A stretch of 64,000 bases of DNA, taken from contig NZ_CP010803.1 of the NCBI RefSeq assembly GCF_000960975.1, positions 434,001 through 498,000 of the forward strand, written 5' to 3'. The translations under genes were made by a program, and so were the position numbers. This stretch comes from Martelella endophytica. GTDB taxonomy: Bacteria; Pseudomonadota; Alphaproteobacteria; Rhizobiales; Rhizobiaceae. Positions 1-64,000 of this stretch are shown piece by piece; position 1 is the first letter of the stretch, and every line of letters starts with the position of its first letter. The notes beneath the pieces were generated by a model. That model did not search any database. It was not told the DNA's origin and was given only the letters and a program-made list of their open reading frames with translations.

Positions 1-135
1 CTCGCGCGCCAGAAGGCGCAGCGGCAGCCCGATAACGCCGGAGGAATGCGCCACCATGCGCTCGATTGCGAAATGGGTTTTGCCGGTATTGGTCGGACCG
101 AGCATCGCGGTGACACCGCGTCCGCTCAAGATCAT
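1..135 (-). CDS. SUV3-like ATP-dependent helicase, N-terminal fragment
   Basis: Only the first 45 codons are in the window; the gene runs off the left edge. Reading the minus strand from the ATG at 135 gives MILSGRGVTAMLGPTNTGKT and then a segment ending GLPLRLLARE. The GPTNTGKT P-loop followed by a conserved LPLRLLARE helix is the signature of the mitochondrial SUV3-type RNA helicase family found throughout Rhizobiales. An in-frame TTG at 150 would add five residues; no strong ribosome site decides between them. Function would be NTP-dependent RNA/DNA unwinding. It is transcribed away from the regulatory gap that follows. Family assignment is firm; the rest of the protein cannot be judged. 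Confidence 0.82.
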   Translation of the reverse strand, partial: MILSGRGVTAMLGPTNTGKTHFAIERMVAHSSGVIGLPLRLLARE

Positions 136-338
136 TGCGTTCGAATTCAACGTCCCGGTCCCGAATTCCCCTGGCCAGGGCCAAAACCTCGCCCCCGGCC
201 GATGCCGAAATGGCCAGCCTGCGCGGAAATCGGCGGCTGGCATACCTTCCTATAGATGGACTCTGCGCCGTCAGCAAGCAAGAGGGGGAGGCAAATCCGG
301 AGTTATATGCGCAAATCCTTAAATTCTGGAACAGATGC

Positions 339-389
339 GAACGAATCGAAGACGAATCGCTGACTCTGTCATTTTCCCGTTTCGTTCAC
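339..389. repeat. 51-base GANTC-rich repeat, copy 1
   Basis: This element aligns without gaps to 787-837, with about nine differences over 51 bases. It carries GAATC at 343-347 and 354-358, exactly 11 bases (about one helical turn) apart, and GACTC at 362-366. GANTC is the target of the alphaproteobacterial cell-cycle methyltransferase CcrM. Being a duplicated, methylation-site-dense element suggests a regulatory role; that is inference. Confidence 0.7.
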
Positions 390-492
390 GGCTAGATGTT
401 GGGCTCTGCCCGTTTCTTCGCCCCACATCTGGAATCGCAAGATCGACGGTAAATGCCGTTTGAGCGAAGAAGACGCGTCGCGTTAACCTTCC

Positions 493-507
493 TTTACAAA
501 GTGTAAA
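493..507. promoter_or_regulatory. Operator-like inverted repeat
   Basis: TTTACA (493-498) and TGTAAA (502-507) form perfect six-base arms around a three-base spacer. This is a typical size for a dimeric helix-turn-helix regulator site. It lies between the two GANTC-rich repeats. The regulator is not identifiable from the sequence. Confidence 0.4.
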
Positions 508-786
508 CGACAGAACGAGTCCAGCGAGTGGCGGATGCAAGAAAAGACATCGCTTCATGGAAACGCTTTCCTCGACATCTCCTGCACACCGATCTACGTA
601 CGGGCTTGCGATCCAGCCCGACCTCGCACGCCATCCCGCCTTCATGATGCCCGTGAACTTTCCGTTGGCCTTGCCACCGGCTTTTCCGTGGCACGATCCG
701 TCGCCTATCCCCTGAAGGCCCGCGCAACGCTCGGCAGGGCATGAAATGCCAAAAAACGCCTGTCGTTAACTTTCGGGCCAAAGCCG

Positions 787-837
787 GAACGAATCGGCGA
801 CGAATCGCTGACGGCGGTATTTTCCGGTTTTGTTCAC
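787..837. repeat. 51-base GANTC-rich repeat, copy 2
   Basis: Second copy of the element at 339-389. GAATC occurs at 791-795 and 802-806, again 11 bases apart, so the paired-site geometry is kept while the bases between differ. It ends 16 bases before a perfect CtrA-type box, so this copy is the one best placed to act on the downstream promoter. Confidence 0.7.
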
Positions 838-853
838 CCCAAAATATGGTGTT

Positions 854-868
854 TTAACAGTAATTTAA
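854..868. promoter_or_regulatory. CtrA-type box TTAA-N7-TTAA
   Basis: TTAA at 854-857 and TTAA at 865-868 are separated by exactly seven bases, the consensus full site of the cell-cycle regulator CtrA. It lies about 155 bases upstream of the DUF3309 start codon, just after a paired GANTC element. Match to consensus is exact; occupancy by CtrA is inferred. Confidence 0.6.
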
Positions 869-1021
869 CCATATTCTTGCGGCTGCTTCCCGCTGTGGGT
901 GAATGCGGCAACACACCGCGTTAACCATTGTGTGGGAGACTTGTCGCGATCGCCACGGAACAAATTTCAGGGAAAGCGCGTTTGAAACTGGACAGCTTGC
1001 AAAGGGAGAGGTTTTTCCGCC

Positions 1022-1177
1022 ATGCTCGGAACCATTCTGCTTATCATACTGATCCTGCTTCTTATCGGCGCCTTGCCGCGGTGGGGTTACTCCACCAGCT
1101 GGGGTTATGGCCCGTCCGGCGGTCTCGGACTGGTACTTCTGATCGTCATCATCCTGCTGCTTGCAGGCTATATCTGA
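1022..1177 (+). CDS. DUF3309 family small membrane protein
   Basis: A 51-residue protein with two hydrophobic stretches (about residues 3-18 and 36-50) joined by an Arg-Trp-Gly-Tyr and Gly-rich turn (RWGYSTSWGYGPSGG). This fits the DUF3309 family of tiny two-segment membrane proteins common in alphaproteobacteria, often linked to stress or stationary-phase expression; no biochemical function is known. A ribosome site (GGGAG, about 1004-1010) precedes the ATG. It is followed 22 bases later by a small lipoprotein gene, so the two may be one transcript, and it lies downstream of the CtrA/GANTC region. Confidence 0.8.
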   Translation: MLGTILLIILILLLIGALPRWGYSTSWGYGPSGGLGLVLLIVIILLLAGYI

Positions 1178-1199
1178 TTCCCCAAAGGAGATTCACATC

Positions 1200-1382
1200 A
1201 TGAAAAAGGCTGTTCTCGCCATCGCTCTCATTCTTCCGCTCGCCGCCTGCACGACGCAGCAGCGCAACGCCACGATCGGCGCCGGTGTCGGCACTGCCGC
1301 AGGTGCAGCCATCACGGGCGATGCGACCGGCGCGATTGCTGGTGGCCTGATTGGCGGCGGTGTCGGCGCGGCGGTACGCTAA
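1200..1382 (+). CDS. Small glycine-zipper lipoprotein
   Basis: A 60-residue precursor. It has a charged MKK start, a hydrophobic core and a lipobox LAAC with Cys at about residue 18, so it should be lipid-modified and anchored in the outer or inner membrane. The mature part is Gly/Ala-rich with GxxxG-type spacing (GAGVGTAAGAA, GGLIGGGVGAA), typical of glycine-zipper lipoproteins that pack in membranes. AAAGGAG sits nine bases before the ATG. A strong terminator follows. The exact role is unknown; envelope maintenance or stress is the usual inference. Confidence 0.8.
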   Translation: MKKAVLAIALILPLAACTTQQRNATIGAGVGTAAGAAITGDATGAIAGGLIGGGVGAAVR

Positions 1383-1458
1383 TCATCGAAAGCGGCGCGC
1401 GCGCAATGTGTCGCGTCAGGATCGGCACGAAGCCCCCACCCCCAGCTCGCCGATCCCC

Positions 1459-1487
1459 AGGCGCCGCTTCAAGCGGCGCCTTTTTTT
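1459..1487 (+). terminator. Rho-independent terminator
   Basis: AGGCGCCGCTT pairs with AAGCGGCGCCT around a very short loop and is followed by a run of seven T. It ends the DUF3309/lipoprotein unit right at the convergent end of phaA. Confidence 0.85.
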
Positions 1488-2667
1488 ATGGCCGCTCGAG
1501 CGTCATGGCGATGCCCATGCCGCCACCGATGCAGAGCGTGGCGAGCCCCTTGTGCGCACCCCGCCGCTTCATTTCGTAAAGCAGCGTAACCAGAACCCGA
1601 GCGCCCGAGGCGCCGATCGGATGGCCGAGGGCGATGGCACCGCCATTGACGTTGAGCTTTTCCGGATCAAGCGAGAGCGCCCGTGCAACCGCGAGCGACT
1701 GGGCGGCAAAGGCTTCATTCGCCTCGACGAGATCGAGATCTCCGACAGTCCAGCCCGCCTTCTGCAGCGCTCGCTCAGAGGCGGGAATGGGCCCGGTGCC
1801 CATGACCTGCGGATCGACGCCCGCCGTCGCCCAGGAGACAATCCGCGCCAGCGGCTCGATGCCGCGCCGCACGGCCGCATCCTCATCCATCAGCACCAGC
1901 GCTGCCGCACCGTCATTGATGCCGGAGGCATTGCCCGCCGTCACGGTTCCGCCATCCATGAAGGCGGGGCGCAGCCGCTCCAGGCCCTCGGCGGTCACAC
2001 CCTCGCGAATGCCCTCATCCTGATCAACGACATGTTCGGCCTTGCGCTGCATGACTGTGACCGGCTCGATCTCCTCGGCGAAACGCCCCTCGGCGCGGGC
2101 GGCCTCGGCGCGGTTTTGCGAGCGGGCGGCATATTCATCCTGCATTGCACGCGTGATCTCGAACCGCTCCGCGATGTTTTCGGCCGTCGTGCCCATGTGA
2201 TAGCCATAGAAGGCATCGGTGAGGCCGTCCTTCAGCATGGTATCGACAAGAGCGAGATCGCCCATACGGTGATGGCCGCGCAGATGCGCAACATGCGGTG
2301 CGAGCGACATCGATTCCTGGCCGCCAGCAACGATCACTTCGGCATCTCCAAGCGCGATCTGCTGCATGCCGAGCGCCACCGCCCTGAGGCCCGAACCACA
2401 AAGCTGGTTGACGAGGAAGGCTGTCTTTTCCGCAGAAATCCCCGCCGCCATCGCCGCCTGCCGCGCGGGGTTCTGCCCTTGCCCCGCCGTCAGCACCTGG
2501 CCGAGGATCACCTCATCGACCGCGCCTGGCCGCAGGCCGGCACGCTGCAGAGCCGCCGCGATGGCGACCGCGCCGAGTTCATGCGCCGGGACGGCCGCAA
2601 AGGCGCCATTCAGACTGCCGACGGCCGTGCGTGCTGCACTTGCGATGACGATTGCCTTTTTCGCCAT
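1486..2667 (-). CDS. phaA: Acetyl-CoA C-acetyltransferase (beta-ketothiolase)
   Basis: 393 residues, the normal length for a biosynthetic thiolase. It condenses two acetyl-CoA to acetoacetyl-CoA, the first step of polyhydroxybutyrate synthesis, and also works in reverse. The acylated cysteine is C90 in [10 protein letters not shown]; the catalytic His is H349 in [14 protein letters not shown]; the second Cys is C379 in CIGGGMG. It is divergent from phaR, the regulator of PHB storage, with about 210 bases between them. In Sinorhizobium and relatives phaB (acetoacetyl-CoA reductase) follows phaA; here the gene ends directly at a terminator and no phaB is present in the window. Confidence 0.93.
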
Positions 2668-2875
2668 GTGGCTGCTCTCCTCCTCAGCTTCGCGTCAGCG
2701 GAATGTGCAGAACAGCGCCTTCGAAGTCAAACGGCCTTGTGCTCCCGCCGCGATCCGTGGCGGCTGCGAACAACGACGCTGCATTGCGACAAAACGATTG
2801 TCACCCCAACCGTTTTAAGGTTAGATCGGGGCGGGAAGAGGAATACATCAAGCAGATCGCGGGGAGGAGGCAATT

Positions 2876-3406
2876 ATGCCCGTAAGCGACGGCAAGACAA
2901 TCATCAAGAAATACGCCAACAGGCGGCTTTATAACACCGGGACCAGCAGTTACGTCACGCTGGAGGACCTGGCCGACATGGTGAAGCAGGGAGAGGACTT
3001 CGCCGTTCACGACGCCAAGACCGGAAGCGACATCACCCACACGGTGCTGACCCAGATCATCTTCGAACAGGAAGCGAAATCCGGCCAGGGCATCCTGCCC
3101 GTGTCGTTCCTGCGCGAGCTGATCGGCTATTACGGCGACCAGATGCAGGCCATGCTGCCGGGCTTTCTCGACCATGCGATGAAGGCCTTCTCCGAACAGC
3201 AGGCCCATATGCGCGACGAGATGGACAAGGCGCTCTACGACAATCCGCTGCGCCGCGAATTCTATCGCAACGAAGAAACCCGCCGCCCCGCAACCGCCTC
3301 GAGCTACCGACCGACAGAGGCCGCCGAAGAGCCGCTGCACACCGGCGAACTCGACGACCTGCGCCATCAGCTGCGCGTGCTGCAGGACCGGATAGACAAT
3401 CTGTGA
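2876..3406 (+). CDS. phaR: Polyhydroxyalkanoate synthesis repressor
   Basis: 176 residues. The N-terminal 65 residues (KTIIKKYANRRLYNTGTSSY and on) are the PHB/PHA accumulation regulator DNA-binding domain; the next part (about 68-115, with ILPVSFLRELIGYYG) is the PHB_acc domain that senses polymer. The family represses phasin and its own gene and is released by PHB granules; in rhizobia it is also called AniA and affects carbon flow and exopolysaccharide. The ATG is set by GGGAGGAGG six bases upstream. The C-terminus ends in a short coiled-coil-like helix (LRHQLRVLQDRID). It is divergent from phaA. Confidence 0.93.
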   Translation: MPVSDGKTIIKKYANRRLYNTGTSSYVTLEDLADMVKQGEDFAVHDAKTGSDITHTVLTQIIFEQEAKSGQGILPVSFLRELIGYYGDQMQAMLPGFLDHAMKAFSEQQAHMRDEMDKALYDNPLRREFYRNEETRRPATASSYRPTEAAEEPLHTGELDDLRHQLRVLQDRIDNL

Positions 3407-3497
3407 GCGGGGCCGACCGTTTTCGGCTTCGGAAGAACTGAGCGCATTTTGATCTCCCCCTCGAGGGGGAGATTGGTTGGCGCTTTGGGGTTATTCC

Positions 3498-5939
3498 TCA
3501 GCTGCGGATCACGCCACCGGTCGACTTCTCGACGTTGGCGACGATCTTTTTCGTCAGCGCCTCGAAATCCTCGTCGGTCAGCGTGCGCTCGACCGGCTGG
3601 ATTGCGACTTCGATCGCGACCGACTTCTTGCCCTCGCCGAGCGAGGCACCTTCGAAGATATCGAAGACGGTGACGCCGGTGATCAGCTTGCGGTCGGCGC
3701 CGGCGGCCGCGCGCTCGATGGCACCGGCCTCGACCGTGCGGTCGACGACGAAAGCGAAGTCACGCGAAACGGCCTGGAACGGCGACAGCGTCAGCGCCGG
3801 CTTGGTGCGGGTCGCCTTCTTCTTCGGCTCCGGCATGGCATCGATGAACACCTCGAAGCCGGCGAGCTTGCCGGAAACATCGAGCGCTTCCAGTACCTTC
3901 GGATGAAATTCGCCGAAATGGCCGAGCACGATCTTCGGGCCCATCTTGATGGTGCCGGAGCGGCCGGGGTGGTACCAATCCGGCCCGCCGGCGACGATCT
4001 GGACATTGCCCATCGGCAGGCCGCAGGCCTCGATCACGGCCAGCGCATCGGCCTTGGCGTCGAATACGCCGACAGAGCGACCGGCGCCCGTCTCGGCGTT
4101 CGACCACATGCGGCCGGAGCCCGAAAGCGTCGCCGTGCCGCGGCGAAGACCGCCGGCCACCCGGCGCTGGCCTTCCGGCCGGTCGTTTTCATAGGTCGCC
4201 GCGACCTCGAACAGGGCGACATCGCCATGGCCGATGGCCGCATTGCGCTTGGCAGCGGAAAGCAGGCCCGGCAGCAGCGAGGGGCGCATGTCGGACATGT
4301 CGGCGGCAATCGGGTTCGAAAGCTTCAGCGCCGGTGCGCCACCGCCGAAGAGCTTCGCGTGCTCTTCAGGAATGAACGACCAGGTGACAGCTTCCATCAT
4401 GTTGCGGGCCGCAAGCTCGCGACGCGTCGCGCGCGAACGGATCTGAAGCGTGGTCAGGATCTTCTCGTTGACCGCACCGGCGGATGGCAGCGGCTCCGGG
4501 CTGATCTTGTCGACGCCATGGATACGCATGACCTCTTCCACGAGATCGGCCTTGCCTTCGACGTCCGGCCGCCAGGACGGTACGGAAACTTCTGCCCGCT
4601 CACCTTCACCTGAAACGGCAAAGCCGAGGCGCGTCAGGATATCGCGGCTTTCGCCAGCGGAAATGTCGAGGCCGGTGAGGCGCTTTGCTTCGGAGAACGG
4701 ATAGTCGATGACCTTCGGCGTATAGCCTTCATAGCCCTCGACCTTCTTCTCGGCAGCCGTGCCGCCGCAGAGATCCAGCACCAGTTCGGTCGTGCGCTCA
4801 AGGCCCGGCACCATGTATTCCGGATCGACGCCGCGCTCGAAACGATAGCGCGCATCGGTGATGATGCCGAGCGTGCGGCCGGTGCGGGCGACGTTCATCG
4901 GGTCCCACAGCGCCGATTCGATCAGCACATCGGTGGTGTTTTCATCGCAGCCGGAATGCTCGCCGCCCATGATGCCGCCGATCGACTCGACGCCGCTGTC
5001 ATCGGCGATCACGACATTGTCGGGCGACAACGTGTATTCGCGCTCATCGAGCGCCAGCAGCGTCTCGCCCGCCTGCGCCCGGCGCACAACCAGCCCGCCC
5101 TTGACCTTGGAGGCATCGAAGACGTGCATCGGCCGGCCCTGATCGAAGGTCATGTAGTTGGTGATGTCCACCAGAGCGTTGATCGGCCGGAGACCGATGG
5201 CGATCAGGCGCTGCTGCATCCACTTCGGGCTCGGCCCGTTCTTGACGCCGCGCACCAGACGCAGCGCGAAGCCGGGGCAGAGGCCCTTGTCTTCAGCAGC
5301 AAAATCCAGCGTCAGACCAACCGATGTTTCACCTTCGGCCTTGAAGGACGGCGTTTTCGGTGCCTTCAGCGTGCCAAGACCGGAAGCCGCGAGATCGCGG
5401 GCAATGCCGAAAATGCTTGTGCAGTCCGGACGGTTCGGCGTCAGGTTGATCTCGATGACCGGATCGTCGAGCCCGGCATATTCGGCAAAGGAAGCGCCGA
5501 CGGGCGCATCGGCCGGCAGGTCGATGATGCCGTCATGGCTATCCGACATGTCGAGTTCTTTTTCCGAGCACATCATGCCCTGGCTCTCGACACCGCGGAT
5601 CTTGCCGACCGACAGCGTCACATCGATGCCCGGCACATAGGTTCCCGGCAGGGCCAGGGCCCCAACGAGCCCGGTGCGCGCGTTCGGCGCGCCGCAGACG
5701 ATCTGAAGCGGCTTGCCGCCATTGACCGCCGGCCCGGCATCGACCGTCAGCACCCGCAACCGATCCGCATCCGGATGCTGCTTCGCCTCGATCACCTTCG
5801 CAATGGTGAACGGCTTGTAGGCCGCCTTGTCATCGACTTCTTCAACCTCAAGCCCGATCGTCGTCAGCCGCTCGCAGATCGCATCCAGCGACGCATCGGT
5901 TTCCAGATGGTCCTTCAACCAGGACAGTGTGAATTTCAT
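3498..5939 (-). CDS. pheT: Phenylalanine--tRNA ligase beta subunit
   Basis: 813 residues, full length. Domain order is typical: the N-terminal EMAP/tRNA-binding domain (about 40-150, with [11 protein letters not shown]), B3/B4 editing region (about 210-400), B5 (about 400-475) and a C-terminal anticodon-binding FDX-ACB domain ending RSTGG-type (KSTGGVIRS). It pairs with PheS as an alpha2-beta2 enzyme that charges tRNA-Phe. AGGAAAAG precedes the ATG. It is the last gene of the minus-strand infC-to-pheT block, but is separated from pheS by a DUF2442 gene and a 163-base gap with a perfect hairpin. Confidence 0.97.
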
Positions 5940-6050
5940 TGTCGTCTTTTCCTGTTATGTCGCCCGGACCATCCCCAGGCCTACATTTCCGCTACATCGC
6001 TTCCGACTGGTTACTGCGCCGGTTCATTCTCCGGCGTCGCCCCACTCTCC

Positions 6051-6083
6051 GCGTCATCCTCGGGCTTGACCCGAGGATGACGC
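6051..6083. repeat. Perfect 14-base inverted repeat (REP-like hairpin)
   Basis: GCGTCATCCTCGGG (6051-6064) and CCCGAGGATGACGC (6070-6083) are exact reverse complements around CTTGA. The CCTCGGGCTTGACCCGAGG core is a dispersed intergenic palindrome familiar from many alphaproteobacterial genomes. It lies between the DUF2442 gene and pheT. It has no T-run, so it may stabilise or process mRNA rather than terminate. Confidence 0.75.
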
Positions 6084-6102
6084 AAGTGGTGGAGGTCGGC
6101 CT

Positions 6103-6378
6103 TCAAGCCGCCCGCTCAGGCTCTTTCGCGCCCGGCATCTTCTGCCCAAGAAACATGCTCTTCACCGAAATCCCCTCATCGGCCTGCGACCACCAGATTC
6201 CCTCATACATGAGTTCGATATCGTTGAGCCCATCCTCATCGAGTCCGCTCAGAAAAGGGTACCACCAGAGCGGGGCGGAGATGGTGCGGCCGTCGGCGAG
6301 AGTCACGTGGACCTCGCCTTTCGTGCACCATGCCTTCACAGGACGCATCTCTTCGGTCTCAAATTCCAAAGAAGTCAT
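6103..6378 (-). CDS. DUF2442 domain protein
   Basis: 91 residues. The DUF2442 pattern is visible: a strand pair with VHVTLADGRTISAPLWWYPFL, then an acidic stretch and WWSQADEGISVKSML-like end (here GIWWSQADEGISVKSMF). Family members bind or regulate unknown partners; some resemble antitoxin-like or molybdenum-nitrogenase-associated NADP-binding folds, but no role is established. GGAG lies six bases before the ATG. It sits 35 bases after pheS and 163 bases before pheT, so it interrupts the usual pheST pair and is probably cotranscribed with them. Confidence 0.8.
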   Translation of the reverse strand: MTSLEFETEEMRPVKAWCTKGEVHVTLADGRTISAPLWWYPFLSGLDEDGLNDIELMYEGIWWSQADEGISVKSMFLGQKMPGAKEPERAA

Positions 6379-6413
6379 TCCATACTCCGATCCACTCGTT
6401 CCGGATCAGCCTC

Positions 6414-7502
6414 TCACGAACTCAACCCGCCAAACAGCGTCGGAATATCCAGCGGCCGGAATCCGTAATGCGACGTCCAGCGCTCGTCTGCGGCGAAGAA
6501 ATCGCGCAGGTCCGGCATGCCGTATTTCAGCATGGCGATGCGGTCGAGGCCCATGCCCCAGGCAAAGCCCTGGTAGACATCCGGGTCGAGGCCGCAATGG
6601 CGCAGAACATTGGGATGCACCATGCCGCAGCCGAGAATTTCCATCCAGTCCGTGCCGGTTCCGAATTTCACCTGCTCGCCGGAACGGTCGCACTGGATGT
6701 CGACCTCGAAGGACGGTTCGGTGAAGGGAAAGAAGGACGGACGGAAACGCATGGTCACGCTGTCGACCTCGAAGAAGGCCTTGCAGAATTCCTCCAGCGT
6801 CCAGCGCAGATGGCCGACATGGGTGGTCTTGTCGATGACGAGGCCTTCAAGCTGGTGGAACATCGGCGAATGCGTCGCGTCGCTGTCCTGCCGATAGGTC
6901 TTGCCGGGAATGACCACGCGGATCGGCGGCTCCTGGTTTTCCATCGTGCGGATCTGCACCGGCGAGGTGTGGGTTCTGAGCACCTTGCGCTTGCCCTCTT
7001 CATCCGGATTGAAGAAGAAGGTGTCGTGCATCTCGCGGGCGGGATGGCCTTCGGGGAAGTTCAGGGCGGTGAAATTGTAATAGTCCGTCTCGATCTCCGG
7101 GCCTTCGGCAATCGAAAAGCCCATGTCGCCAAAGATGGCGGTGATCTCGTCAATCACCTGGCTGACGGGATGGATGCGGCCGGAAAGCGAGGGCGAGGGA
7201 CGCACCGGAAGCGTGACATCGACCGTCTCCGCCTTCAGCCGGGCGGCGATGGCGGCATCCTTCAATTCGGCCTTGCGGGCGGCAATCGCCTCTCCGACCG
7301 CGTTGCGCAACTCGTTGATCGCGGCGCCACGGGTCTTGCGCTCTTCCGGGTCCATCTTGCCGAGCGTCTTCAAAAGCTCGGAGACCGATCCCTTCTTGCC
7401 GATCGCGCCGACGCGCACGGCCTCGATTTGGGCCTCGTCCCCGGCGCCGGCGATTTCCGCCATCAGCGTCTGTTTCAGATCCTCAAGATCGGACATCTTC
7501 AT
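6414..7502 (-). CDS. pheS: Phenylalanine--tRNA ligase alpha subunit
   Basis: 362 residues, full length. The N-terminal coiled-coil arm (about 1-90) binds tRNA. The class II catalytic core follows, with motif 2 around [10 protein letters not shown] (about 180-190), the family segment [20 protein letters not shown] ([19 protein letters not shown]) and motif 3 [17 protein letters not shown] near the C-terminus. It forms the catalytic half of phenylalanyl-tRNA synthetase with PheT. It follows rplT by about 145 bases that contain a terminator-like hairpin, so it may have its own promoter. Confidence 0.97.
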
Positions 7503-7569
7503 CTCTTCCTTGCCGGAGCGTTTTGGCGCTCCCCCAACCGGTCAGATACAGGCATTGTGTGATTTGAAA

Positions 7570-7604
7570 ATGAAAAACCCGCACTGGTCCAGCCAGCGCG
7601 GGTT
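7570..7604 (-). terminator. Terminator after rplT
   Basis: On the minus strand AACCCGCGCTGG pairs with CCAGTGCGGGTT (one mismatch) and is followed by TTTCATTTTC. It lies between the end of rplT and the start of pheS and should end, or partly attenuate, the infC-rpmI-rplT message. Confidence 0.7.
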
Positions 7605-7646
7605 TCCCAAAAAGGCAAATATTGAAAAAGCTTGGGAAGCGCTGGC

Positions 7647-8051
7647 TTAAGCTACAACGCTTTCAAACTCGTTGGCCGTGCCCTCTTTCTTGAGGTACTC
7701 CAGGCCCTTCTTCGATGCTGCAACCAGCGATGCGAAGGCTGCCGGCTCATGGATCGCCATGTCGGACAGAACCTTGCGGTCGATCTCGATACCAGCCTTG
7801 TTCAGGCCATCGATGAAGCGGCCATAGGAAAGGCCGTGTTCGCGAACGGCGGCGTTGATGCGCTGGACCCACAGAGCGCGGAAGTTGCGCTTGTTAACCT
7901 TGCGGTCGCGGTATGCGTACTGCTTACCCTTGTCGACAGCGGCCTTGGCCGTGCGGATGGTGTTCTTGCGGCGACCGTAGTAACCCTTGGCCTGCTTCAG
8001 AACCTTCTTGTGCTTTGCGTGGGCGGTAACGCCCCTCTTTACGCGTGCCAT
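7647..8051 (-). CDS. rplT: 50S ribosomal protein L20
   Basis: 134 residues, slightly longer than the E. coli form, as is usual in Rhizobiales. The start [20 protein letters not shown] and the RNA-binding [11 protein letters not shown] segment are diagnostic. L20 is an early 23S rRNA assembly protein and in many bacteria binds its own leader to repress rpmI-rplT. It follows rpmI by 43 bases in the classical infC-rpmI-rplT order. Confidence 0.98.
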
Positions 8052-8094
8052 GTCATGATCTCCTTAAAATCTATCGTGCGTGCGCTGGCGGGCG

Positions 8095-8295
8095 TTACTT
8101 GCTGTACGGCATGAACTGCTTGACGATCTTGGCGTCTGCATCAGCCAGGACCATCGTGCCGCGCGCGTCGCGGATAAACTTGTTGGAACGCTTGATCATT
8201 CCGTGGCGCTTGCCGGCGGCAGCCGACTTCACCTTGCCGGACGCGGTGACCTTGAACCGCTTCTTGACCGACGACTTCGTCTTCATCTTGGGCAT
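8095..8295 (-). CDS. rpmI: 50S ribosomal protein L35
   Basis: 66 residues with the usual [20 protein letters not shown] start, [11 protein letters not shown] centre and a basic composition. It is a large-subunit protein. It lies 275 bases downstream of infC and 43 bases upstream of rplT. The gap before it is long enough to hold the regulatory leader seen in other bacteria, but I could not assign a specific L20-binding fold by eye. Confidence 0.97.
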
Positions 8296-8570
8296 TTTGC
8301 TACTCCATTGTTGTTATTGAGACAGGCGACGAAAGCCCGTCTCGTGGCATTTCGAGCAGACACGGCATGCCCTGCCGGCCTGCTCCTTGGCGGCCCGCTC
8401 ATTGAGCGACCCGTCAGAACGGCGCGCTTATACGCGCTTTGCCCTGAAAGTGCAACCGGTCTGGACCACACAAAACGATTCTGCCGCCTCGACAGTCCGT
8501 CAGGGCGGCTTAACCTTTTGAATCAGCGCATCGTACGATGCGCCACGGCCATTCGGCGCTTTGAAAAGTC

Positions 8571-9107
8571 TTACTTCGGTGCAAGCACCATCAGCATCTG
8601 GCGGCCTTCTAGCTTCGGCTCGGCTTCCACCTTGGCGATTTCTGCGGTGTCTTCCTTGACCTGGGACAGAAGCTTCATCCCCAGTTCCTGGTGCGCCATT
8701 TCGCGACCACGGAAACGAAGGGTGACCTTCACCTTGTCGCCGCCTTCAAAGAACTTGTTCATCGCCTTCATCTTCACCTCATAGTCATGGGTGTCGATGT
8801 TGGGACGCATCTTGATTTCTTTGACTTCGACGACTTTCTGCTTCTTGCGGGCTTCGGCAGCGCGCTTCTGGTTGGCATATTTCAGCTTGCCCAGATCGAG
8901 AATCTTGCAAACGGGCGGCGTTGAGTTGGGGGCGATCTCAACCAGATCAAGCCCGGCTTCTTCAGCCATTCTCAATGCTTCTTCGGTCAATACGACGCCC
9001 TGGTTCTCCCCGTCCTCGGTAATCAGCTGCACTTCGCGAACACGAATGTCGCGGTTGGCGCGGGGACCTTCTTTGGTCGGGGGAGCGGCTCTATGGGGTC
9101 TGCGAAT
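8571..9107 (-). CDS. infC: Translation initiation factor IF-3, AUU start codon
   Basis: 178 residues, the normal IF-3 length, if translation begins at ATT (9107-9105). The reading frame from there gives [20 protein letters not shown] and continues into [14 protein letters not shown], the true IF-3 N-terminus. No ATG is in frame upstream; starting at the GTG at 9032 would cut off about 25 conserved residues. GGAG lies nine bases before the ATT. Infrequent AUU starts on infC are a known autoregulatory device: IF-3 itself rejects non-canonical start codons, so it limits its own synthesis. The C-terminal domain (about 90-178, [17 protein letters not shown]) contacts 16S rRNA. Confidence 0.95.
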
Positions 9108-9205
9108 GGTCGTTGTCTCCTCAAATTGTTGAAATACGGGTCCTGGAGTGCCAAGTGCACGCCAAGGCGCACGTCATCGACACAAATGGTTGTTAGACCC
9201 GTCGG

Positions 9206-10108
9206 ATGTCAATAACACAGGCGAAAAAGAAAATCACCTCTCTATCCGGAAATGCGCCGCATGAGAGGGGATTTGGGCCCGAAAAGGCGGAGGCAGAATT
9301 GCACGAAGACGTTCCACTGACCCATATCGAGATCGACCATGGCGACGGTCCGCTGAAGATCGCGATCCGTCACAGGCAGGCAAAGGGCGACGCCCCGACC
9401 CTCGTCTGGTTCTCCGGCTACGGCTCGGACATGCTGGGCACCAAGGCGGAAGCGCTGGATGCCTACGCAGCCGGTCATGACCTGCCGATGCTCCGCTTCG
9501 ACTATACCGGTCACGGCGAAAGCGAGGGTGCTTTCAAAGACGGGACGATCTCGCGCTGGCTGGCAGACAGCCTTGCCGCGATCCACCGCGCGGCGCCGAA
9601 ACGCATCATCATCATCGGCTCGTCGATGGGCGGCTGGCTGGCGTTGCGCGCGGTGCAGGAGCTGCGCGGCCGCGACGATGCGCCCGCAATCGAAGGCCTG
9701 CTGCTTCTGGCACCGGCACCCGATTTCACCAGCGAGCTGATCGAGCCCGACCTGACGGATGCCCAGTGCAAGGCGCTTTCGGAGAACGGCTTTTTCGAAG
9801 AACATTCCGAGTATGGACCAGAGCCGACCATCTATACAGCAGCCCTGCTCGATGACGGCCACCGCAACCGCGTCCTGAACGGCATCATCGAAACCGGCTG
9901 CCCAGTGCACATCATTCAGGGCAAGAAGGACGAGGACGTACCCTATAAGCACGCACTCAGGCTGATGTCGCACCTGCCCGCCGACGACGTCGTGCTGACG
10001 CTTGTGCAGGACGGCGATCACCGGCTTTCACGGCCGGCCGATATCGAGCGGATGCTCGCAGCACTCGCCAACCTGGTCGAAGGGTCAACCGTCGCGCGCA
10101 GTGGTTAA
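9206..10108 (+). CDS. Alpha/beta hydrolase (ABHD10-like)
   Basis: 300 residues, cytoplasmic. The catalytic triad can be read: nucleophile S140 in GSSMGG, D242 in GKKDEDVP and H272 in DGDHRL. An oxyanion-type WFSGYGSDM segment lies near residue 70 and the FDYTGHGES loop near 100. This arrangement matches the ABHD10/serine-aminopeptidase-type carboxylesterases common in rhizobia. Substrate is unknown. It is divergent from infC (99 bases between) and ends 104 bases before the transglutaminase-like gene. The first 25 residues are poorly conserved in type, so the true start may be somewhat downstream. Confidence 0.8.
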   Translation: MSITQAKKKITSLSGNAPHERGFGPEKAEAELHEDVPLTHIEIDHGDGPLKIAIRHRQAKGDAPTLVWFSGYGSDMLGTKAEALDAYAAGHDLPMLRFDYTGHGESEGAFKDGTISRWLADSLAAIHRAAPKRIIIIGSSMGGWLALRAVQELRGRDDAPAIEGLLLLAPAPDFTSELIEPDLTDAQCKALSENGFFEEHSEYGPEPTIYTAALLDDGHRNRVLNGIIETGCPVHIIQGKKDEDVPYKHALRLMSHLPADDVVLTLVQDGDHRLSRPADIERMLAALANLVEGSTVARSG

Positions 10109-10171
10109 CCATTCCTTTCGAATGATCCCCGGGGCACGCTCCCTTTGATTGACTCCCGCCGGCAATTCTTC

Positions 10172-10186
10172 TTAACTCTTTGTTAA
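10172..10186. promoter_or_regulatory. CtrA-type box TTAA-N7-TTAA
   Basis: TTAA at 10172-10175 and 10183-10186 with exactly seven bases between, 27 bases before the GTG of the next gene. A GANTC site (GACTC) lies at 10151-10155, only 17 bases upstream. The CtrA plus CcrM-site arrangement parallels that at 791-868. Confidence 0.6.
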
Positions 10187-10212
10187 GAATTCAACAGGCG
10201 GATGAGTAGAGC

Positions 10213-10818
10213 GTGCCCCGTTTCAACAAGCTGGTTCTGATGGTAGCAAGCGCCGCGGCGACCCTTTTCGGGGCGCTGCCGGCTTTCGCAAGTGCGGCCA
10301 TGCCGATCGGCGGCGTCACTTCCCAGCCCATCGGTCATTATGAATTCTGCGAGAGCCACCACGCCGAATGCAGCGTGCGCTCGAGCGATACCAACCCGGC
10401 ACGACTGACCAATTACGGCTGGTCGACCATCGAGCGCATCAATCTCGCCGTCAATGCCAGCGTCGAGCCGATGACCGACGATGAGCTCTATGGCCGCGAC
10501 GAGGTCTGGGCCTATCCCGACAGCGGCGCCGGCGATTGCGAGGACTTCGTTCTGGAAAAGCGCCGCCGCCTGATGAAGGCCGGCCTGCCCGCCTCCGACC
10601 TGCTGATCACCGTCGTGCGCAAGCCGAATGGCGAGGGCCATGCCGTGCTGACGCTCAGGACCACCAAGGGCGACTATATCCTCGACAATCTGAACGACAT
10701 CATCCTGCCCTGGACCGAGACGCCCTATACCTATCTCAAGCGTCAGGCTTCCTTCGACAGCGGCCGCTGGGTCAAGATCGAGACCGGAACCGACCTGCCC
10801 GTCGCCGCATTGCGCTGA
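10213..10818 (+). CDS. Bacterial transglutaminase-like cysteine proteinase (BTLCP), exported
   Basis: 201 residues, starting with GTG. An N-terminal signal peptide (about 1-27, ending AFASAAM) sends it to the periplasm. The catalytic triad of the transglutaminase-like fold is visible: C109 in GDCEDFVLEK, H143 in GEGHAVLTL and D158 in YILDNL. The conserved IERINLAVN helix precedes it. BTLCP proteins include LapG-like periplasmic proteases, which clip surface adhesins; this one belongs to the shorter rhizobial branch and no LapD partner is in the window. The stop is followed three bases later by cobB, so the two are probably one transcript under the CtrA-type box. Confidence 0.85.
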   Translation: MPRFNKLVLMVASAAATLFGALPAFASAAMPIGGVTSQPIGHYEFCESHHAECSVRSSDTNPARLTNYGWSTIERINLAVNASVEPMTDDELYGRDEVWAYPDSGAGDCEDFVLEKRRRLMKAGLPASDLLITVVRKPNGEGHAVLTLRTTKGDYILDNLNDIILPWTETPYTYLKRQASFDSGRWVKIETGTDLPVAALR

Positions 10819-10821
10819 CCG

Positions 10822-11532
10822 ATGCCGATCTCCGCCCATCCCTCGATCGTGGTGCTTACGGGCGCCGGCATTTCCGCCGAATCCGGCCTCGCCACCTTCC
10901 GCGACCAGGGCGGGTTATGGGAGGGCCATTCGATCGAGGATGTCGCAACGCCCGAAGGCTTTGCCCGAAACCCGGATCTCGTGAACGACTTCTATAACCA
11001 GCGCCGACGCGAGGCGAAGCTTGCCCGGCCAAATTCCGCGCACAATGCCCTTGCCGCTCTCGAAAACGCCTGGGACGGCGATTTCCTGCTGGTGACCCAG
11101 AATGTCGACGAGCTGCACGAGAAGGCCGGCTCGAAACGGGTCCTGCACATGCACGGCCGCCTCAACTCGGCGCTCTGCTATGAATGCGGCAGTCATCAGC
11201 ACTGGGAGGACGATCTCGACCAGGGCTGCTTCTGCCAGAGCTGCACACGCGCGTCGCTTCGCCCCGATATCGTCTGGTTCGGCGAGATGCCCTACGACAT
11301 GGACGCAATCGGCACGGCCCTCGGCGGGGCCGACCTGTTCATCTCGATCGGCACATCAGGCACCGTCTATCCGGCGGCAGGCTTCGTCGCGGAAGCCGCC
11401 CATCACGGCGCCCGCACCGTCGAGATCAACCTCGAATCCACCCACAACCCCCTCTTCTCCGACTGTCGCCAGGGCAGCGCCTCGGCGATGGTACCGGCGT
11501 TTGTTAGGGAATTGCTGGAAGCCCATCGATAA
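10822..11532 (+). CDS. cobB: NAD-dependent protein deacylase (sirtuin)
   Basis: 236 residues, a complete class III sirtuin. GAGISAESG (14-22) and TQNVD (92-96) bind NAD; H111 in HMHGRL is the catalytic base; C119/C122 and C138/C141 should hold the structural zinc. The Y58-x-x-R61 pair in FYNQRRR is the feature that lets class III enzymes remove succinyl and malonyl groups as well as acetyl. It removes acyl marks from lysines of metabolic enzymes such as acyl-CoA synthetases. It is tightly coupled to the preceding BTLCP gene, an unusual pairing. Confidence 0.92.
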   Translation: MPISAHPSIVVLTGAGISAESGLATFRDQGGLWEGHSIEDVATPEGFARNPDLVNDFYNQRRREAKLARPNSAHNALAALENAWDGDFLLVTQNVDELHEKAGSKRVLHMHGRLNSALCYECGSHQHWEDDLDQGCFCQSCTRASLRPDIVWFGEMPYDMDAIGTALGGADLFISIGTSGTVYPAAGFVAEAAHHGARTVEINLESTHNPLFSDCRQGSASAMVPAFVRELLEAHR

Positions 11533-11772
11533 GACGTTGGCTCTCGACCGACGCTGTCACGACGTTTGGTCCAACCCTTCAGTACAGAACAGGAGACCCG
11601 CGAGAGCCGCTTGACCATCAATCTCCCCTGTTCTGCAGGAGATCGGTGGCGAGAAGGCTTTGCACACTGACAGCTCAAGGTCAGCTGAATCGACCGAGCG
11701 AAGCCCACTGGTTTCGTGTTTTTGGGTCCATCTGCCTAGCTGCGGACGCCAACAATGCGGGAGATCGTAATT
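11533..11772. other. Gene-free spacer after cobB
   Basis: About 240 bases without a supportable gene. It contains CAGAACAGG (11585-11593) and its reverse complement CCTGTTCTG (11627-11635) with a 33-base loop, which is too loose for a clear terminator. Base composition shifts to AT-rich at its right edge, where the DUF2975 promoter begins. Confidence 0.5.
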
Positions 11773-11801
11773 TTGACAAAAATTATTGTTTTACGATAAT
11801 T
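11773..11801 (+). promoter_or_regulatory. Promoter with embedded operator for the DUF2975/HTH pair
   Basis: TTGACA (11773-11778) and ATAATT (11796-11801) are 17 bases apart, a near-consensus sigma-70 promoter. Between them TTATTGT (11783-11789) and ACGATAA (11793-11799) form an inverted repeat with one mismatch around TTT. A dimer bound there would block RNA polymerase. The downstream HTH protein is the obvious candidate for autoregulation; that is inference. Confidence 0.6.
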
Positions 11802-11829
11802 ATTATAAATTAAATGGATGGTAATTATC

Positions 11830-12375
11830 ATGAAAGATGAAACAAAGGCCTTGCGCAACTTGTGCAACGGAATGAGTCTCGCCACGCGCGTGCTTCAAAT
11901 TGGCGTTGTCGTGATGACAGTGTCATTGGGCTGGTATGCCATAACAAGTCCAGAAGGCTATGCCGACTTGATTTCGCCGATGACCACGAACGGAAAAGTC
12001 ACGATAACTCCAGCGATAACAGCGGCGCTTGTTTCGCTTGATGTCATGACATCCGTCTTGATGCTGGCGGGGTTGCAGACAATCTGGACTTTCTTCCAAA
12101 GCCTTGGACGCGAAAAACCGTTTTCGGCCAACTTGGCTATACTGCTGCGCCGAGCAGGTATTTTTGCCCTGTCTTTGTGGGGCGCAACCTGGCTTTCAGA
12201 CACACTAAGCCTACCACTCCTGACGGCTTACAACCCACCTGGCGAGCATAAATTCGCTATTGGCTTTGGCTCTTACGATTTCGGGATGTTGCTGATCGTG
12301 GGATTTCTCTTCACCATGGGACACGCCTTTGTGTTGGCGTCTCGGATCCATAATGAACTTGAGCAGGTTGTTTGA
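11830..12375 (+). CDS. DUF2975 integral membrane protein
   Basis: 181 residues from the ATG at 11830, preferred over an ATG at 11818 because a GGATGG stretch then sits at ribosome-site distance. Four hydrophobic segments are visible (about residues 20-40, 60-85, 105-125, 145-170), with an FFQSLGREKPFSANLAILLRRAG loop typical of DUF2975. Such proteins occur together with a small Cro-type regulator, as here (three bases gap), and are thought to form a membrane-linked regulatory pair. No function is proven. The region is visibly lower in GC than its neighbours and sits between cobB and der, suggesting a mobile cassette. Confidence 0.78.
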   Translation: MKDETKALRNLCNGMSLATRVLQIGVVVMTVSLGWYAITSPEGYADLISPMTTNGKVTITPAITAALVSLDVMTSVLMLAGLQTIWTFFQSLGREKPFSANLAILLRRAGIFALSLWGATWLSDTLSLPLLTAYNPPGEHKFAIGFGSYDFGMLLIVGFLFTMGHAFVLASRIHNELEQVV

Positions 12376-12378
12376 ACG

Positions 12379-12597
12379 ATGAGCATCATTGTAAATCTGG
12401 ATGTGATGCTCGCGATGCGGAAGATGCGCGCCAAGTCGCTTGCCGAGCAAGTTGGAATTACCGAACAGAATATTTCATTGCTGAGATCCGGCAAGGTAAA
12501 GGGGGTCCGCTTCGATACGCTTGAGAAGATATGCGCCGCGCTTGAATGCCAGCCGGGAGATCTTCTCGAATTCAAACCCGATGTGGACACTGAATAG
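12379..12597 (+). CDS. YozG-like Cro/CI-type HTH regulator
   Basis: 72 residues, almost entirely a helix-turn-helix domain: AEQVGITEQNISLLRSGKVK forms the two central helices and RFDTLEKICAALECQPGDLLE the scaffold, the pattern of the YozG/HTH_26 group. It lies three bases after the DUF2975 gene, the usual order for this pair. It probably binds the palindrome between the -35 and -10 at 11783-11799. A strong terminator follows about 90 bases downstream. Confidence 0.85.
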   Translation: MSIIVNLDVMLAMRKMRAKSLAEQVGITEQNISLLRSGKVKGVRFDTLEKICAALECQPGDLLEFKPDVDTE

Positions 12598-12684
12598 AAC
12601 GGATCGTCGCTGATTGAAATGCCAACAAGCACCCCAAGCCATGCCGATCAATCCGGGACAATTCGCGGGCACCATGAAGACTCA

Positions 12685-12733
12685 AGAGCGGTTCCGCGTT
12701 TCATGAAAACGTGGAACCGCTCTATTTTGTTTT
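12685..12733 (+). terminator. Strong terminator, rhizobial dispersed hairpin type
   Basis: AGAGCGGTTCC (12685-12695) pairs perfectly with GGAACCGCTCT (12713-12723), and the inner CGTTT/AAAACG continues the stem around CATG. ATTTTGTTTT follows. The same AGAGCGGTTCCGCGTTTC motif is a recurrent intergenic hairpin in Rhizobiaceae. It should stop transcription from the DUF2975/HTH pair before it runs into the convergent der gene. Confidence 0.85.
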
Positions 12734-12781
12734 GCCACATTTCCGCGAGCGTCAGTACATTCCGCCTGACTGCGAAATACC

Positions 12782-14209
12782 CTAACGCTTCTTCTTGCGC
12801 TTGTGCTCGAACGGATTGTCGCCGGCGCGGAAGTGGATGCGGATCGGGACGCCCGGCATGTCGAAGTCGTTGCGCAGGCCGTTGATCAGGTAGCGGATAT
12901 AGCTTTCCGGTACCGCATCGGGCCTGGTGCAGGAAATCATGAAGCCCGGCGGACGGGCCTTTACCTGCGTCATGTATTTCATCCGAAGCCTTCGGCCGGA
13001 GACAGCAGGCGGCGGATGGCTGACGGTCTGGGCTTCGAGCCAGCGGTTGAGGCGAGCCGTGGAGATGCGCCGGTTCCAGACCCTGTCGGTATCGGAAATG
13101 GCCTGCATCAGCCGGTCGACACCGGTTCCGCGCTCGCCGGAAATCGGCACGGCACGAATGCCGCGCGCCTGCGGCAAGAGCCGGTCGGTCTTTTCACGCA
13201 GGTCCGCAAGCACGGCCTGACGATCCTCGATCAGGTCCCACTTGTTGAAGGCAAGCACAGCCGCCCTGCCCTCGCGGATGACGAGGTCGACGATCTGCAG
13301 GTCCTGCTTTTCGAACGGGATCGTGGCGTCGAAGACGATCACCACGCATTCGGCAAAGCGGATCGCCCGCAGCGCATCGGCGACGGAGAGCTTTTCGAGC
13401 TTTTCCTGAACCCTGGCCTTGCGGCGCATGCCGGCGGTATCGAAAAGCTTGATCGGCCGGCCCTTCCACTCCCACTCGACCGAAATCGAATCGCGGGTGA
13501 TGCCGGCTTCCGGGCCGGTCAGCATCCGTTCCTCGCCAAGCAGCGTATTGATCAGCGTCGACTTGCCGGCATTCGGGCGGCCGACGATCGCGACACGCAT
13601 CGGCTTGGTATCGTCGTAGGGCGCCGCCTCTTCCGGGTTCTCGGCTTCCTCGCGCGTCAGCATCACGTCGGTGCGGGCCTCTTCCGCAGGGTCGTCCTTG
13701 CCGAAGGCGCGATCGGGGCCGATGGCCTCGATGATTGCCTCGCGCAGGTCGTTCATGCCCTGGCCGTGCTCGGCCGAGATCGGGCAGGGTTCGCCGAGGC
13801 CGAGGGCGAAGGCGTCATAGAAGCCGCCATCGGAGCCGCGCGCTTCCGCCTTGTTGGCGACCAGCACCACCGGCTTGCCGCGGCGGCGCAGAAGATCGGC
13901 GAGCGTATTGTCGGCGGGCGTCAGCCCGGCCTTGGCGTCGACCAGGAACAGCGACAGGTCCGCCTCGTCGATCGCCGCTTCCGTCTGCGCGCGCATGCGG
14001 CCCGGAAGCGTATCGGCAGCGGCCTCTTCAAGGCCGGCCGTGTCGATGATGGTGAAGCGCAGGTCGAACAGCCGCGCATCGCCTGGCCGGCGGTCGCGGG
14101 TGACCCCCGGCGTGTCGTCGACGAGCGCGAGCTTTTGCCCGACGAGCCGGTTGAACAGCGTCGACTTGCCGACATTGGGCCTTCCAACGATGGCGACCTT
14201 GAAACTCAT
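12782..14209 (-). CDS. der: Ribosome-assembly GTPase Der
   Basis: 475 residues, full length. Two tandem GTPase domains are evident: P-loops GRPNVGKS (9-16) and GRPNAGKS (210-217), each followed by a DTPG/DTAG-type G3 (DTAGL near 57; DTAGM near 260) and an NK-D motif. A C-terminal KH-like domain (about 385-460) and a very basic tail (EHKRKKKR) end the protein. Der acts in 50S subunit maturation and is essential. It is 25 bases downstream of the YfgM-like gene and likely cotranscribed. Confidence 0.97.
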
Positions 14210-14234
14210 AGTGCCTCCGCAACCGGCCGTCCGG

Positions 14235-14945
14235 TTACTGTGTGTCCGTGGTGTCGGCTGTGTCTGCCGTGTCCTTGATCTCGCCGTCGGCGGTCATCAC
14301 CTCGAGCATGATCTGCGCGCGGTTCAGCACGTTGCGCGGCGCCTCGGTGTCGTTGGCGATCGCCTCGAACCAATCCTGGGCGCGCGGATAGTCCTTCAGG
14401 CGGTAAGCCGTCAGGCCGAGGATCTCGCGGGCGGAGAAGCGGAACGGATTGCCGTCGTTGGAGAGTTCCTCGACCTCGGCGGAAACCTGATCGTAGCTCG
14501 CATCATCGACCATCAGCCAGCCGGCGCGCAGCTTTGCCGCATCGCGGATCGCTTCCGGCACGCTGCGGTCCTTGCCGATCGTCGAGAAGGCGGAGATCGC
14601 CGCAGCGGTGTCGCCGTTTTCGGAAAGCAGCGTTGCTGCGCGCAGCTGGGCGAGAACAGGATAGGCACCGTGGCCTTCCTGCTTCAGCTGATCCAGCGTC
14701 TTCTCGGCGGCATCGAGGTTACCCTCGTTGATCTGGTTCAGCGCCGTCAGGAAGATATCGCCCGAGGCTGCCGCCTGACGCGACTGCCAGTATTCATAGC
14801 CGCGCCAGCCGGCCGTGCCGATAACCAGCAGGACGGCAGCCGCGATCAGATAGCGGCCATAGCGCCGCCATGCATCGCGCATCCGGTCGGAACGCAATTC
14901 CTCGTTCACTTCGCGGATAAAACTGTCGTCCTGATTTGCCATCAC
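14235..14945 (-). CDS. YfgM-like TPR membrane protein
   Basis: 236 residues. A short cytoplasmic N-terminus ([22 protein letters not shown]) precedes one transmembrane segment (about 33-48) and a periplasmic tetratricopeptide region. This matches the YfgM/TPR_21 family, an accessory of the SecYEG translocon that works with periplasmic chaperones. The linkage to der is the same as in E. coli, where bamB lies between them; here bamB is absent. The C-terminus is a low-complexity Asp-Thr repeat ([12 protein letters not shown]). ATGATG allows start at 14945 or 14942. Confidence 0.85.
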
Positions 14946-15060
14946 GTCACTCCGGCACGCTTTTCAAATTCCAGTGCCGGGCCTTCTAGCCGGTTTTTGG
15001 CGCTGTTGTAAGTGAAAAAGCCTTGACCCGGCACCGATATTGACCCGTGCAGGCGGTTTT

Positions 15061-15648
15061 TCACATGGCGAAGCTGACGGGGACCCCGATCAGCCAGATG
15101 TGAAGCTTCCAGATAAACAGGCCCCAGAGAACCAGACCCAGCACAAAGGCATAGAGATCGTAGCGTGCCGAGACGAACGGCTTTCGCGTCAGAAGCCCTG
15201 CCCGCTCGCGCCGCGCCAGCGAAATCCGCAGGATCACCGCCCAGATCAGGATCGCGCCGAACAGGATGACGGAGGACGTCTCGCCATTGGCGAGCAGGTG
15301 GGCGAAGGCCCAGACCTTCACCGACAGCACCATCGGATGCTTGACGGCGGAGGCAATGCGCCCCGGCGGAAAGAAGCTTGCGGAAAGACAGATCATCGCG
15401 ATCAGCATCAGCAGGATGGTGACATGCGCCATCCAGAACGGCGGCGAATAGAGCATGCCGGTCGTCTGCCGCGCATGGCCGAAGGCGAAGATCAGGAAGA
15501 CGAGCGCGGCCAGCGACACCAGCGAGAACAGCCCGCGCCACGGCCCCTCGCCGATGCGATCGATCATGGATTGCCGGAAGCCCGGCGCAAACGTGCGGAT
15601 GAGATGGATGAGCGTGAAGATCAGGACGGCAACAACGAGCATAACCAT
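15061..15648 (-). CDS. NnrU family membrane protein
   Basis: 195 residues from the ATG at 15648, chosen because AAGGGGG precedes it and the protein begins directly with the first hydrophobic segment (MVMLVVAVLIFTLIHLIRTF). Further segments at about 45-65, 75-95, 120-140 and 165-185 and the motifs GEGPWRGLFSLVSL and SAVKHPMVLSVKVWAFAHLLANGE mark the NnrU/MAPEG-like isoprenylcysteine-methyltransferase-related fold. NnrU was named from denitrifiers but most members have no link to nitric oxide; this one has no denitrification neighbours, so the role is open. Confidence 0.85.
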   Translation of the reverse strand: MVMLVVAVLIFTLIHLIRTFAPGFRQSMIDRIGEGPWRGLFSLVSLAALVFLIFAFGHARQTTGMLYSPPFWMAHVTILLMLIAMICLSASFFPPGRIASAVKHPMVLSVKVWAFAHLLANGETSSVILFGAILIWAVILRISLARRERAGLLTRKPFVSARYDLYAFVLGLVLWGLFIWKLHIWLIGVPVSFAM

Positions 15649-15709
15649 GGCAAAACCCCCTTTTGGCCCCGGTGCAATGGCTCCGAGATTACGCCCTATC
15701 GCCCGGTTT

Positions 15710-17026
15710 TCAATCGTTGCGTCCGGGGTCCGGCGGATTGGCGATGGAGGTATCGGTCTTGGTCGCATCCCTGACGTGGTGATCCATCGGCGCCATGTAA
15801 TCCTCCTGATCGATCTCCGGCAGATCGATACCGGCAATCGCCGCCTCGAAGGATTTCAGACGTTTGTGGATCGAAAGCAGCTCGACGATCGTCGTCCAGG
15901 AATTCACCAGATACTGGAACGAATTCGAGACCTGCCCGAACGCGGTCGATATCTGGTTGAAAAGACCGAGTGTGATGGTGCCCGAGACGATGGTCGGCAC
16001 GAGGATGAAGGTCGAGAAGATGTTGTCGGCGTTAATGAAGAAGGAGCGCGCCAGATTGAAATAGGTGTAGTGGAAATAGAGCTTGAAGTAGTTCTTGCGG
16101 ACATTGCGGAAAAGTTCGGCAAGCGTCAGCGGATCGGCGCGGTTCTCGTAGTCCTCGCCAAGCACCAGTTCCTTACGATAGGCGGCCTCGACGCGCTGGT
16201 TGCGGAATTCGAGCCCCGGCAGCTTGATGCCGACGGAGGCGAGAAACACCGTGCCGAAGATCGACCAGATGATAGCGGCGGTGAACAGCGGCGCCGGGAT
16301 ATGTCCGACGATCGGCAGTTCGGTGATGTAGCTCGACAGCGAGAACAGCACGGGCAGAAAGGCGAGCAGCGTCATCACCGCATCGATCATCGAGACACCG
16401 AGCCCCTCCATGATCGAGGCAAAGCGCATCGTGTCTTCCTGAATACGCTGCGAGGCACCCTCGATGTGGCGCACCTTCGGCCAGAGATCGACATAGTAGT
16501 CGTTCATCGCCGTGCGCCAGCGGAACACATAGTGGCTGACGAAGAAACGCTGGAAGGCGAAGACGGTGATGGCGACAGCGGCGATCTGCGCGAAGATCAG
16601 GAACAGGCTGTAAAAATCGCCAACCGTCACGCCCTGATTACCCTCGAAGGCGCGCTGCAGCGTGTCGCCGTAGAGCCGGTTCCAATTGTTGAGCGCGACG
16701 GAGACCTGGACGGCGAAATAGGTGATGAAGATGATCAGCGAGGAGCCCCAGACCGACCAGAGCTGCCAGCGATGATTGCCGCCGAAGACCCACCAGAAGG
16801 CACCGAAGGTAAGCGAGAAGAAGGCGTAGTAGATGTAGAACCAGATAAAGTCGACGGTGACGAAATGACCGAGGCCGACGGGCTGCTGGTCTCGCGGCAG
16901 CGGCGTGAAACCAAGGCTCTCACCCAATTCGCGACCGAAACCATACCAGACCAGAATGCCGATGATCGACCAGACGATAGCCGAGATGAAAAACAGCTTC
17001 GGCTTGGGAAAGAATGATTGAAACAA
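15710..17026 (-). CDS. sbmA: Peptide antibiotic transporter SbmA/BacA
   Basis: 438 residues with about eight hydrophobic segments and no ATP-binding domain. The N-terminal [16 protein letters not shown], the [12 protein letters not shown] motif after the third segment and the [15 protein letters not shown] stretch ([12 protein letters not shown]) are hallmarks of the SbmA_BacA family. It is a proton-driven importer of proline-rich peptides, microcins and, in rhizobia, plant NCR peptides; BacA is required for bacteroid survival in IRLC legumes and affects very-long-chain lipid A modification. It is single, on the minus strand, upstream of nnrU. Confidence 0.94.
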
Positions 17027-17155
17027 AGCGCGCGCCTTCCGGTTTGGCCCAAATGTGGAGGTCTCTCACCACATCTATGGCAAATCTGGCGGCAAAGAGA
17101 AATCGAACATTAAAGTTTCGACACATTCCTGCCCGGAAAGGGTCGACAGCGGACC

Positions 17156-17911
17156 TCAGTTCCCGTCAAGAAGCGTCAGCACCAGCGGACCGTTACGGGT
17201 CGCGACGATGGTGTGCTCGAACTGGACGGTCAGCGCCCGCGGCACGGAATAGAGCACCCATTCGCGCTCCTCTTCCTCGGCCCATTCACCACCCAGCGAC
17301 AGAAACGGCTCGACCGTGAACACCTGCCCCTCGGCAATCGTCCGCCGCTCGGCACGATCCGGCCAGGTGGAAAGCTCCGACGGCTCCTCATGCAGCGACC
17401 GGCCGACGCCGTGGCTTGCAAGGTTGCGGATCAGCGAATAGCGGTTTTTCCTGGCGAAGTCGCCGATCGCGTCGCCGATCTCGGAAAAGCCGGCGCCCGG
17501 CTTCACCTGGTTGATGCCGGTCCACATCGCCCGCTTGCCGTCGCGGCACAGGCGCTTGATCTTGGAAGTCACAGGCGGCACCGCGAAAGAGGCGCCGGTA
17601 TCGGAAAAGAAGCCGTTCTTCTCCGCCGACACATCGATATTGACGAGATCGCCCGGGCGGATCGCCCGGTCGCCCGGAATGCCGTGAGCGACCTCCTCGT
17701 TGACGGAAATGCAGGTGGCGCCGGGAAACTGGTAGGTCACCTCCGGCGCGGAACGGGCGCCGTTATCATCGAGCACCTTGCGGCCGATGTTATCGAGTTC
17801 CAGCGTGGTGATGCCGGGCTCGAGCGCCTTCGCCATCACTTCAACCGCGGTCGCGCAAATACGGCCGATGTCTTTCAGCGCCGCGAGCTCGTCTTCCGTT
17901 TCGATAATCAT
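17156..17911 (-). CDS. map: Type I methionine aminopeptidase
   Basis: 251 residues, the size of a minimal type I enzyme. All five metal ligands can be read: D93, D104, H167, E201 and E232, with substrate-contacting H76 in VAHGIPG. It removes the initiator Met from nascent proteins. Many rhizobia carry two map genes; this form, with the short N-terminus and LLM oxidoreductase neighbour (21 bases upstream), looks like the second paralogue rather than the radC-linked one. That last point is inference. Confidence 0.93.
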   Translation of the reverse strand: MIIETEDELAALKDIGRICATAVEVMAKALEPGITTLELDNIGRKVLDDNGARSAPEVTYQFPGATCISVNEEVAHGIPGDRAIRPGDLVNIDVSAEKNGFFSDTGASFAVPPVTSKIKRLCRDGKRAMWTGINQVKPGAGFSEIGDAIGDFARKNRYSLIRNLASHGVGRSLHEEPSELSTWPDRAERRTIAEGQVFTVEPFLSLGGEWAEEEEREWVLYSVPRALTVQFEHTIVATRNGPLVLTLLDGN

Positions 17912-17932
17912 CCGTCTCTCAGTTCAGCCGTT

Positions 17933-18979
17933 TCAGGCCGGCTTGTCCGTCGCCAGCATGTCCTTCACCATCGGCGCGACCTTCGTGCCGAAGAGTTCGA
18001 TGGCATGCAACAATTCGGCATGGGGCACAAGCCCCACGGCGAACTGGATCATGAACCGATCGAGCCCGAAGATACGCTGGTGAGTGACGATCTTCCTTGC
18101 AAGATCTTCCGGGCTTCCGACAAAGATCGCACCTTCCGGGCCGATCGAGGCATCATATTGCGCCCGGCTCTGCGGGCCCCAGCCACGCTCGCGGCCGATG
18201 CGGTCCATCACCGCCTTCTGCGGCTCGAAGAAGATATCGGCTGCCTGCTGGGTGGTATCGGCGAGAAAGCCGTGGACGGAGATCGCACGCTTCAGTGTCG
18301 CAGGATCGTGGCCCGCCTGTTCGCCGGCCTGGCGGTGGATATCGAAAAGCGGCGCAAACCGGCGCGGCTGGCCGCCGAGGATGGCGATGATCAGCGGCAG
18401 GCCGAGGAAGCCGGCGCGCGCCATTGACTGCGGCGTGCCGCCGGCGGCGATCCACACCGGCAGCGGGTTCTGCACCGGACGCGGATAGACGCCGAGATTG
18501 TTGATCGGCGGCCGGGTCTTGCCGGACCACGTGACCTTCTCGTTTTCGCGGATCTTCAGAAGAAGATCGATCTTCTCCTCGAACAGCGCGTCATAGGCCT
18601 CCAGCGGATAGCCGAACAGCGGGAAGCTTTCGATAAAGGAGCCCCGCCCCGCCATGATTTCCGCCCGACCGCCCGAAACCAGATCGACGGAGGAAAACTG
18701 CTGGAACACGCGTACCGGATCGTCGGAGGAAAGGATCGACACCGCGCTGGTGAGGCGGATGTTCTTCGTCTGCGCCGCAGCGGCGGCAAGCACGGTGGCG
18801 GGCGATGAGATGAGATAGTCGACGCGGTGATGCTCGCCGAGGCCGAAGACGTCGAGCCCGACCTCATCGGCAAGCCTGATCTCCGCCATCAGCTCCTTCA
18901 TCCGCCGCTCGGCCTCGCGACCCCGGTCGATACCGTCAGACGGGTCGACGTCGGCAAATGTGAAAACACCCAGTTCCAT
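17933..18979 (-). CDS. LLM-class flavin-dependent oxidoreductase
   Basis: 348 residues with the bacterial-luciferase-like TIM barrel: MELGVFTFAD start, GEHHR near 49, AVSILSSDDPVRVFQQFSSVDLVSGGRAEIMAGRGSF around 80-115, and PVWIAAGGTPQSM near 175. The family uses FMN or F420 with reduced flavin supplied by partner reductases; the SSVDLVSGGRAEIMAGRG block is typical of the FMN group found in rhizobia. Substrate is unknown. It precedes map by 21 bases and is divergent from a membrane-protein gene at 19209. Confidence 0.85.
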   Translation of the reverse strand: MELGVFTFADVDPSDGIDRGREAERRMKELMAEIRLADEVGLDVFGLGEHHRVDYLISSPATVLAAAAAQTKNIRLTSAVSILSSDDPVRVFQQFSSVDLVSGGRAEIMAGRGSFIESFPLFGYPLEAYDALFEEKIDLLLKIRENEKVTWSGKTRPPINNLGVYPRPVQNPLPVWIAAGGTPQSMARAGFLGLPLIIAILGGQPRRFAPLFDIHRQAGEQAGHDPATLKRAISVHGFLADTTQQAADIFFEPQKAVMDRIGRERGWGPQSRAQYDASIGPEGAIFVGSPEDLARKIVTHQRIFGLDRFMIQFAVGLVPHAELLHAIELFGTKVAPMVKDMLATDKPA

Positions 18980-19208
18980 GATCCATCCCTTTCAGTGCCG
19001 GAGGGCACAAATGCGGTTTATCAGGATATGGAGCAATCGGAGCGGAATGTCATTGCCCGACCGGGGTTGACGCATTGTTCAGCTATCGTGATCTGCGCTT
19101 GCCGGCAACGTCCCACCCTCCGACAAAGACCTGCGATGCCACCGCGTTGAAATACGCGCATGACACCTGCAAGATGGGCAAGGGGAAAGCAGCGGAGAGC
19201 GAGGGGCG

Positions 19209-19721
19209 ATGGAATATGATGAATGCGCGGCATCCGTCGGATGCGCCAGCGTGATGGCGCCTGTGTTCGGATTGTTCTTGACGCTGTTCTATATCGCGAT
19301 GGTCGCTATCCTGGACATCGGGCAGGCCAATCTCGGCTCTTCGCTCAGGGTGTTTCTGAAAGCCGTTATTCCGTGGGCCAAAGCCTCCGAGGAAGATACC
19401 ACGAAAGGCGGTCACCTGCGCTATTCCTTCCGTGTTCTGCTGCGCGCGGCTGCCCTTTTCGCACTCATCACCTCATTTGCCCTCTTCGCCGCGATGGTGA
19501 CGGAAACGGAGGGAATTGCCTTCGTCGCGATGGCCTTTGCGAGCTTCGTGGCGATCGGCATGCTCGGCAAGCGGGGACGCTCATTCACCATCCGCCTGCC
19601 TTCGAGCGACAGGGAATGGGAGTTCTACCCGGTCGTTTCGCTGGTCTGGCATATGCGCAGCGCTGCCTATGTAACGGCATTCTATCTCTTCATGCGCTTC
19701 GCGTCTGAAGTGGACCTCTAG
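19209..19721 (+). CDS. Hypothetical membrane protein
   Basis: 170 residues, family not recognised. Hydrophobic segments lie at about residues 15-37, 78-98, 100-118 and 146-164; a charged loop (KASEEDTTKGGHLRYS) separates the first two. A good ribosome site (GCGAGGGG) precedes the ATG, and codon use matches the neighbouring genes, so it is likely real. It is alone, divergent from the LLM oxidoreductase and upstream of bdhA by about 160 bases. Confidence 0.65.
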   Translation: MEYDECAASVGCASVMAPVFGLFLTLFYIAMVAILDIGQANLGSSLRVFLKAVIPWAKASEEDTTKGGHLRYSFRVLLRAAALFALITSFALFAAMVTETEGIAFVAMAFASFVAIGMLGKRGRSFTIRLPSSDREWEFYPVVSLVWHMRSAAYVTAFYLFMRFASEVDL

Positions 19722-19882
19722 ATCCGGGTGCATTGCGTCGCCTCGAGAGCCAAAGAAAAAACGACCGGCCGGTCAAAATTTTTCGGGACCCGCTGCATTC
19801 AGGGACCTCCGGGCGATTGCATGGCTTACGGATTGCGCTTAACCTTTGTCATAAATCGACAGAACGGAATGAGTTTCAGGAC

Positions 19883-20659
19883 ATGGCGCGCACCGTCGTT
19901 ATCACTGGTTCAACGAGCGGCATCGGGCTCGGCATCGCCGCAGGCTTCGCGAAGGCCGGCGAAAACATCATGCTGAACGGCTTCGGCAGCGAGGCCGAAA
20001 TCGCGGAGGCCGTCGCAGCGCTTGAAAAGCTCGGCGCGGCGTCCGTCGCCTATCATCCGGCCGACATGACCAAACCCGACGAGATCGCCGACCTGATCGC
20101 CACGGCCGGCAAGACCTTCGGCGGCGTCGATATTCTGGTCAACAATGCCGGCATACAATATGTCAGCGCAATCGAGGATTTTCCGGCCGACAAATGGGAC
20201 CGGATCATCGCGATCAATCTCACCAGTTCCTACCATACCATCCACCACGCCGTGCCGCTGATGAAGAAAGCGGGTTCCGGCCGCATCATCAACGTCGTTT
20301 CGGCCCACGGCCTCGTCGCCTCGCCGTTCAAATCGGCCTATGTCGCGGCCAAGCACGGCATGATGGGGCTGACCAAGACGGTGGCGCTGGAACTGGCGCA
20401 GCAGAGCATCACCGTCAACGCTATCTGTCCCGGCTATGTGCTGACCCCGCTGGTGGAGCGGCAGATCCCCGATACGGCCAAGGCCCGCGGCCTGACCGAG
20501 GAGCAGGTGAAGACCGACGTGCTGCTCGCCGCCCAGCCGACCAAGCAGTTCGTCACGGTGGAGCAGATTGCCGCGGCCGCGCTTTATCTCGCGAGCGATG
20601 CGGCCTCCCAGATCACCGGTACGCATATTTCGATTGATGGCGGCTGGACCGCGCAGTAA
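19883..20659 (+). CDS. bdhA: 3-hydroxybutyrate dehydrogenase
   Basis: 258 residues, a classical short-chain dehydrogenase. The NAD-binding GSTSGIGLG (9-17), NNAG (87-90) and the catalytic S140, Y153 and K157 are all present; the ICPGYVLTPLVERQI segment is typical of BdhA. It oxidises D-3-hydroxybutyrate, released from PHB, to acetoacetate. The ATG at 19883 fits the SDR N-terminus; upstream in-frame residues are not conserved in type. It starts an operon with xdhA and xdhB, as described in Sinorhizobium meliloti, linking storage-polymer use to purine breakdown. Confidence 0.95.
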   Translation: MARTVVITGSTSGIGLGIAAGFAKAGENIMLNGFGSEAEIAEAVAALEKLGAASVAYHPADMTKPDEIADLIATAGKTFGGVDILVNNAGIQYVSAIEDFPADKWDRIIAINLTSSYHTIHHAVPLMKKAGSGRIINVVSAHGLVASPFKSAYVAAKHGMMGLTKTVALELAQQSITVNAICPGYVLTPLVERQIPDTAKARGLTEEQVKTDVLLAAQPTKQFVTVEQIAAAALYLASDAASQITGTHISIDGGWTAQ

Positions 20660-20687
20660 AGCCGGCCACCCTGCTGAAGGACATTTG

Positions 20688-22151
20688 ATGACGATACGTT
20701 TCATACTGAACGACCGCGATGTCGCAATCGACCGGCTTTCGCCAAGCTCGACGCTTCTGGACTATCTGCGCATCGAGCGCCGGTTGACGGGATCGAAGGA
20801 AGGCTGCGCGGAGGGAGACTGCGGCGCCTGCACGGTGCTGGTCGGCCGGCTGGTGCGCGGCAAGCTCGTCTATGAAACGGTCAATGCCTGCATCCGCTTC
20901 ACCGCCTCGCTCAACGCCACACACGTGGTGACGATCGAACATCTGGCCGCAAAGGACGGTACGCTGCACCCGGTCCAGCAGGCGATGGTCGATCTCAACG
21001 GCTCGCAATGCGGCTTTTGCACGCCGGGCATCGTGATGTCGCTCTATGCGCTGTGGATGGAAAACGAGAAGCCCTCGCGCCGCGCCATCGAAAAGGCGCT
21101 GCAGGGCAATCTCTGTCGCTGCACCGGTTACGAGCCGATCATCAAGGCCGCGGAAGCGGCGAGCGCTCACCGGCCGGACCCCGCCTTCGACGCGATCGCC
21201 CGCGAGCGCGACAGCGTCATGACCAGGCTTGCGGCGCTGAAAACGGGCGAGACCATCGTCGTCGGCGACGAGACCTCGCGCGCGATCATTCCGGGCTCGG
21301 TCGCAGCCCTTGCCGAAACGCTTTCCGAATATCGCGATGCCACCATCATCGCCGGCTCGACCGATGTCGGGCTATGGGTAACCAAGCAGATGCGCAAGCT
21401 GAACCCGATGGTGTTCATCAATCATCTGGAAGAGCTGCAGACCATTACCGAGACCGACGACACCTTCATCATCGGTGCGGGCGTCACCTATTCCGAGGCG
21501 CCGCCGGCGCTCGCCGGCAAGATCCCGGCCCTTGCCAGCCTCCTCGACAGGCTCGGCGGCGAACAGGTGCGCAACATGGGCACGATCGGCGGCAATGTCG
21601 CCAATGGTTCCCCGATCGGCGATACGCCACCGGCGCTGATCGCGCTTGGTGCAACGCTGACGCTGCAATCGGCGGAAGGCCATCGCTCGATCTCGCTTCA
21701 GGATTACTTCCTTGATTACGGCAAGCAGGACCGGCGGCCGGGCGAATTCGTGCTCTCCATCACCGTGCCGAAGCTCTCCGAAGGCAGCCGCTACGAGGTC
21801 TACAAGATTTCCAAGCGTCGCGAGGAGGATATTTCCGCCGTCTGTGGCGCCTTCTTCCTGAAGCTTGCCGATGACGGCACGGCCGGGACCATCCGCATTG
21901 CCTTTGGCGGCATGGCCGGTATTCCGAAGCGGGCCTCCCGTGTCGAAGCCGCACTTGCCGGAAAGCCATGGACGATGGAGACGATCGAGGCCGCCCGCGC
22001 CGCCTTCGAAAGCGATTTCACGCCGATGACCGACATGCGCGCGACGGCAGAATACCGGATGCTTTCGGCGAAGAACCTCTTGACGCGCTTCTTTCTCGAA
22101 ACCGGCGGCGAGCGGCACCAGCTTTCCCGTTTCGAAACCGAGGAGGCGTGA
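20688..22151 (+). CDS. xdhA: Xanthine dehydrogenase small subunit (2Fe-2S/FAD)
   Basis: 487 residues from the ATG at 20688. Two [2Fe-2S] clusters are set by C40, C45, C48, C68 and by C108, C111, C143, C145. The FAD domain (about 190-360) contains the TSRAIIPGSVAALAE-type entry, AGSTDVG and NMGTIGGNVANGSPIGD, and a CO-dehydrogenase flavoprotein C-terminal domain follows. With XdhB it oxidises hypoxanthine and xanthine to urate. It starts 28 bases after bdhA and ends two bases before xdhB. Confidence 0.96.
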   Translation: MTIRFILNDRDVAIDRLSPSSTLLDYLRIERRLTGSKEGCAEGDCGACTVLVGRLVRGKLVYETVNACIRFTASLNATHVVTIEHLAAKDGTLHPVQQAMVDLNGSQCGFCTPGIVMSLYALWMENEKPSRRAIEKALQGNLCRCTGYEPIIKAAEAASAHRPDPAFDAIARERDSVMTRLAALKTGETIVVGDETSRAIIPGSVAALAETLSEYRDATIIAGSTDVGLWVTKQMRKLNPMVFINHLEELQTITETDDTFIIGAGVTYSEAPPALAGKIPALASLLDRLGGEQVRNMGTIGGNVANGSPIGDTPPALIALGATLTLQSAEGHRSISLQDYFLDYGKQDRRPGEFVLSITVPKLSEGSRYEVYKISKRREEDISAVCGAFFLKLADDGTAGTIRIAFGGMAGIPKRASRVEAALAGKPWTMETIEAARAAFESDFTPMTDMRATAEYRMLSAKNLLTRFFLETGGERHQLSRFETEEA

Positions 22152-22153
22152 GC

Positions 22154-24493
22154 ATGGACAAGCAGAACGATACCCTGCTGAAGGCCGAAATATCCGGCGG
22201 CATGCATAAGCCTCGCGTTCACGATTCCGCCCACAAGCATGTGGCCGGCACCGCCGAATATATCGATGACATTCCCGAACCCGCCGGCCTGCTGCATGTC
22301 GGCCTCGGCCTTTCTGCGCGCCCGCATGCAAAGATCGTGGCAATGGACCTGGAAGCCGTTCGCGCCGCCCCCGGCGTGGTGGCGGTGCTGACCGCGGAGG
22401 ACGTGCCCGGCGTCAACGACATCTCGTCCGGGGGCCATCACGACGAGCCGCTCTTTGCCCATGACGTGGTCGAATATCACGGCCAGATCATCTTCGCTGT
22501 CATCGCCGAAACCCGGCAGCAGGCCCGGTCTGCGGCGCACCTCGCCGAAATCACCTATGAAGACCTGCCGTTCTGGACCAGCGTGCGCGAGGCAATCGCC
22601 AATAACGCGCCGAACGTCATCACCCCGATGACGCTCCAACGCGGCGACGCGACAGCCGCACTGACTGCTGCGCCGAAGCGCATTCAGGGCGAAATGGAAA
22701 TCGGCGGCCAGGAGCACTTCTATCTCGAGGGCCAGATCTCGCTCGCCATTCCCGGCGAAGACGATGAGGTCGCGGTCTGGGCCTCGACCCAGCATCCGAG
22801 CGAGATCCAGCACATCGTCGGCCATGTGCTGGCCATCCCCTCGAACGCCGTCACCGTCTACCAGCGCCGCATGGGCGGCGGCTTCGGCGGCAAGGAAACG
22901 CAGGGCAATGGCTTTGCCGCGATCGCCGCGCTTGCCGCCAAGAAGCTGAACCGCGCCATCAAGGTCCGTCCCGACCGGGACGAGGACATGATGATCACCG
23001 GCAAGCGCCACGATTTCGTGGCCTTCTACGATGTCGGTTTCAGCGATGAGGGCGTCATCGATGCCGTCGACATGACGCTTGCCGCCCGCTGCGGCTTTTC
23101 ATCCGACCTTTCGGGCCCGGTGACCGACCGGACGCTGTTTCACGCCGACAGCTCCTACTACTATCCGAATGTCCACCTCGTCTCGCGTCCGCTGAAGACC
23201 CATACCTGCTCGAACACCGCCTATCGCGGTTTCGGCGGGCCGCAGGGCATGCTTGCCGGCGAACGGATGATCGAGGAAATCGCCTACGCGCTCGGCAAGG
23301 ACCCGCTCGATATCCGCAAGGCCAATTTCTACGGCGACAATGCTTCCGGCCGCGATGTAACGCCCTACCATCAGACGGTGGAGGACAACATCATCCTGCC
23401 GCTGGTCGAGGAACTCGAGACAAGCGCCGACTATCGCGCCCGCCGGCAGGCGATCATCGATTTCAACAAGAAGAGCCCGGTCATCAAAAAGGGCATCGCG
23501 CTGACGCCGGTGAAGTTCGGCATCTCGTTCACCATGACCGCCTTCAACCAGGCGGGCGCCCTCGTCCACGTCTATCAGGACGGCTCGGTGCAGCTCAATC
23601 ATGGCGGCACGGAGATGGGCCAGGGGCTCTACATCAAGGTCGCGCAGGTCGTCGCCGACGTCTTCAAGATCGACCTCGAAAAGATAAAGATCACCGCGAC
23701 GACGACCGGCAAGGTGCCGAACACCTCGGCCACGGCCGCCTCCTCCGGCTCCGACCTCAACGGCATGGCGGCCTATAACGGCGCGATGCAGATCCGCGAC
23801 CGGCTGGCAGCCTTTGCCGCCGAGCACTGGCAGGTTTCACCCGAAGACATCGCGTTCCTGCCGAACCGCGTGCGCATCGGCACCGAGGAAATCCCCTTCC
23901 CGGATCTCGTCAAGAAGGCCTATTTCGCCCGCGTCCAGCTTTCGGCGGCCGGTTTCTACAAGACCCCGAAGATCCACTGGGACCGCGCCGCCGGCAAGGG
24001 CCGGCCGTTCTACTATTTCGCCTATGGCGCGGCCTGCACAGAAGTGTCGATCGACACGCTGACCGGCGAATACATGTTCGACCGCACCGACATCCTCCAC
24101 GATGCCGGCCGCTCGCTGAACCCGACGATCGACATCGGCCAGATCGAGGGCGGCTTCGTGCAGGGCATGGGCTGGCTGACGACCGAAGAACTCTGGTGGG
24201 ACGACAAGGGGCGGCTCAGAACCCATGCGCCCTCCACCTACAAGATCCCGCTCGCCTCCGACCGGCCGAAGATCTTCAACGTCAAGCTTGCGGATTTCGG
24301 CGAAAACCGCGAGCCGACGATCGGCCGCTCCAAGGCCGTCGGCGAACCGCCCTTCATGCTGGCGATCTCCGCACTGGAGGCGATCTCCATGGCTGTCGCA
24401 AGCGTTGCAGACTACCGCATCTGCCCGAAACTCGATGCACCGGCCACACCGGAGCGCGTACTGATGGCGGTGGAGCGGATGAAGAAGGCCTGA
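22154..24493 (+). CDS. xdhB: Xanthine dehydrogenase molybdopterin-binding subunit
   Basis: 779 residues, full length, from the ATG at 22154 (GAGGAGG precedes it). It carries the aldehyde oxidase/xanthine dehydrogenase a/b hammerhead and molybdopterin domains: QEHFYLEGQ near 190, RRMGGGFGGKE near 238-248, YRGFGGPQG near 357, GGTEMGQGL near 490 and the C-terminal KAVGEPPFML with the catalytic Glu. It holds the Mo-MPT site of xanthine oxidation. It is followed after three bases by xdhC. Confidence 0.97.
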   Translation: MDKQNDTLLKAEISGGMHKPRVHDSAHKHVAGTAEYIDDIPEPAGLLHVGLGLSARPHAKIVAMDLEAVRAAPGVVAVLTAEDVPGVNDISSGGHHDEPLFAHDVVEYHGQIIFAVIAETRQQARSAAHLAEITYEDLPFWTSVREAIANNAPNVITPMTLQRGDATAALTAAPKRIQGEMEIGGQEHFYLEGQISLAIPGEDDEVAVWASTQHPSEIQHIVGHVLAIPSNAVTVYQRRMGGGFGGKETQGNGFAAIAALAAKKLNRAIKVRPDRDEDMMITGKRHDFVAFYDVGFSDEGVIDAVDMTLAARCGFSSDLSGPVTDRTLFHADSSYYYPNVHLVSRPLKTHTCSNTAYRGFGGPQGMLAGERMIEEIAYALGKDPLDIRKANFYGDNASGRDVTPYHQTVEDNIILPLVEELETSADYRARRQAIIDFNKKSPVIKKGIALTPVKFGISFTMTAFNQAGALVHVYQDGSVQLNHGGTEMGQGLYIKVAQVVADVFKIDLEKIKITATTTGKVPNTSATAASSGSDLNGMAAYNGAMQIRDRLAAFAAEHWQVSPEDIAFLPNRVRIGTEEIPFPDLVKKAYFARVQLSAAGFYKTPKIHWDRAAGKGRPFYYFAYGAACTEVSIDTLTGEYMFDRTDILHDAGRSLNPTIDIGQIEGGFVQGMGWLTTEELWWDDKGRLRTHAPSTYKIPLASDRPKIFNVKLADFGENREPTIGRSKAVGEPPFMLAISALEAISMAVASVADYRICPKLDAPATPERVLMAVERMKKA

Positions 24494-24496
24494 GCC

Positions 24497-25321
24497 ATGC
24501 AGGAAGCCGCCATTTTTCGGCAGTTCCTGGCCGAAAACCCGGATGCCGTGATCGTCACGGTGGCCAGCGTCAAAGGCTCGACCCCACGCGAGGCAGGCGC
24601 CGTGATGGTCGTGTCGGCCACTTCGGCCTGCGGCACGATCGGCGGCGGGCAGCTTGAATATATGGCCATCGATCACGCACGGGCTATGCTTGCCGGACGG
24701 CCGATGGAGCGGCAGCTCGATATCGCGCTCGGCCCGGAAATCGGCCAGTGCTGCGGTGGCCGCACCCTGATTTCCTTCGCCTCCGCAGATGAACAGACGA
24801 CGGAAGCGTTGCTTGCGGCAATGGATGCGAAAGAAGCCCGCCAGCCCGCCGTCTTCATCTTCGGTGGTGGCCATGTCGGCGATGCTCTGGCCACCGCCCT
24901 CATGCCGCTTCCCTTCCATGTGACCATGGTCGAGACGCGGGCCGAAATGTTGGAAAACCTGCCCGACGGCATCGCCCGGCGACTTTCGCCGATGCCCGAG
25001 GCAGAAGTGGCGAATATTCCTGCCGGTGGCGCGGCCGTCATCCTCACCCACGACCATGCGCTGGATTTCCTGATCGCCAACGAGGCGCTGAGGCGGGACG
25101 ACCTTGCCTATTGCGGCATGATCGGATCGAAAACCAAGCGGGCGACCTATCTCAGCCATGCCCGCAGCGAAAGCCTGAGCGAACACGAACTTGCCCGCCT
25201 CACCATGCCCGTCGGTGGCCGCACCATTGCCGACAAAAGACCGGCCGTGATTGCCGCACTGGTTGCATCTGAACTAATTTACGCCATCGCTGCCGTAAAA
25301 GCGGGCAGCCTGCCTGCCTGA
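24497..25321 (+). CDS. xdhC: Xanthine dehydrogenase accessory protein XdhC
   Basis: 274 residues. N-terminal XdhC/CoxI domain with VKGSTPREAGA (26-36), GTIGGGQLE and a CCGG motif (QCCGGRT near 85-92) that handles the molybdenum cofactor; C-terminal Rossmann-like domain with FGGGHVGDAL near 123-132 and CGMIGSKTKR near 213. XdhC binds and sulfurates Mo-MPT and inserts it into XdhB. It is the last gene of the bdhA-xdhABC run. Confidence 0.95.
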   Translation: MQEAAIFRQFLAENPDAVIVTVASVKGSTPREAGAVMVVSATSACGTIGGGQLEYMAIDHARAMLAGRPMERQLDIALGPEIGQCCGGRTLISFASADEQTTEALLAAMDAKEARQPAVFIFGGGHVGDALATALMPLPFHVTMVETRAEMLENLPDGIARRLSPMPEAEVANIPAGGAAVILTHDHALDFLIANEALRRDDLAYCGMIGSKTKRATYLSHARSESLSEHELARLTMPVGGRTIADKRPAVIAALVASELIYAIAAVKAGSLPA

Positions 25322-25436
25322 AAGGCAACCACACCACAAAGCCCTATCTCTTTGCGTTTCTTTGCAAAACAGAGCTTTTTTTTCGCGCCGGAATTGCGCA
25401 TCATTCTTCACGTAAAGGTTATTGGGGGCACAATTC

Positions 25437-26678
25437 ATGTTTGAACTCGCCATCGTTTGGGAATGGGCGCAATTTGCCGTGCGCTGGCTCCACGTGGTCA
25501 CCGCGATCGCCTGGATCGGATCTTCCTTCTATTTCGTCGCGCTCGATCTCGGGCTGGTGAAGCGGCCGGGACTGCCCGAGGGGGTTTCGGGCGAGGAATG
25601 GCAGGTCCATGGTGGCGGCTTCTATCACCTGCAGAAATACATGGTGGCCCCCGCCAACATGCCGGAGCACCTCGTCTGGTTCAAATGGGAATCCTACATG
25701 ACCTGGGTTTCCGGCTTCCTGATGCTGGTCCTGGTCTATTACGGTGGCGCCGACCTGTTCCTGGTCAATCGCAGCGTGCTTGATGTCTCGGCCCCGATCG
25801 CCATCCTGATATCGCTGGCATCATTGTCGATCGGCTGGTTGTTCTATCACTACCTCTGCAAATCGCCGCTCGGAAAGCACACCGTGCTGCTGATGCTGCT
25901 GCTCTACGTGCTGCTGATCTTCATGGCCTGGGGTTATACCCACCTCTTCACCGGCCGCGCCGCCTTCCTGCACATGGGCGCCTTCACCGCGACGATCATG
26001 ACGGCGAACGTGTTCTTCGTCATCATCCCCAACCAGAAGATCGTGGTGGCGGATCTGAAGGCCGGACGAACGCCGGACCCGAGGCTCGGCAAGGAGGCCA
26101 AGCAGCGCTCGACCCACAACAACTACCTGACCCTGCCGGTCATCTTCTTCATGCTGTCGAACCACTATCCGCTGGCCTTCGCCACCACCTTCAACTGGGT
26201 GATAGCGGCGCTGGTGTTCCTGATGGGCGTCACGATCCGCCACTATTTCAACACCGTGCATGCCCGCAAGGGTGAGCCGAACTGGACCTGGCTGCTGACG
26301 GCAATCATCTTCATCGTGATCATGTGGCTTTCGACTTCGCCGCGGATGCTGACATCGGAAAATCCCGACACCGCCGTCGCCCCGGCCTTCGAAAAATTCG
26401 CCGGCGACCCCCATTTCGACGCGGCAAAGCAGATCGTTTCGACCCGCTGTTCCATGTGCCATGCCGCAGAGCCCGTCTATGAGGGCATTCACCGCCCGCC
26501 GCTCGATGTCCGCTTCGAGACCGATTCCGAAATCGCCTCGCGGGCCAACCAGATCTACTTGCAGGCCGGCCGCAGCCATGCCATGCCTCCCGGAAACGTC
26601 ACCGGCATGACGCCGGACGAACGGGAAACGCTCGTCGCCTGGTATCGCTCGAGCGTCAGCGGAAAGAAGAACGAATGA
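25437..26678 (+). CDS. puuD: Membrane urate hydroxylase with cytochrome c domain
   Basis: 413 residues from the ATG at 25437. The N-terminal two thirds hold eight or so membrane segments of the DUF989 urate hydroxylase domain (MFELAIVWEWAQFAVRWLHV with early WLH). The C-terminal part is a cytochrome c domain with C338-x2-C341-H342 (CSMCH) and a likely axial Met383 in HAMPPG. PuuD hydroxylates urate to 5-hydroxyisourate and passes electrons to the respiratory chain instead of making hydrogen peroxide. guaD overlaps its end by four bases. Confidence 0.96.
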   Translation: MFELAIVWEWAQFAVRWLHVVTAIAWIGSSFYFVALDLGLVKRPGLPEGVSGEEWQVHGGGFYHLQKYMVAPANMPEHLVWFKWESYMTWVSGFLMLVLVYYGGADLFLVNRSVLDVSAPIAILISLASLSIGWLFYHYLCKSPLGKHTVLLMLLLYVLLIFMAWGYTHLFTGRAAFLHMGAFTATIMTANVFFVIIPNQKIVVADLKAGRTPDPRLGKEAKQRSTHNNYLTLPVIFFMLSNHYPLAFATTFNWVIAALVFLMGVTIRHYFNTVHARKGEPNWTWLLTAIIFIVIMWLSTSPRMLTSENPDTAVAPAFEKFAGDPHFDAAKQIVSTRCSMCHAAEPVYEGIHRPPLDVRFETDSEIASRANQIYLQAGRSHAMPPGNVTGMTPDERETLVAWYRSSVSGKKNE

Positions 26679-27979
26679 CGCATATCATCAGGGGGCGCCT
26701 CCTCTCGTTTCATCGTCGGCCGGAGAGCCTCTCCGATGCGGCGAGCTATCAATACGAGGAGGATGGCGGCCTGCTGATTGTCGATGGCAAGATCGCGGCC
26801 TCGGGTCCGTTCGAAACCGTGAAGGCCGAAGCGCCGGAAGGCATCGCCGTCACAGACCACCGACCGCACTTGATCCTGCCCGGCTTGATCGACACGCACC
26901 TGCATTTCCCGCAGATGCAGGTGGTCGGCTCCTACGCCGCGAACCTGCTCGAATGGCTGAACACCTACACCTTCGTCGAGGAACAACGCTTCGCCGATCC
27001 CGCCCATGGCGCCCGCATCGCCGTCTCCTTCTTCGACGAAATGATCCGTCAGGGCACGACCACGGCGACAGCCTATTGCTCGGTCCACAAGGCCTCCGCC
27101 GATGCCTATTTCGCCGAGGCGCAGCGCCGCAACATGCTGATGCTCGGCGGCAAGGTGATGATGGATTGCCATGCGCCGGAAGCGCTGACCGACACCCCGC
27201 AATCTTCCTATGACGACACCAAGGCGGTGATTGCCGAATGGCATGGCAAGGGCCGTAACCACGTGGTCATCTCGCCGCGCTTCGCGCTGACATCATCGCA
27301 CGAGCAGATGGAGATGGCCGGCGCCCTGGCGAGCGAATTCCCCGACCTTCACATCCAGACGCATCTTTCCGAAAACCGCGCCGAGATCGAGCGGGCGCTC
27401 GAACTCTACCCCGAGGCAAAGGATTACACCGACATTTATGCCCGCTACGGGCTCGTCGGAAACAAGACGCTGTTCGGCCACGCCATTCACCTCTCCGAAC
27501 GCGAGCGCGACCTCCTGTCGGAAACCGGCGCCGTCGCCGTCCACTGCCCGACCTCGAACCTCTTCCTCGGCTCCGGCCTCTTTGCGCTCAAGGACTACGA
27601 GCGGCGTGAGAAGCCCGTCCGCGTCGCGGTTGCCACCGACATCGGCGGCGGCACCAGCTATTCGATGCTGAAGACCATGGACGAGGCCTACAAGATCCAG
27701 CAGCTGTGCGGCGAGCGCCTCAATCCGCTCGACAGCTTCTTCTACATGACCCGCGGCAATGCCGAGGCGCTCGGTCTCGAAGACAGGATCGGCACGCTGG
27801 AGACGGGAACCGATGCCGATATCGTGGTGCTCGACGCCCGCGCAACGCCGGCCATGGCCCTGAAGATGGAGGCGGTCTCCACGCTGGCCGAGGAACTGTT
27901 TTTGCTGCAGACACTCGGCGACGATCGAGCGATTGCCGAAACCTATGTCGCGGGAAGCCCGGCCAAATCGGCAATATGA
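26675..27979 (+). CDS. guaD: Guanine deaminase
   Basis: 434 residues of the amidohydrolase superfamily. Zinc-site residues are visible: DTHLHFPQ (about 72-79), QTHLSEN (about 228-234), the GHAIHL histidine near 268-273 and TDIGGGTS near 321. The MTHIIRGRLLSFHR start and PQMQVVGSYAANLLEWL segment are typical of bacterial GuaD. It deaminates guanine to xanthine, feeding XdhAB. It overlaps puuD by four bases (ATGA), so the two are translationally coupled. Confidence 0.96.
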   Translation: MTHIIRGRLLSFHRRPESLSDAASYQYEEDGGLLIVDGKIAASGPFETVKAEAPEGIAVTDHRPHLILPGLIDTHLHFPQMQVVGSYAANLLEWLNTYTFVEEQRFADPAHGARIAVSFFDEMIRQGTTTATAYCSVHKASADAYFAEAQRRNMLMLGGKVMMDCHAPEALTDTPQSSYDDTKAVIAEWHGKGRNHVVISPRFALTSSHEQMEMAGALASEFPDLHIQTHLSENRAEIERALELYPEAKDYTDIYARYGLVGNKTLFGHAIHLSERERDLLSETGAVAVHCPTSNLFLGSGLFALKDYERREKPVRVAVATDIGGGTSYSMLKTMDEAYKIQQLCGERLNPLDSFFYMTRGNAEALGLEDRIGTLETGTDADIVVLDARATPAMALKMEAVSTLAEELFLLQTLGDDRAIAETYVAGSPAKSAI

Positions 27980-28001
27980 AAGCGGAGCGGCTTGGCAGAT
28001 A

Positions 28002-28036
28002 ATCACTCATATGTGATAAGATCATTTATATTTGAT
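28002..28036. promoter_or_regulatory. Tandem ATCA-N8-TGAT operator-like sites
   Basis: ATCA (28002-28005) with TGAT (28014-28017), and ATCA (28021-28024) with TGAT (28033-28036). Each is a palindrome with an eight-base centre, and the two centres are 19 bases apart. They fill the gap between guaD and the hydroxyacid dehydrogenase and end just before its ribosome site, a position suited to repression. The binding protein is unknown; a GntR/FadR-type factor is a guess. Confidence 0.55.
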
Positions 28037-28049
28037 GCGGGAGGAATTC

Positions 28050-29198
28050 ATGTTTTCAGAACCCTTGACCATTGCCGACCTGAAGCGCAGGGCCAAATGG
28101 CGCGTTCCTAAGATGTTCTACGATTATGCCGACTCGGGTGCCTGGACGGAGGGCACTTATCGCGCCAACGAGGCCGACTTCGCCAAGGTCAAGCTGCGCC
28201 AGCGCGTCCTCGTCGACATGACCGACAGGTCGCTCGCAACGACCATGATCGGCGAGAAGGTCGCGATGCCGGTAGCGCTGGCGCCGACCGGGCTCTGCGG
28301 CATGCAACATGCCGATGGCGAAATCCTCGCCGCCCAGGCAGCCGAAGAGTTTGGTGTCCCCTTCACGCTGTCGACCATGAGCGTCTGCTCCATCGAGGAC
28401 GTCGCCGAGAACACGACGAAGCCGTTCTGGTTCCAGCTCTATGTGATGAAGGATCGCGACTTCGTCAAAAGCCTGATCGGCCGCGCCAAGGCGGCGGGCT
28501 GCAGCGCGCTGGTGCTAACGCTTGACCTGCAGATCCTCGGCCAGCGCCACAAGGATCTCGTCAACGGCCTCTCGACCCCGCCGAAATTCACCCCCAAGCA
28601 TGTCTGGCAGGTCGGCACCCGCCCGTTCTGGGCGCTTGAGATGCTGCAAACCAAACGCCGCACCTTCCGCAACATCGTCGGCCATGCGCCGGCCTCCTCC
28701 GATCTCTCCTCGCTCGCCTCGTGGACGGCCGAGCAGTTTGACCCGAAGCTTTCATGGGCCGATGTCGAATGGATCCGTGAGCAATGGGGCGGCAAGCTGA
28801 TCCTGAAGGGGGTTCTCGACGCCGAGGACGCAAGGATGGCGGCCAAGACCGGCGCCGATGCCATCATCGTCTCCAACCATGGCGGCCGACAGCTCGATGG
28901 CGCCCGCTCCTCGATCTCGGTGCTTCCGGAAATCGTCGAGGCGGTCGGCGGCGATATCGAAATCCACATGGATGGCGGCATCCGCTCCGGCCAGGACGTG
29001 CTGAAGGCGCGCGCACTCGGCGCCCAGGGCGTCTTCATCGGCCGCCCCTACCTCTACGGCCTCGGCGCCATGGGCAAGAAAGGCGTCACCCGCACCCTCG
29101 ACATCATCCGCAAGGAACTCGACATCACCATGGCGCTGTGCGGCAAGCGCAACATCGAGGACATCGACCGGGACATCATTGCGAAGGTGGATTTCTAA
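28050..29198 (+). CDS. FMN-dependent alpha-hydroxy-acid dehydrogenase
   Basis: 382 residues from the ATG at 28050, chosen because GGGAGG lies six bases upstream. The whole length fits the LldD/glycolate oxidase family: N-terminal PKMFYDYADSG, flavin contacts VALAPTGLCGM (about 75-86) and PFWFQLYVMKD, the LVLTLDLQILGQRHKD segment, and the active SNHGGRQLDGA with the catalytic His near 270, then DGGIRSGQDV. Typical substrates are L-lactate, glycolate or mandelate. Its place inside the purine cluster could mean a C2 product such as glycolate; this is inference. It ends convergently, overlapping the metallophosphoesterase by four bases. Confidence 0.85.
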   Translation: MFSEPLTIADLKRRAKWRVPKMFYDYADSGAWTEGTYRANEADFAKVKLRQRVLVDMTDRSLATTMIGEKVAMPVALAPTGLCGMQHADGEILAAQAAEEFGVPFTLSTMSVCSIEDVAENTTKPFWFQLYVMKDRDFVKSLIGRAKAAGCSALVLTLDLQILGQRHKDLVNGLSTPPKFTPKHVWQVGTRPFWALEMLQTKRRTFRNIVGHAPASSDLSSLASWTAEQFDPKLSWADVEWIREQWGGKLILKGVLDAEDARMAAKTGADAIIVSNHGGRQLDGARSSISVLPEIVEAVGGDIEIHMDGGIRSGQDVLKARALGAQGVFIGRPYLYGLGAMGKKGVTRTLDIIRKELDITMALCGKRNIEDIDRDIIAKVDF

Positions 29199-29932
29199 AC
29201 CCACCCCGTACTCACCGCCCGCGCCCAATCGTCATAGCCGCGTTCCGTTGCGAGCGCGGCCATGCGGCGCGGATCGTAGCGGAGTTGGCGGAAGGTCGGT
29301 TGCCAGCCGGCTTCGGTCTTTTCGATGAGGGCGTAGCTGGCGAAAGGTGCTCCGGTTTCGAGGCGATGGTCGAAGGGTTCGTCGTCGAGGAAGGCGGGGC
29401 AGCCGACGGAACCGGGATTGACGATCAGCCGGCCATCCGTGAGCATCACCGAACGGGCGACATGGGAATGGCCGCAGAGGATCAGGGATTGGTCGATGCC
29501 CGTCGCAATGGCTTCCATCCGGGCGCGCGAACGCAGCGAGAAGCGGCCGGTGTCGAGAAGCTCTTCCATCCACATGACGTTGTCGTTTTCAGGCGTGGCG
29601 TGGCACATGTAGATTTCGCCCTCCAACACCAGGGTCATCGGCAGCGACCGGATCCAGTCCAGATGCGGTTCGGATATTTCAGCGAAGGCCGGGCGCTCCC
29701 AGCTTCCCATCTTTTCCGCCGGGCGATCGATCAGGGCGCGATCATGATTGCCGCGCACGGTTGGAAGATCGAGCGCCATCAGCCGGTCGGCCGTCGCGCG
29801 GGCGGCGAGCGGGCCGGAGAGACAGTCGCCGAGATTGACGATCAGGTCAGGCTTCTCGCCTGCGATATCGGCGAGCACCGCCTCGAGCGCATCGATATTC
29901 CCGTGAATATCGGCGATCGCGGCGACCCTCAT
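29195..29932 (-). CDS. Calcineurin-type metallophosphoesterase
   Basis: 245 residues. Metal-binding motifs of the family are clear: DIHGN (8-12), GDCLSGP (35-41), GNHD (61-64), CHATPEND near 109 and GHSHVARS near 154. Such proteins hydrolyse phosphodiesters or phosphomonoesters; this YfcE/DUF2436-like branch has no fixed substrate. It begins three bases after uraH and is the last gene of the tight minus-strand purine operon, so it may act on a nucleotide or phosphorylated by-product; the sequence does not settle this. Confidence 0.85.
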   Translation of the reverse strand: MRVAAIADIHGNIDALEAVLADIAGEKPDLIVNLGDCLSGPLAARATADRLMALDLPTVRGNHDRALIDRPAEKMGSWERPAFAEISEPHLDWIRSLPMTLVLEGEIYMCHATPENDNVMWMEELLDTGRFSLRSRARMEAIATGIDQSLILCGHSHVARSVMLTDGRLIVNPGSVGCPAFLDDEPFDHRLETGAPFASYALIEKTEAGWQPTFRQLRYDPRRMAALATERGYDDWARAVSTGWV

Positions 29933-29935
29933 CAG

Positions 29936-30292
29936 TCAGCTGCCGCGATAGGTGGAATAGGCGTGGGCCGAAAGCAGCAGCGGCACGTGGTAATGCGCGG
30001 TCACGTCGGCTATGGCGAAGCGCAGGGGGATGTCTTCGAGGAAGGCCGGCTCGCTGACGGTGGCGCCGATGCGCCGCAGATAGTCGCCGGCATGGAAGAC
30101 GAGTTCATACTGGCCGGCTTCCAGATCGTCCGAAGTGACGATCGCGCCGCCATCGACCCGGCCGTCATCATTGGTGAAGACCGTCTTGATGAAGATCCGG
30201 TCGCGGCCCTTCAGCCGGTAGAGATCGATCTTGAGGTCGCTCGCGGGCTGGCCGAGTGCGGTATCGAGTACATGGGTCGTCAGGCCGGTCAT
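29936..30292 (-). CDS. uraH: 5-hydroxyisourate hydrolase
   Basis: 118 residues, a transthyretin-related protein with the diagnostic C-terminal tetrapeptide YRGS and N-terminal THVLDTALGQPA. It hydrolyses 5-hydroxyisourate, the product of PuuD, to OHCU. It overlaps allA by four bases and is followed by the metallophosphoesterase three bases on. No signal peptide is seen, so it is cytoplasmic. Confidence 0.95.
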   Translation of the reverse strand: MTGLTTHVLDTALGQPASDLKIDLYRLKGRDRIFIKTVFTNDDGRVDGGAIVTSDDLEAGQYELVFHAGDYLRRIGATVSEPAFLEDIPLRFAIADVTAHYHVPLLLSAHAYSTYRGS

Positions 30293-30789
30293 GGTGTCGC
30301 CTCCTCAATCACAAAAAGGGCCGGATAGCTGTATTCTTCCAGATTGTTGCCCGGTCCGTCCCGGTCGACAACCAGAAAATCGGTTTCCTCACCAAGTGCC
30401 ATCAAAGGATGGTGCCAGACGTTCGGCCGATAGTTGACGCCCTGACCGCCCTCGGCCCGGAAAACCCGTGGCGTTGCCGGCGTGCCGCCATGGTCCTCGG
30501 CGACCACGACCAGAAACGGGTGATGGCCGAGGGGTGAAAAACTCTGGCTGCCGAGCGGATGCCGCTCCATCATGTCGACCTGATAGGGAAAACGGCGCGG
30601 CTTGCCGCGAAACAGGCTGATGATCACCTTCGCGTCCGGCCCCAGAGCCTCGGCCTCGGCGAGCGCGTGAAACCGCGTCGTCGACCCGCCATTGATCATG
30701 CGCACGGTCGAAGGATCGGGCGCGATCACCGTGCCGAAAGGCCGGAAGGCCTCCGGCGTCAGCGGTTCGACGGCGAGCCTGATGCTCAT
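30289..30789 (-). CDS. allA: Ureidoglycolate lyase
   Basis: 166 residues, the normal AllA length. The N-terminal LAVEPLTPEAFRPFGTVI and the C-terminal PNVWHHPLMAL segment fit the ureidoglycolate hydrolase cupin fold. It splits ureidoglycolate to glyoxylate and urea, the last step of the allantoin route here. It overlaps both alc upstream and uraH downstream by four bases, showing tight translational coupling. Confidence 0.95.
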   Translation of the reverse strand: MSIRLAVEPLTPEAFRPFGTVIAPDPSTVRMINGGSTTRFHALAEAEALGPDAKVIISLFRGKPRRFPYQVDMMERHPLGSQSFSPLGHHPFLVVVAEDHGGTPATPRVFRAEGGQGVNYRPNVWHHPLMALGEETDFLVVDRDGPGNNLEEYSYPALFVIEEATP

Positions 30790-31817
30790 CCCTTCACTCC
30801 ATAAAGCCTGAGGCGGCTCACCCCGCCATCCGGGTAGATCGCCAGCCGCACATGCGTCACCGGGCCGATATTGTGAACCGCTCCGCTGCCGAATTCATGG
30901 ATATGATCGGCCTGGAGCTTGGTCTGATCGAGGATCGGCTCCCAGTTTTCCGAAGCCCCCAGTTCCTCGACGCTGAAGATGTCCTTCTGGTCCGGCAGGT
31001 TGGCGCCACGCAGCATGCAGGTGTCGGGATAATTGCCCTTGAAATGGGCGGTATCGACGACGATGCGGCGGATGATGCCGGGATGGCCGAGCTTGAAGAT
31101 CACCCAGTCATGACCGGGCCCGCGCCGGCGCGCCGTTTCCCAGCCATCGCCCATGTTGACGCCGCGACCGGGTGCGAGCATGCGGTCCGGGTGGCCGTAA
31201 TGGGCATCCGACCAGTGCAACGCATGGGTCCCGCCGAAGATATAGGCGAGATCGATCTCCTCGCCCTCGCCGACCTTGTCCCAGTTGAAATAGGCAGAGC
31301 CATAGACCCGCAACCGGGCGATGCCGCCATCGGGATAGATGTGCAGGCGCAAATGGGTGAACACCTGCTGGCGCGCATCCTGGTCGAGTTCGAAATAGTG
31401 GTGGCTGTTGGGGCCGAGGTCGGAGACGGGCAGGATCGGCTGCCAGTCGGCGTTCTCGTCCGCCTCGCCCTTCTCCATGAAGCAGCCCTCGATCGAACAC
31501 TGCGGCGGATAATTGCCGGTGAAATGCGAGGTATCGACATCGAAGCCGCGAATGCGGCCGGGCATGGCAAGGCGAATGATCGCCCAGTCGTGGCCGGGCG
31601 TGCGCTTGCGGCGGCTTTCCCAGCCATCCATCCACTTGCCGTGTTCGTCATATTCGCCGGGCAGGAAGACGGCCGCATCATCCTTCAGCATGCGCGAAAG
31701 CGGCGCGAAGAACTGATCGGTGGCAGACAGCGCGCGGGCACCGAGACGGGCGGAGGCGAGATTGATCGCACCAACCGCAAAATCGGGCAGGGCAACGCTC
31801 GTTTCTTGTTCTGGCAT
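30786..31817 (-). CDS. alc: Allantoicase
   Basis: 343 residues made of two similar allantoicase repeats: the first around DGWESRRKRTPGHDWAIIRL (about 65-85) and the second around GDGWETARRRGPGHDWVIFK (about 235-255), both with an HF-GNYP motif. It converts allantoate to ureidoglycolate and urea. It lies between uraD (three bases) and allA (four-base overlap). The presence of Alc with AllA indicates the urea-releasing route rather than the AllC/ammonia route. Confidence 0.95.
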   Translation of the reverse strand: MPEQETSVALPDFAVGAINLASARLGARALSATDQFFAPLSRMLKDDAAVFLPGEYDEHGKWMDGWESRRKRTPGHDWAIIRLAMPGRIRGFDVDTSHFTGNYPPQCSIEGCFMEKGEADENADWQPILPVSDLGPNSHHYFELDQDARQQVFTHLRLHIYPDGGIARLRVYGSAYFNWDKVGEGEEIDLAYIFGGTHALHWSDAHYGHPDRMLAPGRGVNMGDGWETARRRGPGHDWVIFKLGHPGIIRRIVVDTAHFKGNYPDTCMLRGANLPDQKDIFSVEELGASENWEPILDQTKLQADHIHEFGSGAVHNIGPVTHVRLAIYPDGGVSRLRLYGVKG

Positions 31818-31820
31818 GTA

Positions 31821-32315
31821 TTACTCCGAAAGAAGGGCCTTGAGCCGGAAGCCCGCGATCTTCTCCACCTCTGCAGAAGCTGTCGAAAGCTCCTCGGCTG
31901 CCGCATTTTCAACGCGGCGCCTGAAGGCGGCAAGAATATCGTCCTTATTGAGCCCGGCGACCGCAATAATGAAGGGAAAACCGAACCTGTCTATATAGGC
32001 GGAATTGAGCCGCGTAAACTCTGCGTGCTCGTCCGGCGTCAGCCGGTCGAGACCGGCCCCCGCCTGCTCGCGCTTGCTGTCCTCGGTGAGGCCGCCGGCA
32101 ATCGCAAGCTTTCCGGCAAGATCGGGGTGGGCGCGCAGAACGCCGAGCCGCTCCTCTTCGCTTGCCGCCCGGAAGACGGTGCTGAGCGCCTGATGGACGC
32201 CAGAGGCGGTCAAAGGTTCATCAATCTTGCCCTGGTCCCAGGCCCTTTCCGCAATGAAAGGCGAATGCTCATAGACCCCGCCGAAACGGCTGACGAATTC
32301 ATCCCTGCTGATCAT
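31821..32315 (-). CDS. uraD: OHCU decarboxylase
   Basis: 164 residues. ISRDEFVSRFGGVYEHSPF at the start, the RAHPDLAGK motif with catalytic His near 70 and NSAYIDRFGFPFIIAV near 110 are signatures of 2-oxo-4-hydroxy-4-carboxy-5-ureidoimidazoline decarboxylase. It makes (S)-allantoin from the UraH product. It overlaps puuE by four bases. Confidence 0.96.
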   Translation of the reverse strand: MISRDEFVSRFGGVYEHSPFIAERAWDQGKIDEPLTASGVHQALSTVFRAASEEERLGVLRAHPDLAGKLAIAGGLTEDSKREQAGAGLDRLTPDEHAEFTRLNSAYIDRFGFPFIIAVAGLNKDDILAAFRRRVENAAAEELSTASAEVEKIAGFRLKALLSE

Positions 32316-33250
32316 TCCGTGGTCTCCGACGGCAGATGATGCTCATACCAGTGACGGGCGATCTCGATCCGCTTCGGGATCCAGACCCTGTCGTGGTTCT
32401 GCACATATTCGAGGAAGCGCTTGAGCGCCGCAACCCGACCCGGCTTGCCGACGAGACGGCAGTGGAGGCCGACCGACATCATCTTCGGGCTGCCATCGAG
32501 CCCTTCCTGGTAAAGCGTATCGAAGGCGTCCTTCAGATAGTTGAAGAACTGGTCGCCGGCATTGAAGCCCTGCGGCGTGGCAAAGCGCATATCGTTATTG
32601 TCGAGCGTATAGGGAATGCGCAGGAAGGGCTTGCCCTCCGGCGTGCGCACCCAATAGGGAAGGTCATCGCAATAGCTGTCGGATGAATAGAGAAAACCAC
32701 CCTCTTCCATCACCAGAGCCAGCGTATTGTCCGAAGGCTTGCCCTGGTAAAGGCCATAGGGCCGCTCGCCGGTCACTTCGGTGTGCAGGCGCACGGCCTC
32801 GCGGATATGGGCGCGCTCGGTCTCGATGTCGAAATCCTTGTATTCCAGCCATCTGAGGCCGTGGCTGGCGATTTCCCAGCCGGCTTCCTTCATCGCCGCG
32901 ACGGCTTCCGGATTGCGCGCCATGGCGAGCGTCACGCCATAAACGGTGACCGGGATATCCATACCGGTGAACAGCCGCCACAGCCGCCAGAAGCCCGCGC
33001 GAGAACCGTACTCGTAAAGCGATTCCATGTTGAGATTGCGCTGGCCGGGCCAGGCATCGGCACCAACAATTTCCGACAGCAGGCATTCCGATTGCGGGTC
33101 TCCGTCGAGAATGCAGGATTCGCCACCTTCCTCGTAGTTGACAACAAACTGCACCGCGATGCGGGCATCGCCCGGCCATTTCGGATCTGGGGCATTGCGC
33201 CCGTAGCCCACGAGATCGCGCGGATAATCACTTTTCTCGGCGTACATCAT
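32312..33250 (-). CDS. puuE: Allantoinase PuuE (polysaccharide-deacetylase-like)
   Basis: 312 residues of the metal-light PuuE type, not the amidohydrolase type of allantoinase. Typical parts are YPRDLVGYGRNAPDPKWPGD, the NYEEGGE segment near 46-52, the EIASHGLRWLEY stretch near 126-138 and YCDDLPYWV near 195. It opens allantoin to allantoate. ATGATG offers starts at 33250 and 33247; GAGGG is best spaced for the second. It is the first gene of the six-gene minus-strand purine operon. Confidence 0.95.
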   Translation of the reverse strand: MMYAEKSDYPRDLVGYGRNAPDPKWPGDARIAVQFVVNYEEGGESCILDGDPQSECLLSEIVGADAWPGQRNLNMESLYEYGSRAGFWRLWRLFTGMDIPVTVYGVTLAMARNPEAVAAMKEAGWEIASHGLRWLEYKDFDIETERAHIREAVRLHTEVTGERPYGLYQGKPSDNTLALVMEEGGFLYSSDSYCDDLPYWVRTPEGKPFLRIPYTLDNNDMRFATPQGFNAGDQFFNYLKDAFDTLYQEGLDGSPKMMSVGLHCRLVGKPGRVAALKRFLEYVQNHDRVWIPKRIEIARHWYEHHLPSETTE

Positions 33251-33355
33251 TCCCTCAATTCTGTTTTCAGCGACGTTAGCCGACAGGCGGGGTCGCCGGA
33301 AGAGGTAAGGCGAAGAACGCCGCTCGAATCAAGGGGAAAAGCGCGATGATGGAGC

Positions 33356-34078
33356 CTAGGCAGAGCGCCGTGCCGGAAGGGCACCCATCGGATGCAGGGA
33401 GTGGACGAGGAAGGGGGCGCCGGGCTCCTCTTCGATGAAGAGAGCGATGTTGTCGACCTCGACCGGTTCGGCAAGGATCGGCCCGAAGAACTCATCGAGC
33501 GCCCGTTCGAACCGCTCCGTGTCCGAGGAGGAAAGCGGCCCGCTGAGCGGCATATGGAACGAAAAGGCCGCCATCACGTCGGGCTCGCCCCAGCGATGCA
33601 GGTTGGCGAACTGGATCGGGGTGAGGTCGCCGCTATCGCGCCGCTCGAGTTCATCTTCGCCGAGGCGCGCGCGAAAATGGTCGAACTCATCGACGACGGC
33701 AGCCGCAAGCGCATCCATGGCGGGGACGGGCAGCACGGGCGCGAAGGCCAGCGCCTCTCTCCGTCGCACCACCTTCATGCGCGGCAGGGTGAAGGGGTGC
33801 ACCAGGGTGGCAAAGCGCATCATCTCGTTGAGCAGCATCGCCTCGCTCATACCATCGGCCAGATGGAACGGCCCCTTCAGCGGCGCCTGAAACCCGTAAC
33901 GGCGTGGCACCGCGGTGTGATAGGCGATTTCGGCGAGATACAGGCCGCCAATCATCGGCGGATCAATGGAAGCACCGGAGAAGGCATTGCGGCCGATCCA
34001 GTTCGCGCCGACGATGGCAAGCGCATCACCGGGGGCGGGCGTAAAGGAAATGGCGTAGCGCTTCTGGTCCGGGGACAT
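33356..34078 (-). CDS. DUF1045 2H-phosphoesterase-like protein
   Basis: 240 residues from the ATG at 34078. KRYAISFTPAPGDALAIVGANWIGRNAF at the start and two H-x-[TS]-like positions (HFRARLG; AFSFHMPLSG) fit DUF1045, a branch of the 2H phosphoesterase superfamily usually linked to phosphonate genes such as phnM/phnN. No phosphonate gene is in the window; instead it lies 105 bases upstream of puuE in the same direction. A cyclic phosphodiester substrate is plausible but unproven. Confidence 0.78.
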   Translation of the reverse strand: MSPDQKRYAISFTPAPGDALAIVGANWIGRNAFSGASIDPPMIGGLYLAEIAYHTAVPRRYGFQAPLKGPFHLADGMSEAMLLNEMMRFATLVHPFTLPRMKVVRRREALAFAPVLPVPAMDALAAAVVDEFDHFRARLGEDELERRDSGDLTPIQFANLHRWGEPDVMAAFSFHMPLSGPLSSSDTERFERALDEFFGPILAEPVEVDNIALFIEEEPGAPFLVHSLHPMGALPARRSA

Positions 34079-34166
34079 CACGAGGATCACTGCAAACGGG
34101 ATTGAATTGGCCCCGCGATACGCGATTCAAGTGACACTGATACGACAGACTTACCGGTTATACTGA

Positions 34167-35309
34167 TTATTTCGGACTTTTATTGGCGCGCTGCAAATAA
34201 AACCGCAGGTCATATATATCCGGAAGCCCCTCGCCTGCAGGGGTGACACCGCTGGCAAGGCCGATGGCATGGCCGGCAAGCCGTCGGGCGATGCCGAAGC
34301 TCGTCTTGAACCCGCCGCCAAGCGCGATGATGTCGGGAAAGGCCTCGATCGCGCCGACCATCGGCTCGCGGTGGACACCGCGGGGACGCAGGCCCGCCCA
34401 GCGCTCGACCACCGTCGCATCGGCGAGCGCCGGCACGGCGCGGCGCGCCGCCGCGATCAGCGCATCGAGCTTACCGTCGGTCTCGTGCGGTTTCTCGAAC
34501 GTGTCCTCGCTGGTCGAACCGATGGCAACGCGGCCGCCCGGATGGGCGATGACATAGAGACCGTTGTCGAAAAAGATCGGCAGGCCGGGGTCGCATTCTG
34601 CCGCCAGCAGCGCCGCCTGCCCCTTGACCGGCCGGCCGAGCGGCAGCCCGGTTGGCGCCCAGAGCGGCTGCAGCAGTGGAAAGGCGCCGACACCGGCCGA
34701 GACGATGGCCTTGGCAAAGCCGATCGACGATCCATCGGCGAGCCGGAGCGTGTTTTCCGCCGCTTCGATGCCGGCGACGGTAGCATCGATCCGGCGCACG
34801 TGACGGGCATTGGCGAGAAACGTCTGAAGCGCCGCCATGACGGCGCGCGGGAACACATGGGCGGCGAAGGTCTCGTGGACATAGGCGAGCGCTGCGCCGT
34901 CGCTGACGGGCCAATCCGGAACCGGCGGCGTCTCGACCACCGCCCAGCGGGCACCCGCCGCGCGCCAGTTGACGTCGGCGGCATCCGCCCGCAGGCGTGC
35001 GGTCGCCACCTGCTGGTCGGTGTAAAGCGGCATCACCCGGCCGGAACGGCGATATCCGGTCGAAAGGCCGGTCTCCTCCTCCAGCAGCCGAAGTTCGCCC
35101 TCAAGCCCGGTCAACGCCTTGAACTGGAACGCTTTCTTGCCGTCCCACTGGTCGGGCATATAGGCCATCAGCGCGCCGAGTAGACCCTGACTGGTCGTCG
35201 GGCCGCCATTGTCGATCAGAAGCGTGTCGACCCCGGCCTTTTCGGCCAGATAGGCCGCCCACAGCCCCATGATGCCGCCGCCAACGATGGCAAGGTCGAC
35301 ATTGAGCAT
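34167..35309 (-). CDS. FAD-dependent oxidoreductase (DAAO/MnmC1-like)
   Basis: 380 residues from the ATG at 35309; an ATG at 35339 is also in frame but would leave almost no promoter space before mnmD. The N-terminal LNVDLAIVGGGIMGLWAAYLAE is the dinucleotide-binding fold of the D-amino-acid-oxidase family; AIVSAGVGAFPLL, GQAALLA and the C-terminal ALGGGFKTSFGIA are further FAD-fold motifs. It is divergent from mnmD. In E. coli an oxidase of this family is fused to the MnmD domain as MnmC, so this could be the missing MnmC1 partner. It could equally be an unrelated amine oxidase. Confidence 0.75.
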   Translation of the reverse strand: MLNVDLAIVGGGIMGLWAAYLAEKAGVDTLLIDNGGPTTSQGLLGALMAYMPDQWDGKKAFQFKALTGLEGELRLLEEETGLSTGYRRSGRVMPLYTDQQVATARLRADAADVNWRAAGARWAVVETPPVPDWPVSDGAALAYVHETFAAHVFPRAVMAALQTFLANARHVRRIDATVAGIEAAENTLRLADGSSIGFAKAIVSAGVGAFPLLQPLWAPTGLPLGRPVKGQAALLAAECDPGLPIFFDNGLYVIAHPGGRVAIGSTSEDTFEKPHETDGKLDALIAAARRAVPALADATVVERWAGLRPRGVHREPMVGAIEAFPDIIALGGGFKTSFGIARRLAGHAIGLASGVTPAGEGLPDIYDLRFYLQRANKSPK

Positions 35310-35369
35310 TTGACGAGAGGGGGCGGGCGCGTCATTCATGCCCGGCGATGGACCACAATCGGCGGACGG

Positions 35370-36077
35370 ATGCAAGAAAAACAGGCGCTCAGTTGGCGGG
35401 ATGACGACCGGCCCTATTCCGAGACCTTCGGCGACCACTTCTTCTCGGAAACAGACGGCCGTGCCGAATGCGGCCACGTCTTCGTCGGCGCCAACCGGCT
35501 TGCCGAGCGCTGGCAGGATGGCGGCACGTTCCGCATCGGCGAACTCGGCTTCGGCACCGGGCTGAATTTCTGCGAGACCTTCCGGCAATGGAAAGAGCTA
35601 CGCACATCCGGTGGCAGGCTTGAATTCTTCTCATTCGAACTGTTCCCGATGACCGCTGCCGAGATCGCCCGCGCGCTCAGGCACTGGCCGGAGATTGCGC
35701 GCGAAAGCGATCTCCTTGCCGCGCACTGGCCGGACGCGCCCTCCGGCACGATCAGCCTCGAACTCGATGAGCAGACGCAGCTCACCGTCATCTGCGGCGA
35801 TGCTCTCGCCAGCCTCGCCGCCCTGCCTCTCGCCTTCAATGCCTGGTATCTCGATGGTTTCGCACCATCGCGCAATCCCGAAATGTGGTCCGCGCCCCTG
35901 ATGCAGGCGGTGTTCGATCACACCGTGCCCGGCGGCACATTCGGAACCTATGCCGCCGCCGGCTTTGTCCGCCGCAACCTGCAGACGGCGGGTTTTGTCG
36001 TCGAAAGGCGACCCGGTTTTGCCGGAAAGCGGGAAATGCTGGCCGGCCAGCGCCCCTGTAACAAACTTGTCGCTTGA
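35370..36077 (+). CDS. mnmD: tRNA U34 5-methylaminomethyl-2-thiouridine methyltransferase
   Basis: 235 residues from the ATG at 35370. LSWRDDDRPYSETFGDHFFS at the start, the SAM-binding ELGFGTGLNF near 57-66 and WYLDGFAPSRNPEMW near 170-184 are diagnostic of DUF752/MnmD. It adds the last methyl group of mnm5s2U34 in tRNAs for Lys, Glu and Gln. It is the stand-alone form, without the fused oxidase. Upstream in-frame residues before 35370 are not conserved in type. Confidence 0.92.
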   Translation: MQEKQALSWRDDDRPYSETFGDHFFSETDGRAECGHVFVGANRLAERWQDGGTFRIGELGFGTGLNFCETFRQWKELRTSGGRLEFFSFELFPMTAAEIARALRHWPEIARESDLLAAHWPDAPSGTISLELDEQTQLTVICGDALASLAALPLAFNAWYLDGFAPSRNPEMWSAPLMQAVFDHTVPGGTFGTYAAAGFVRRNLQTAGFVVERRPGFAGKREMLAGQRPCNKLVA

Positions 36078-36345
36078 CTTTTGGCAGTCCTGCCGCCATT
36101 TAGCGGTCAGGCTTTCCACCTGTTCGCATGCCGCGTGAGCATGCCTGTCGCGAAAAACCTCTGATGGTTGCGGCAAGTCCAGGTCAAGCGCATCAAAAAA
36201 GTCCGGATGTCGCATCCGGCGCGCGGAAGGCATTTTCCACCCACGAGTTCCCACTTCACGCGGGGTTCTTGAAACCGAAGTCACCGGCGTCTGCCATGAG
36301 CGGCAAACGCCTGGGTGATGCTTTCGGCATGCCTTGAAAGGCGCA

Positions 36346-37716
36346 TTGAATTTGACAGATTTTTCGACCCTCGGTCTCTCCGGCCCGCTCGTCGCCCGTA
36401 TCGCAAACGAAGGCTATGAAAAGCCGACCCCGATCCAGGAAAAGGCGATCCCGCTGGTGCTGGAAGGCCGCGACCTGATGGGCCTGGCCCAGACGGGCAC
36501 CGGCAAGACGGCCGCCTTCGGCCTGCCGATCATCGACATGCTGCTTGCCAATTCCGGCAAGCCGACGCCGAAGAGCGTCAAGACGCTGATTCTCGCCCCC
36601 ACCCGCGAACTGGTGAACCAGATTGCGGAAAACCTTCGCATCTTCGCACGCAAGACGCCGCTGCGCGTCTCGATCGTCGTTGGCGGCGCCTCCATCAACC
36701 GTCAGCAGCAGCAGCTTGCCGGCGGCACCGACATTCTGGTCGCCACTCCCGGCCGCCTGCTCGACCTGCTCGACCGTCGCGCGCTCTACCTCGACAAGGT
36801 GCGTTACCTCGTCCTCGACGAGGCCGACCAGATGCTCGACCTCGGCTTCATCCACGACCTGAAGAAGATCGCTTCGCTCGTCCCGGATGATCGCCAGACC
36901 ATGCTGTTTTCGGCAACCATGCCGAAATCGATCGCCGACCTGTCGCATCGCTTCCTCAGCAATCCGGAACGCGTCGAGGTGACGCCGCCCGGCAAGACGG
37001 CCGACAAGGTGGACCAGGCCGTACACTTCGTTGCCGGCAAGGGCGACAAGGTCGAGATCCTGCGTCGCGAGCTTTCCGATAATCCCGATGGCCGCGCTAT
37101 CGTGTTCCTGCGCACCAAGCACGGCGCCGAGAAGCTGATGAAGCATCTCGAAAGCCGCGGCTTCGCCACCGCCTCGATCCATGGCAACAAGAGCCAGGGT
37201 CAACGCGAGCGGGCGCTGAAGGCGTTCAAGACCGGCGAGATCAACGTGCTTGTCGCCACCGACGTTGCCGCTCGCGGCATCGACGTCCCCGGCGTCACCC
37301 ACGTCTACAACTACGACCTGCCGGAAGTCGCCGACGCCTATGTGCACCGCATCGGCCGTACCGCCCGCGCCGGCAAAGACGGCAAGGCGATCGCCTTCTG
37401 CACGCCGGAAGAAGCCGGCCTGCTGCGCGATATCCAGAAGCTCACCGGCATCGAGATCGCGATTGCGTCCGGCGAACCGCATGCGATGGCCGATCGGCCA
37501 TCGCGCGGTCGTGGCCAGAACCGCGGCGGCCAGAACCGCGGTCGCGGCAATGGCAACGGCAACGGCGGCAAGCCCGCGCGCCGCGCCCGGCCGCAAGGCG
37601 GTGGCGACGGCCGCCATGGCGAGGCCCGCAACGACGGCGGCCGCCCGGCCGGCGCCAAGGGCCGTCCGCAGCGCCGCCAGCGCAACCGTCAGGGCGACCG
37701 CCGCCAGAGCGCGTGA
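36346..37716 (+). CDS. rhlE: DEAD-box RNA helicase RhlE
   Basis: About 456 residues. All DEAD-box motifs are present: Q motif (PTPIQEKAIP), AQTGTGKT near 50, PTRELV, TPGR, DEAD near 151, SAT near 185, then HRIGRTARAG near 335. A long C-terminal Gly/Arg/Asn-rich tail (from about 385, with GRGQNRGGQNRGRGNGNGN) is typical of RhlE and binds RNA. No ATG lies before the conserved core; starts must be TTG, at 36334, 36346 or 36352, with AAAGG at 36337-36341. It works in ribosome assembly, RNA decay and cold tolerance. A terminator follows. Confidence 0.93.
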   Translation: MNLTDFSTLGLSGPLVARIANEGYEKPTPIQEKAIPLVLEGRDLMGLAQTGTGKTAAFGLPIIDMLLANSGKPTPKSVKTLILAPTRELVNQIAENLRIFARKTPLRVSIVVGGASINRQQQQLAGGTDILVATPGRLLDLLDRRALYLDKVRYLVLDEADQMLDLGFIHDLKKIASLVPDDRQTMLFSATMPKSIADLSHRFLSNPERVEVTPPGKTADKVDQAVHFVAGKGDKVEILRRELSDNPDGRAIVFLRTKHGAEKLMKHLESRGFATASIHGNKSQGQRERALKAFKTGEINVLVATDVAARGIDVPGVTHVYNYDLPEVADAYVHRIGRTARAGKDGKAIAFCTPEEAGLLRDIQKLTGIEIAIASGEPHAMADRPSRGRGQNRGGQNRGRGNGNGNGGKPARRARPQGGGDGRHGEARNDGGRPAGAKGRPQRRQRNRQGDRRQSA

Positions 37717-37743
37717 TCGCCTCGACGCACGTCAAGCGAACCG

Positions 37744-37770
37744 AACCCGCCGCATCGCCGGCGGGTTTTT
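37744..37770 (+). terminator. Terminator after rhlE
   Basis: CCCGCCG and CGGCGGG pair around CATCGC, followed by TTTTT, starting 28 bases after the rhlE stop. Confidence 0.85.
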
Positions 37771-38031
37771 CATTTTGGGAAGTATGCAGCTTCGCGAAAG
37801 CTGACCCCTGAGGCGCGTTCCCCTGCCCCTCCAAGCAACATCCCGCCGCTTTCTTCAGGTTGCATTCATCGCTGCACATTTATTCGGCGTTCGGCCACGG
37901 AACTGCCCGTTTTTCAGCGCGTTTTAAAACAAACAACCTGCAAAATTCGATGCAGCGCAACAAGGCATGGTCCTTGCATTACGTTTGATGTTGTATTGAT
38001 ATGCAATGATAAACACCGGGGGAAGAAGGCT
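37771..38031. other. AT-rich upstream region of the ATP-grasp module
   Basis: About 260 bases with no gene. Composition shifts to AT-rich from about 37920. It contains the palindrome GTTTTAAAAC (37921-37930) and a possible TTGCAT (37974) with TATTGA downstream, a weak promoter candidate for the ATP-grasp gene. Confidence 0.4.
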
Positions 38032-39444
38032 TTGGCATTCGACGAGATGATGACCGCGGACGGCGCGCCGCGCGAGCCCTACAAAGACTATTACGACTGG
38101 TACAGCCAGCAGGATCCTTCACTTCTCATCGCCAAATCCCGTGATGCGGAAAACATCTTCAGAAAGACCGGCATCACCTTCGCCGTCTACGGCCACGCCG
38201 ACAGTTCCGAAAAGCTGATCCCCTTCGACATCGTTCCGCGCGTGATTTCGGGCGGGGAGTGGCGCAAGCTTGCGGCCGGCATCGAACAGCGGGTTCTGGC
38301 GCTCAACGCATTCCTGAAGGATATCTACCACAAGCAGGAGATCGTGAAGGCCGGGCGTGTTCCGCGTCGGCTGATCGAGGAAAACGACGCCTTCCTGCCG
38401 CAGATGATGGGTTTCGAGCCGCCCGGCGGGGTCTACACCCACATCGTCGGCACCGACATCGTGCGCACCGGCGAAGACCAGTTTTACGTGCTGGAAGACA
38501 ACGCTCGCACACCCTCCGGCGTCAGCTACATGCTGGAAAACCGGGAAACCATGATGCAGATGTTTCCCGAGCTGTTCTACAAGAACCGGGTACGCCGCGT
38601 CGAAGACTATCCGCAGCTTCTGCGCCAGAGCCTTGCTACACTGGCCCCGCCCGGATTTTCCGGCACCCGCCCGCGCGTGGCGGTGCTGACCCCCGGTATC
38701 TACAATTCCGCCTACTATGAGCACTCCTTCCTCGCCGACATGATGGGCGTCGAACTGGTCGAGGGCTCGGATCTGCGGGTCATCGATGGCAAGGTGAAGA
38801 TGCGCACGACGCGCGGTTACGAGGCGATCGACGTGCTCTATCGCCGTGTCGACGACGACTTCCTCGACCCCCTCACCTTCCGTCCGGATTCGGCACTTGG
38901 CGTTCCCGGCATCATGGATGTCTACCGCGCCGGCGGCATCACCATCGCCAACGCGCCGGGCACCGGCATTTCCGACGACAAGGCGATCTATTCCTACATG
39001 CCTGAAATCGTCGAATTCTATACCGGCCAGAAACCGCTTCTGGAAAACGTGCCGACCTGGCGCTGTTCCGAGCCGGAGAGCCTCGCCTACGTGCTCGACA
39101 ACATCGCCGATCTCGTGGTCAAGGAAGTCCACGGCTCCGGCGGTTACGGCATGCTGGTTGGCCCGACGGCAAGCAAGAAGGAACTTGAGGATTTTACCGC
39201 CAAGCTTCGCGCCCGGCCGGCGAACTACATCGCCCAGCCGACGCTGTCGCTCTCGACCGTACCGATCCTGGTCAAGAAGGGCATCGCGCCGCGTCATGTC
39301 GATCTTCGTCCCTATGTTCTCGTTTCCGATCGCGTCCGCATCATGCCCGGCGGACTGACGCGCGTGGCGCTGAAGGAAGGCTCGCTGGTGGTCAACTCCA
39401 GCCAGGGCGGCGGAACCAAGGATACATGGGTGCTGGAGGACTGA
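38032..39444 (+). CDS. Circularly permuted ATP-grasp protein (type 2)
   Basis: 470 residues from a TTG at 38032, chosen because GGGGGAAG lies seven bases upstream; no ATG fits. The protein spans the DUF404/DUF407 circularly permuted ATP-grasp domain: GIEQRVLALNAFLKDIYH near 80, the ATP-binding YVLEDNARTPSGVSYMLENR near 155-175, and VVKEVHGSGGYGMLVGP near 365-382. ATP-grasp enzymes ligate a carboxylate to an amine, so a peptide- or amide-forming role is predicted. It is the first gene of a conserved trio with Alpha-E and transglutaminase; the stop overlaps the next start by one base. Confidence 0.88.
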   Translation: MAFDEMMTADGAPREPYKDYYDWYSQQDPSLLIAKSRDAENIFRKTGITFAVYGHADSSEKLIPFDIVPRVISGGEWRKLAAGIEQRVLALNAFLKDIYHKQEIVKAGRVPRRLIEENDAFLPQMMGFEPPGGVYTHIVGTDIVRTGEDQFYVLEDNARTPSGVSYMLENRETMMQMFPELFYKNRVRRVEDYPQLLRQSLATLAPPGFSGTRPRVAVLTPGIYNSAYYEHSFLADMMGVELVEGSDLRVIDGKVKMRTTRGYEAIDVLYRRVDDDFLDPLTFRPDSALGVPGIMDVYRAGGITIANAPGTGISDDKAIYSYMPEIVEFYTGQKPLLENVPTWRCSEPESLAYVLDNIADLVVKEVHGSGGYGMLVGPTASKKELEDFTAKLRARPANYIAQPTLSLSTVPILVKKGIAPRHVDLRPYVLVSDRVRIMPGGLTRVALKEGSLVVNSSQGGGTKDTWVLED

Positions 39445-40385
39445 TGATGCTCGGAAAAACCGCAAACGGCCTCTACTGGATGTTCCGCTACATCGAACGC
39501 GCGGAAAACATCGCCCGCCTGATCGATGCCGGCCAGCGCGTGTCGCTGACCCGCTCCAAGGGCGCCGACGACTGGGACGGCATCCTGCAGAGCGCCGGCG
39601 TTCACGAGGCCTTCTACGAAATCTACAGCAAGCTGACGGCTGACAGCGCCATCGACTTTTTGCTGCGCGACCGCCGCAATCCGTCAAGCGTGATGTCCTG
39701 CATCGAATCCGGCCGCAACAATGCCCGCCTGGTGCGCACGGCACTGACGCGCGAGACCTGGGAGGCGACGAACGAGTGCTGGATCGAGGCCCGCGCCATG
39801 CTGGCCGCGAAGCTGAAGCCAGCGGACCTCCCCAAGGCCATCGACTCGGTCAAGCGCTGCACGGCGCTCATCCGCGGCACTTTCCACGGTTCGATGCTCC
39901 GGAACGAGATCTACAATTTCGCCCATATCGGCACCTTCGTGGAACGCGCCGACAATACCAGCCGCATTCTCGACGTGAAATACTACGTGCTGCTGCCTTC
40001 GGTGCATCATGTCGGCACGTCGCTCGACAATCTGCAGTGGGAATCGATCCTGCGTTCGGTCTCTGCCCACCGCGCCTATGGCTGGGTGCACAACGGCGAA
40101 TACAAACCGAGCCAGATCGCCGACTTCCTGATCCTCGACGTGCAGCTACCGCGCTCGCTCGCCTATTCCTACGAGAAGATCGTCCTCAATCTCGACTATC
40201 TCGCCGCTGATTATGGCGAACGGCTTGAGGCCCACGAGACGGCGCATGCGATCCGCAACACGCTCCGCAGCCAGAAGATCAAGACCATCATGGACAACGG
40301 CCTGCACCAGTTCCTCGAGGACTTCGTCAGCCGCAACAACCAGCTCAGCCAGCAGATCAGCGAGGGTTACCGCTTCTACGCGTGA
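39444..40385 (+). CDS. Alpha-E domain protein
   Basis: 313 residues from the ATG at 39444. MLGKTANGLYWMFRYIERAENIARLIDAG at the start with repeated all-helical E-rich segments (ARTALTRETWEATNECW; FVERADNTSRILDVKYY) defines the Alpha-E family (formerly DUF403). It is always found next to circularly permuted ATP-grasp genes and probably forms a complex with them. No enzyme activity is known. It overlaps the ATP-grasp stop by one base and precedes the transglutaminase by 24 bases. Confidence 0.9.
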   Translation: MMLGKTANGLYWMFRYIERAENIARLIDAGQRVSLTRSKGADDWDGILQSAGVHEAFYEIYSKLTADSAIDFLLRDRRNPSSVMSCIESGRNNARLVRTALTRETWEATNECWIEARAMLAAKLKPADLPKAIDSVKRCTALIRGTFHGSMLRNEIYNFAHIGTFVERADNTSRILDVKYYVLLPSVHHVGTSLDNLQWESILRSVSAHRAYGWVHNGEYKPSQIADFLILDVQLPRSLAYSYEKIVLNLDYLAADYGERLEAHETAHAIRNTLRSQKIKTIMDNGLHQFLEDFVSRNNQLSQQISEGYRFYA

Positions 40386-40409
40386 GAAGCGGTCAGAGGG
40401 AAAAGCACG

Positions 40410-41228
40410 ATGCTCCTGAACATCCACCATGTGACTGAATACAGCTATGACGAGCCGGTCTCGTTCTCGCTGCAACGCCTGAGACTGACGCCGCTCGACA
40501 GCAATGGCCAGACCGTGCGCGACTGGACGGTAACGATCGAGGGCGCCAAGAGCGAGGTCAGCTACACCGACCACTTCCACAACCTCGTCCGCCTCGTTTC
40601 GGTCGAAGGCGAACACAAGACCGTTCGACTGATTGCCGCCGGCACTGTGGAAACCCGCGACACTGACGGCATCTACGGCCCGGCAGCACCGGATATTCCG
40701 CTCTGGCTGTTCCTGCGCACGACGCCGCTGACCACGCCGGGCGAAGCAATCACCGCCCTGGTCGCAAAGCTCGAAGGCGACTCGGAGCTGGCGAAACTGC
40801 ACCACCTGATGGAGGTGCTGCACAAGACGATGACGTTCAAGCCCGGCGCGACCTCGATTGCGACGACTGCCGACGATGCGCTGACGGCCGAATCCGGCGT
40901 GTGCCAGGACTATGCCCACATCGTCATCGCCTGCGCGCGCGCCATGAAGGTGCCGGCGCGCTATGTCTCCGGCTATCTCTACATGGAAGAGGCCGAGGCC
41001 CAGACGGCGAGCCACGCCTGGGCGGAGTGCTATCTCGAAGGCCTGGGCTGGGTCGGCTTCGACGCCGCCAACAAGGTCTGCCCGGATGAGCGCTATGTCC
41101 GCGTCGCTTCCGGCCTCGACTACAAGGACGCCGCCCCCGTCTCCGGCATGACCATCGGCGGCGGCAAGGAAAGCCTCGAGGTCAAGCTCAAGGTGGCCGG
41201 CCAGAGCCAGTCGCAGAGCCAGAGCTGA
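40410..41228 (+). CDS. Transglutaminase-like protein of the ATP-grasp module
   Basis: 272 residues, cytoplasmic. An N-terminal beta domain (MLLNIHHVTEYSYDEPVSFS) precedes a transglutaminase core with Cys in ESGVCQDYAH (about 167), His in ASHAWAECYL (about 199) and Asp in VGFDAANK (about 214). The family can hydrolyse or cross-link amide bonds, so in this trio it may cut or edit the product of the ATP-grasp enzyme. The C-terminus ends in a QS repeat (QSQSQSQS). In many alphaproteobacteria a proteasome-type peptidase gene follows; here it is replaced by a convergent oxidoreductase gene. Confidence 0.88.
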   Translation: MLLNIHHVTEYSYDEPVSFSLQRLRLTPLDSNGQTVRDWTVTIEGAKSEVSYTDHFHNLVRLVSVEGEHKTVRLIAAGTVETRDTDGIYGPAAPDIPLWLFLRTTPLTTPGEAITALVAKLEGDSELAKLHHLMEVLHKTMTFKPGATSIATTADDALTAESGVCQDYAHIVIACARAMKVPARYVSGYLYMEEAEAQTASHAWAECYLEGLGWVGFDAANKVCPDERYVRVASGLDYKDAAPVSGMTIGGGKESLEVKLKVAGQSQSQSQS

Positions 41229-41237
41229 ACATCGTGC

Positions 41238-43831
<2,594 letters not shown>

Positions 43832-43975
43832 TCATCCCCGTCCGGTCCCTTGCAGATAAGTCTGGAAGTTGGCGAGTGCTCGTAACACGAAGATGACGGG
43901 TTGGGAATAGCCAATCCGCGATGAAGCGCGCGGATTGACCTGGTTTCCCCAAACCGTTTGTGCAGTGCAGTAGAG

Positions 43976-44959
43976 CTAGACCCGGAACTGGTAGGTTTTC
44001 GGGGTGAACACGTAGCCTTCATCGGTCTTTTCGACAAAGCCGACAGCCGGAAACGGCATGTGGTAACCAAGGAAAGGGATCTTTTCGGCAGCCACCATGT
44101 CAAACACCTTGCGGCGCGATGCGGCGGCCATTTCCTTGTCCATGTCGAAACGGACATGCCAGTCCGGGCGTTGCAGCGACAGCACGTAGTGATTCGCGGT
44201 GTCAGCCGTCAGAAGCAGTTTTTCACCGCCCGATTCCAGCATGAACACCAGATGGCCGGGCGTATGGCCGAAGGCCTCCATGACGGTGATGCCGGGCGCG
44301 ACTTCGCTGCCTTCCTTGACGAAGGTGGCATTGTCGGCGAGCGGCACGATCAGCTTCTTGACGCTCTCATGTCCGCCTTCGGCCGGGGTGCCCATGCGGG
44401 CATCATCGCTCCAGAAGGCATATTCTGTCTCGCCGAAGACATAGCGCGCATTCGGAAAGGCGGGCCCGTCTTCTTCCATCAACCCCATGATGTGGTCGCC
44501 ATGCATGTGGGTGATGACGACGACATCGACATCACCGGGCTGGACGCCATTTGCAATCAACCCGGCACGCAATTGCCCTGCGCCCCAGGAACGGCCGGCC
44601 GGCCCCATGCCGGTATCGAACAGGATCTTTTCCGAGCCGGTATCGACCAGCACAGGATTAAACCCGTTGAGCGACTTGTCGGTGGGAAGGAAATTTTCCT
44701 CGAGAAGCGCTGCGACCGTCTCCGGATCCTGGCCTGTCCCGAAAGTCTCTCCGGGGTTTTCCATCATGCGGGTGCCATCCTCGATGACGAGGAGTTTGAA
44801 ATCGCCGAGCGTGAAGCTGTCGCTCGAGGGCTTTTCGGCCATCTGCATCGTGTCTCCTTCCGCCGCCCCGGCTGCGCGTGCGAGAACCAGGGGCGCGGCG
44901 AGCGCCGAAATGCCGGCGCCGGCCATCAGGCTGCGGCGGTGAATGCCATGTGTCATCAT
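43976..44959 (-). CDS. Tat-exported MBL-fold metallo-hydrolase
   Basis: 327 residues. The N-terminus HRRSLMAGAGISALAAPLVL is a twin-arginine signal, so the protein is exported folded to the periplasm. The metallo-beta-lactamase metal site H151-x-H153-x-D155-H156 (THMHGDH) is intact, with GHTPGHLVFML near 230 and a later His in FLGYHMPFP. Substrate is unknown; relatives include lactonases and alkylsulfatase-like enzymes. It is a single gene after guaB on the same strand, separated by 183 bases (guaB lies upstream on the chromosome but is transcribed later), so it is independent. Confidence 0.85.
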   Translation of the reverse strand: MMTHGIHRRSLMAGAGISALAAPLVLARAAGAAEGDTMQMAEKPSSDSFTLGDFKLLVIEDGTRMMENPGETFGTGQDPETVAALLEENFLPTDKSLNGFNPVLVDTGSEKILFDTGMGPAGRSWGAGQLRAGLIANGVQPGDVDVVVITHMHGDHIMGLMEEDGPAFPNARYVFGETEYAFWSDDARMGTPAEGGHESVKKLIVPLADNATFVKEGSEVAPGITVMEAFGHTPGHLVFMLESGGEKLLLTADTANHYVLSLQRPDWHVRFDMDKEMAAASRRKVFDMVAAEKIPFLGYHMPFPAVGFVEKTDEGYVFTPKTYQFRV

Positions 44960-45151
44960 CGTCCTCCTTGAAACGGAATTCTCATCTGTGAACTTGGCGA
45001 GAATGCCTGCGTTTCAAGTCGGTGTTTCGAAATCGCCGGTTCCGGCGCGTCACGATTGCGTGAGGCGTCTCGCCGGAAATGACCATTGGCATTTATCCCG
45101 TTCGGGGTTAAAGAAACATGCCTTTGTCATGTTTTTTTGAAGAAGCCGTTC

Positions 45152-46570
45152 ATGAATCCCGTTGTTCCCCTCATAATGGCTGTCGCCTTGTTCATGGAGA
45201 ACATGGATTCCACGGTGATTTCCACAGCGCTGCCGGCCATCGCCGCCGACCTCAATGTCGGCCCGATCACGCTGAAGCTGGCACTGACCACATACATGGT
45301 GGCGCTCGCGATCTTCATTCCTGTCTCCGGCTGGATGGCGGACCGTTTCGGCGCCAAGCGGGTGTTCCGCGCCGCCATTCTGGTTTTTCTGCTCGGCTCG
45401 GTATTCTGCGCCTTCTCAGGCAACCTGGTCGAATTCGTGCTGTCGCGCTTCCTGCAGGGCATGGGTGGCGCGATGATGACGCCGGTCGGCCGCCTCGTCA
45501 TCCTGCGCACCACCGATCGCTCTCAGTTGGTGCGCGCCATGGCGCTGCTGACCATCCCCGCGCTTGTCGGGCCGATGGCTGGCCCACCGCTCGGCGGTTT
45601 CATCACCACCTATTTCACCTGGCACTGGATCTTTCTCATCAATGTGCCGATCGGCATCATCGGCTACGTGATGTCCGGAATCTTCTTGCCGGTGATCAAG
45701 GACGAGCCGCCCGCAAACCTCGACTGGATGGGCTTCTTCCTGGTGGCGACAGCCGCTTCCGGCATCGTCTTCGGCCTATCCGTCGTTTCGCTTCCCGCCC
45801 TGCCGCCAGCCACCGGCATTGTCACCACCGCGATCGGCATCGCCGCCGCGCTCTGGTATCTGCACCATGCGAAACGACGGGAAAATCCGCTCCTGAACCT
45901 GAAGCTGTTCAGGACGGAAACCTTCCGCTACGCCATCTCGGCATCGATCTTCTTCCGAATGGCGACCGGCGCCTTTCCCTTCCTCATGCCGCTGATGCTG
46001 CAGCTCGGCTTCGGCCTCAATCCGTTCGAGTCCGGCATGATCACCTTTGTCGGGGCGATCGGAGCGCTGGCGACGAAATTCATGGCGCCGCGCGTTTACA
46101 CCGCATTCGGCTTCCGCCGGGTGCTCATCAGCGCTTCGCTCGGCGCAGCGGCGCTCACCGTGACCTTCGTCTTCTTCGAGGCGACGACGCCACATCTCAT
46201 CATCATCGCCATCCTATTCGTCACCGGGCTCTGCCGCTCGTTCTTCTTCACCGGTGTCAACGCCCTCGGCTATGCGGACATCGAAACCCGACAGGCGAGC
46301 CAGGCGACCGCAACGACCTCGATGTTCCAGCAGGTGAGCCTGGCGCTTGGCGTCGCCTTCGCCGCGACCATTCTCGAGCTGACGGGCTGGATCACCGGCG
46401 GCAGCCTGACGGTCCAGCATTTCCACATCGCCTTCCTCGTGGTGGCCGGCATCTCGATCGTCTCGATCATACCGCTGCTGCGGCTGAAGCCCGACGCCGG
46501 CGCCGCCGTCTCCGGCCACATGCAACCGACGCCGACCGTCGTGCAGGAAAGGTCGGAACCGGCGGAATGA
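45152..46570 (+). CDS. DHA2-family MFS multidrug transporter
   Basis: 472 residues from the ATG at 45152. About 14 membrane segments and the motifs MENMDSTVISTALPAIA (segment 1, typical of EmrB/DHA2), GWMADRFGAKRVF (motif A) and GPMAGPPLGGFI (motif C) mark a proton-driven drug exporter. No membrane-fusion protein gene is adjacent. It is divergent from the Tat-exported hydrolase and ends 54 bases before convergent esterase genes with a terminator between. Confidence 0.88.
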   Translation: MNPVVPLIMAVALFMENMDSTVISTALPAIAADLNVGPITLKLALTTYMVALAIFIPVSGWMADRFGAKRVFRAAILVFLLGSVFCAFSGNLVEFVLSRFLQGMGGAMMTPVGRLVILRTTDRSQLVRAMALLTIPALVGPMAGPPLGGFITTYFTWHWIFLINVPIGIIGYVMSGIFLPVIKDEPPANLDWMGFFLVATAASGIVFGLSVVSLPALPPATGIVTTAIGIAAALWYLHHAKRRENPLLNLKLFRTETFRYAISASIFFRMATGAFPFLMPLMLQLGFGLNPFESGMITFVGAIGALATKFMAPRVYTAFGFRRVLISASLGAAALTVTFVFFEATTPHLIIIAILFVTGLCRSFFFTGVNALGYADIETRQASQATATTSMFQQVSLALGVAFAATILELTGWITGGSLTVQHFHIAFLVVAGISIVSIIPLLRLKPDAGAAVSGHMQPTPTVVQERSEPAE

Positions 46571-46572
46571 CA

Positions 46573-46604
46573 AAGGGCGCGCCACATGGCACGCCCTTCG
46601 GTTT
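46573..46604 (+). terminator. Terminator after the DHA2 transporter
   Basis: AAGGGCGCGCC pairs with GGCACGCCCTT (one mismatch) around ACAT, followed by CGGTTTTC. It lies three bases after the stop of the transporter. Confidence 0.7.
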
Positions 46605-46624
46605 TCGAGCAGCAGGGAAAGAGC

Positions 46625-47791
46625 CTATTTCAGCTGCGCGTCCAGCCAGTCAAAGGCGGCCTTCTGCCGGTCTTCGGTGAAGATATGCCCACCCGGCCAG
46701 ATCTCCGTGACGAGCTTGTCATCGGCATCATAGGCCGACCAGACAGCATGCATCTTCGCATAGGCATCCTCGACCGAAGCCTTCGGGAACAGGCTATCCT
46801 CTTCGCCTGCGAAGAAATACATCGCCTTCGGGGCGGCAAGGGCAGCGACGTCCGGATAGTCCATCAACTTCGCCAGGCCAGGATGGCTCATATACCAGGC
46901 AGACTGGCCCTTGAGCTGGTTGTTGCCGGGCACCATCAGCCCGTCATAGGTCGCCATCCAGCAATCGACGACAGTGGCCTTGACCACCGGCGACAGGGCA
47001 GCGAGCTGCCAGGCGCGGTATGCGCCCATGGAAAAGCCGACGACGCCGACGCTGTCGGGGTCGACCTCATCGAGGCTCGCAACGAATTCCGAGGCACGGA
47101 GATCTTCCTGCGCCATGATCCCCGCCAGCGACGAACCTAGATTGACGAGGTTGGACGCCAGCGCCTGCTGCGCCTCATAACCGTTGCCGGCACGATCGCC
47201 CCAGCCAAGCGCATCGGTGGCGACGACGACATAGCCGCGTTTGGCGAGCTCCTCACCCGGAAACAGTCCGGTGAAATACTTCTCGGACCATTGCTTGGCC
47301 GATTCCAGACGCGCCTCGTCATACCAGGGACGGATCCACTTTTCCTTGCCGATGTCGAAGCGGGCACCGTGATCGTGCAGCATCAGCACGCCCGGAAACG
47401 GCCCCTCGCCCTTCGGCACCAGCACGATGGCCGCGATGCGACTTTCATCGGTGACATTGAAGGCGACGCGCTTGGCGATGAAGTCGCCGCGGTCGATCTC
47501 GTCGATGACGGTCGGCGCGAAGTCGATGGTATCGACGGACGGCAGCATCAGCGCCTCGGCAGTGGGCAATGCTTTTTCGCGCCATGCCGCCGGATCGCCG
47601 CCGTCATAGGCCAGCGGATAGGTCATCTTCGCCTTCAGTTCGGAGAAGAAGGTCGGCATGTTGCCGTCGGTGATCGGATGGGTTTCGAAGAACGTTCCGG
47701 TTTTCGGCTCGAGCGGCGTTTCGGCAGACTGGGAATAGCAGGTTGAGACCATGGTTACCCCGATGAGTGCGGTCAGGACAGCGAGTTTCAT
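46625..47791 (-). CDS. Exported acetyl-xylan-esterase-like alpha/beta hydrolase
   Basis: 388 residues with an N-terminal signal peptide (about 1-21). Nucleophile S254 in GFSMGAY, an acid in FAGEEDSLFP and H near 374 in GGHIF give a complete triad; LHDHGARFD near 138-146 forms the oxyanion side. The fold matches the acetyl xylan esterase/dienelactone hydrolase group, so it probably deacylates carbohydrate in the periplasm. It overlaps the next esterase gene by four bases; the pair is divergent from glpD. Confidence 0.82.
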   Translation of the reverse strand: MKLAVLTALIGVTMVSTCYSQSAETPLEPKTGTFFETHPITDGNMPTFFSELKAKMTYPLAYDGGDPAAWREKALPTAEALMLPSVDTIDFAPTVIDEIDRGDFIAKRVAFNVTDESRIAAIVLVPKGEGPFPGVLMLHDHGARFDIGKEKWIRPWYDEARLESAKQWSEKYFTGLFPGEELAKRGYVVVATDALGWGDRAGNGYEAQQALASNLVNLGSSLAGIMAQEDLRASEFVASLDEVDPDSVGVVGFSMGAYRAWQLAALSPVVKATVVDCWMATYDGLMVPGNNQLKGQSAWYMSHPGLAKLMDYPDVAALAAPKAMYFFAGEEDSLFPKASVEDAYAKMHAVWSAYDADDKLVTEIWPGGHIFTEDRQKAAFDWLDAQLK

Positions 47792-48804
47792 TCCGTTTCC
47801 TCCACGACAAGATGATTGTAATGCAGCCAGTCGGCAAGGAGCGCGGGCCAGCCGGCGACGGGCATGCCCTGATCGGCCGCGCCCTTGATGCCGAAGCCAT
47901 GACGGCCGTCACTGAAGATGTGCATTTCGGCCGGCACCCCGGCCTCGTGCAGCGCCAGATAGAAGTTCACCGCGTTCTGGGCGGGTACCGATGGGTCGTT
48001 ATCGGCCAGAACCATGAAGGTCTGTGGCGTTTCTGCCGTGACGTGCTTTTCCGGCGAATAGAGCGCTTCCTGTTCCGGTGTCGGCATCTCGCCGAGAAGC
48101 GCCTCGCGCGAGCCCGTGTGCACGAAGGGGTCTTCCATCGTCACGACGGGGTAAACCAGGACGTTGAAATCTGGGCGCGCCGAAAGACTGTCTGCATCAT
48201 CGATCGGCTCGTAGGCCTCGCGGTCGTAAGCCGTTGCCACGGAAGCCGCGAGATGGCCTGCCGCCGAAAAGCCGAGAATGCCGATCTTGTCGGGATCGAG
48301 CCCCCATTCCGCCGCATGCGCACGCACAAGCCGCACAGCGCGCTGGCCATCGGCAAGCGTGACATCCGGGCCGGCCTCGTGACCTTCGCCCGGCAGGCGA
48401 TAGGCGAGAAGGAACGTCGTCACGCCCTCGGGCGCCAGCGCCTTGGCGATCTCTATGCCCTCCTTGTCGAGAACGACGCGCCGGTAGGAACCGCCGGGCG
48501 CCACGATGATCGATGTGCCGTTCGGATTTTCCGGCAGCAGGACGGTGAGCGAGGGATCGGCAATGCCCATCAGCGCGCGATCTGCCCGAAACAGATCCTT
48601 GCTGCGCTCGACGACATAGGGTTCGAGGCTTTCCGGCGTACCGGCCGGCCGGCCGTTCCAGAGCGAGATGACCTGCTCGTTGGTCAATCCCGGTCCTGTG
48701 GCCGGCTCCTCGGCCTGAGCAAGGCCGGCGCCAAGCGCGATAAGAGATGCCGCAAATACGGGAGCGGCGACCCGCAATGCGCGGGCACGAAAATCGATTG
48801 TCAT
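47788..48804 (-). CDS. Exported alpha/beta hydrolase (BD-FAE/esterase-lipase type)
   Basis: 338 residues from the ATG at 48804 (GGGAGG seven bases upstream). A signal peptide spans about 1-31, ending GLAQAEEP. The APGGSYRRVV oxyanion loop near 98-107, GFSAAGHLA with the nucleophile near 185, LADNDPSVP near 276 and DGRHGFG near 304 give the hormone-sensitive-lipase-like bifunctional deacetylase/feruloyl-esterase pattern. It leads a two-gene unit of exported esterases, suggesting plant-polysaccharide deacylation; no glycanase is nearby, so this is inference. Confidence 0.82.
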   Translation of the reverse strand: MTIDFRARALRVAAPVFAASLIALGAGLAQAEEPATGPGLTNEQVISLWNGRPAGTPESLEPYVVERSKDLFRADRALMGIADPSLTVLLPENPNGTSIIVAPGGSYRRVVLDKEGIEIAKALAPEGVTTFLLAYRLPGEGHEAGPDVTLADGQRAVRLVRAHAAEWGLDPDKIGILGFSAAGHLAASVATAYDREAYEPIDDADSLSARPDFNVLVYPVVTMEDPFVHTGSREALLGEMPTPEQEALYSPEKHVTAETPQTFMVLADNDPSVPAQNAVNFYLALHEAGVPAEMHIFSDGRHGFGIKGAADQGMPVAGWPALLADWLHYNHLVVEETE

Positions 48805-48842
48805 GTGGACCTCCCAGTCAGGACGCCCCAAATGCGCCCTAA

Positions 48843-48895
48843 CTAGCATACTAGAGGATTTGCATAGCAGTTCAATATTAAATTCAAATTTGAAT
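48843..48895. promoter_or_regulatory. Palindromes between the esterase unit and glpD
   Basis: CTAG-N4-CTAG (48843-48854) lies 40 bases before the esterase start; CTAG is rare in such genomes, so two copies in 12 bases stand out. The perfect 14-base palindrome ATTCAAATTTGAAT lies at 48882-48895. Both are good candidates for operators of the esterase unit. Confidence 0.45.
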
Positions 48896-48984
48896 ATAGA
48901 GATCAGTCATTTAACAGTTGTCAGCTACGCCGCCGGTCGTCTGGCAAGCGAAGTGGCGACGCATCCGTATGGCGATCATCCTCG

Positions 48985-49030
48985 AAAACGAATAATTCCG
49001 AAAATAAATTTGACAAAACGAATATTTTCG
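48985..49030 (+). promoter_or_regulatory. Candidate GlpR-type sites and promoter before glpD
   Basis: AAAACGAATA occurs at 48985-48994 and 49015-49024, 30 bases apart, and CGAAAATA (48999-49006) with TATTTTCG (49023-49030) forms an inverted repeat. TTGACA lies at 49010-49015. DeoR-family GlpR recognises repeated AACGAA-type half sites, so these are plausible GlpR sites; glpR itself is not in the window. Confidence 0.5.
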
Positions 49031-49065
49031 CGCACTTCTGGCGACCAACGAGCGTGGAGACAGCA

Positions 49066-50583
49066 ATGACCGGCGAGACCCCGAAAGCGCCTGTGGACCT
49101 CTTCGTCATCGGCGGTGGCGTCAATGGCGTCGGAGTGGCACGCGATGCCGTCGGCCGCGGGCTTTCGGTGACGCTGGCCGAAATGCACGATCTGGCTTCC
49201 GCCACGTCTTCAGCTTCCACCAAGCTCTATCATGGCGGCCTGCGCTACCTCGAATATTACGAGTTCCGGCTGGTGCGCGAGGCGCTGATCGAGCGCGAGG
49301 TGCTGCTAAAGGCGATGCCGCATATTTCTTGGCCGATGCGCTTCGTGCTGCCGCACCACAAGGGGCTGAGGCCATGGTGGCTTCTAAGGCTGGGCCTGTT
49401 CCTCTACGACCATCTCGGCGGCCGCAAGATCCTGCCGGCAACGAGGTCGCTGGATCTTGCACGAGACGTTGCCGGCACGCCGCTGAAGAGCGAATACCGC
49501 CGCGCCTTCGAATATTCCGATTGCTGGGTGCAGGACGCACGCCTCGTCAGCCTGATGGCGCGCGATGCGAGCGAGCGCGGCGCCACCATCATGACCCGCA
49601 CCAGGGTGACGGGCGCCGAGCAAGTCAGCGCCGAAGATGGCAACACCCTCTGGAAAATCTCGCTTGAGGACGAGACCGGGCCGCGTGCCCCCGTCTTCGC
49701 TCGTGCGCTGGTCAATGCCGGTGGCCCCTGGGTCGCCGATCTGCTGAAGGGCACGCTCGGCATCGAAACGAAGGAAAAGGTCCGCCTCGTTCGCGGCAGC
49801 CACATCGTCACAAAGAAACTCTACGACCACGACCGCTGCTATTTCTTCCAGGGCACGGACGGCCGGATCATCTTCGCAATTCCCTATGAACAGGATTTCA
49901 CCCTGATCGGCACCACCGATCAGGACCATCACAGCTCGAGCGAGCATGTGGAATGCACACCGGAGGAAGCAGACTATCTCTGCCGCTTCGCCTCCGACTA
50001 TTTCCGCCAGCCCGTCACTCGCGATGACATCGTGTGGACCTATTCAGGGGTGCGCCCGCTTTATGATGACGGCGCCTCGTCGGCGACGGCAGCGACGCGC
50101 GATTACGTGCTTTCGCTGAGGGAAGACGGCGCGCCGCTGCTCAGCGTTTTCGGCGGAAAGATCACCACCCACCGCAAACTTGCGGAAGCGGTTTTCCACA
50201 AGTTGTCCCATCATTTTCCACAGGCCGGCGCTGACTGGACGGCGGGCTCGACGCTGCCGGGTGGTGACTTTCCGGTGACAGATGCGGCAAGGCTTCCGGA
50301 GAAGCTGAAGGCAGATTACCCCTTCCTCGATTTTGCCATGGCCTTGCGTCTCTTCCGCACCTATGGCAGCGAGTGCTGGACGCTTCTTGGCGACGCCCGC
50401 GCGCTTGCGGATCTCGGCCGCGACTTCGGCGGCGGCCTTACCGAGCGCGAGGTGTGCTGGCTCGTCGAGAAGGAATTCGCCCGCTCTGCGGAGGATATCG
50501 TCTTCCGCCGCACCAAGCTCGGCCTCAGGATGAGCCCGGAGGAAATCGCCGCGCTCGACGACTGGCTTCAAAACGCCGGCTGA
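49066..50583 (+). CDS. glpD: Glycerol-3-phosphate dehydrogenase (aerobic)
   Basis: 505 residues from the ATG at 49066, preferred over one at 49054 because GGAG lies seven bases upstream. VDLFVIGGGVNGVGVARDAVGRG (about 10-32) binds FAD; STKLYHGGLRYLEYYEF near 50-65 and TYSGVRPLYDDGA near 325 are GlpD signatures. A membrane-bound flavoenzyme, it oxidises glycerol-3-phosphate to dihydroxyacetone phosphate and feeds quinones. It is followed 24 bases later by glpK. No uptake genes for glycerol are adjacent. Confidence 0.96.
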   Translation: MTGETPKAPVDLFVIGGGVNGVGVARDAVGRGLSVTLAEMHDLASATSSASTKLYHGGLRYLEYYEFRLVREALIEREVLLKAMPHISWPMRFVLPHHKGLRPWWLLRLGLFLYDHLGGRKILPATRSLDLARDVAGTPLKSEYRRAFEYSDCWVQDARLVSLMARDASERGATIMTRTRVTGAEQVSAEDGNTLWKISLEDETGPRAPVFARALVNAGGPWVADLLKGTLGIETKEKVRLVRGSHIVTKKLYDHDRCYFFQGTDGRIIFAIPYEQDFTLIGTTDQDHHSSSEHVECTPEEADYLCRFASDYFRQPVTRDDIVWTYSGVRPLYDDGASSATAATRDYVLSLREDGAPLLSVFGGKITTHRKLAEAVFHKLSHHFPQAGADWTAGSTLPGGDFPVTDAARLPEKLKADYPFLDFAMALRLFRTYGSECWTLLGDARALADLGRDFGGGLTEREVCWLVEKEFARSAEDIVFRRTKLGLRMSPEEIAALDDWLQNAG

Positions 50584-50607
50584 CCGGCATCTCTGGGAGG
50601 AGAAAAC

Positions 50608-52098
50608 ATGGCGCATATTCTGGCAATCGACCAGGGCACGACATCGAGCCGCGCGATCGTCTTCGACGACAGGATGCGCCTCGTCGCCACCGCGCAGGAA
50701 GAGTTCCGCCAGATCTATCCCGCTTCCGGCCATGTCGAACACGATCCGGCCGACATCTGGTCGACGGTCGCCGCCACCTGCCGCGAGGGGATCGAGCGGG
50801 CGGAAATTCCCGCCGCCGACATCGCCGCCATCGGCATCGCCAACCAGCGCGAGACCGTGATCATCTGGGATCGGGACACCGGCCGCCCGATCCACAATGC
50901 CATCGTCTGGCAGGACCGGCGCACGGCGGAGCTTTGCGGCAAACTGCGCGAAGACGGCCACGAGGCCTTCATCACCTCGGCCACCGGCCTCCTGCTCGAC
51001 CCCTACTTTTCCGCCACCAAGATCGCCTGGCTGCTGGACAATGTGGAGGGTGCCCGCCAGAAGGCCCGCGATGGCCGCCTCGCCTTCGGCACGGTGGACA
51101 CCTATCTGATCTGGCGGCTGACCGGCGGCAAGGCCCATGTGACCGACGCCACCAATGCGGCACGCACCATGCTCTACAACATCCACAAGGGTGACTGGGA
51201 CGCCGATATCTGCGAGCTGCTGAATATCCCGCTTGCGATCCTGCCCGAGGTGAAGGATTGCGCCGCCGATTTCGGCATGACCCGCGCTGATCTCTTCGGC
51301 CGACCGGTTCCGATCTTTGGCGTCGCCGGCGACCAGCAGGCGGCAACTGTCGGTCAGGCCTGCTTCGAGCCGGGCATGATGAAGTCGACCTATGGCACCG
51401 GCTGTTTCGCCCTGCTCAACACCGGCGACAAACCGGTTCGCAGCGAAAGCCGGATGCTGACCACGCTCGCCTATCAGCTCGACGGCAAGCGGACCTATGC
51501 GCTGGAGGGATCGATCTTCATCGCCGGCGCCGTGGTCCAGTGGCTGCGCGACGGGCTGAAGGTGATCCGTCATGCCCGCGAGACCAATGCGCTGGCGAAC
51601 GCCGCAGACAAGGAACAGACGCTCTACATGGTGCCGGCCTTTACCGGCCTCGGGGCGCCCTACTGGGATGCCGAAAGTCGCGGCGCGATCTTCGGCCTCA
51701 CCCGCAATTCCGGCCCCGCCGAATTCGCCCGCGCGGCACTGCAGAGCGTCGGCTACCAGACCCGTGACCTCCTGGAGGCGATGCAGGCCGACTGGGGCAG
51801 TTCCGACAGCGCCAATATCCTGCGTGTCGATGGCGGCATGAGCGCCAATGACTGGACCATGCAGTTTCTCGCCGACATTCTCGGCGTGCCGGTCGACCGG
51901 CCGAAAGTGGTGGAAACGACGGCGCTGGGGGCGGCCTGGCTTGCCGGCATGTGCGCCGGCCTCTATCCGGGCCAGGCGGAATTTGCCGAGAGCTGGGCGC
52001 TCGAGCGCCAGTTCAAGCCGGAAATGCCGGAGGCACGGCGCGAGAAGCTCTACAAGGGCTGGAAGAACGCCGTCAGCCGAACGCTCGGTCCGATCTGA
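50608..52098 (+). CDS. glpK: Glycerol kinase
   Basis: 496 residues, full length. FGGY-family motifs are clear: [15 protein letters not shown] (6-20), [13 protein letters not shown] near 133, [14 protein letters not shown] near 240, and the C-terminal [15 protein letters not shown] near 408-422. It phosphorylates glycerol to glycerol-3-phosphate, the GlpD substrate. GGGAGGAG precedes the ATG. It is transcribed with glpD. Confidence 0.97.
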
Positions 52099-52130
52099 TC
52101 AAGAGCGCAAGAGGCTCAAGGGCGCAAGCG

Positions 52131-52334
52131 TCAGTTGTGGAAGACGCTGCGGACGACGCGATAGACGAGGTGCAACACCAGGAGCGTGCCGCCGACGACG
52201 AGCACGATATGGGTGAGCGGAACGAGCAGGCTCTCCTGGATGGTGCCCGCGACATCGCCTCTTTCAAGAAGACAGACATGTATGGTCCAGGTGGCAAAAC
52301 CGATGACCACCAGCACAAGGCCGGCAATTTTCAT
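52131..52334 (-). CDS. Small two-segment membrane protein
   Basis: 67 residues from the ATG at 52334 (GGGAG upstream). Hydrophobic stretches lie at about 3-19 and 38-58, separated by a loop with LLERGDVAGTIQES. No family was recognised, though the layout is like small conserved rhizobial inner-membrane proteins. It is convergent with glpK, 32 bases apart. Confidence 0.65.
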   Translation of the reverse strand: MKIAGLVLVVIGFATWTIHVCLLERGDVAGTIQESLLVPLTHIVLVVGGTLLVLHLVYRVVRSVFHN

Positions 52335-52693
52335 ATTTCCGATCTCCCGCTGGAATGCATGAGTTCGAGAACGGTCCTTCGGCAGACGGGCAAAAGCCCG
52401 CAAATTTGGCCGTGGAGAAGACCGTACGACGGCCGATGACACCGGTCGATACCATCGGCATTTCATAATGTTTAGAACTGTTTTGTGGCAATTTGAGGCC
52501 GCAAGGTGCACGGCAGAGCGGACAGAAAACTGCGAAATGCGTTGACACCGCCGGGCTTTTCTCGCTTCAACTGCCACAGTGCCGGAATCACGGGCCCTGT
52601 CCCGTGTTTTCGTTTATCGTGAATATCTACAAGAACACGCGGGTCAGTCGATAAAAACTGGCAGGGTCCCCGACCCTCATGCGGAGAAACACC
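52335..52693. other. Intergenic region before the sugar porter
   Basis: About 360 bases without a supportable gene. It holds a small hairpin (CGGGC-AAAA-GCCCG at 52387-52400) and a rather AT-rich stretch before 52690, but no clear promoter could be assigned by eye. Confidence 0.4.
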
Positions 52694-54022
52694 ATGCTAA
52701 TCGCTATCGTCATCGTCGCCGCATTGTTCGGCTTGCTCTTCGGTTTTGACCAGGGCGTCATCTCGGGTGCGCTGCCCTTCATCAAGCAGACCTTCACCAT
52801 CTCGACCTTCATGGAAGGCGTGATCACCTCGGCCGTGCCGCTCGGCGCGGTGGCGGGCACCATCCTCGCCATGGTGACCACCGACCGCTACGGCCGCAAG
52901 CCGATGCTCATCCTCGGCGCGATGATCTTCCTGGTCGGCTCGCTGATTTCGGCGCTCGCCTTCAACCAGTACGTCCTGACGCTTGCCCGCCTCATCATCG
53001 GTGTCGGCATCGGCGCCTCGGCCATGACCGCGCCGATGTTCCTGGCCGAAGTCGCGCCGGCCCGTATCCGCGGCACGATCGTCTCCGCCTTCCAGCTGAT
53101 GATCACCATCGGCATCCTCGTATCCTACATGTCGGACGCAGCCTTTGGCGGCTCGGGCGACTGGCGCTGGATGATCGGCGTCGGCGTCTTCCCGTCGCTG
53201 ATCGCCCTTGTCGGCATCCTGCTTTCGCCGGAAACGCCGCGCTGGCTGACGCTGAATTCCAACGCCGACAAGGCCCGCGACATCATCGCCCACCTGCAGC
53301 CGGAATCGAGCCCGGCCGATATCGACAGGATCATCACCGAGATCAAGGAAAGCGCCGGCGATGTCGGCGCCGACCCTGCCTGGAGTACTTTTCTCAAGAA
53401 AAGCATCCTGCCGGCAACCAGCTTTGCCATGCTCGCCTTCGTGCTTCAGCAGCTCTCCGGCATCAACGCGATCATCTATTACGCGCCCGAAATCTTCAAG
53501 AATGCCGGCTTCTCCGGCACCACGACCGAGCTTCTGGCCACCGTCGGCATCGGCGTCATCAACGTCGCGCTGACGATCGTGGCGATGTATCTGGTGGAAT
53601 CGATCGGCCGACGCAAGTTGCTGATCACGGGCTTCATCGGCACCTCGGCATCCATGGCTCTTGTAACGATCGCCACAATGCTCGATATCGCGGCGACGCC
53701 CTATCTCGCGCTGATCGGCATCTTCACCTTCATCGCCTTCTTTGCCGTCAGCCTCGGTCCGCTCCCCTGGCTCTACATGTCGGAACTGTTCCCGCTCAGG
53801 CTGCGTCCGCGCGGCATGGCGCTCGCCTCTGTCGCCAACTGGTTCTTCAACTTCGTTGTGGCGCTGCTCTTCCCTGTGGCCCTCGGCAGCATTGGCATCG
53901 TCGGCACCTTTGCCATCTTCACCGGCTTCTGCGTTATCGGTATCGTCTATGCGATCGCGGCCGCGCCGGAAACGAAGGGCGTGACACTCGAGGAAATCGA
54001 ACACCGCACGATGGGTATCTGA
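52694..54022 (+). CDS. Sugar porter family MFS transporter
   Basis: 442 residues from the ATG at 52694 (GGAGAAA upstream; an ATG at 52679 is less well placed). Twelve segments and the sugar-porter signatures FGFDQGVISGALPFI near segment 1, DRYGRKP (motif A), SPETPRWL near 178, LQQLSGINAIIYYAPEIF near 255 and PETKG near the end are complete. It likely imports a hexose, pentose or polyol by proton symport. A strong terminator follows; the DUF2264 gene is convergent. Confidence 0.92.
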   Translation: MLIAIVIVAALFGLLFGFDQGVISGALPFIKQTFTISTFMEGVITSAVPLGAVAGTILAMVTTDRYGRKPMLILGAMIFLVGSLISALAFNQYVLTLARLIIGVGIGASAMTAPMFLAEVAPARIRGTIVSAFQLMITIGILVSYMSDAAFGGSGDWRWMIGVGVFPSLIALVGILLSPETPRWLTLNSNADKARDIIAHLQPESSPADIDRIITEIKESAGDVGADPAWSTFLKKSILPATSFAMLAFVLQQLSGINAIIYYAPEIFKNAGFSGTTTELLATVGIGVINVALTIVAMYLVESIGRRKLLITGFIGTSASMALVTIATMLDIAATPYLALIGIFTFIAFFAVSLGPLPWLYMSELFPLRLRPRGMALASVANWFFNFVVALLFPVALGSIGIVGTFAIFTGFCVIGIVYAIAAAPETKGVTLEEIEHRTMGI

Positions 54023-54050
54023 ACACTTTCGTCATGCACCAAAAATCAGA

Positions 54051-54080
54051 GCCGGCCCGCATTGTCGAATGCGGGCCGGC
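54051..54080. terminator. Bidirectional terminator
   Basis: GCCGGCCCGCATT (54051-54063) and AATGCGGGCCGGC (54068-54080) are perfect 13-base arms around GTCG. T-rich sequence follows on the plus side (TTTGTCTTG), and on the minus side the reverse complement gives TCTGATTTTT, so it can serve both the sugar porter and the convergent DUF2264 gene. Confidence 0.85.
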
Positions 54081-54110
54081 TTTGTCTTGTCCGGGGGCAG
54101 TGTTGCCGGC

Positions 54111-56000
54111 TCAGGCGCCACTGAGGGCCAGGCCGTGCTTCTCGGCAAAACCGCGGACGGTCTCCGGCAGCCCGACGGGCGGCAGGTTTGACACCGGATG
54201 CGTGACGCCGAAGGCCGCGGTGGCGAGAAAATGCTCGCCGGGCGGCAATTCGCCGAAGAGACGCGGAAACAGCGTCGCCGGAAAGCGGATATTGGTGTTC
54301 GGCGCCGGGCGGATGATCTCGCCGGCACGCTCGCCGAGAAGATCGACGATCGCCGAGGTATGGCTCGGCGTGGTGATCACGGCGCGGCCGGTCTCCTTCA
54401 ACAGGCCCTTGGCAAAGGCAGGATCACGCTCGCCGGTGCGATCTACCGAAAAGCCGCCTTCGGCAAAGAACAGCCGGTCGGCGGTCGTCACCTTGTGCAG
54501 GCGGACATGCCAGCCCTCGGCCGCGAAATCGAGCCAGGTCTCGATCTTCAGCCGGTCGTCGGGCGTCCACACGCCCCAGATCATGTCGCTGTCGACACCT
54601 TCCTCGGTGATCGCCGCCCGCGACATGAAGGAGCGCCCGTCGCGCGAGACGGCGATGCCGCAATCAACCGCACTCTGCTCGGGTTTCTCCGGCACGGTGG
54701 TGTCGCTCTTGACCGAGAAGCAGAAGGCCGAGGAATAGACGAAGCGGGAATATTTGGCATCGAAATGACGATGCTCGCTGCCGTTCTGGCCGCCGGTCAG
54801 CATCACCGCATCGCCCGTAGCGCGACGCATGGCGAAGCCCGCCGCCGGCGCAAACACGCGACCGCCCGGCAGCGCTTCCGGAGCTTCCTCCTCGGCCATC
54901 CAGAACGGATGATCGTCGGGAAGCGCCAGCACAAGGAATATCTTCAGCGCCCAATAGGGTGAACCCGGCGCATTGTAGGATTCCGACATCAGCAGGTTCG
55001 GATAGCTGTAACCGATCGACAGCACGCCGTCGCGACCGGCGATCGGCATGGTCGACCACCAGCGCAGGTGCCGCAGCAACAGGCCCTTGATGCGTCCCCA
55101 CGGCAGCACTTCCTCGTCGGCATAGGCGCAGCCGGCCCAGAACGCACCTTCGGCAAACCGGTAGGTCAGCGACCGGCCATAGGGGATTGCAGCGCCGTCA
55201 TCGGCGAACCAGTGCTGGAAATCCTCGGCAAACAGGCGGGCGCGCTCGCGATAGCGCGTGGCGTGGTCCGGATAGAGGTCGGCTGCGACCTTGGCCACGA
55301 CAAGCCCGTAGAAATGGAGCGCCATAGGCGAATAGTAGTCGCGATGGCGCCAGACGCCGTCGCGGTAATAGCCGTCGCCGAGATAGAAGGTCTCGATCCG
55401 CTCGAGCGCCTTGGTGACCGCCTCTTCCGACCACTGACGTCCGACATTGCGCAGGCCGAGATTGACCAGCACGCGGAAGAACAGCCAGTTATTGTCCGGC
55501 ACGTCCAGCTCGTTGATGGTCAACAGGAAACGCTCGGCCTTGTCCTTGGCCGGCTCCGACATCGGACGCCAGAAGACGTCGGGCGCGAGCAGCAGCGTGA
55601 GGCCGATGCCCGCCATTTCGACCAGCCGCTGATCGAACGGCCGGGGCTTGCCCCAGTATTCCTCGTGGTTCGGGTCCATGCCATGGGAGAAGCCGTCGAC
55701 ATAGCGCCGGGCATCCTCGAAGCTTGCACCGCCGGCGACCAGCGGCACGATGCCCCACAGCGGACGAACGAAGGCCTCCATTTCGGCGGCCCGGTCATCA
55801 TAATGCGCGCCGCCCGCCGAAAGCCTGAGCGCCGCGCCGCCTTCCGAAAACCAGGGCGCAAGCGGGGCGTAAAAGCTCGTCACCGCGTCCTGAAGGTCGG
55901 CTTTCGTTTTCAGCGGATTGCCGGCCATCGGATTGCAGGCCGTCATCTGGCGGATCAACGGCTGCCGATCCCATGCTGAATACGAAGGTCCTGATGTCAT
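54111..56000 (-). CDS. DUF2264 protein (heparinase-like alpha/alpha barrel)
   Basis: 629 residues from the ATG at 56000 (GGGGAG nine bases upstream). NPLKTKADLQDAVTSFYAPL starts the DUF2264 domain; GGAHYDDRAAEMEAFVRPLWGI, GKPRPFDQRLVEMAGIG and DNNWLFFRVLVNLGLR follow. The N-terminal half looks like an alpha/alpha toroid and the C-terminal half like a beta-sandwich, the general plan of polysaccharide lyases and heparinase-type enzymes. Members act on uronic-acid sugars or are of unknown function. No transporter or sugar operon is adjacent on the same strand except the convergent sugar porter. Confidence 0.82.
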   Translation of the reverse strand: MTSGPSYSAWDRQPLIRQMTACNPMAGNPLKTKADLQDAVTSFYAPLAPWFSEGGAALRLSAGGAHYDDRAAEMEAFVRPLWGIVPLVAGGASFEDARRYVDGFSHGMDPNHEEYWGKPRPFDQRLVEMAGIGLTLLLAPDVFWRPMSEPAKDKAERFLLTINELDVPDNNWLFFRVLVNLGLRNVGRQWSEEAVTKALERIETFYLGDGYYRDGVWRHRDYYSPMALHFYGLVVAKVAADLYPDHATRYRERARLFAEDFQHWFADDGAAIPYGRSLTYRFAEGAFWAGCAYADEEVLPWGRIKGLLLRHLRWWSTMPIAGRDGVLSIGYSYPNLLMSESYNAPGSPYWALKIFLVLALPDDHPFWMAEEEAPEALPGGRVFAPAAGFAMRRATGDAVMLTGGQNGSEHRHFDAKYSRFVYSSAFCFSVKSDTTVPEKPEQSAVDCGIAVSRDGRSFMSRAAITEEGVDSDMIWGVWTPDDRLKIETWLDFAAEGWHVRLHKVTTADRLFFAEGGFSVDRTGERDPAFAKGLLKETGRAVITTPSHTSAIVDLLGERAGEIIRPAPNTNIRFPATLFPRLFGELPPGEHFLATAAFGVTHPVSNLPPVGLPETVRGFAEKHGLALSGA

Positions 56001-56193
56001 CCCGATAAACTCCCCGTGTCGGCGCCGGATATCCGGCCTTGCCTCCATGTATGAGCTTTACCGCGCTGCAATTGATATGAAAAGGGAATCCAAAGCGTAA
56101 GTCAGATTTAACGCCCAAAAAACTGGAGGTCGCGTCCGGATCGAGCTCGCCTGCGCCGCCTGCGCGGATATACGGGCGGCAGGGAAGGCCGAC

Positions 56194-57234
56194 TCAGGCG
56201 AGTACATCCCAGTGAAGCGGGAATTTGGGGTCGAAGACGGTGACCGGCCCGGCGCCGGTTTCAATCCGTGCCGGATAGGCGATCGGTTCGTCGCGCTTGA
56301 CGAGGGTGATGGTCTCTTCGTTCGGCTGAAGGCCATACCATGCCGGACCGTTCAGCGAGGCGAAGGTCTCGAGCCGGTCGAGCGCGCCTTCGTTCTCGAA
56401 GACATGGGCAAGGCAGCTCATCGTGTTCGGCGCGGTGTAGATGCCGGCGCAGCCGCAGCCGCATTCCTTGGCGGGGTCGACATGCGGGGCCGAGTCCGTT
56501 CCGAGGAAGAAGCGGAGATCGCCGGAGATCGCCGCCGCAACCAGCGCCTTGCGGTGCTCCTCGCGCTTGGCGACGGGCAGGCAGTAATAATGCGGGCGGA
56601 TGCCGCCGACGAGAATGTCGTTGCGGTTGATGATCAGGTGATGGGTGGTCAGCGAGCCGGCGAGGTTCTTGTCCGCGCTTTTGATGTAGTCGACGCCATC
56701 CCTGGTCGTCACGTGCTCCATCGTCACCTTGAGTTCGGGCAGGCGGCGGCGCAGCGGATCGAGCACGGTCTCGATGAACACCGCCTCGCGGTCGAAGATG
56801 TCGACATCCTTGGCCGTGACCTCGCCGTGGACGCAGAGATTGAGGCCGATCTCGGCCATCTTCTCCAGCGCCGGCATGGCGTTGTCGAAATTGCGCACGC
56901 CGCTTGCCGAGTTCGTCGTCGCGCCGGCCGGATAGAGCTTCACCGCCGTGATCAGTTCGCTTTCGTAGGCGCGGGCCATGTCCTGCGGATCGGTCGTCTC
57001 GGTGAGGTAAAGCGTCATCAGCGGCGTGAAGCGCGCCCCGGCCGGCAGCGCCGCCATGATACGCGACCGATAGGCCTCAGCATCTGCGGCAGTGACCACC
57101 GGCGGCACCAGGTTCGGCATGATGATCGCCCGGGCGAAGTGGCGCGCGGTATCGCCGACGACTCCTTCGAGCATGGCACCATCGCGCAGGTGCAGGTGCC
57201 AGTCATCGGGGCGGCGGATCGTCAGGCTGTTCAT
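56194..57234 (-). CDS. pyrC: Dihydroorotase
   Basis: 346 residues from the ATG at 57234 (GGAGAAC upstream); a longer frame upstream is not conserved in type. H13 and H15 in HLHLRDG, carboxylated K99 in [12 protein letters not shown], a later His in VHGEV and D in FLGTDSAPH form the binuclear zinc site. It cyclises carbamoyl aspartate to dihydroorotate in pyrimidine synthesis. It is the class II (E. coli-like) type, single and divergent from pxpA. Confidence 0.95.
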
Positions 57235-57316
57235 CGGCGTTCTCCTTCGGCGCTTCCAGCCAATAGAGTTTTTCGCCCGCAATGAAAAGCCGGCGCGGCG
57301 GTTTAAGCCCTATCCC

Positions 57317-57360
57317 CCATGTGGAGGCCACATGGAAGCCATGCGCATATTGCATGGCTT
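57317..57360. promoter_or_regulatory. Two adjacent perfect palindromes before pxpA
   Basis: CCATGTGG (57317-57324) and CCACATGG (57328-57335) with AGG between; then immediately AAGCCATGC (57336-57344) and GCATGGCTT (57352-57360) with GCATATT between. Both are exact. They fill the pyrC-pxpA gap about 85 bases before the pxpA start. Paired operators or a regulatory hairpin are possible; no T-run follows. Confidence 0.5.
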
Positions 57361-57444
57361 AGCGTCGAAAAGCCATTGTGGGGCCTTTCCACGACCCGCT
57401 AAAATGACGGATAACCATGAAACGGGTCTACGGGAGGTGACGTC

Positions 57445-58212
57445 ATGACGCGTCCGCATATCGACATCAACTGCGACATGGGCGAAAGCTTCGGCGCCTG
57501 GGAAAAGGGCGAAGACGCAGCGATGCTGAAAGTCGTCTCTTCCGCCAACGTCGCCTGCGGCTTCCACGCCGGCGACCCGAACATCATGGCGCAGACCTTT
57601 GCCATGGCCCGCGAACGCAATGTCGCGGTCGGCGCGCATCCGGGTTTTCCGGACCTGATGGGTTTCGGCCGCCGCCACATACCCTATTCCGCTGGCGAGG
57701 TGGAGCGGCTGGTCGCCTACCAGATCGGCGCCGCACAGGCGATCTCCCAGACCATCGGTCATCCGATCACCCACGTGAAGGCGCATGGCGCGCTCGGCAA
57801 CCTCGCCCAGCAGGACGAGACGATGGCGCGCGCCATCTGCAACGCCATCAAGGCCGTGGACGCCTCGCTCATCTGCCTCGCCATCGCGCTTGGCCAACAG
57901 CACCGCATCGCCGAGGAAATGGGCCTGACCGTGGTGTCGGAGATCTTCGCCGACCGCGCCTATACCGACGAAGGCTTCCTGGTTCCGCGCGGACAGAAGG
58001 GCGCCGTCATCCACGATCCGGATGTCGCGGCCTGGCGCGTGGTCGAGATGGTCAGTGAGGGTGCGATCATCACCATCTCCGGCAAGCGGATCGAAACGCC
58101 GATGGGCTCGGTCTGCGTCCATGGCGATGCAGCAGGCGCCGTTGCCATCGCCCAGGCAGTGCGCAGCGGCCTGGAAAAGCAGGGCTACGCGATCGCCAAT
58201 TTCATCCATTAG
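57445..58212 (+). CDS. pxpA: 5-oxoprolinase subunit A (LamB/YcsF family)
   Basis: 255 residues. HIDINCDMGESFGAWEKGED at the start, NVACGFHAGDP near 33-43 and GAHPGFPDLMGFGRR near 55-70 are diagnostic. PxpA works with PxpB and PxpC to hydrolyse 5-oxoproline to glutamate at the cost of ATP. Neither partner is next to it here, which is unusual; in most genomes the genes are adjacent. GGGAGG seven bases before the ATG supports this start. Confidence 0.92.
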   Translation: MTRPHIDINCDMGESFGAWEKGEDAAMLKVVSSANVACGFHAGDPNIMAQTFAMARERNVAVGAHPGFPDLMGFGRRHIPYSAGEVERLVAYQIGAAQAISQTIGHPITHVKAHGALGNLAQQDETMARAICNAIKAVDASLICLAIALGQQHRIAEEMGLTVVSEIFADRAYTDEGFLVPRGQKGAVIHDPDVAAWRVVEMVSEGAIITISGKRIETPMGSVCVHGDAAGAVAIAQAVRSGLEKQGYAIANFIH

Positions 58213-58269
58213 GCGGGGCGGCGCCGGTTTCCGCTTGACGTCGGACGCAAAACACATATCTACGAAGGC

Positions 58270-58590
58270 ATGAAGATAAACTCCGAGGATATGCGTGGCT
58301 CGGCCGACGAGGCTTGCGAGCTCCTGAAGGCGCTGGGAAACCGGCACCGGCTGATGATACTGTGCCAGCTCGTGGACGGCGAACGCTCGGTCGGCGAGCT
58401 TGCCGAATTCCTCGGCATCCGCGATTCGACCGTATCGCAGCATCTGGCGCTGCTCAGGCGCGAAAAGCTGATTGCCGGCCGGCGCGACGGCCAGACCATC
58501 TGGTACCACATCGAAAGCGAGCCTGCCCGCGAGATCCTGATGGCGCTCTACGATGCCTATTGCAGGCCACGTGACGAAAAGAGCGCCTGA
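58270..58590 (+). CDS. ArsR-family regulator of BigR/SqrR type
   Basis: 106 residues, a winged helix: ACELLKALGNRHRLMILCQL, VGELAEFLGIRDSTVSQHLALLRREKLI and the wing RRDGQTIWYHI. The metal-binding ELCVCD motif of ArsR proper is missing. Instead C32 (LMILCQL) and C98 (YDAYCRP) are 66 residues apart, the spacing of the persulfide-sensing cysteines in BigR and SqrR. It may sense reactive sulfur or redox stress. The MFS gene follows directly; no sulfide oxidase or dioxygenase gene is adjacent. Confidence 0.85.
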   Translation: MKINSEDMRGSADEACELLKALGNRHRLMILCQLVDGERSVGELAEFLGIRDSTVSQHLALLRREKLIAGRRDGQTIWYHIESEPAREILMALYDAYCRPRDEKSA

Positions 58591-58591
58591 C

Positions 58592-59776
58592 GTGGCGGCG
58601 AAAGACCCTGCGCTTGGCAATATCCGCATCCTGACGATCGCCCAGGCGCTTGGCGGCGCCGGGCCACCGATCGTCATCTCGCTCGGCGGCATCGTCGGCA
58701 AGACGCTGGCCTCCGACCCCGCCTTCGCCACCATTCCTGTCAGCCTCTATAATGTCGGCGTCGCCGTCGGCACCCTGCCTGCCGCCTACATCATGCGCCG
58801 GTTCGGCCGGCGGCACGGCTATGTCTTCGGCGCGCTGATCGGTATCTTCGGCGGCCTGCTGGCGGCGACCGCGATCACCATCGAGACCTTCGCCCTGTTC
58901 GCGCTCGCGACCGTTCTTATCGGCCTTTTCGGCGCCTATATCCAGAGCTTCCGCTTTGCCGCGACCGACTCCGTCGCGGCCGAACATCGTGCCACGGCGA
59001 TCTCCCGGGTCATGGTCGGCGGACTTGCGGCGGCCATCATCGGGCCGCAGGTGGTGATCTGGACCAGCGACGCGATCCCCGGCGTGCCCTATGCCGCAAG
59101 CTTCATCGGTCTCTCCATCCTGGCCTTCCTCACACTGCTGCTCGCCACGAGGCTGAAGCCCGTTGCCGCCGCGGCGCCCACCCCCGCCTCGGGCGGCAGG
59201 CCGCTCTCGAAGATCGTCCGCGCGCCGCGCTTCATACTGGCTGCGGCAACCGGCGTCGTCTCCTATGCTCTGATGGCCTTCATCATGACGGCAACGCCGC
59301 TCGCCATGGTCGCCTGCGGCCACAGCGTCGGCCAGGCGACCCTCGGCATCCAGTGGCACGTGCTCGCCATGTTCGGGCCGAGCTTCTTCACCGGCCGGCT
59401 GATCGCCCGCTTCGGCAAGGAGCGGATCGCCGCCACCGGGCTCGCACTGATCGCCGGCTGCGCCGTCATTGCCCTTTCCGGCCTTGCCGTCGCCAATTTC
59501 TGGCTCGCGCTGGTGCTGCTCGGCGTCGGCTGGAATTTCGGTTTCATCGGCGCGACGGCGATGATCGCCGACTGCCACACGCCGGAAGAACGCGGCAAGG
59601 TCCAGGGCCTCAACGATTTCCTGATCTTCGGCTCGACCGCCACCGCCTCCTTCCTCGCCGGCGCGCTGGTGCATATCGACAATGGCTGGAGCCTGATGAA
59701 CTGGCTGGTCTTCCCGGCCACGCTCGCCGTCTTCCTGCCGCTTCTCGCCGTCGGCCGTCGGGCCGCTCGCGCCTGA
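58592..59776 (+). CDS. MFS transporter
   Basis: About 394 residues if it starts at GTG 58592, one base after the ArsR stop; an ATG at 58553 inside arsR would add 13 residues. Twelve segments are visible, with RRFGRRHGYVFG as motif A. It belongs to a group of small-molecule exporters/importers of unknown substrate in proteobacteria (YdeE/YfcJ-like layout). Tight coupling to the BigR-like gene suggests it is the target of that regulator. Confidence 0.85.
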   Translation: MAAKDPALGNIRILTIAQALGGAGPPIVISLGGIVGKTLASDPAFATIPVSLYNVGVAVGTLPAAYIMRRFGRRHGYVFGALIGIFGGLLAATAITIETFALFALATVLIGLFGAYIQSFRFAATDSVAAEHRATAISRVMVGGLAAAIIGPQVVIWTSDAIPGVPYAASFIGLSILAFLTLLLATRLKPVAAAAPTPASGGRPLSKIVRAPRFILAAATGVVSYALMAFIMTATPLAMVACGHSVGQATLGIQWHVLAMFGPSFFTGRLIARFGKERIAATGLALIAGCAVIALSGLAVANFWLALVLLGVGWNFGFIGATAMIADCHTPEERGKVQGLNDFLIFGSTATASFLAGALVHIDNGWSLMNWLVFPATLAVFLPLLAVGRRAARA

Positions 59777-59969
59777 GCCTTCTTAACCTCTTCCCGGTTC
59801 AGACCCCGCCTGGAAACCAACGCAGGTGGGCATGCCGGCCTGCGCCCTGTCTTTCCGGCTTTTTTCGGGCCGCATGACATAAATCAAATTGCCCGCCGCC
59901 GCTCTCGGTTAAACCCTTTGCAGCAGAAGGGGTGAGGTTTGCGCATTCCAAGGGTCAAGGCGCGCGGTC

Positions 59970-60023
59970 TTGCATGATATCATGTTTCGTTATACTGAAT
60001 TTTCAGAAAAAACTGAAAATTCA
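59970..60023 (+). promoter_or_regulatory. Promoter and perfect palindrome before the GbsR-type gene
   Basis: TTGCAT (59970-59975) and TATACT (59991-59996) form a promoter with a short 15-base spacer. TGAATTTTCAG (59996-60006) and CTGAAAATTCA (60013-60023) are perfect 11-base arms around AAAAAA and begin at the -10. A repressor bound there would block transcription; autoregulation by the next gene is likely. Confidence 0.6.
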
Positions 60024-60041
60024 CTTTTGACTGGAATTTCA

Positions 60042-60620
60042 ATGACCATGTCGCCGCTCGTGCAGGATTTTGTGCTCCATTTCGGAGAGATGGGTAGCCG
60101 CTGGGGGATAAACCGCTCGGTTGGGCAGGTTTATGCGCTGCTCTATGCCTCGAGCGAGCCGCTGTGCGCCGACGACATGGTCGCCGAATTGCAGATGTCC
60201 CGTTCCAATGTCGCCATGAGCCTGAAGGAGCTTCAGTCCTGGGGCCTGGTGCTGCTGAAGCATCGCCCGGGCCACCGCCGTGACTTCTACACCACGCCGG
60301 ACGACGTCTGGGCCATCCTCCGCACCCTGGCCGAAGAGCGCAAGAAGCGCGAGGTCGATCCGACGCTGACCGTGCTGCGCGAGATCATGCTGCAGGAACC
60401 GAAGAATGAGGAGGAGCGCTTTGCCCAGGAACGCATGGGCGAGATGCACGACCTCATCGAGAAGCTTTCCACCTGGTATGACGACGTCAAGTCGCTTGAG
60501 ACCGACCGGCTGCTGATGCTGCTCGGCCTGGGTTCGAAGGTAACGCGGCTGATCGGCACCGCCGACCGCATCACCCGCTTCGGTCGGTCGGACGACAAGC
60601 CGAACGAGGTGGCCGAATGA
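60042..60620 (+). CDS. GbsR/MarR-type transcriptional regulator
   Basis: 192 residues from the ATG at 60042 (GGA six bases upstream); ATG codons at 59974 region lie in the promoter and are rejected. DFVLHFGEMGSRWGINRSVGQVYALLYASSEPLCADDMVAEL and MSRSNVAMSLKELQSWGLV with the wing HRPGHRRDFYTT are GbsR signatures. A coiled-coil-like C-terminal helix follows. It overlaps cydD by four bases and probably controls the cytochrome bd assembly operon. Confidence 0.88.
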   Translation: MTMSPLVQDFVLHFGEMGSRWGINRSVGQVYALLYASSEPLCADDMVAELQMSRSNVAMSLKELQSWGLVLLKHRPGHRRDFYTTPDDVWAILRTLAEERKKREVDPTLTVLREIMLQEPKNEEERFAQERMGEMHDLIEKLSTWYDDVKSLETDRLLMLLGLGSKVTRLIGTADRITRFGRSDDKPNEVAE

Positions 60621-62404
60621 GCGAACTCCTGCTCGACACCGCGAAGGAAACGCCGCTTCACCGCGACGCCGCCCCGGAAGGCCGCGCGCCAACCACCAGG
60701 ACGGCAAAGCCGACCGACCGGCAGGCCAATCGCCCGCCGAAATCGCGTGCCCCCAGGACCCCGGCGCTGAAGCTCGCCGCCTGGCTTTCGACGCTCGCCG
60801 AACTGATGTGGCTCCCGCAGGCAGCCCTCCTGGCCCATGGCATTGGCCTGATTGCGAACGGCGAAGGGTTTGACGCGATCCTGCCGCTCGCCGCCGGCGT
60901 CTTCGCCCTTGGCATTCTGAAAGCCTTTCTCGAGCGCGCCGGAGGCCGCATCGCCTATCGCGCCGCCCGGGCGATCCTGAGCGAAAAGCGCGAGGCCGCG
61001 ATTGCCGCCCTTGCCCGTCGCTCGCCGCTCGATATCGGTCGCGCCGCATCCGGCGAGGCGGCGAGCGTTCTTGCCGAGCAGGCCGAACATATCGTGCCCT
61101 ACCTCGCCCGTTTCCAGACGGCGCGGTTCAAGGCGACCGTCGTACCGCTCGCCATCCTCGCCGTGGTCTTCCCGTTCTCGTGGATTGCCGGTCTGGTGCT
61201 CCTGATTGCCGCGCCGCTGATCCCGGTCTTCATGGCGCTGATCGGCTGGAGCGCGCAGTCGGCAAGCGAAAAGCATCTCGCCGACATGGGCACGCTCAAT
61301 GCCTTCCTGCTCGACCGGCTGCGCGGCCTGAGAACGATCCGGTCGTTCGATGCCGTCGACCAGGTTGCCCGCCGGCTGCGCCTGCGGGCTGAAAACCTGC
61401 GCCGGCGCACCATGGCGGTGCTGCGCATCGCCTTCCTGACCTCGGCCGTGCTCGAACTCTTTTCCGCTCTCGGCGTGGCCATGGCCGCGGCCTATATCGG
61501 CTTCCACCTGCTTGGCCAGATCGGCTTCGGCGCCTGGGGCGGCAAGCTGACGCTTGGCGAAGGCTTGTTCATCCTGCTGCTCGCTCCGGCCTTCTTCGAT
61601 CCGCTGCGGATGCTGTCTTCCGTCTGGCATGATCGCGCCGCGGGCGAAGCCGCCCTTTCGGCGCTCGACCGGCTGGCCGAAGGCGGTCTGTCGATGGTCG
61701 GCGGCGAGACGCCGGCACCCGTCGCCGCGCCGAAGACGACCCGGCCTGTCGGCGTCGAGTTCCGCGATATCGGCTTCGTCCATCAGGGCTCCAGGGACCC
61801 TGTGTTCGACGGCTTCAGCCTGTCGGTTGCGCCCGGCGAACACGTCGCCCTTCTCGGCCCTTCCGGGAGCGGCAAGTCGACGCTGCTGGCACTGCTTGCC
61901 GGCCTTGCCGGAACCCGCCACGGCCGCATCGTCGTTGACGACGTGACGCTGTCCGACAAGACGGCGGACGCGCTGCGGACGAAGATGGCCTGGATCGGTC
62001 AGGACCCGCATCTGTTCGCCGGCTCGATCGCCGCCAATATCCGCCTCGGGCGCGAGGGCATCTGTCGCGGCGACATTGCCGAGGCGCTTTCGCTTGCAAG
62101 GCTTGGCGCGGCTGCTGAAGCCCATGGCAACCAGCTCGTCGGCGAGAACGGCGCCGGGCTTTCGGGCGGCGAGGGCCTGCGGCTGACGCTTGCGCGCGCC
62201 GCCGCAACCCATGGCGCCGGCCTTATTGTCGCCGATGAACCGACGGCGCATCTCGATCACCGGACCGCCGCCGAGATCACCGAGGCGCTGCTTGCCCTTG
62301 CCGCCGGCCGCACGCTGATCGTTGCCACGCATGATCCAGTTCTCGCCGGCCGCATGGATCGCGTCATCCGCCTCAACGAACGCTTTTGGGAGGCCGCCCC
62401 GTGA
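60617..62404 (+). CDS. cydD: Heterodimeric thiol exporter subunit CydD
   Basis: 595 residues. An N-terminal basic tail (about 1-55) precedes six membrane segments (about 60-320) and an ABC domain with Walker A GPSGSGKST near 415, signature LSGGEGLRLTLARA near 515 and Walker B LIVADEPTAHLD near 537. CydDC exports glutathione and cysteine to the periplasm and is needed to assemble cytochrome bd. It overlaps the regulator and is translationally coupled to cydC by GTGA. Confidence 0.92.
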   Translation: MSELLLDTAKETPLHRDAAPEGRAPTTRTAKPTDRQANRPPKSRAPRTPALKLAAWLSTLAELMWLPQAALLAHGIGLIANGEGFDAILPLAAGVFALGILKAFLERAGGRIAYRAARAILSEKREAAIAALARRSPLDIGRAASGEAASVLAEQAEHIVPYLARFQTARFKATVVPLAILAVVFPFSWIAGLVLLIAAPLIPVFMALIGWSAQSASEKHLADMGTLNAFLLDRLRGLRTIRSFDAVDQVARRLRLRAENLRRRTMAVLRIAFLTSAVLELFSALGVAMAAAYIGFHLLGQIGFGAWGGKLTLGEGLFILLLAPAFFDPLRMLSSVWHDRAAGEAALSALDRLAEGGLSMVGGETPAPVAAPKTTRPVGVEFRDIGFVHQGSRDPVFDGFSLSVAPGEHVALLGPSGSGKSTLLALLAGLAGTRHGRIVVDDVTLSDKTADALRTKMAWIGQDPHLFAGSIAANIRLGREGICRGDIAEALSLARLGAAAEAHGNQLVGENGAGLSGGEGLRLTLARAAATHGAGLIVADEPTAHLDHRTAAEITEALLALAAGRTLIVATHDPVLAGRMDRVIRLNERFWEAAP

Positions 62405-64000
62405 AACCCCGCAGCTTCTCCGCCCTCTTTCCCGTCATTGCCCTGTTCTGGCGCGAGCGCCGTGGCGGGCTGATGGCGGGAGCCGCGCTCTCGGCCTTCA
62501 CCGTCCTTGCCGGCATCGCGCTGCTCGGCGTTTCCGGCTGGTTCGTCACGGCGGCCGCGATCGCCGGTCTGACGACGGCGACAGCGCTTGCCTTCGACGT
62601 CTTCACGCCTTCTGCCGCCATCCGCTTCCTGGCGCTGTCGCGCACCGCGGGCCGCTATTTCGAGCGGCTGCAGACGCATGACGCGACGCTCAGGGTGCTC
62701 GCCGGCCTGCGCGTCAGCCTGTTCCGCGGCTTTGCAGCGCCGGGTGCCGCCCGCGCCCTGGAGCTACGCCCCGCACGGCTGCTGTTCCGGCTGACCGCCG
62801 ATGTCGATGCGCTCGATTCGCTTTATCTGAGGGTGCTGGTTCCAGGCTTCGTCGCCATCATCGCCGGTCTTGTCGCGATTGTCGCGCTCGGCGTGCTCTC
62901 CTGGCCGCTCGCCTTCGCCGTCGGTGCGGCAATCGTGCTGCCCGGGCTAGCGCTCCCCGCACTTGCTGCCCGCGCGGCCGAAAGGCCGGCACGGCGGCGG
63001 GCGCATGCGCAGGAAGCGCTCAGGGCCCGCACCGTCGATCTCGTTGCCGGCCAGAGCGAGCTGGCGCTTGCTGGCGAGCTTTTCACCCAGCGCCACCGCG
63101 TTAGCGCCGCCGATACACGCGAGCGCGAAGCCGACATTGCGCTGAACCGTATCGAAACCAATACCGGCTTCGGCTTCGACGTCGTTACCGCGCTCATTCT
63201 CGCCGGCGTGCTTTTGGCGGGCGCGGGCCTGGCGGAAGCCGGAACGATCACGGCGCCGCTTGCCGCCCTCGCCCTGCTGCTCGCCTTTGCCGCGCTGGAA
63301 CCCTTCGCCGGCCTCCGCCGCGGCGCGATGGAACTCGGGCGTACGCTGCTCTCGGCCCGCCGTCTGTCGCCGCGGATCAACGCGACGCCCGACACCGCAC
63401 TTCAGCCGGATCAGCCGCAGCCGGGGTTTGCCCTCGCCCTCGAATCGGTGACAATGCGATATGAGGGCCGGGTGGCCAACGCGGTGACCGATCTTTCGCT
63501 TGCCATCCGCACTGGCGAGAAGGTTGCCCTGATTGGGCAGAGCGGCGCCGGAAAGTCTTCGCTGATGGCGCTCTTTGCCGGCGAGGCGGCGCCCGCAAGC
63601 GGCCATGTCGCTGCCCTTGCGACCACGCTGCTGACCCAGCGAACCGAACTCTTCCAGGATACGCTGCGCGCCAACCTGAAGCTTGCCGCGCCGCAGGCGG
63701 GTGACGATGCGCTGATGGCGGCCCTTGATGCCGCCGGCCTCGGCGATACCGTCCGCGGCCTGCCGGCGGGCCTCGATACCGAACTCGGCGAAGGCGGCCT
63801 CGGCCTTTCGGGCGGACAGGCCCGCCGCCTCGCCCTCGCGCGCCTTCTTCTGCGCGACACGCCGATCTGGCTCCTCGACGAGCCGACCGAGGGTCTCGAC
63901 GGAAAGACAGCACGCGATGTCATGACAAAGATCAATGCGAGCGCCGGCAATGACCGTACCTTGCTGATCGCGACACACATCCGGCGGGAGGCAGAAATTG
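62401..64000 (+). CDS. cydC: Heterodimeric thiol exporter subunit CydC, 3' end missing
   Basis: Starts with GTG at 62401, overlapping the cydD stop by four bases, and runs off the right edge after 533 codons. The N-terminus KPRSFSALFPVIALFWRERR leads into six membrane segments; the ABC domain has Walker A GQSGAGKSS near 380, signature LSGGQARRLALARL near 477 and Walker B WLLDEPTEGLD near 497. It completes the CydDC pair. cydA and cydB are expected just beyond the window. Confidence 0.92.
   Translation, partial: MKPRSFSALFPVIALFWRERRGGLMAGAALSAFTVLAGIALLGVSGWFVTAAAIAGLTTATALAFDVFTPSAAIRFLALSRTAGRYFERLQTHDATLRVLAGLRVSLFRGFAAPGAARALELRPARLLFRLTADVDALDSLYLRVLVPGFVAIIAGLVAIVALGVLSWPLAFAVGAAIVLPGLALPALAARAAERPARRRAHAQEALRARTVDLVAGQSELALAGELFTQRHRVSAADTREREADIALNRIETNTGFGFDVVTALILAGVLLAGAGLAEAGTITAPLAALALLLAFAALEPFAGLRRGAMELGRTLLSARRLSPRINATPDTALQPDQPQPGFALALESVTMRYEGRVANAVTDLSLAIRTGEKVALIGQSGAGKSSLMALFAGEAAPASGHVAALATTLLTQRTELFQDTLRANLKLAAPQAGDDALMAALDAAGLGDTVRGLPAGLDTELGEGGLGLSGGQARRLALARLLLRDTPIWLLDEPTEGLDGKTARDVMTKINASAGNDRTLLIATHIRREAEI

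Follow-up and report, generated by a model that had tools for sequence, protein, structure and literature searches.

The three genes at 38,032 to 41,228 of the window (the whole 64,000-nucleotide stretch of Martelella endophytica DNA analysed here) are, judged by their domains and order, the gene set called the 'Anbu operon', minus Anbu. The most informative feature of this trio, and the best lead on the function of the system, is a glutamine (Gln)-rich C-terminal tail which, in the alignments compared here, is conserved far outside this genome and moves between the encoded proteins. As far as the open-access literature searched shows, this conserved and mobile tail is new. We tentatively read the trio as an Anbu-less, widespread amidoligase system that is induced by nitrogen limitation and in which the tail would be a functional, self-encoded acyl carrier or substrate, a reading that we place a little short of probable. 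The features of the locus are:

37743..37768, + strand: hairpin resembling an intrinsic terminator, 3' of the RhlE-type helicase gene (10-pair stem, T-rich tail)
37963..37978, + strand: sigma54-like -24/-12 element AGGCATG-GTCC-TTGCA, 54-69 bases before the ligase start codon
38032..39444, + strand: circularly permuted ATP-grasp amide ligase (CP_ATPgrasp_2), TTG start, match to PDB 3n6x with E 9.5e-190
39426..40385, + strand: open reading frame of the all-helical Alpha-E protein (PF04168, 303 bits)
40410..41228, + strand: transglutaminase-like cysteine enzyme (TGase; PF08379, 81.4 bits; PF01841, 76.8 bits)
41202..41225, + strand: C-terminal (QS)4 tail of the TGase, the protein ending GQSQSQSQS

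The gene order, CP-ATP-grasp, Alpha-E and then a Bact_transglu_N/Transglut_core TGase, agrees in positions and domains with the three linked genes of an earlier note on this DNA, as does the TTG start of the ligase (PF14403, 549.5 bits; PF04174, 480.9 bits). This TTG, at 38032, is preceded by the strong ribosome-binding sequence GGGGGAAGAAGG and is identical in all 13 displayed Martelella upstream regions (window counted). A longer ligase reading frame beginning at 37996 was considered and is unnecessary. The true start of Alpha-E is more likely at 39444 or 39447, where it would overlap or abut the ligase stop, since the called reading frame of several homologues begins at its residue 8. The TGase gene begins 24 bases past the end of Alpha-E and encodes an intact catalytic triad (Cys165, His202 and Asp218); no signal peptide was seen in the trio proteins on inspection by eye, which bears on the cytoplasmic location given in the earlier note. 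Upstream of the trio lies the RhlE-type helicase gene, separated from it by the hairpin, and downstream a convergent oxidoreductase gene, so that the trio looks like its own three-gene transcription unit, the hairpin being weak evidence alone (six terminator-like sites in the scanned region vs 3.9, SD 2.2, in shuffles). Near the trio, at 31821-33250 on the - strand, OHCU decarboxylase-like and allantoinase-like (PuuE) genes of purine nitrogen salvage were recognised by eye.

The earlier note had described the trio as the best candidate for an undescribed system, which is an overstatement: two papers (PMC5666114, PMC6376114) credit the gene set to Iyer 2009 and describe Anbu structures and one ATP assay. 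The system is thus known and has been under discussion since 2009, and its product is without proof in the available literature, in agreement with what the note had said of such trios. The window trio has three of the four genes of the Anbu operon as described there, with the same order and domains; it differs in that Anbu is absent from both operon and genome and in that the Gln tail is lengthened to (QS)4. The tail goes unmentioned in the consulted text of the same two papers. In published work, free Gln or Glu failed to raise the release of phosphate by the Yersinia ATP-grasp protein, Anbu used as pull-down bait recovered no specific complex, and co-expression was carried out with a FLAG tag at the TGase C-terminus. 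Such a tag would mask the TGase end, so that negatives obtained there may not apply to the native protein.

The proteasome-type peptidase is missing, as the note had observed, and this holds genome-wide: there was no Anbu match in the Martelella genome or in 12 other genomes of the genus, so that the adjacent Anbu peptidase of a strictly defined Anbu operon is lacking at this locus, and the sole PF00227 match in the genome resembles HslV by eye. A search of 61 genomes gave an Anbu match in 24, and among 98 sampled stretches Anbu was present in 61 (on the opposite strand in five of those 61). In a tree of the 98 ligases an 11-locus clade that includes Martelella (SH-aLRT 99) is without Anbu, relatives that carry Anbu branch immediately beside it, and on this topology the absence would most simply reflect one loss; to treat it as a special feature of this locus, as had been done, goes too far. 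The earlier interpretation therefore stands for the trio, the TTG start and the lack of Anbu, falls for the undescribed status and the weight given to Anbu, and had missed the breadth of the tail, its occurrence on Alpha-E and the apparent nitrogen control of the promoter region.

The tail was followed through 98 loci of the window's phylum (the window, 37 of the 44 other matching genomes and 60 loci from 59 of 145 matching genomes, the genomes fetched being hand-picked for spread) and through a multi-phylum set, the best 80 of 593 loci, whose search alignment has a Bacteroidota sequence as its first row; together these make 178 loci. Protein homologues were taken as the best 120 of 7052, where the nearest named ones were mostly Martelella, and the best 120 of 7873. 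Gln269 and Gln271 are invariant across 71 aligned TGase sequences (window included). Within the phylum, 50 of the 80 trio TGases have a terminal Gln and 69 have Gln among the last two residues, compared with 6 and 12, respectively, of 216 other proteins from the same stretches. The corresponding values for the 56 called TGases of the multi-phylum set (best 80 of 593 loci) are 39 and 42, Gln being among the last two residues in 3/80 ligases and 9/67 Alpha-E proteins of that set. Many of its Bacteroidota TGases end in runs like QQQQQQQ, as do several from Acidobacteriota and Chloroflexota. The tail is specific to trio TGases: Gln was found in the last two residues of none of 36 paralogous TGases (0/12 and 0/24), one of the 24 having three Q in its last 12 residues, and no Gln end was present on fused ATP-grasp-Alpha-E paralogues among the best 120 listed.

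The (QS)4 repeat that the earlier note had seen at the end of the TGase, with the suggestion that it might be an amine acceptor (which we allow as a possibility), is one form of a wider alternation. In the last 10 residues of the best 120 TGase homologues there are 373 Q-x-Q pairs vs 156 (SD 8) after shuffling, and 20 QQ pairs vs 176 (SD 9), where x is S, G, T, N, M or others; because these homologues are related it is the contrast between the two kinds of pair that matters, not its magnitude. The tail codons are mixed, which favours a constraint at the protein level over repeat slippage, and AlphaFold confidence for the tail is very low. Across the 98 loci and the best 80 of 593, a Q tail by the set criteria is lacking in 19 of the 136 loci that have a TGase, and a further 37 loci have neither a nearby TGase call nor a tail, some of them lying at contig ends. 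Six plasmid loci were kept outside the 178-locus counts: Q-rich TGase ends occur in those of Sinorhizobium meliloti and Hymenobacter, and Q is absent from the last two TGase residues in those of Burkholderia multivorans, Deinococcus, Paenibacillus and Tsukamurella.

In 13 of the 178 loci (98 plus the best 80 of 593) the Gln-rich tail is on Alpha-E instead. These loci belong to three Chlorobiota, four Verrucomicrobiota, one Nitrospirota, one Planctomycetota and four Pseudomonadota. In five of them no TGase was called adjoining the ligase, in six the TGase is without a terminal Gln and in two it has a lone terminal Gln, so that 11 of the 13 have either no TGase close by or one that does not end in Gln. 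When at least five Gln in the last 20 residues was taken as a tail, the 132 two-gene loci (again including the best 80 of 593) comprised 45 with the tail on the TGase, 8 on Alpha-E, none on both and 79 on neither (Fisher p 0.05; 0.009, 0.06 and 0.011 at other thresholds), suggesting an exclusivity that is only moderate, the loci not being independent. Alpha-E counts exclude L071, L122 and L151, where a distance filter dropped Alpha-E since its reading frame started too far upstream, and L155, where it was not found. On the ligase tree the Alpha-E-tail state requires 10 changes (gains or losses), at least seven of them forced by well-supported branches. In L103 and L118 it is the ligase whose end scored as Gln-rich, and the Tsukamurella plasmid has a Gln-rich stretch close to the end of the ATP-grasp ligase. 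The catalytic Cys has been lost from six TGases, five of which are without a C-terminal tail; the Cys-less TGase of L135 retains a QQQQ end. Two others, in L097 and L105, have an internal Gln-rich stretch just ahead of the lost active-site helix. Q-rich segments on Cys-less TGases indicate that the tail is not strictly dependent on TGase catalysis.

The region upstream of the ligase looks nitrogen-controlled from its motifs. A GG-N10-GC match of the sigma54/NtrC type is present, and AGGCAYG-N4-TTGCA occurs in 13/13 Martelella upstream regions, where the sequence 3' of it is also well conserved (17 of 34 columns); the -24 GG is not conserved in close genera. Using weights hand-set from the sigma54 consensus (itself printed in PMC5491218), 29 of 104 upstream regions scored at least 14 bits for sigma54 (controls: 0 reversed, 1 other strand, 0 complemented) and 43 outscored their own shuffles at p 0.02, an enrichment to be read with the relatives not being independent and with 6 of the 29 high scorers being Martelella. 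An overlapping sigma70-type reading, TTGCAT-N17-TGATAT, was seen by eye; a strict sigma70 scan returned nothing at this site. The genome encodes both RpoN and NtrC. Five of its seven exact sigma54 pattern sites lie within C1:3.394-3.412 Mb, one of them ahead of a gene that by eye is nifH-like, which suggests that nif genes are present in this Martelella. In Burkholderia multivorans (L171) the sequence upstream of the ligase has a sigma54-like AGGCACGCTCCTTGCA and, farther upstream, a TGCACC-N5-GGTGCG palindrome which we take to be NtrC-like.

The corresponding gene sets of Burkholderia cenocepacia (I35_5080-83) and Pseudomonas putida (PP_2685-2688) are likewise linked to nitrogen limitation in published work; the former differs from the trio in having a large TGase and the latter in having Anbu. 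The B. cenocepacia orthologues are reported to decrease 6- to 9-fold in an ntrC mutant and are listed among common sigma54 and NtrC targets, which supports control of this kind. In P. putida, PP_2686-2688 are reported to be induced 11-15-fold when nitrogen is limiting; the same study gives 1.1-fold for the Anbu gene PP_2685 and another gives 11-fold, and a PP_2688 promoter reporter responds 3.7-fold. In an rpoN mutant of P. putida the ligase, the next gene and the TGase are still up 14-20-fold; this result, the overlapping sigma70-type reading and the lack of the -24 GG in close genera speak against sigma54 control. Most likely the trio is induced when nitrogen is limiting, and a sigma54-type promoter may drive it, a trigger that we infer for Martelella.

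A model of the paralogous ATP-grasp-Alpha-E fusion matches 3n6x, the glutathione, homoglutathione, glutathionylspermidine and trypanothione synthetases and YgiC/YjfC, and weakly LysX/ArgX, and by way of 3n6x and this model the ligase would have a GspS-like ATP-grasp fold; those matches whose products are known join an amine to the carboxylate of a peptide or protein as an amide. For the TGase, the model clearly matches 3isr and weakly TglA, eukaryotic transglutaminases and pseudomurein endoisopeptidases, so that any of hydrolysis, deamidation and transfer would make chemical sense. Given these enzyme folds and a flexible Gln tail kept on operon proteins, we judge a role of the tail as carrier or substrate to be the most likely one. 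In such a scheme the TGase would act on the tail glutamines, by deamidation to Glu or by transfer to an amine; the ligase would spend ATP to form an amide on the tail carboxylate, much as ATP-grasp ligases act on the C-terminal Glu of LysW or ribosomal protein S6; Alpha-E may keep the partners together and Anbu, if present, would be a trimming hydrolase. The anatomy of the genes, the conservation, relocation and trio specificity of the tail and the enrichment of the promoter element are observed; the tail as substrate, the sequence of steps and the part played by Alpha-E are inferred. Counting against the scheme are the TGase-bearing loci that lack a tail, the moderate exclusivity, the Cys-less TGases, the paralogous TGase with three Q near its end and the published phosphate-release and pull-down results. 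It is possible, though here our confidence is lower, that the mobile tail is an unremarked fourth component of the system, a Pup- or LysW-like arm loaded by the ligase and processed by the TGase in nitrogen starvation; on the same reading, held no more firmly, it would be a conjugation arm borne by whichever operon protein has it, be that the TGase, Alpha-E or, rarely, the ligase.

Several known systems resemble parts of this scheme. Escherichia coli GspS, the glutathionylspermidine synthetase/amidase, likewise combines an ATP-grasp synthetase fold with a thiol amidase, which in the trio are separate genes; presumably the TGase fold stands where GspS has its amidase domain, and a domain search of the ligase protein gave only CP_ATPgrasp domains and no GspS amidase domain. 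The Martelella genome itself has a paralogous locus with three domain families common to both:

C1:239.9-246.7 kb, locus II (L107): DUF2126-TGase of 1116 aa, fused ATP-grasp-Alpha-E protein of 811 aa and TGase of 300 aa

This locus differs from the trio in its fused ligase, 31-32% identity and lack of Gln at the protein ends. At a third site (L108, C1:2666.7-2668.6 kb) two TGases are convergent with a large GH94 protein, which we assume to be cyclic-glucan-synthase-like. In LysX/ArgX-LysW, RimK-S6 and Pup-PafA/Dop a ligase works on a protein C-terminal Glu or Gln, as is proposed here. The C-terminal ends of LysW and Pup are ligase targets, LysW ending in Glu; the trio would differ from the LysW, Pup and S6 systems in that an enzyme's own tail would serve as carrier. 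In published work RimK is reported to ligate at the C-terminal Glu of ribosomal protein S6 and PafA/Dop to act in the Pup system. Further literature drawn on comprises PMC7801951, PMC3325844, PMC8050072, PMC3597751, PMC7764037, PMC8407117, PMC12239564 and PMC7947786.

The main rival to a carrier or substrate role is docking, in which the tail, chemically unchanged, would be a peptide that fits into a groove on Alpha-E, ATP-grasp or Anbu as its partner and so keeps the complex assembled. A short C-terminal segment of low model confidence, found on either of two proteins (98 loci plus the best 80 of 593) and retained in L135 on a TGase without its Cys, is what such a role would lead one to expect. 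Tail sequences, however, include a single Q, QSQSQSQS and QQQQQQQQ, a range looser than is usual for docking motifs, and Anbu cannot serve as the dock in Martelella because it is absent there; we consider docking unlikely. Were the trio instead to make a small free peptide or amine conjugate with a GspS-like synthetase and a TGase-fold amidase, the tail would be a side feature serving solubility or TGase auto-inhibition. This accords with the closest solved ligase folds after 3n6x, which are the glutathione, homoglutathione, glutathionylspermidine and trypanothione synthetases, and with the GspS-like pairing of a ligase and a thiol amidase, but a side feature would hardly be retained across eight phyla on either protein (best 80 of 593), nor be missing from paralogous TGases yet present on Alpha-E, and we regard this alternative as distinctly unlikely.

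That the Gln ends arose by drift or repeat slippage and were amplified by related genomes is strongly disfavoured and, in our estimate, very improbable. The loci are indeed related and repeats are prone to slip; against this stand the background of 12/216 and the 0/36 among paralogues in comparable genomes, the mixed codons and the spread across phyla (best 80 of 593).

If the reading of the tail as a conjugation arm is true, the trio would represent a protein-tail amide-carrier system without a separate carrier protein. The system is found in many bacterial phyla and its tail points experimenters to one short peptide, which, together with the link to nitrogen limitation, would make an open-ended search for a product a directed question.
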